DNA of 22,250 bases. Origin: Clostridia bacterium (GTDB lineage Bacteria; UBA6262; WVXT01; JAUXBS01). This document shows positions 1 through 22,250 of the stretch, one piece after another. Under the pieces are notes generated by a model. The model saw only the letters and a list, made by a program, of their open reading frames with translations, was not told where the DNA came from and did not search any database. Position 1 is the stretch's first letter. Each line of letters begins with the position of its first letter. Where the stretch lies: positions 1-22,250 of the forward strand of contig JAUXDE010000014.1 in NCBI GenBank assembly GCA_030618495.1. The letters are read 5' to 3'. The position numbers and the translations under genes are program-made.

Positions 1-3
1 GTA

Positions 4-76
4 AGCCGACGACCCGGATCGAACGGGTGACCTGCTGTTTACGAAACAGCTGCTCTACCAGCTGAGCTACGCCGGC
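4..76 (-). tRNA. tRNA-Thr (anticodon CGU)
   Basis: Read on the minus strand this folds as a full 73-nt cloverleaf. The acceptor stem is GCCGGCG with CGTCGGC (one G-U pair), the D stem GCTC/GAGC, the anticodon stem GCTGT/ACAGC with loop TTCGTAA, and the T arm ACCCG-TTCGATC-CGGGT. Anticodon CGT reads the Thr codon ACG. The discriminator base is U and is followed by TAC, so the CCA end is not encoded and must be added after transcription. A strong promoter lies just upstream. Confidence 0.95.
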
Positions 77-91
77 ATACTTAATTGTGGG

Positions 92-120
92 ATTATAATA
101 AAATATAATATGTAAGTCAA
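92..120 (-). promoter_or_regulatory. sigma70-type promoter of tRNA-Thr
   Basis: Minus strand: TTGACT (115-120), a 17-nt spacer, and TATAAT (92-97). The expected start site is near 85, about 9 nt before the tRNA 5' end, as for a dedicated tRNA promoter. The same architecture recurs at several other genes in the window. Confidence 0.8.
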
Positions 121-209
121 TAAATAAAAGGGTTTATCAGGGTATGATATTTCAGCAGTGGAATGAAGATTATTATGTTACTTTGTTGCTCAATAACGAA
201 TGATTTTAA

Positions 210-241
210 ACAGGCTGCTCCTCGACAAGCTCAGGATCTGT
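210..241. repeat. small imperfect stem-loop, REP-like or weak terminator
   Basis: ACAG (210-213) pairs with CTGT (238-241), and inside it TCCT (219-222) with AGGA (233-236) plus GA/TC. On the minus strand it lies 38 nt past the stop of the efflux pump gene and is followed by TTTAAAAT, so it could end that transcript. Its core (CTCGACAAGCTCAGG) resembles short intergenic palindromes found in many bacterial genomes. It is a single copy here, so neither role is firm. Confidence 0.3.
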
Positions 242-278
242 GACCCTTCATATGTCAAGATATGTTAGAAGCACCACA

Positions 279-3200
279 CTAGTGACCTCTACGTCTCTTT
301 CTGCGTTCTTCAAAAATAGCATACAAAGTCGGAGTGAATACAAGAGTGAGCAAGGATGAAATGATCAACCCGCCTATGACCGCCCTTGCTATCGGAGAAC
401 TTAATTCCGACCCCTCTCCCATCCCGATTGCCAGCGGCAGCATTGCAAGTATCGTTGTCAGGGTCGTCATCAATATGGGACGCAGTCTCGTTTTTCCGCC
501 TTCAAGAACCGCATCCCTAACCGACATCCCTCTTTCCCTGAGTATGTTTATATAACTTATAAGGACTATCCCGTTGTTCACAACAATTCCCGCAAGCATG
601 ATTACCCCGATAAACACAACCACGTTGAATATGGACCCTGTCAGGAACAGCATCCATACAACTCCGATCAAAGACAGCGGCACCGAAAACATAATTATGA
701 ACGGGTCAAGCAGGGATTCAAACTGAGATGCCATCACCAGGTACACCAGTAAAATCGCAAGCAGAAAGGCAAGCCCCAGGTCCTTGAAAGATTTTACCAT
801 TTCCTCCTGCTGCCCGCCGAATTCCAGGGCAAAGCCTTCCGGGACGACCACGTCCTTTAACTTCCGCCTGATTTCTTTCACCACGCTTCCGAGGTCCTTT
901 CCCGCCAGTCCCGCAAGAACCGTTATTATTCTCTTCTGGGCCTTCCTGTTGATCTTCAGGGGACCGATCGACTCGTCGATTGACACCACATTCTTCAATG
1001 ATATCTGCCTCCCCGTCATTGAAGTCAGCATGATACCCTCAATATCTTCAATTGTCTTTCTGTCTTCTTCTCTGAGCCGCACAAAAATATCGTATTCATG
1101 TCCCGCATCCCGGAACCTTGACGCCACCTTCCCCTTAACGCTTGTACTGATTGCATTCGCAATCTGAATCATGTTCAGCCCCATACCCGACGCCTTGTCC
1201 CTGTCAATAACAAACCTGTATTCCGGCATGCCTTCTTCCCTGTCCACCCTGACTTCCTTGGTCCCCTTAACGCTCTCAACCACGTCCTTGACCCTGTTCG
1301 CAAATTCCGCCCCCACAGCAAGGTCATAACCGGTTATATTAATCCTTATTGCCGCTCCGCCGCTCATCCCCATGAAATGGCTGCTCTCTTCATCCGTAAA
1401 CAACACTGTTGTATCAGGTATCCTCCCTGCCAGTTTTTTCCTGAGGTCATCAATAATTTCTATGGTTGACCTTTTTCTTTTTTTCCTGTCCACCAGTTTT
1501 GCTATAACCTGCCCGCTGTTTGACCCGGACCCGCTCATCATGCTCATCATTGAACTTCCGCTGCCGGACCTTACGAACGTATACTCCACCTCGGGAACAT
1601 TATCTATAATCACCTTCTCCACCTCATCGCAAACACTCCTGGTTATATCCAGTTTCGTTCCCGCAGGCAATTTCACCGTTGCCCTTATTTCTCCCTCGTC
1701 GATTTCGGGCATGAATTCCATCCTTGCAAAAGGCAGCATCGCAAGGCTGAAAACCAGCAGGGCAAACGAACCAAAAACGATCGTCTTTCTATGCTCCAGT
1801 GCCCATATAATTACCTTCTGATAGCCGTTATCTATGGCGTCAAATATCTTTTCCGCCTTATCCAGCATCCTGTTTTTGAGGCCTCCGCCACCATCCGTTT
1901 TCTCCCTCCTGGTTGTTTTCAAAAGTTTGGAACTCAGCATGGGAATCAGCGTGAGCGCAACCATTAATGAAGCAACCAGTGAGAACGTCACCGCCCATGC
2001 CATGTTCTTGAAGAACATTCCCGCTATCCCGCTGACAAAAAGTATGGGCAGGAAGACACAGATGGTTGTAATTGTCGAGGCAACTATAGCCATTCTTACT
2101 TCTGAAGTCCCGCTGCTTGCAGCCTCCTGCTTATTCTCGCCTTTTTCCCTGTGCCTGTATATATTCTCAAGCACGACAATTGAGTTGTCCACCAACATAC
2201 CGATACCGAGAGCTATTCCGCCCAGCGTCATCATATTCAGGTTGAACCCCGTAAAGTACAGTAATATGAATGAACCTATAATTGATACCGGGATGGCAAG
2301 GGATATTATGAAAGTACTGCGTACATTGCGCAAAAATATAATCAGGACCATCACGGCAAGAAATCCCCCGTACATGGCAGCCTGCTTCACCTGTTTAACC
2401 GATTGACCGATAAACTCGGCAGAGTCAAAAATCGGCGAAAGAACCAGGCCTTCCGGCAGGTCCTTCTTAATCAATTCCAGCCTCTTGTTTATCCTGGAAC
2501 TCACCTGTATGGTATTGCTCCCTGATTGTTTCATAATCATCATTGCAACCGTGGGTTTGCCGTCCATCTTCAATTCTTCTTCCATTTCTTCATAACCGTC
2601 ATAGACTTCCGCAACATCCTTCAGGTATACGGATACCCCCCTCCTGCTGGCAATGATCACATTCTCTATCTGTCTTATACTTCTGAATTCACCTACCGTC
2701 CTCAGCACAACCTCCCTGTTGCCGCTCTTAATGGAACCGCTCGGCAGGTTCAGGTTCTCCATCCTTACAATACTTACAATCTGGTCAGCGGATACCCCCA
2801 GCGCCTCCATCCTGCTCAGGTTCAATTTTACATGAATTATCCTGTCCAGCCCCCCCATGGTACTTACCATGGCAACACCGTCAAGTTGTTCAATCTTGTA
2901 AATTATCTCATCTTCGGCATAGCGTTTTAATTCAGAACGGCTTATGTCTCCGGAAACCCTTATCATCATAACAGGCATCATGGACGGGTCAAACTTGATT
3001 ACCATCGGTTCACCGGCTTCCTCCGGTATAAAATCGGAAACCAGCGACAGGCTTTCCCTGACATCATTGGCAGCCATGTCCATGTTTGTTCCCCAGTTAA
3101 ACTCGATTATTATCGTTGAAGCCCCTTCTTTTGAGCTTGAACTCACTTCCTTGACACCGTTAATCGTACTAACGGTCATCTCTACCGGTTCGGTAATCAT

Positions 3201-3383
3201 TCTTTCGACTTCCTCGGGCCCCGCTCCCTCGTATTGAGTGAAAACCGCAACTATCGGGAAACTGACGTCCGGCAAGAGGTCTATCGCAAGACGCGACATT
3301 GATACCACCCCCAGGACCATAACCGCAATTACCAGCATAAGGGTTGAAATAGGCCTCTTTATCGATAAATCCGATATATTCAT
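279..3383 (-). CDS. RND efflux permease, HAE1 (AcrB/SwrC-like) family
   Basis: An inner-membrane proton-driven pump of 1034 residues, the usual length for AcrB-type RND permeases. It starts with the family's first membrane helix (about 12-30) followed by the AIDLLPDVSFP motif, then has the two large periplasmic domains and the TM4 region with VDNSIVVLEN (D399, N400, E406). AcrB has a paired Asp-Asp here; Asn at the second position is seen in the SwrC-like subgroup. A Met/Ser/Gly-rich stretch sits in the second periplasmic half (around MMSMMSGSGS). The start has a good AAAGGAG site. It is the last gene of the tetR-tolC-adaptor-pump operon, 12 nt after the adaptor stop. Substrates cannot be read from sequence; a drug or amphiphile exporter is most likely. 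Confidence 0.93.
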   Translation of the reverse strand: MNISDLSIKRPISTLMLVIAVMVLGVVSMSRLAIDLLPDVSFPIVAVFTQYEGAGPEEVERMITEPVEMTVSTINGVKEVSSSSKEGASTIIIEFNWGTNMDMAANDVRESLSLVSDFIPEEAGEPMVIKFDPSMMPVMMIRVSGDISRSELKRYAEDEIIYKIEQLDGVAMVSTMGGLDRIIHVKLNLSRMEALGVSADQIVSIVRMENLNLPSGSIKSGNREVVLRTVGEFRSIRQIENVIIASRRGVSVYLKDVAEVYDGYEEMEEELKMDGKPTVAMMIMKQSGSNTIQVSSRINKRLELIKKDLPEGLVLSPIFDSAEFIGQSVKQVKQAAMYGGFLAVMVLIIFLRNVRSTFIISLAIPVSIIGSFILLYFTGFNLNMMTLGGIALGIGMLVDNSIVVLENIYRHREKGENKQEAASSGTSEVRMAIVASTITTICVFLPILFVSGIAGMFFKNMAWAVTFSLVASLMVALTLIPMLSSKLLKTTRREKTDGGGGLKNRMLDKAEKIFDAIDNGYQKVIIWALEHRKTIVFGSFALLVFSLAMLPFARMEFMPEIDEGEIRATVKLPAGTKLDITRSVCDEVEKVIIDNVPEVEYTFVRSGSGSSMMSMMSGSGSNSGQVIAKLVDRKKRKRSTIEIIDDLRKKLAGRIPDTTVLFTDEESSHFMGMSGGAAIRINITGYDLAVGAEFANRVKDVVESVKGTKEVRVDREEGMPEYRFVIDRDKASGMGLNMIQIANAISTSVKGKVASRFRDAGHEYDIFVRLREEDRKTIEDIEGIMLTSMTGRQISLKNVVSIDESIGPLKINRKAQKRIITVLAGLAGKDLGSVVKEIRRKLKDVVVPEGFALEFGGQQEEMVKSFKDLGLAFLLAILLVYLVMASQFESLLDPFIIMFSVPLSLIGVVWMLFLTGSIFNVVVFIGVIMLAGIVVNNGIVLISYINILRERGMSVRDAVLEGGKTRLRPILMTTLTTILAMLPLAIGMGEGSELSSPIARAVIGGLIISSLLTLVFTPTLYAIFEERRKRRRGH

Positions 3384-3395
3384 GGCATGACTCCT

Positions 3396-4337
3396 TTAAT
3401 ATATACTAGAACTTTTCTGCCTGTTTTTTATTTTGACCTCGGCATTTTCCTTCAGCCTGCTCTGCCCGGCAGTTACAATAATATCGTTTTCCCTGATACC
3501 CCCGGTAATTTCTATCATTTTCCCGTCATTGATACCCGTGCTCACATTCTTTCTCACTGCCCTTTCTTTTTCAATCGTAAACACGTACCTCTCTGTCGAT
3601 ACCCCCATAATGGCTTCCACTGGAATTGCCAGCACGTCCTTCCTTTCATCGATTATTACCTCAACCCTGGCAAACATGCCCGGCTTCAACAGGTGGTCAC
3701 TGTTATTCACTATTATCCTTACCTCGGCAGTCCTTGTCATCCTGTCAAGCGCCTGGTTCATTGTATCCACCCTTCCCGTGAAGGGATTGGCGGGATATGC
3801 ATCCACATAAATTATTGCCTTCTGATTACGCTTTATCCTTGAAATATCCTTCTCAATAATGTTCACAATTACCTTAACCTCATCCATGTCGGCAATATTC
3901 AGAAGAGGCACCGCGGGCGACACCGCCCCTCCAATATCAATATAATACCTTGTCAGGGTTCCTGCTATGGGAGCCCTTACTTCTGCCCGGGCATAATCCA
4001 TCGCCGCCTCATCACGGTCCACCAGGGCAATGATGGTATCCTTTTTTACGTATGATTCCTCCCTTTTTACCTTTTTGATCAGTTTGCCCGGAACCTTGGC
4101 AAAAACATCAACTTCTGACCTGCCGCGGATATCTCCCGTAAGGAAAAGAACTTCATTGAGGTTCAGTCTTTCAGTATCAGCAACATAAACAGGAACAGCA
4201 ATCTTCTCCATTGCCGCATCTTCCAGTTTCCGGCTTTTCTTTTCAGCCTTGAATGCGAAGTTCCTCAACATCTGCGCGGCAACCACCCCGACAAAAACAA
4301 TAGCAACAATAATTATCCATTTCTTTTTCTTTTTCAC
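3396..4337 (-). CDS. RND periplasmic adaptor (membrane fusion protein), hairpin-less
   Basis: The 313-residue adaptor linking the RND pump to the TolC-like channel. The start is GTG, preceded by AAAGGAG. Residues 1-29 are a Lys-rich tip followed by one membrane helix (WIIIVAIVFVGVVA), so it is anchored or lipid-free rather than a lipoprotein: no lipobox Cys is seen. The lipoyl domain halves are at about 75-108 and 120-150, followed by the beta-barrel (about 150-230) and the membrane-proximal domain to the end. Only about 11 residues (109-119) separate the lipoyl halves, where AcrA has a long alpha-helical hairpin. The hairpin that normally touches TolC is therefore absent. The protein is correspondingly short (AcrA is close to 400). 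Confidence 0.9.
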   Translation of the reverse strand: MKKKKKWIIIVAIVFVGVVAAQMLRNFAFKAEKKSRKLEDAAMEKIAVPVYVADTERLNLNEVLFLTGDIRGRSEVDVFAKVPGKLIKKVKREESYVKKDTIIALVDRDEAAMDYARAEVRAPIAGTLTRYYIDIGGAVSPAVPLLNIADMDEVKVIVNIIEKDISRIKRNQKAIIYVDAYPANPFTGRVDTMNQALDRMTRTAEVRIIVNNSDHLLKPGMFARVEVIIDERKDVLAIPVEAIMGVSTERYVFTIEKERAVRKNVSTGINDGKMIEITGGIRENDIIVTAGQSRLKENAEVKIKNRQKSSSIY

Positions 4338-4361
4338 TTTTTCTCCTTTCCCGGGAAGATA

Positions 4362-5696
4362 TTATCTTCCCAGCGCTTTGTTAAGCGAAGCTATTGCAAC
4401 ATTATGATCATATAAAGCCTGTAAGTAATTGGTCTCTGACTGGCTTAAGGCAAGCTGCGCGTCTCTTACTTCCACGTCTGAAACCAGCCCGCCTTCATAC
4501 CTTTTCTGGGCTGTCTTAAGGTTATCCTTCGCCGATTCCACGTTCTCTTTTTGCGCCAGTATTAATTCCTCGGATTGTTTTATATTAAAGCATGCCTGCC
4601 TTATTTCCATCTTGATCCCGTTAATAAGCTGCTCCCTGCCTATCTTCACCTGGCTCAGCTGCGCCTTTGACTGCCTTACCTTTCCCATGGCCTGGAAACC
4701 GTCAAACAGGGAGTAATTCAATACCAGCCTTGCGTTCCACGTATGGTACCAGTCGTTTATACTGAAGGATATATCTTCAAACTCGCTGACTCCCTGTATC
4801 CAGTCCAAATTCCCCGTAAGAACCAGGTTTGGCTTGTTGCTTGCCCTGCTGAGACACAATGCAATCTTTGACATTTTCTTCTGCAACTCCATCGTCTCAA
4901 TTTCAGGACGCATTGAAAGGGCTTCGCTTACGGACTTCTCATAGTCAACCTCAACGGGCGAGTATTCCATTTCCGTTGTAAGCTCAACGTCATCCTTCAA
5001 CTCGCTTCCCATAGTATTAAACAACAATTCAAGCGCGAGGTGTCTGCCGTTGCGCGCCTTCAATAAATTTGTTTTTACGTTGATCATCTGCACCTTTGCC
5101 TTGGAAACATCATAACCGGAGACCTTCCCCTGGCTGTAAAAAGATTCGGTAACTTTTAAATGCGCCTCGGTTACCTTGAGCATTTCCCCGGATACGGACA
5201 CCATCTTCTGCGCCAACAGTGCTCCGTAATACGCTTTCTTTACTTTTAAAACCAAATTATTCTTTACCTGGCGGTATCCTTCCCCGGCAAGCCGATAACC
5301 CAACCCTGCCTGTCTATTGGCATTAACAATCTTACCCCAGGTAAAAACAGGCTGCTGAACACTGAATTGCATATCATATGTCTTATCAGCTATCATCGCG
5401 GTAAATTCCCTGGGAAGAAAAGCAGGGTCAATGTTTGATTCATTCTTTTGCGCGATATAAGACATAAAATTCAACTTGGGCAAATACCCGGAAAAAGCCT
5501 CAATCCTTACCCCCTTTGCCTGGCGTATCTTTTCTTCTGCAATGCGTATTTCATGGTTGTTTTCAAGCGCAATCCTGATGCTTTTTTCAAGGGTAAACTC
5601 TTCCGCGCCGACGTCGGTCCCCTTCATGGAAACCATAAACAAAATGGCAATAAGCGCCAAACTGTATTTCAGGCTATTACCTTTCATCCTTATCAT
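4362..5696 (-). CDS. TolC-family outer membrane efflux channel
   Basis: 444 residues with an N-terminal signal peptide (hydrophobic LALIAILFMV core, probable cleavage after VGA near residue 31). Then follow two tandem OEP repeats rich in long helices, beginning LEKSIRIALENNHEIRIA and again near VSEALSMRPEIETMEL; the C-terminal helix ends DVEVRDAQLALSQSETNYLQALYDHNVA. This is the normal length and layout of a TolC protomer, which trimerises to form the exit duct. The start codon overlaps the tetR stop (ATGA), indicating translational coupling. An alternative start is Met4, which has AAGG just before it. Its partner adaptor lacks the helical hairpin, so the docking mode must differ from AcrA-TolC. 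Confidence 0.92.
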   Translation of the reverse strand: MIRMKGNSLKYSLALIAILFMVSMKGTDVGAEEFTLEKSIRIALENNHEIRIAEEKIRQAKGVRIEAFSGYLPKLNFMSYIAQKNESNIDPAFLPREFTAMIADKTYDMQFSVQQPVFTWGKIVNANRQAGLGYRLAGEGYRQVKNNLVLKVKKAYYGALLAQKMVSVSGEMLKVTEAHLKVTESFYSQGKVSGYDVSKAKVQMINVKTNLLKARNGRHLALELLFNTMGSELKDDVELTTEMEYSPVEVDYEKSVSEALSMRPEIETMELQKKMSKIALCLSRASNKPNLVLTGNLDWIQGVSEFEDISFSINDWYHTWNARLVLNYSLFDGFQAMGKVRQSKAQLSQVKIGREQLINGIKMEIRQACFNIKQSEELILAQKENVESAKDNLKTAQKRYEGGLVSDVEVRDAQLALSQSETNYLQALYDHNVAIASLNKALGR

Positions 5697-6292
5697 TTCC
5701 CCACTCCCTTCAGGAACATATCCATAATCTCCGATGATTTTTTATTAAGAATCCTGTTATTAGTCGAAAACAGGTCCAGCCTGCTGAATGTAGTTACCAT
5801 ATTGAGAAGAACTACTCCTGCCACTTCTGCATTTACCTTCCTTATAACCCCCTTATTTATCCCTTCCTGTACAACCTCGGACAACATCTTCATAATCCTG
5901 TGATGCTTCTCCATTATTTTATTATGCTGAACCCTTGTAAAAGTCTTGCCTAAATTCTTGAACTGTTTCATCCATATATTAAAAAATTCTTCATTTGCTT
6001 CCACGTACCCCAGGGTTGAACTAATAAGAGCTTTTAATTTGGTAATGTAATCCTCTTCAGGATTGTTCTTTCCTTCTTCTATTACCGCCTCAAACCTATC
6101 CAGCATATCCATGGCAACCGCAACAAATATCTTTTGCTTGCTTTTAAAATAAAGATATATGGTCCCCTTGGCGACGTTTATTGAATCAGCAATCATATCC
6201 ACCGATGTCTTTTCGTAACCATTCTTAAAAAATATCTTCTTTGCCGCTTCAATGATATTCTTCCTGCGACTTTCCGCGCCTTTTTTTCTCAT
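5693..6292 (-). CDS. TetR/AcrR-family repressor of the efflux operon
   Basis: 199 residues. The N-terminal TetR DNA-binding domain is clear: RKNIIEAAKKIFFKNGYEKTS, then the helix-turn-helix at about 29-53 ending in GTIYLYFKSKQKIF, the family signature. The C-terminal ligand and dimer domain is variable, as expected. It is the first gene of the operon it should control. Its ribosome site GGAGAGG lies between the operator and the ATG. The palindrome at 6306-6329 over the transcription start is the likely autoregulatory operator. Pump induction would occur when a substrate releases the repressor. Confidence 0.93.
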   Translation of the reverse strand: MRKKGAESRRKNIIEAAKKIFFKNGYEKTSVDMIADSINVAKGTIYLYFKSKQKIFVAVAMDMLDRFEAVIEEGKNNPEEDYITKLKALISSTLGYVEANEEFFNIWMKQFKNLGKTFTRVQHNKIMEKHHRIMKMLSEVVQEGINKGVIRKVNAEVAGVVLLNMVTTFSRLDLFSTNNRILNKKSSEIMDMFLKGVGK

Positions 6293-6305
6293 GTCCTCTC
6301 CAATA

Positions 6306-6329
6306 TAATGACTGACCAGTCAGTCATTA
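6306..6329. promoter_or_regulatory. 24-bp palindromic TetR-type operator
   Basis: Two perfectly inverted 11-nt arms, TAATGACTGAC and GTCAGTCATTA, are separated by CA. With the -10 box at 6335-6340 the start site should fall near 6328, so the operator covers about +1 to +23 of the tetR-efflux transcript. Size, symmetry and TGACTGAC half-sites fit TetR-family operators. The cognate protein is most simply the adjacent TetR. Confidence 0.85.
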
Positions 6330-6334
6330 ACACA

Positions 6335-6363
6335 ATATTATCATGAAACACTTATTTTGTCAA
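6335..6363 (-). promoter_or_regulatory. promoter of the tetR-efflux operon
   Basis: Minus strand: a perfect -35 TTGACA (6358-6363), exactly 17 nt of spacer, then -10 TAATAT (6335-6340). The operator begins just downstream, so repression by blocking polymerase binding or escape is expected. Confidence 0.85.
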
Positions 6364-6580
6364 GGAATATTATATTATTTTTCATTTTTACTGCTGGCAA
6401 CCGGACATAATTTAAAATGTAATTCTCATTCCTGCCAACCTTTGCCCCCACCGGGAATTAGCGTCCTATAAGAATTTCCTTTAATTTCCCGCTATCTTTT
6501 ATCCCTGCCGCGCAATCCATTCCTTTTATAAACGAATTATGCGGGTTAAACGCTTTTTTTCACGTTAATTAGTTTTTTCT
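6364..6580. other. divergent intergenic region, no gene seen
   Basis: This is the centre of the 358-nt gap between tetR (-) and the GNAT-like gene (+). Both strands were read. There is no convincing coding frame, RNA fold or repeat between the two divergent promoters. Confidence 0.5.
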
Positions 6581-6609
6581 TTGCAAATACTAATATTTTA
6601 TGGTATACT
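6581..6609 (+). promoter_or_regulatory. promoter of the GNAT-CPBP-SDR operon
   Basis: TTGCAA (6581-6586), a 17-nt spacer, TATACT (6604-6609). The expected start is near 6616, giving a leader of about 35 nt that ends in the AGGAG site at 6641-6645 before the ATG at 6651. Confidence 0.7.
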
Positions 6610-6650
6610 AAAAAGTATAAACAGCACTTTGAATTAGAACAGGAGAGTCA

Positions 6651-7775
6651 ATGGCTGATAGCGCTGTAATCGTTAACAAGGTTGAAACAAAAAAAGACTT
6701 TAATGATTTTCTTCTATTTCCATGGAAGGTTTACGAGGGAAATCCTTACTGGGTCCCACCCCTGCTAATGCAGGTCAAAGAAACCCTTAATGAAAAAAAA
6801 TATCCTTTCTGGCAGCATGCTCAAAGAGAAATCTTCATAGCAAGAAAGAACGGGGAAACTGTCGGGAGAATAGTTGCAATAGTCGATGAAAACCACAATA
6901 AATTCCATGAAGAAAAGATGGGTTTCTTCGGATTTTTCGAGTGCATCAACGACAGCCAAACCGCCGGCGCGCTCTTTGACGAGGCAAAGAAATGGTGCAA
7001 GGCAAAGGGGATGACTCACCTTCGCGGCCCGGCAAGCCCCAGCCTTAACGATGAATGCGCCTTCCTGCTTGAAGGTTTTGATTTAAAACCATCGGTAATG
7101 ATGCCATACACCCCGAAGTACTACCTGGAACTGGCTGAAACATATGGTTTCAAGAAAGCAAAGGACCTTGTGGCTTTGCTCAAGCATGCCTCATGGGGAA
7201 TGCCTGAAAGATTTATTAAATTGATAAACCGCATGAAAAAAAGAATGAATGTAAGAATCCGTTCTTTCAGTTTTAAACATTACGACAAGGACGTGGAAGA
7301 TTTAATGAAGGTCTACAACTCCGCCTGGGAGAAAAACTGGGGTTTTGTACCCATGACCGACAATGAAATGCTTCACATGGCAAAATCCATAAAAATGTTT
7401 GGAGACCCCGACCTTCTCAAAATCGCGGATATAGACGGGAAACCTGTTGGGATATCCATTACATTGCCAAACCTCAATGAAGTGCTGGAAAAATTGAACG
7501 GCAGGCTTGGCCCCGTTGGGTTGCTGAAATTCATGTACTATAAAAACAAGATCCAGGGGACACGCAGTATAATCGGGGGAACTATTAAGGAATTCCGCAA
7601 TACGGGCATCATTGCAGCGCTTTTCTACGAAACGGAACGATCTGTTTTGAGTAAAAAACTCCAATGGTGCGAACTCGGCTGGAATTTGGAGGATAACAAA
7701 CTTATTAATGGTTTTGACATGGCAATAGGAGCTAAAATCTACAAGAAGTACCGGTTCTACGAAATGCCAATCTAA
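6651..7775 (+). CDS. GNAT-fold N-acyltransferase-like protein (stand-alone paralogue)
   Basis: 374 residues of a widespread family usually annotated only as GNAT N-acetyltransferase or hypothetical. Hallmarks are FPWKVYEGNPYWVPPL (23-38), YPFWQHA (51-57), GFFGFFEC (91-98), NDECAFLLEGFD, MMPYTPKYY, AKDLVA and AWEKNWGFVP, then a second half with EFRNTGI, which resembles the acyl-CoA-binding turn of GNAT enzymes. The same motifs in the same order make up residues 1-373 of the fusion protein encoded at 9494-11878, so the two are paralogues. Bacterial ceramide synthases have been reported to be GNAT-like, which makes N-acylation of an amino-lipid a possible role, but the substrate is not visible. 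It is the first gene of a three-gene operon with a strong AGGAG site. Confidence 0.75.
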   Translation: MADSAVIVNKVETKKDFNDFLLFPWKVYEGNPYWVPPLLMQVKETLNEKKYPFWQHAQREIFIARKNGETVGRIVAIVDENHNKFHEEKMGFFGFFECINDSQTAGALFDEAKKWCKAKGMTHLRGPASPSLNDECAFLLEGFDLKPSVMMPYTPKYYLELAETYGFKKAKDLVALLKHASWGMPERFIKLINRMKKRMNVRIRSFSFKHYDKDVEDLMKVYNSAWEKNWGFVPMTDNEMLHMAKSIKMFGDPDLLKIADIDGKPVGISITLPNLNEVLEKLNGRLGPVGLLKFMYYKNKIQGTRSIIGGTIKEFRNTGIIAALFYETERSVLSKKLQWCELGWNLEDNKLINGFDMAIGAKIYKKYRFYEMPI

Positions 7776-7795
7776 CAACCACAAGATATAGCATA

Positions 7796-8497
7796 ATGAC
7801 TATCAAGGAAACGATTAAAGAATCCGGCAAGAAAACCTCCCTTATCCTCTTAAGCGTGCCAATAATCCTCACCCTGTACCTGTATCATGGAAAACACCAT
7901 TTTTTTGAAAAGCGCTTTGATACGCTGGTTAACAATGACCTGTTTGACATGTACTCTCACATGTTCGAATATTTCATGGCATTTGTTTTACTTTTCATAG
8001 TACCCTTTATCCTGATAAAATACGCCTTCAAGGAAAAAATAAAAAAATACGGAGTGACGTTTGGAGATGTAAAATATGGACTAAAGTTTACTGCCATTGC
8101 GATTGTTGTCCTTATCCCCATTCTTATAATCGGAGCGCTTATACCGGACATGCAGGCGACTTATCCGGAAGCGCGAAGTGTCATCGGCAGGCTGAAACCC
8201 TTCCTTTTAATAGAGTTCTTCTACATGTTGTATTATATTGGCTGGGAGTTCTTTTTCAGGGGATATATGCTGTTCGGTCTTAAAGAGAAGTTCGGAAACC
8301 TTTCTGCCATACTGATACAAACAATACCTTCCTGCCTGATGCATATCGGCAAACCTGAAGCAGAAATACTGGGTTCAATAGCGGCAGGAATAATTTTCGG
8401 TTACCTTGCAATAAGAACCAGGTCAATACTGTACCCCCTTCTTATTCATCTGTTTATAGGCATATTCACGGATTCAATGATAATGTCATTATTCTAG
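7796..8497 (+). CDS. CPBP-family (CAAX protease-like) integral membrane protein
   Basis: 233 residues, mostly membrane helices. The family core is recognisable: motif 1 WEFFFRGYM (E151, R155), motif 2 with H183 in MHIGKPEAE, and motif 3 with H218 in PLLIHLFIGIFTD. Motif 1 has a single Glu (EFFFR) instead of the common EExxxR pair, which is frequent in the subgroup carrying HxGKPxxE. Members are intramembrane proteases or related accessory proteins; the substrate is unknown. It lies 20 nt after the GNAT-like gene and 8 nt before the SDR gene. No good Shine-Dalgarno is seen before its ATG, so it probably depends on coupling to the gene upstream. Confidence 0.8.
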   Translation: MTIKETIKESGKKTSLILLSVPIILTLYLYHGKHHFFEKRFDTLVNNDLFDMYSHMFEYFMAFVLLFIVPFILIKYAFKEKIKKYGVTFGDVKYGLKFTAIAIVVLIPILIIGALIPDMQATYPEARSVIGRLKPFLLIEFFYMLYYIGWEFFFRGYMLFGLKEKFGNLSAILIQTIPSCLMHIGKPEAEILGSIAAGIIFGYLAIRTRSILYPLLIHLFIGIFTDSMIMSLF

Positions 8498-8505
8498 GAG
8501 CATTC

Positions 8506-9501
8506 ATGAACGCGCTGGTTACCGGAGCAAACGGTTTTGTTGGGAGCAACCTCTGTGAAACCCTTGTTAAAAAAGGGATAAAAGTCAGGGGACTTGTCAG
8601 GAAAACAAGTGATTTGACTTTCCTGGAAGGGCTTGATATTGAACCTGCATACGGTAGCCTGAATGACAGGAAATCACTCGAAATCGCAACAAAGAACATT
8701 GATATAGTTTATCATGCGGCAGCAATTACAAGTGACTGGGGACCGATGGAAGCGCTCCGCAGGGCAAACGTGGAAGGAACCGGGAATATTCTTGCGGTAT
8801 CCTATGAATCAGGAGTAAAAAGGTTTGTCCACATCAGTTCCATTGCAGTGCATGACTGCCACGGTAAACAGGATGTAGATGAATCTTATCCCTCCAAAGC
8901 CGCATTATCATCCTACTGCATCACAAAAATTGAAGCCGAAAAAATCGTAATGGAATTCTACAAAAAATACAACTTCCCCGTAACCATTATAAGGCCCGGA
9001 GACGTATTCGGGCCAAAAGACAGGATATCCTTCCTGAAAATGGTTAAATCACTCCAAACCCGGACCCTTCCTTATATTAATCACGGAAGAGCGCTCTTCC
9101 CATATACCTATGTTGAAAATCTTGTAGAAGGCATAATACTGGCCGGTGCTAATGAAAAAGCAATAGGGCAGGTTTATATCATCACCGACGGAATCAAGGT
9201 TACCTGGAAGAAATACTTTAAAACCTTAACTGCCGAGATGGGTATTAAAGAACCGGTGTATTCAATCAACGGCAATATCGCCTGCCTCCTTGCCTCTATA
9301 CTGGAATTCATCTACAGGACATTACATCTCAAGAACAGGCCCCCCATTACAAAATACCTTGCTGCTCACCTGAAAGATGATATCCATTTCAGCATCGGAA
9401 AGGCAAGAGAGGAACTTGGCTATAAAACGGAAGTATCCTTCGAAGAATCAATAAAACGTACCGTGCGCTGGTACAGGGAGTATTCGCAGAATATTACTTA
9501 A
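8506..9501 (+). CDS. extended SDR, NAD(P)-dependent epimerase/dehydratase (3-beta-HSD/OleD/CerR/HpnA-like)
   Basis: 331 residues. The Rossmann nucleotide-binding motif TGANGFVG is at 6-13. Catalytic Ser111/Ser112 and YCITK (Y137, K141) give the SDR triad, with RPGDVFGP after it. The C-terminal pattern PPITKYLAAHL...ARELGY-like, ending in a helix with TVRWYRE, is typical of the 3-beta-HSD-like branch that includes OleD, the ceramide reductase CerR and hopanoid-associated HpnA, rather than of sugar-nucleotide epimerases. A keto-lipid reductase is therefore plausible; substrate assignment is inference. It has an AGGAG ribosome site. Its stop overlaps by 8 nt the end of the convergent GNAT-KAS fusion gene. 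Confidence 0.8.
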   Translation: MNALVTGANGFVGSNLCETLVKKGIKVRGLVRKTSDLTFLEGLDIEPAYGSLNDRKSLEIATKNIDIVYHAAAITSDWGPMEALRRANVEGTGNILAVSYESGVKRFVHISSIAVHDCHGKQDVDESYPSKAALSSYCITKIEAEKIVMEFYKKYNFPVTIIRPGDVFGPKDRISFLKMVKSLQTRTLPYINHGRALFPYTYVENLVEGIILAGANEKAIGQVYIITDGIKVTWKKYFKTLTAEMGIKEPVYSINGNIACLLASILEFIYRTLHLKNRPPITKYLAAHLKDDIHFSIGKAREELGYKTEVSFEESIKRTVRWYREYSQNIT

Positions 9502-11878
9502 ACGACTTTAAGACAATTGTAGCATTGAACCCGCCAAAACCAAAGGAGTTGGACAACACCACGTTCACATCTTTCTTTCTTACAGTATTCGGCACGTAAT
9601 CAAGGTCGCATTCCGGGTCAGGATTTTTGTAATTTATCGTTGGAGGAATCATCTTGTTTTGCATAGTAAGTATAACTGCAATAACTTCAACCGCCCCGGC
9701 AGCCCCCAGCAGGTGCCCTATCATTGATTTAGTCGAACTAATCATCATCTTATAGGCATGCTCGCCAAAAGCCTTCTTGATTGCCAGTGTCTCATTCAGG
9801 TCGTTTAATTTAGTGGAAGTGCCGTGAGCATTGATATAATCCACTTCTTCGGCCTTCAGGCCCGCATCATTAATAGCGGCAAGCATGCATCTTATAAAAC
9901 CATCACCACCCTCTGCCGGCGCCGTAAGATGAAATGCGTCGGAACTCATTCCATAACCCGCTACTTCAGCATAAATCCTTGCGCCCCTTGCCCGGGCATG
10001 TTCCAGGGTTTCAAGCACAACGATACCCGCACCCTCGCCCATCACGAAACCGTCACGTTCCCTGTCAAAAGGCTTGCTTGCTTTTTGCGGTTCATCATTT
10101 CTGGTGGATAGCGCCCTCGCAGCGCAAAAACCCGCAAAGGGCAGTGGTAAAATAGGCGCTTCGGTCCCCCCGGCGACCATAACGTCCGCATCCCCCCTCT
10201 CCAGTATCCTGCAGGCGTCCCCGATGGAATGGGTACCCGATGCGCACGCCGTTGTTATCGCCGTCGACGGCCCCTTCAAGCCATATCTTATGGCAATATT
10301 TGCCGCGGGCATGTTGGACAGCATCTTTATCAGGAAATAAGGACTAACCTTACGGGGACCATTTTCAAGAAGTTTGATGTGAGCTTCCTGTATAGGTTCA
10401 TTCCCGGCATGCCCCACTCCTACAATAACGCCTATACGGTTGCGGTCTTCCTTTTCCAGGTCAAGTCCCGAATCCTCTATAGCCAGCTGGCTGGCGGCAA
10501 CGGCGAAGTGGGCGCTCCTGTCCATTTTTTTCGCATCTTTTTTATCAATGTATTTTAATGGATCAAAATTATTTATTTCCCCGGCTATCTGACTGCTGTA
10601 CTTGCTGGCGTCAAAAAAAGAAATCCTGTTAATACCGCTTCTCCCGTTTACCAGTCCCTGCCAGAAATCATCCTTCCCTATTCCTATGGAAGTTATAGGC
10701 CCGATACCCGTAACTACCACCCTGCCGCTTCCGGCGCTTCTTCCGGTAGTTTGGCGCTTGATATCCATTTCATATACTCTGTATTTTTTATACAATTTTG
10801 CCCCGAGCTTCAATCCGCTCTGGATTATAACAGTATTGTCTTCAAGAATCCATGATGCCTCACTTGATTTATAACCTAACTTCCTGCTGCTCTCCAGGAT
10901 CCTCGTGAAAAACAACCCTTCAATTCCCCTGTTCCTGTATTCCTTCACAACCCCCAGGACCATCATGCGCATTCCTTTTATTTTTTTCTTGTAGTAAAGG
11001 AATTTAATAATCCCCGGCAAGTTCAGCTTACCGTTGATTTTCTTAAGAACAGTATTATAGTTCGGAACAACTATGCAAACACCTACCGGCCTGTCATCTG
11101 CGGTTGCGATAAGCGCCAGTCCGGGAGCGAGCAGCGGTTTCAGGGTTTTTACTATATCATAAAACTCCTCATGTGTCCACGGCACAAACCCCCAGTTCTT
11201 TTCCCATGCGTTATTGTAAATCTCTTCAACTTTCCTTGATTCCTTTTCATAATCAGCCAAATCTATCGGCTTAATTTTAATCTCGGGGATCCTCGCCATA
11301 ATCCTCTTTTCCAGCTTCTTGTAACGCTGGATATTTACATTATCAAGCCCCAGCGAAAATGCCACCAGGTCCTTGGCTTTTCTCATCCCGCACTTCTCCA
11401 TTAAATCATGATAATACGGAGGATTGTAGGGCATCATCAGGTAAGGGCTTAAATCATATCCTTCAAGCAGGAACGCAACTTCATCGTTGGTGGACGGGCT
11501 GAACGGGCCGATTATCTTCTCAATATCCTTTTTCAACAACCATTCCTTCACACTGTCAAGCAAGGCCCCGGCAACCTCGTAATCGTTTACGCATTCAAAG
11601 AATCCGAAGAACCCCACTCTTTCTTTCTGGAACTTTATATAATTATAGTCAACCGTTCCCGAAATCCTTCCCGCAATCCTTCCCTCCCTCACAGCAAGGA
11701 ATAATACTTTATCCGCATGCTGCCAGAAGGGATTCTTGTCTCCCAGGACGTGCTTAACGTCCACCTTAAGCCGCGGTACCCATACAGGGTCGTTTTTATA
11801 CAATTCATACGGGAAATTAATAAAATCGTTAAAATCCTTTTTGCTTTCTACCGTCTTGATTGTTAAGGAATTTTGCAT
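9494..11878 (-). CDS. GNAT-fold acyltransferase / 3-oxoacyl-ACP synthase II fusion protein
   Basis: 794 residues in one uninterrupted frame. Residues 1-373 are a complete second copy of the GNAT-like protein (VWVPRL, NPFWQHA, GFFGFFEC, NDEVAFLLEGYD, AWEKNWGFVP, EYRNRGI, KKYRVYEMDI), ending exactly where its stand-alone paralogue ends. A linker of about 12 residues (374-385) follows, then a full-length ketosynthase (386-794). The KAS has the FabF triad C545 (TACASGTH), H685 (NAHGTST) and H722 (GHLLGAAG); these spacings match E. coli FabF (163/303/340). The gating loop GFGGFN is also present. It should extend acyl-ACP with malonyl-ACP. An internal start at Met371 could give a separate KAS, but no clear ribosome site precedes it. 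The start overlaps the folP stop by 16 nt and has GAGAGG upstream, so it is the last gene of the tilS-ftsH-folE-folP operon. Confidence 0.9.
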   Translation of the reverse strand: MQNSLTIKTVESKKDFNDFINFPYELYKNDPVWVPRLKVDVKHVLGDKNPFWQHADKVLFLAVREGRIAGRISGTVDYNYIKFQKERVGFFGFFECVNDYEVAGALLDSVKEWLLKKDIEKIIGPFSPSTNDEVAFLLEGYDLSPYLMMPYNPPYYHDLMEKCGMRKAKDLVAFSLGLDNVNIQRYKKLEKRIMARIPEIKIKPIDLADYEKESRKVEEIYNNAWEKNWGFVPWTHEEFYDIVKTLKPLLAPGLALIATADDRPVGVCIVVPNYNTVLKKINGKLNLPGIIKFLYYKKKIKGMRMMVLGVVKEYRNRGIEGLFFTRILESSRKLGYKSSEASWILEDNTVIIQSGLKLGAKLYKKYRVYEMDIKRQTTGRSAGSGRVVVTGIGPITSIGIGKDDFWQGLVNGRSGINRISFFDASKYSSQIAGEINNFDPLKYIDKKDAKKMDRSAHFAVAASQLAIEDSGLDLEKEDRNRIGVIVGVGHAGNEPIQEAHIKLLENGPRKVSPYFLIKMLSNMPAANIAIRYGLKGPSTAITTACASGTHSIGDACRILERGDADVMVAGGTEAPILPLPFAGFCAARALSTRNDEPQKASKPFDRERDGFVMGEGAGIVVLETLEHARARGARIYAEVAGYGMSSDAFHLTAPAEGGDGFIRCMLAAINDAGLKAEEVDYINAHGTSTKLNDLNETLAIKKAFGEHAYKMMISSTKSMIGHLLGAAGAVEVIAVILTMQNKMIPPTINYKNPDPECDLDYVPNTVRKKDVNVVLSNSFGFGGFNATIVLKSFK

Positions 11879-12735
11879 TTATCACCTCTCATTACAGATT
11901 CAATCATCCCGACAGCCCGTTTTGTCTCAAGTACATCGTGAACACGAAGTATGCTTGCCCCGCTTAACACGCTCCACACGTTAAGAGCAACGGAAGCTTC
12001 CATTCTCTTGTCCGGTTCCAGTCCGAGTACTTTTCCTATAAACGACTTGCGGGACAGTCCCATAAGAACAGGCCTTCCGAATGACCTGAACTTATAAAGG
12101 TTTTTTAGGATTTCAAGATTATGCTTAACCGTTTTCCCGAAACCTATTCCCGGGTCTATTATAATACTGCTTTCATTTATCCCGTTATCCAGGCAAAAAG
12201 TTATGCGCTGACTGAAAAATTTTCTAATCTCCTCCACGACGTCCCTGTACCGCGGGCGCTTCTGCATGTTCTTCGGGACTCCCTGCATGTGCATAATACA
12301 CACCGGCGCTCCGGATTCCGCGGCGACTTTCACCATTTCCTTATCCATACGCAATGCAGAAATATCATTAATCATTCCCGCCCCCGCATCTATTGCCTCG
12401 CGCGCAATCCGGGCTTTATAAGTATCAATTGAAATAGGAACACTGATTCTTCCGGCAAGTTTCCTTATAACCGGTATAACGCGCTTTCTCTCTTCTTCAA
12501 CAGAAACAGGGGCCGCCCCCGGGCGTGAAGATTCTCCGCCCACATCAATAATGTCCGCGCCATCACGAACCATGCGCTCGGCGCATTCAATCGCCTTACC
12601 AATATTTTTATATCTGCCGCCGTCAAAGAACGAATCCGGGGTAATGTTCAGTATCCCCATCAGCAGGGTTCTTTTCGATAAATCCAGTGTCCTGCCGTTA
12701 TATTTCAGTTTAAAATCATTGGTGCTCTGTAACAT
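11863..12735 (-). CDS. folP: dihydropteroate synthase
   Basis: 290 residues; joins p-aminobenzoate to dihydropterin pyrophosphate in folate synthesis. The TIM-barrel signatures are all present: MGILNITPDSFFDGG, DVGGESSRPGA, SIDTYK, MHMQGVPKNMQ, DPGIGFGKT, GLSRKSFIG and RVHDV near the C-terminus. The ATG and the first four codons lie inside one arm of a 31-bp inverted repeat (12722-12752), and only a weak GGGA precedes the start. The next Met (MGILNI) is already in the core, so this start is the sensible one. It is paired with folE upstream in the same operon. Confidence 0.95.
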   Translation of the reverse strand: MLQSTNDFKLKYNGRTLDLSKRTLLMGILNITPDSFFDGGRYKNIGKAIECAERMVRDGADIIDVGGESSRPGAAPVSVEEERKRVIPVIRKLAGRISVPISIDTYKARIAREAIDAGAGMINDISALRMDKEMVKVAAESGAPVCIMHMQGVPKNMQKRPRYRDVVEEIRKFFSQRITFCLDNGINESSIIIDPGIGFGKTVKHNLEILKNLYKFRSFGRPVLMGLSRKSFIGKVLGLEPDKRMEASVALNVWSVLSGASILRVHDVLETKRAVGMIESVMRGDKCKIP

Positions 12736-12986
12736 AAATTCCCGTTATTTTTGCAATGGTATTTTGAGCCGCGCCGAAGCAACGAGAGGTGAACATACCG
12801 GGAGTATGTAAGCCGAGCGTTGCAAAGGCACAGGCCAAAAGCCCTTTGCCCTTCGGGAGGCTACATTCCGGGTAACTTCTTCGTTATTTCGTCAGTTACA
12901 ATATCACCACATTGCGCCTTCCTCAAACCTTGAATTTACCTAAGACTATAGCCTCAAAAATAGCGGTAATTTATGTTACAGAGCAC
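12722..12986. repeat. 265-bp element bounded by 31-bp terminal inverted repeats (MITE-like)
   Basis: The left arm 12722-12752 and right arm 12956-12986 are inverted copies agreeing at 29 of 31 positions (outer end GTGCTCTGTAACATAAATT). The interior has no coding frame and contains the large stem-loop at 12753-12849. It fills the gap between folE and folP, and its left arm runs 14 nt into folP. No target-site duplication is evident in the flanks. It could be a small non-autonomous mobile element, or an arm duplicated by recombination. It breaks the folE-folP spacing, yet both genes still read in the same direction. Confidence 0.7.
12753..12849. repeat. long structured stem-loop in the folP leader
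   Basis: Nested pairings: GCAA (12753) with TTGC (ends 12849), TTTTG with CAAAA, GCC with GGC, GCAACG (12779-12784) with CGTTGC (12818-12823), and ACATAC (12793-12798) with GTATGT (12804-12809) around the loop CGGGA. The two 8-nt internal loops face each other. In RNA on the minus strand it would end about 18 nt before the folP ATG. It does not resemble the tetrahydrofolate riboswitch that I know. It could be an interspersed repeat hairpin or a cis-acting leader. Confidence 0.6.
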
Positions 12987-12996
12987 TACCTTGCCA

Positions 12997-13560
12997 TCAC
13001 TTATTGTTTATCAGGGACATGGCTTCATTACGAGTCCGCGCATCCTTAAGAAAAGTCCCGCGTACTGCCGAAGTTATCATCCTGGAACCCGGCTTTTTCA
13101 CTCCGCGCATCGTCATGCAGAAGTGTTCCGCTTCAATAACGACCATTACACCCCGGGCTTCTAACTCCTTCATGATGATATTCGCAATCTGCGTGGTTAA
13201 TCTTTCCTGTATTTGAAGCCTTTTTGCATAAATCTCCACGACCCTTACAAGCTTGCTTACTCCGGCAATTTTATTTTTAAACGGTATATACGCAATATGC
13301 GCCTTGCCTACGAAAGGCAGCATGTGATGCTCACACATCGAATACAACGGGATATCCTTTACAAGTATTATCTCCTCATAATTTTCATGCTCGTAAAAAA
13401 CTTTAAGTTGCTTCTTAACGCTGGCGGAATACCCCGAAAATATTTCTTTATACATCCTGACAATCCGTTCAGGAGTCCCCTTCAGCCCTTCCCTGCCGGG
13501 GTCTTCTCCGATAGCCTCAAGTAACATCTTAACGGCATCCTTTATCTTTTTACTGTCCAA
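12997..13560 (-). CDS. folE: GTP cyclohydrolase I
   Basis: 187 residues; converts GTP to dihydroneopterin triphosphate, the first step of folate synthesis. Zinc and active-site motifs are visible: MCEHHMLPF (C76, H79) and [17 protein letters not shown] (H146, C148), plus GLKGTPERI near the N-terminus. This is the type IA enzyme, slightly shorter than the E. coli protein because of its N-terminus. The start codon is TTG, supported by AGGAAA 8-10 nt upstream inside the end of ftsH; the first in-frame ATG is codon 12, which would cut the first helix. There are only 3 nt between the ftsH stop and this start. Confidence 0.95.
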
Positions 13561-13563
13561 TTT

Positions 13564-15429
13564 TTATTTCCTGCCTTTTTTCCGTTTTTGTACTGTTTTC
13601 TTCCCGGCGGCGGGTTTTTCTTTTTTCGTCTTTTTCACTATTCCCAAAATCCGCGCCACTTCATCCCCGTCAAGCGATTCATTTTTTACCAGCGTATCCG
13701 CCAGTTTCTTCAATTTGCTCCTGTTTTTTGTCAATATCTCTCCTGCTCTTTTTTTGCACGTTTCAACAACTCTTTTTACTTCAGCGTCTATTGTTTCGGC
13801 CATCTTCTCGCTGTACTCCTTACCCTTTGCAATATCCATACCCAGGAAAGTCTCCCCCTCCCTTTCTTTCAGGGTTATAGGCCCTATACGCTCGCTCATC
13901 CCCCACTCGCAGACCATTCTATGCGCCAGGTCAGTTGACCTTCTCAGGTCATTTTCAGCGCCGGTAGTTACTTCCTTAAAAAACAATTCCTCGGCAGTCC
14001 TGCCCCCGAGGAGAACCGTCATCTTATTCATTAGTTCAGACTTGGTGATCAGGTACTTGTCCTCAAGCGGTAGTTGAAGCGTATAACCCAGGGCAGGCCC
14101 TCTCGGTACAATCGATACCTTGTGAACGGGGTCTGTCCCCTCAAGCATGGATGCGGCAACGGCATGCCCTGACTCATGGTAAGCAATAATCTTCTTCTCC
14201 CTTTCGGAAATCACCTGGCTCTTCCTTTCAGGACCGGCCATTACCCTGTCAATCGCCTCCTCCATCTCCTCCATCTCAACGGTTTTCTTATCATGCCTTG
14301 CCGCCAGGAGCGCCGCCTCGTTAACAAGGTTTGCAAGGTCACTCCCCACAAAACCCGGAGTTCTTCTTGCAATAATGCTTAAATCTATATCCTTATCAAG
14401 TTTAACGTTCCTCGCATGAACCTTGAGGATGGCTTCACGCCCCTTTATATCCGGACTGGTAACGGCAACGTGCCTGTCAAACCTGCCGGGGCGCAGCAGC
14501 GCCGGGTCCAGGACATCAGGCCTGTTCGTTGCGGCAATAAGAATAACGCCCTGCCTGGTATCAAACCCGTCCATCTCTACCAGTATCTGGTTCAATGTCT
14601 GCTCCCTTTCATCGTGCCCTCCGCCTATTCCTGAAAACCTCCTCCTGCCAACGGCATCAAGTTCATCAACGAATAACAGGCACGGGGCGTTCTTTTTTCC
14701 CTGGCCGAACAGGTCACGGACCCTGCTGGCGCCTACTCCAACGAACATCTCAACAAATTCCGAACCGCTTGAACTGAAAAACGGCACACCCGCCTCCCCG
14801 GCAACAGCCCTTGCAAGAAGCGTCTTGCCTGTCCCCGGGGCGCCGTAAAGCAGAACTCCCTTGGGAATCTTTCCACCCAGGTTCTGGAACTTCTTAGGGT
14901 CCTTTAAAAAGGATATTATCTCTTTCAATTCCTCTTTCACCTCATCAAGCCCAGCAACGTCATCAAAGGTCGTTTTCTTCTTTTTCTTTGTATCCTGCAG
15001 CTTCGCCTTGCTCTTGGCAAACCCCATCATCTGCTTGCCCCCGCCCTGCATTGAACGTATAAGGAACACCCATACGAGGATAAAAAGAAGAATCGGCCCA
15101 AAATTAAACAGCAGGGCAGTAAGCCAGTTCTTCTCCTTCTTGCCCCTGTACTTCACCCCCAGCATGTCAAGCTCCTCAACCAGCCTTGAATCCGCCACAA
15201 CAACCGTCTTGAAAGAATTCTTCTTTCCTGCGGCATTGACAAAAGTCCCCGTAATGGATTCAGCGCCTATTTCACATTCTTCTACATTGCCTGATTTTAT
15301 ATAAGACTTGAACTCGCTGTAGGATATATCCTCCGGCGGTTTGCTTTTTGTGGACATATTCGCAAACATGAGAGCAGCCAGGATTATAACCACCCATAAT
15401 GAAATACCTTTTAAGAATTTATTTTTCAT
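13564..15429 (-). CDS. ftsH: ATP-dependent zinc metalloprotease FtsH
   Basis: 621 residues; a membrane-bound AAA+ protease for quality control of membrane and regulatory proteins. There are two N-terminal membrane helices (about 8-24 and 104-125) flanking a periplasmic domain. The AAA module has Walker A GAPGTGKT (196-203), pore loop FVG (229-231), Walker B LLFVDELD (to 258) and the [19 protein letters not shown]. The zinc site is HESGH (418-422), with a downstream Asp in TTGAENDL as third ligand. The C-terminal tail is strongly Lys/Arg rich. Its ATG overlaps the tilS stop by 4 nt. Confidence 0.97.
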
Positions 15430-16805
15430 TTGTTATTCACCTTTACCTCAAGTATTTTTTTAGTGGACCCGGTCACGCGTCCGTCTTCCGCCTGGCGCAT
15501 GCCTACAACCCACAGTATTTCGTTCCTGCTTACAAGCAGAGGAACCTCATCGCGCATGTCGCTGGAAACCTTCTCGTCGATGAAGAAATCCTTTAACTTC
15601 TTTGAGCCGTTACCGCCAAATGGCCTGAACCTGTCGCCTTCGCGCCTTGACCTTATTGTCAGGTCGCTGGTATCTATTTCTTCGGCATCAAAATAGACAG
15701 TGTTCTTGTCTTTGCCAAAAACAGGTTTCTTTCGCTTAATACTGGCTGAAAACTCAACCGGCATCCCCCTTAGTTTCGTTTTCCCGGGAAACTTCAGTTT
15801 GCAGCGAAAAGCTCTTTTATTCTTCTTCTCGCCGGGAGGAGAAAAAACCAACTCCCTGTAATCCTTTTTCACAACATAACCCGGCAAAGAAAGCTTTATG
15901 CCCGAGCCTGCCGCCTCGGCAAACTCTATAACAGAATCGATATTTTTCAACGTCGTCTTGCCTTCAAGAATCCTGTATATAATCCTTCTGCGCAGGAACT
16001 TGTTATATTTTAAAAGTTTTCTGAAATCAATGGAAATCTTCTTATTCTTATGAGTAACTATATAGCCCATAGCCCTGTCAGTGACTTTGTTCAAATAATC
16101 ATTTTCCTCCCTGATAATATCGGATACATTCAGGAGTTTACGGGCTACATCAACATCAAAATGCCTTTCAAGGTAGGGCAGTAATTTCAACCTGACTTTA
16201 TTCCTGAAGTAAATGGGCTTATTATTCGAAGTATCTATACAGAAAGAAATCCTGTTGTCCTGCAGGAATCCCACTATATCATACTTAAAGATGTTTATAA
16301 GCGGCCTTATTATCTTGACGTCTTCTGTAAGCGGCCTTACAGCGGGAATCCCCGAAAGCCCTTCAGGTCCTGTGCCGCGCAGGATGCGCATAAGGACTGT
16401 CTCTGCCTGGTCTGAAGCGGTATGCCCCATTGCAACCTTATTGATACCCAGTTTACCCACAAGTTTCGTAAGTTCCGCATACCTGAGGTTTCTTGCCGCT
16501 TCCTCAATACCTAATTTATTTTCCTCCATGTGCTTCATCACGTCCAACTGTTGAATAATAATGGGTATGTTAAGCTTATCCGACACCCCCCTCATAAATT
16601 CCTCTTCCTTGTCGGATTCCCTCTTTCTCAGGTTATGATTAAAATGAATTATATTCAGAGTCAGGTCTTTTTCCGTTGCCATGCTGTTTAGAACATATAA
16701 GAGGCATACCGAATCAGGCCCCCCCGAAACAGACACAAGAACCTTATCCCCGGACTTCAGCATGTTGTGCCTGGCAATAGTTTTTTTTAGTTCTTCCTTA
16801 ATCAT
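15426..16805 (-). CDS. tilS: tRNA(Ile)-lysidine synthetase
   Basis: 459 residues; uses ATP and lysine to convert C34 of tRNA-Ile2(CAU) to lysidine so that it reads AUA. The PP-loop SGGPDS (27-32) is near the N-terminus, followed by [21 protein letters not shown], the family signature. The linker and the C-terminal TilS domain ([11 protein letters not shown], then [13 protein letters not shown]) are intact, so this is the long form. It lies 44 nt after a CAU-anticodon tRNA gene and appears to be transcribed from that tRNA's promoter. The adjacent tilS-ftsH order is common in bacteria. The ribosome site is weak. Confidence 0.95.
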
Positions 16806-16849
16806 TCTGTACTCTTATAATAGACTATTTCTCCCGTAAATTTCATTAG

Positions 16850-16923
16850 TAGCGCGGGAGGGATTTGAACCCCCGACACGTGGATTATGATTCCACTGCT
16901 CTAACCAACTGAGCTACCGCGCC
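16850..16923 (-). tRNA. tRNA with anticodon CAU (elongator Met, or Ile2)
   Basis: A 74-nt cloverleaf on the minus strand: acceptor GGCGCGG/CCGCGCT (G1-U72 pair), D stem GCTC/GAGC with a 9-nt loop, anticodon stem GTGGA/TCCAC with loop ATCATAA, T arm GGGGG-TTCAAAT-CCCTC, discriminator A. The CCA end is not encoded. The overall body resembles elongator tRNA-Met of many bacteria, and it is not an initiator because it lacks the three G-C pairs in the anticodon stem. A CAU anticodon can also be tRNA-Ile2, the substrate of TilS encoded just downstream, so Ile2 is not excluded. Confidence 0.9.
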
Positions 16924-16936
16924 AAAGTGAAACGGT

Positions 16937-16965
16937 ATAATACTAAAAATATTATTCAAAGTCAA
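16937..16965 (-). promoter_or_regulatory. promoter of tRNA(CAU) and probably the tilS-ftsH-folE operon
   Basis: Minus strand: TTGACT (16960-16965), 17-nt spacer, TATTAT (16937-16942). The start site is expected near 16930, 7 nt before the tRNA. No equally good promoter lies between the tRNA and tilS, so the tRNA is probably cut from a longer transcript. Confidence 0.75.
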
Positions 16966-17183
16966 AGAAAATTAATTAAGCATAAACTATATACATATAT
17001 ATTAACTATTATTTTCATGATTTTATTAATTATTATTATCTTTTCAAATATCAGTCAATATTGTGCCTTTTTCCTGACAGGGACTGCTCCCCAATCCCTG
17101 CTTTTTGAACGCATAACTACGTTTTACTTTGTAAACACAAGAGAAAATGAACACCATTAGTTTTATGTCTATTATTTTTTGCG

Positions 17184-17211
17184 TTGACTACATCCATCAA
17201 TTAAGTATAAT
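17184..17211 (+). promoter_or_regulatory. promoter of fakA-fakB giving a leaderless start
   Basis: TTGACT (17184-17189), 16-nt spacer, perfect TATAAT (17206-17211). Only 6 nt separate the -10 box from the ATG at 17218, so transcription should begin on or within a base or two of the start codon. No Shine-Dalgarno can fit. Confidence 0.8.
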
Positions 17212-17217
17212 AACAAA

Positions 17218-18165
17218 ATGGCACAGACTTTAGAATGGAACGGCTCCGGCAACGAGGTTATCAAGGCAATATGCGCGGGAATACACTGGTTTAACAACTT
17301 TGAAAAGGAAGTTGACTCGCTTAATGTCTTCCCCGTACCCGACGGCGATACGGGAAAGAACATGAAGAACACCCTTAATTCAATAAGAAAGTCTCTCCTT
17401 AAGGCGGACAGGAGCTCCGCCAGTGGCGTTCTGGACACTGCCGCCCAGGGCTCGCTCATGGGCGCAAAAGGCTGCTCCGGTATAATACTATCCCTGTTTT
17501 TCCAGGGTTTTGCCGAGAAGATTAAGGACATTGAACACATAAGTATTAATGACTTCGCAGAAGCGCTCAGGAACGCTTCCCACAAGGCATGGAACGGAAT
17601 AAGCAATCCGGTCAACGGAACTATCCTTACCGTTGCCGATGCCGTGGTAAAATCAGCCGAACGCTCAATCAGCGAAGGGAAGAACTTCGAGGATACTTTT
17701 GATAATATTCTTGCCGATTCACATAAGGCGCTTGCTATGACAAAAGACCAGCTTGACGTCCTGAAACAGGCAGACGTTGTTGACGCGGGCGGGCTGGGGC
17801 TTGTTTACTTCATTGAAGGCTTTGTCAGGTACATCAAGGGAATGCCCGTGGTCAGGGAAAAGGCAAAAAGAAAATCAATAAAAGGCGCTTCCAAAACCAG
17901 TTTTACTTCAAAAACCCGGTTCTGCCTGGAATTCATCCTTAACGATGCGCCTCCCGCGCCCGAAACAATAAACGCAATGATAAGCAATAAGGGGGATTCC
18001 CTTATCCTCGGTAAAGTTGAAAAGGGAATATTCAAAATACATATCCATACCAACGACCCGGAGGACGTTCTTGATACGGTCCGGAAATCCGGAAAACCCA
18101 CCCGCATCAAGATTGACGACATGAAGAAACAGCACAGGGATTTTTTGAGGTTAAACAATGAATAA
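17218..18165 (+). CDS. fakA: short FakA-type fatty acid kinase subunit (DhaL plus middle domain)
   Basis: 315 residues. Residues 1 to about 205 are a DhaL (DAK2) kinase domain with the metal/ATP motif VFPVPDGDTGKNM (38-49), GAKGCSGIILS and DVVDAGGLGLVYF. A middle domain follows, with FCLEFIL and FKIHIHTNDPEDVLD, ending in DDMKKQH. This matches FakA of fatty-acid kinase, which phosphorylates FakB-bound fatty acid to acyl-phosphate. The well-studied S. aureus FakA is about 548 residues; the C-terminal DegV-like domain is missing here, and the stop overlaps the next gene, a DegV/FakB. The start at MAQT gives the usual distance to the DGDTG motif, so the leaderless promoter reading is well supported. 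Confidence 0.85.
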   Translation: MAQTLEWNGSGNEVIKAICAGIHWFNNFEKEVDSLNVFPVPDGDTGKNMKNTLNSIRKSLLKADRSSASGVLDTAAQGSLMGAKGCSGIILSLFFQGFAEKIKDIEHISINDFAEALRNASHKAWNGISNPVNGTILTVADAVVKSAERSISEGKNFEDTFDNILADSHKALAMTKDQLDVLKQADVVDAGGLGLVYFIEGFVRYIKGMPVVREKAKRKSIKGASKTSFTSKTRFCLEFILNDAPPAPETINAMISNKGDSLILGKVEKGIFKIHIHTNDPEDVLDTVRKSGKPTRIKIDDMKKQHRDFLRLNNE

Positions 18166-19009
18166 AATAGCCGTGGTAACAGACAGTACCGCAGACCTGC
18201 CAAAAGAACTGGCAGAAAAAAATAACATCTCGGTTATACCCCTTAAGGTTTTCTTCGGCGACGATGAATACCTTGACGGGGTGAACCTGCCCCACGGGGA
18301 ATTCATAAAGAAACTAAAAACCTCCGAAGTATTCCCAACCACCTCCCAGCCGTCTCCGGGAGAGTTCATGATGCTCTACAAAAAACTTGCCGAACAGGGA
18401 TACGATAAAATAATATCCCTGCACATATCTTCCAAACTAAGCGGCACGGTGGATTCCGCGAAGATGGCAAAACCGATGGTAAAAGACATTGACATAAGAA
18501 TCGTTGACTCACTTAACACCTCTCTCGGATTGGGACTGCTTGCCCTCAGGGCCTCATCCCTGGCAAAAGACACCGGTAATATAGATGAACTTTTAAAAAC
18601 AATAGAACCGGAAATTAAAGGCATTAAGATATTCTTCTCCGTCAGTTCCCTGGATCACCTCATCAAGAACGGCAGGATAGGAAAAGCGCAGGGTTTCTTC
18701 GGAAACCTGCTGGACCTGAAACCCCTTCTGGCCATTCAGGACGGTCTAGGGGAAATAATCCCCCTCAAGAAGGTAAAAGGCAAGGACAAAGTAGTTGATG
18801 AAATAATCGGCCTGATAACGAACAGTTATGAAAAGAACAAATGCAAGTACGGAATCGGTATAGTTCACAGCGGCATGGAGGAAGAGGCAAAATACATACA
18901 AAAAACGTTATCTGAAAAAATAGGCAACGAAACTATCATCACCGGCAACGTTGGCGCCGTTATCGGTTCTCATGTCGGGCCCGAAGTCATCGGCATTGGA
19001 ATATATTAA
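18158..19009 (+). CDS. fakB: FakB/DegV-family fatty acid-binding protein
   Basis: 283 residues, the normal DegV length. Motifs: VTDSTADLP near the N-terminus, TSQPSPGEF (62-70), SSKLSGTVDSA (91-101), a VDS loop, LIKNGRIGKAQG, and near the C-terminus GAVIGSHVGPEVIGIG. These are the residues that hold the fatty acid carboxylate in FakB proteins. It should present a bound fatty acid to the FakA product for phosphorylation. The gene overlaps fakA by 8 nt with GAGG upstream, so stoichiometric, coupled expression is expected. No obvious terminator follows. Confidence 0.88.
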   Translation: MNKIAVVTDSTADLPKELAEKNNISVIPLKVFFGDDEYLDGVNLPHGEFIKKLKTSEVFPTTSQPSPGEFMMLYKKLAEQGYDKIISLHISSKLSGTVDSAKMAKPMVKDIDIRIVDSLNTSLGLGLLALRASSLAKDTGNIDELLKTIEPEIKGIKIFFSVSSLDHLIKNGRIGKAQGFFGNLLDLKPLLAIQDGLGEIIPLKKVKGKDKVVDEIIGLITNSYEKNKCKYGIGIVHSGMEEEAKYIQKTLSEKIGNETIITGNVGAVIGSHVGPEVIGIGIY

Positions 19010-19076
19010 ACCCTAGCCTTTAATGAAAATAACTATCCTGAACTTAATCATGGTGGAATGAAATCCAAATTCTCAT

Positions 19077-19271
19077 CTACTCCCTGTTCATATCTATAAT
19101 CAATTTACCACCAACACTAACGTTCTCGGGTGGATTTTCCTTAATAGTTACTACATACGCATTTCTTGGTATTTTATAAGCTTTTTCAAGAGCATCCGTA
19201 ATTTCATTGACTAACACTCTTTTTATTTCCACATCCCCAATTTTCGGCCCGTCTATCGTTACATTTGGCAT
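19077..19271 (-). CDS. 4-oxalocrotonate tautomerase-family protein
   Basis: 64 residues beginning Met-Pro, so Met removal exposes the catalytic Pro1 of the family. It has the usual small beta-alpha-beta layout (PNVTIDGP, helix VKRVLVNEITDALEKAY-like, VVTIKENPPENVSVGG), hexamer-forming in relatives. Substrate is unknown: relatives isomerise keto-enol acids, and many are orphan tautomerases. AAAGGAG precedes the ATG. It follows the GTPase gene by 28 nt, apparently on the same transcript, within an AT-rich stretch. Confidence 0.85.
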   Translation of the reverse strand: MPNVTIDGPKIGDVEIKRVLVNEITDALEKAYKIPRNAYVVTIKENPPENVSVGGKLIIDMNRE

Positions 19272-19299
19272 TTTTTTCTCTCCTTTTTAGAAATATATT

Positions 19300-20040
19300 T
19301 TATAAAATATTACCTTTTTGCCAATCTTGAAGTATTTTTTTTGAAACTCTATCTATATTAGGTAAGTTTCCTTTCTTTTTGTAGTTTAATTTTAAAGCTA
19401 TATCTTCTAGTGTTTTTTCTTTATTAACTTTTAACTTTACTTTGTAATGTTTTTCTACAATCTTTGGATTTATTTTCATTAATTTAATTACAACCAAATC
19501 TGGATCTTTTATTGTTGAAGGATTTTTAGCTCCAACCAGAACTAATTCTGATTCTTTTGTTTGTTGTTTATCAATAACACCAGGAGTATCTATCATCATT
19601 ATATTTTTAGAAATTCTTACAAATTGTTTTCCTTTTGTATAACCTGCTTCTAATGATGTTTTTGCTGAACCTTTTCCCTTTAATACATTAATTACAGAAC
19701 TTTTTCCAACATTAGGGAATCCAACTACACCTATAATTGGTTTTCTTATCTTTTTTTTGTTTATTATCTCATTTATTTTCTTTTTTAATAAATCTGTACC
19801 AAGATGTTTTTTTGCTGAAATAAAAATACAATTTTCCAACTTTTTTTTGTAAGGTTCTAAATCTTCAATTTTTACAAGATCACATTTGTTTATTATGGTA
19901 ATTAGGATACAATTTCTATTTTTTATTTTTTGTTCTAACTTTATATCTCTAGTTATTTCTATAAATCTTGCATCAAGAACTTCTAAAATTATATTTGATT
20001 CTTGAATTACTTTATGTACAATCCATCCAAAACTTGACAT
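19300..20040 (-). CDS. circularly permuted GTPase of the YlqF/RbgA-MMR1_HSR1 class, archaeal-looking
   Basis: 246 residues. The motifs are in permuted order: G4 NKCD (51-54), G5 SAK (75-77), then G1 GFPNVGKSS (107-115), G2-like T135 in GYTKG, and G3 DTPG (151-154). This is the hallmark of ribosome-assembly GTPases such as RbgA. The N-terminus (VIQESNIILEVLDAR) lacks the FPGHM-type start of bacterial YlqF and looks more like archaeal members. Base composition is unlike its neighbours: the 60 bases from 19321 contain 15 G/C, against 31 in the 60 bases from 18721. Lys, Ile and Asn are very common. Horizontal acquisition is likely. It has AGGAG and its own strong promoter. Confidence 0.87.
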   Translation of the reverse strand: MSSFGWIVHKVIQESNIILEVLDARFIEITRDIKLEQKIKNRNCILITIINKCDLVKIEDLEPYKKKLENCIFISAKKHLGTDLLKKKINEIINKKKIRKPIIGVVGFPNVGKSSVINVLKGKGSAKTSLEAGYTKGKQFVRISKNIMMIDTPGVIDKQQTKESELVLVGAKNPSTIKDPDLVVIKLMKINPKIVEKHYKVKLKVNKEKTLEDIALKLNYKKKGNLPNIDRVSKKILQDWQKGNIL

Positions 20041-20098
20041 TTGTTCTCCTGTAAACCCTGAATTTTAGTGCTGCCTTACTCTTCCCTTTTCTATAGAC

Positions 20099-20115
20099 GC
20101 AGTTCGCAGAACTGC
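20099..20115. repeat. stem-loop at the 5' end of the GTPase transcript
   Basis: A perfect 7-bp stem GCAGTTC/GAACTGC with loop GCA. Read on the minus strand it starts where transcription from the promoter at 20122-20150 should begin, about 60-75 nt before the GTPase start codon. A 5' RNA-stabilising hairpin or a small operator are both possible. Confidence 0.5.
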
Positions 20116-20121
20116 TTTATA

Positions 20122-20150
20122 ATTATACTCTTATGAAATATTGAAGTCAA
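20122..20150 (-). promoter_or_regulatory. promoter of the GTPase-tautomerase unit
   Basis: Minus strand: TTGACT (20145-20150), 17-nt spacer, TATAAT (20122-20127). The expected start is near 20115, leaving a leader of about 75 nt. Confidence 0.8.
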
Positions 20151-20244
20151 CTATAATATCAGGCAGTTTTCTGCGAAGATTTGACGGAGAACTCGGGGGG
20201 TATAATCATTTTTTATTTAACCTTCAATGCGGGGTTTGATATAA

Positions 20245-20376
20245 ATAAAGTTAGAATTCGTCTGGTCCTTCGCGGATATAGCAAATGCGTTCATGGCAGT
20301 GCCCAATATAATCGGGCTTATCGGTTTAAGCGGGATAGTGGTTTCACTGGCAGGAAAATACTCGGATAAGAAATAA
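20245..20376 (+). pseudogene. 3' remnant of an AGCS sodium:alanine symporter gene
   Basis: The frame beginning at 20245 reads 43 codons and a stop, with KLEFVWSFADIANAF, then MAVPNIIGLIGLSGIVV. This is the conserved last region of AGCS (AlsT-type) symporters. A stop codon (20242-20244) lies directly before it and no homologous upstream sequence remains, so the rest of the roughly 450-residue gene is gone. The remnant ends 4 nt before the stop of the convergent PII-like gene. The break point adjoins the AT-rich island, suggesting that one event removed the symporter and brought in or exposed the island. Confidence 0.75.
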
Positions 20377-20380
20377 TATA

Positions 20381-20722
20381 CTAAAGGATCTCTTCTTCGG
20401 CGCTGATTACCGTATTGAGGGGTACGGAGAATATTATTCCCATTCCCGGCTTTGAGAAATCTACATTCTCCTTTTTCATAAGTTTCTTTAGTTCTTCATA
20501 CGATTCCTTCTTTTCAAGCAGGGCAAGGATGGTTTTATTATGCTCGTTCTTATCGCTGATAAGACTTCTCAATCCCCCGAATGCGGGGACCTTATAGGCA
20601 AGGTAATGCCCGATACCTTCACTGTCGAAGATGGTTGCATTGGCTATTTCAGCTTCCACCATCAACTGCAGTACATCATTTAAGAACTCCACCTTGTTTA
20701 ATATGATGACCAGTAATTCCAT
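20381..20722 (-). CDS. PII-like small signalling protein
   Basis: 113 residues with the ferredoxin-like pattern of PII relatives: MELLVIILNKVEFLNDVL, NATIFDSEGIG, a central flexible region where PII has its T-loop, NKTILALLE, and a C-terminal GMGIIFSVPLNTVI strand. It lacks the canonical GlnB T-loop signature, so it is not a classical nitrogen regulator. It begins 4 nt after the stop of the cation/proton antiporter gene, and PII-like proteins commonly sit beside the transporter they gate. A role in controlling that antiporter in response to a nucleotide or ion is the best guess. Confidence 0.7.
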   Translation of the reverse strand: MELLVIILNKVEFLNDVLQLMVEAEIANATIFDSEGIGHYLAYKVPAFGGLRSLISDKNEHNKTILALLEKKESYEELKKLMKKENVDFSKPGMGIIFSVPLNTVISAEEEIL

Positions 20723-20726
20723 TGTT

Positions 20727-21917
20727 TTAATGCCTTGCCTTACCTGATTCTTTCGCCTTCATGACTGAATACTTCACTCCCAGCGCTCCGATTATCTCAA
20801 AAACGATTGTGGTTGCGGCAATAACGCTGATAACAGTTACCGCAATTTCGCTTTGAATCCCGAACTCCCTGCCTATGAGTATAGCAAGGCCGATGGCAAC
20901 TCCCGCCTGGCTGAGCAGTCCGAAACCGAGGTATTTTTTAATTTTATCCTCCATTTTACCAAGGACCGCCCCTGCGTATGAACCTCCTATTTTCCCTATT
21001 ATCCTGACAAGAATGTAAGTCAGCCCCAGCAATCCCATCGACGGGAGCAGTTTTATATTCATGTGCGCGCCGGCCATGACGAAAAAGAACAGTAACACCG
21101 GGTTGGCTATGTTTTGAATCGAATCTGAAATCCTTCTGCCGGTTAAAGAGGATATATTGATTATCACTATGCCAAGGACAAGGTTGGAAAGTATCAATGA
21201 CATGTGAAGCATGTTTGCAAGCCCCGAACAGACGAAGATGGCAGCAATGGCTATTGTTAGAATTTCATTCCTGTCATGCCTCTTCCTTACCGTAGTAACA
21301 ACTATCATCCCGAGAATTATTCCCATGAGTATGGAACCCACTATTTCAACCAGGGGCTTCCAGCAGATAGCCCAGAGACTTCCGCACGCCCAGCCGTTTA
21401 CCGAAACCTTTGCCAGCGCAACGGCAAAACTGAAAATCACTATTGCCATGGCGTCATCAAGCCCGACTACCGCAAGGAGAGTATTCGTAAGTGAGCCCTT
21501 TGCCCTGTACTCCCGGAGGACTATGTAAGTGCCCGCGGGAGCCGTTGCCACGCCAAGCGCCCCGAAGATAAGGCCCAGCGCGATACTGCGCGTAAACATG
21601 TAAACACCAACGCCAAGCAATATGAAAGTCACTATAGCCTGAACGAACGTAACTATAACAATCGACTTTCCCGCCTTCTTGATTATTTCCCACCTCAGCT
21701 CACTTCCTATCAGAAAGGCAATCATACCCAGGGCAAAATCATTTATGATACCCGCCCTTGCAAGAAAAGCATGGTCGAAAACACCCAGAAGCGAGGGGCC
21801 GATGATAACGCCGGCTATAATATACCCTATGACTCCGGGAAACTTCATACCGTTACTTGCCTTGCCCCCGATGAATCCGAGAACAATGATTATACCTGCT
21901 ATGAGCAATACATCCAT
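20727..21917 (-). CDS. CPA2-family cation/proton antiporter (Kef/NapA-like)
   Basis: 396 residues with about 12 membrane helices and no cytosolic RCK (TrkA-N) domain. The N-terminus KFPGVIGYIIAGVIIGPSLLG is typical of CPA2. The unwound-helix motif ATAPAGT is at about 124-130, and the ion-binding pair D154-D155 lies in VVGLDDAMAIV. A double Asp is typical of electrogenic Na+/H+ exchangers of the NapA/NhaA type, so Na+/H+ rather than K+/H+ exchange is favoured. It should serve in sodium or pH homeostasis. It is expressed from the promoter at 21953-21981, with AAAGGA 11-12 nt before the ATG, and forms an operon with the PII-like gene. Confidence 0.9.
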   Translation of the reverse strand: MDVLLIAGIIIVLGFIGGKASNGMKFPGVIGYIIAGVIIGPSLLGVFDHAFLARAGIINDFALGMIAFLIGSELRWEIIKKAGKSIVIVTFVQAIVTFILLGVGVYMFTRSIALGLIFGALGVATAPAGTYIVLREYRAKGSLTNTLLAVVGLDDAMAIVIFSFAVALAKVSVNGWACGSLWAICWKPLVEIVGSILMGIILGMIVVTTVRKRHDRNEILTIAIAAIFVCSGLANMLHMSLILSNLVLGIVIINISSLTGRRISDSIQNIANPVLLFFFVMAGAHMNIKLLPSMGLLGLTYILVRIIGKIGGSYAGAVLGKMEDKIKKYLGFGLLSQAGVAIGLAILIGREFGIQSEIAVTVISVIAATTIVFEIIGALGVKYSVMKAKESGKARH

Positions 21918-21952
21918 GTGTTATTATTCCTTTTATATTTTACAAAGAATTG

Positions 21953-21981
21953 ATTCTACAACTTTGAATCATCTATGTCAA
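21953..21981 (-). promoter_or_regulatory. promoter of the antiporter-PII-like operon
   Basis: Minus strand: perfect TTGACA (21976-21981), 17-nt spacer, TAGAAT (21953-21958). The start site is expected near 21946, giving a leader of about 30 nt. Confidence 0.8.
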
Positions 21982-22080
21982 GAAATTATTAAAAACGGAA
22001 TTTATTCAATTGATTTTCCGAAGGAACCCAGTTATAAGTATTTAAGAAATATATTCAGGAAGGTTAAAGAAGAATCCGGC

Positions 22081-22224
22081 CTATAAAATATCAACCAGCA
22101 TGTCTTTCATCATGATGGCGTTCTTCACCGCGGAACCCGAATGGCAGTTGTTAAAGAAAATATTGTTTACACGCCTCCTGTTACTCTCCCAGCAGATAAT
22201 TCCATGTATTCTGATAATAACAGT
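22081..22224 (-). pseudogene. decayed C-terminal tail of a DUF72-family protein
   Basis: The minus-strand frame ending in TAG at 22081 reads VIIRIHG, about ten residues later NNIFFNNCHSGSAVKNA, then MMKDMLVDIL. The RxHG and FNN...G.AVKNA blocks are C-terminal hallmarks of DUF72 (YecE-like) proteins. In intact members some 25-40 residues separate the two blocks, so an internal deletion is likely. An in-frame TAG (22225-22227) cuts off anything upstream. The rest, if any, is outside the window. Confidence 0.45.
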
Positions 22225-22250
22225 CTAATCAATATATATATCTTCCTTTC

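Follow-up and report, generated by a model that had tools for sequence, protein, structure and literature searches.

A ceramide synthase family protein fused to a KAS II-type ketosynthase in two species of an uncultivated bacterial lineage

Results

The fusion gene and its neighbors

The window, i.e., the whole stretch of 22,250 nt of DNA that we analyzed, stems from a genome referred to here as G000. It carries a gene for a protein of 794 aa on the minus strand (9494-11878), which starts with ATG, has no internal stop codon, and thus represents a single fusion frame. A preliminary description of this DNA had proposed one frame with two complete domains at this position without stating the strand, and our analysis bore this out. 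The gene, its parts, and the neighboring genes are as follows:

9494..11878, minus strand: fusion gene, 794 aa in a single frame; the same fusion is present in a second genome (G001)
10763..11878, minus strand: residues 1-372, CerS / bCerS / YghO family with predicted tandem GNAT fold (homology, AlphaFold2 model, fold search)
10724..10762, minus strand: residues 373-385, short linker, weakly conserved between the two genomes
9497..10723, minus strand: residues 386-794, FabF-type beta-ketoacyl-ACP synthase II domain (TIGR03150, 627 bits; catalytic residues)
10409..10411, minus strand: His490, aligned with the acyl-pocket gate residue Ile108 of E. coli FabF (GVGHAGN versus GSGIGGL)
8506..9501, plus strand: CerR-related NAD-dependent epimerase-fold reductase (26-28% identity to CerR of the Streptomyces and Rubrobacter clusters)
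7796..8497, plus strand: CPBP intramembrane protease family gene (PF02517), between CerS2 and the CerR-like gene
6651..7775, plus strand: CerS2, second, stand-alone member of the ceramide synthase family (47% identity to the fusion N-terminus)

Searches with Pfam and NCBIfam found no ACP, AT, KR, or other PKS domains in the 794 aa of the fusion protein, which comprises only the CerS and the ketosynthase (KS) regions.

The first 16 bases of the fusion gene are shared with the end of folP, and AGAGGTGATAA precedes the start codon. The fusion gene is thus the last gene of a minus-strand run tilS-ftsH-folE-folP-fusion. The CerR-like gene is convergent with the fusion gene and overlaps its stop by 8 bases. 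Its assignment as HpnA ("hopanoid-associated epimerase" of NCBIfam) was rejected, as the score of 175 bits was far under the cut-off of 368. The phylum-level group to which the window belongs was represented by six genomes from two families, namely the genus with the fusion (G000 and G001) and a sister family (G002-G005). The CPBP gene adjoins the CerR-like gene throughout these six genomes, and the CerR-like gene adjoins cerS in five of five relatives.

Residues 1-372 belong to the bacterial ceramide synthase family

Residues 1-372 matched neither a Pfam nor an NCBIfam model. A tblastn search of plasmids with this half retrieved E. coli YghO and proteins from Streptomyces, Rubrobacter, and Roseomonas that were unnamed or labeled "GNAT". 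The identity to YghO was 32% over 373 aa (E 1e-65), and the proteins of spt-cerS-cerR clusters showed 34-38% identity (37.5% for Rubrobacter and 34.5% for Streptomyces). In the latter two, the homologue is part of a gene run consisting of a PLP aminotransferase (alpha-oxoamine synthase, AOS), the homologue itself, and an NAD-dependent epimerase/oxidoreductase. The E. coli yghO gene adjoins genes for a fatty acyl-AMP ligase, an epimerase, an ACP, and an aminotransferase, which correspond to aasR, cerR, acpR, and spt. Among 157 loci of the CerS family, some of them overlapping, the fetched stretch contained an AOS/Spt gene in 98 cases and a CerR homologue in 93. The yghO gene (ECD_02850 in E. 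coli BL21) is the counterpart of CC_1154 from Caulobacter (PMC9386255), which encodes an N-acyltransferase required for dihydroceramide formation (PMC9386255; PMC11324152). bCerS and CerR have been described as bacterial ceramide genes (PMC11087976).

The residues that are invariant in 71 aligned members of the family are kept in the fusion (e.g., G70, R71, N131, Y156, N228, E238, R304, W343, and N348). The same 71 CerS sequences were used as input for AlphaFold2, with all plasmid-derived rows left out, and resulted in a confident tandem GNAT model (mean pLDDT 94.5). The best matches in the fold search were tandem GNAT proteins (7q3a with Z 24.7, 3.3 A over 304 residues; 5kga with Z 23). The search also retrieved N-myristoyltransferases (Z about 16), which transfer long acyl chains onto amines. 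We concluded from homology and the predicted structure that the N-terminal half is a tandem GNAT protein of the bacterial ceramide synthase family (CC_1154 / YghO), with a corresponding enzymatic activity predicted. This identity makes a sphingoid base the likely acceptor. The term "GNAT-like" used in the preliminary description thus held for the fold but missed that the protein belongs to the ceramide synthase family. In an AlphaFold2 model of the full-length protein, for which the input alignment contained no KS rows, the KS half reached a pLDDT of 25-50, and we therefore make no claim on the arrangement of the two domains.

The KS half keeps the catalytic residues of FabF and has an unusual gate residue

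Residues 386-791 matched the fabF model TIGR03150 with 627 bits (cut-off 494), and the fused KS is ~50% identical to E. coli FabF. Residues C545, H685, and H722 align with C163, H303, and H340 of the E. coli enzyme, and the equivalents of K335 and of the F400 gate (GFGG gate loop) are also kept. This confirmed the earlier assignment of a complete KAS II ketosynthase with an intact Cys-His-His triad.

Ile108 of E. coli FabF is a gating residue of the acyl pocket (PMC7138838), and the exchange I108F changes the pocket (PMC3996569). This position is occupied by His (His490) in both fused KSs and by I, L, V, or M in all 32 other FabFs that were sampled; the motif reads GVGHAGN instead of GSGIGGL. 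The presence of His490 at the gate hints at an altered chain specificity of the fused KS. Two KS genes that converge with, or lie close to, cerR-spt-cerS clusters were also seen in other lineages, in genome G265 and at a Nitrospirae locus (L188), and their products have Arg at the Ile108 position. These two KSs are 60% alike, but share only about 40% identity with the fused KS, and we therefore regard them as parallel cases and not as kin. An alignment that combined CerS, KS, and fusion sequences placed CerS rows onto the KS and was excluded from use.

A second species carries the same fusion

The genome G001, which represents a second species of the genus, harbors the same fusion in frame, with 73% identity for the N-terminal half and 80% for the KS. 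The G001 gene is broken over two contigs inside the KS. The contig ends overlap exactly by 97 bases, as is expected for a break in the assembly graph. The flanking genes are the same in both genomes, with folP, folE, and ftsH on one side and the CerR-like gene, CPBP, CerS2, and TetR on the other side. We concluded from this conservation that the fusion is not an assembly error.

We also considered that a base error had merged two genes or that translation of the KS begins at an internal start. All stand-alone relatives have their stop codon at one common position, and Met371 could start translation in the window. The frame is, however, open in both genomes, which are independent and differ in the linker sequence, Met371 is replaced by Thr in G001, and no clear Shine-Dalgarno site is present at Met371 in the window. 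This is not explained by one erroneous base or by an internal start that is conserved, and together with the exact contig overlap and the shared flanking genes of G001, it makes an artefact very improbable; we regard this explanation as largely refuted. The view that the gene is a clean fusion was thus upheld: no stop or frameshift between the domains was seen in G001, and translation from Met371, which had been named as a finding that would speak against it, received no support as a conserved start.

Both halves are under purifying selection. Between the two species, dN amounted to 0.113 in the fused KS and 0.167 in the CerS half, compared with 0.124 in the housekeeping FabF; only dN was compared, since dS was saturated.

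The KS was added to a stand-alone ceramide synthase within this genus

In the sister family, the orthologue of the N-terminal half is a stand-alone protein. Its gene occupies the corresponding position between a CerR-like gene and folP, the protein terminates at the same residue, and the matches listed for these genomes include no other full-length CerS. The earlier observation that the N-terminal part stops where its stand-alone paralogue ends was confirmed for CerS2 (6651-7775; KKYRxYEM), and the sister-family orthologues stop there as well. In the CerS tree, the fusion N-termini, the CerS proteins of the sister family, and those of Elusimicrobiota formed one supported clade, and CerS2 was placed in another, where it clusters with TetR-adjacent copies from other phyla. 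The stand-alone orthologue at the same locus and the tree together indicate that the KS was added in this genus.

The two fused KSs formed one long-stemmed clade near, but not inside, the FabFs of the order, and we therefore consider the KS to be an old or acquired paralogue. A recent duplication of the housekeeping FabF was rejected as the source, based on 60% identity and the separate long stem. No donor of the KS was found among 366 genomes, in which the best match from outside the phylum had 60% identity.

Among the listed matches, which came from 138 of the 386 domain-wide genomes and from 212 of the 294 genomes in the G204 phylum (Elusimicrobiota, as judged by the match of a contig to Endomicrobiellum), no further CerS carried a C-terminal KS, and neither did any in 80 loci of named genomes. 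The statement of the preliminary description that no enzyme with this architecture has been described therefore stands for the pair of CerS and KAS II within these searches, i.e., among the listed matches from about 350 genomes in which the family occurs. Three long CerS frames (717 aa in G366, 661 aa in G337, and 554 aa in G107) were rejected as fusions, as they had no KS match and no C-terminal extension. The N-terminal extension of the G366 protein is a low-complexity translation of G+C-rich DNA.

Ceramide pathway genes and acyl donor

The G000 genome comprises 1.69 Mb and is 98% complete (76% for G001). Its sole AOS gene is located on contig C140 (7305-8642), and the best NCBIfam match was serine palmitoyltransferase (Spt) with 528 bits, which is under the equivalog cut-off of 640. 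As judged from the translations, this Spt-like gene is flanked by pyrD-like and cdaA-like genes. Two CerR-like genes are present, one in the window (8506-9501) and one on contig C154. A fab cluster on contig C164 encodes PlsX, FabH, FabD, FabG, AcpP, and the housekeeping FabF (FabH, FabD, and FabG were assigned by reading). The genomes of the sister family also carry Spt-like and CerR-like genes. With Spt-like, CerR-like, CerS-family, and FAS II genes present, a complete ceramide pathway is plausible. The second gene of the CerS family lies only 3 kb from the fusion, and either copy may make the bulk of the ceramide.

The N-terminal half could also acylate another amine, e.g., an amino acid or another long-chain base, and would then form a different acyl amide. 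This would fit a large, multi-copy family in which 59 of the 157 loci (some overlapping) had no AOS in the fetched stretch, a window that itself carries two divergent members, and the absence of Spt from the fusion locus. Against this, both its genomic position and the tree make the N-terminal half an orthologue of the sole full-length CerS (among the matches listed) of sister-family genomes that carry Spt-like and CerR-like genes, and all family-invariant residues are kept. We consider a different acceptor unlikely.

Genome searches revealed no AMP-binding acyl-CoA/ACP synthetase (PF00501) in G000 or in G001 (76% complete). A control search recovered this family in 12 of 14 known genomes. PF00501 is present in all four sister-family genomes, all of which have a stand-alone CerS; the PF00501 protein of G002 is most similar to long-chain fatty-acid-CoA ligases (468 bits, under the cut-off of 476). 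In the absence of a PF00501 enzyme, the chains for N-acylation should be delivered as acyl-ACP by FAS II.

Discussion

Possible function of the fusion protein

We propose that the fusion is a bifunctional, elongation-coupled ceramide synthase / KAS II that uses acyl-ACP and not acyl-CoA; for the predicted activity, donor, and coupling taken together, we see about an even chance. The C-terminal FabF domain would add one C2 unit to an acyl-ACP from FAS II, and the chain would then undergo the usual FabG/FabZ/enoyl reduction, a transfer at an earlier stage being less likely. Spt, encoded elsewhere in the genome, would supply the sphingoid base (3-oxosphinganine or sphinganine), which the N-terminal tandem-GNAT domain would N-acylate with the chain from ACP. 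The tether would place the N-acyltransferase where the long acyl-ACP arises, and ceramide formation would become acyl-ACP-dependent. More tentatively, the protein may be an acyl-CoA-independent ceramide synthase in which a KAS II with a reshaped pocket sets the length or the oxidation state (possibly beta-keto or 3-hydroxy) of the N-acyl chain before transfer. The fusion and the loss of PF00501 are one correlated observation from one genus with two genomes, so the link may be a coincidence. A separate housekeeping FabF and an Spt-like gene outside the fusion locus count against the proposed function, as do the nearby second gene of the CerS family and the score of the Spt-like protein under the equivalog cut-off.

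The product of FabF is a beta-ketoacyl-ACP, and three further enzymes (FabG, FabZ, and enoyl reductase) are needed to obtain a saturated chain. It is therefore not obvious how tethering to CerS would permit a direct hand-off; hand-over would at best proceed via shared ACP traffic, except where the transferred chains are of the 3-oxo or 3-hydroxy type. It may be that no channelling takes place and that a second KAS II was kept in the fusion for co-expression or membrane placement, with both halves acting independently and the KS adding elongation capacity to FAS II. The full FabF profile with intact catalytic residues, the short, unconserved linker, and a KS product that is not directly transferable agree with this. 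However, the KS has 60% identity to the housekeeping FabF and branches on a long stem of its own, so it is no recent copy of that enzyme; the His at the gate in both species suggests a substrate role of its own, and the fusion was retained since the species split (80% KS identity). We regard independent action of the halves as possible, though doubtful.

The CerS half might instead capture the fresh beta-keto chain or, after FabG, the 3-hydroxy chain directly, resulting in N-(3-oxo/3-hydroxyacyl) sphingoid bases. A condensing enzyme and an N-acyltransferase are physically tethered here, and a polar His490 at the pocket gate would be in line with chains that are oxygenated or unusual in other ways. 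But the product rides on free ACP and meets FabG in the cytosol, and the fusion protein has neither an ACP nor a KR domain, so that direct capture appears improbable. The preliminary description had suggested that an elongated or beta-keto chain is passed directly to an acceptor amine. Transfer of an acyl chain to an acceptor amine, as in our proposal of an elongation-coupled ceramide synthase, would be consistent with our findings, while delivery of a beta-keto chain found no direct support.

The fusion was found only in the two of the six genomes of the phylum that lack PF00501, and acyl-ACP-dependent, elongation-coupled N-acylation is predicted from this. It represents a natural test case for acyl-CoA versus acyl-ACP as donor and for the control of N-acyl chain length in bacterial ceramide synthases. 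In addition, the fusion hints that sphingolipids are made in a small phylum-level lineage without cultivated members, in which a membrane-lipid pathway may have been rewired through a single gene fusion. If the more tentative reading of a KAS II that sets the N-acyl chain is true, the choice of the chain for the amide is built into the amide-forming enzyme.

Comparison with known systems

The new aspect is the fusion of two known families, ceramide synthase and KAS II, that is conserved in two species. The fusion shares with CerS/bCerS (CC_1154; YghO) the homology over the full N-terminal half, the invariant residues, and the presence of Spt-like and CerR-like genes in the genome. It differs from them by the additional C-terminal KAS II domain and by its position in a folate operon (folE-folP-fusion) and not beside spt. 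While the ceramide systems of Caulobacter and E. coli have AasR, the host of the fusion lacks acyl-CoA/ACP synthetases of the PF00501 family. With FabF, the fused KS has the TIGR03150 score, the Cys-His-His triad, the Lys, and the Phe400 gate in common. Unlike FabF, it is not a stand-alone protein, has His at the Ile108 position, and is a paralogue that exists besides the housekeeping FabF at the fab locus.

GNAT and KS domains of other families share polypeptides in some polyketide synthases, together with ACP domains. GNAT-containing loading modules, e.g., of CurA for curacin, also bring GNAT and KS together in a PKS system. These loading modules have a single GNAT of another family and ACP domains, in contrast to the tandem-GNAT CerS of the fusion, which has no ACP. 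In Pseudomonas fluorescens MYb115, SgaAB, a polyketide synthase and an alpha-oxoamine synthase, make sphinganines (PMC12134224). Common to SgaAB and the proposed function of the fusion would be a condensing-enzyme system that is dedicated to chain supply for sphingolipids. In SgaAB, a multidomain PKS serves the first step, catalyzed by the AOS, whereas in the fusion a FabF-type KS without PKS domains is joined to the protein for the N-acylation step.

Genes around the fusion

The G+C content of the fusion gene reached 55% in the ketosynthase (KS) half (window 9600-10700) versus about 43% in the ceramide synthase (CerS) half and the neighbouring genes; either codon usage or a foreign source of the KS might account for the difference. 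A plus-strand array at window 6651-9501, comprising the genes for CerS2, a CPBP protease and a CerR-like protein, is convergent with the fusion.

5693-6292, (-), TetR regulator
7796-8497, (+), CPBP protease
17218-19009, (+), adjoining FakA-like (DAK2) and DegV/FakB genes

CerS2 fell into a different clade from the CerS half of the fusion and matched a TetR-adjacent copy in genome G120 at 60%; it may act in making another acyl amide. The best NCBIfam match of the CPBP protease was archaeomyxosortase MrtA (88 bits, cut-off 200). Its gene keeps its place next to the CerR-like gene across the phylum, as sampled in six genomes. In G005, from the sister family, this pair is duplicated in tandem (L041:11215-12714 and 12945-14738), and CerR copy 1 is the shorter one (238 aa).

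The FakA-like and DegV/FakB neighbours possibly form a fatty acid kinase pair. This candidate pair could leave exogenous fatty acids a way in, through acyl phosphate and PlsX, in a genome that lacks PF00501 synthetases.

The FtsH of the window has no intein, unlike that of the sister-family genome G002.

L039:12769-16056, (-), G002 FtsH with intein (PF14890 at residues 263-726 plus a LAGLIDADG domain) inserted within the AAA domain

Ketosynthases in other lineages

Two other lineages, one of them Nitrospirae (L188), have FabF-like ketosynthase genes that either converge with a cerR-spt-cerS cluster or lie close to one.

L234:10774-12036, (-), FabF-like ketosynthase
L188:7778-9091, (-), FabF-like ketosynthase

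Both proteins, which are 60% alike, carry Arg at the FabF Ile108 position, and they possibly represent a separate link of a KS to sphingolipid synthesis.
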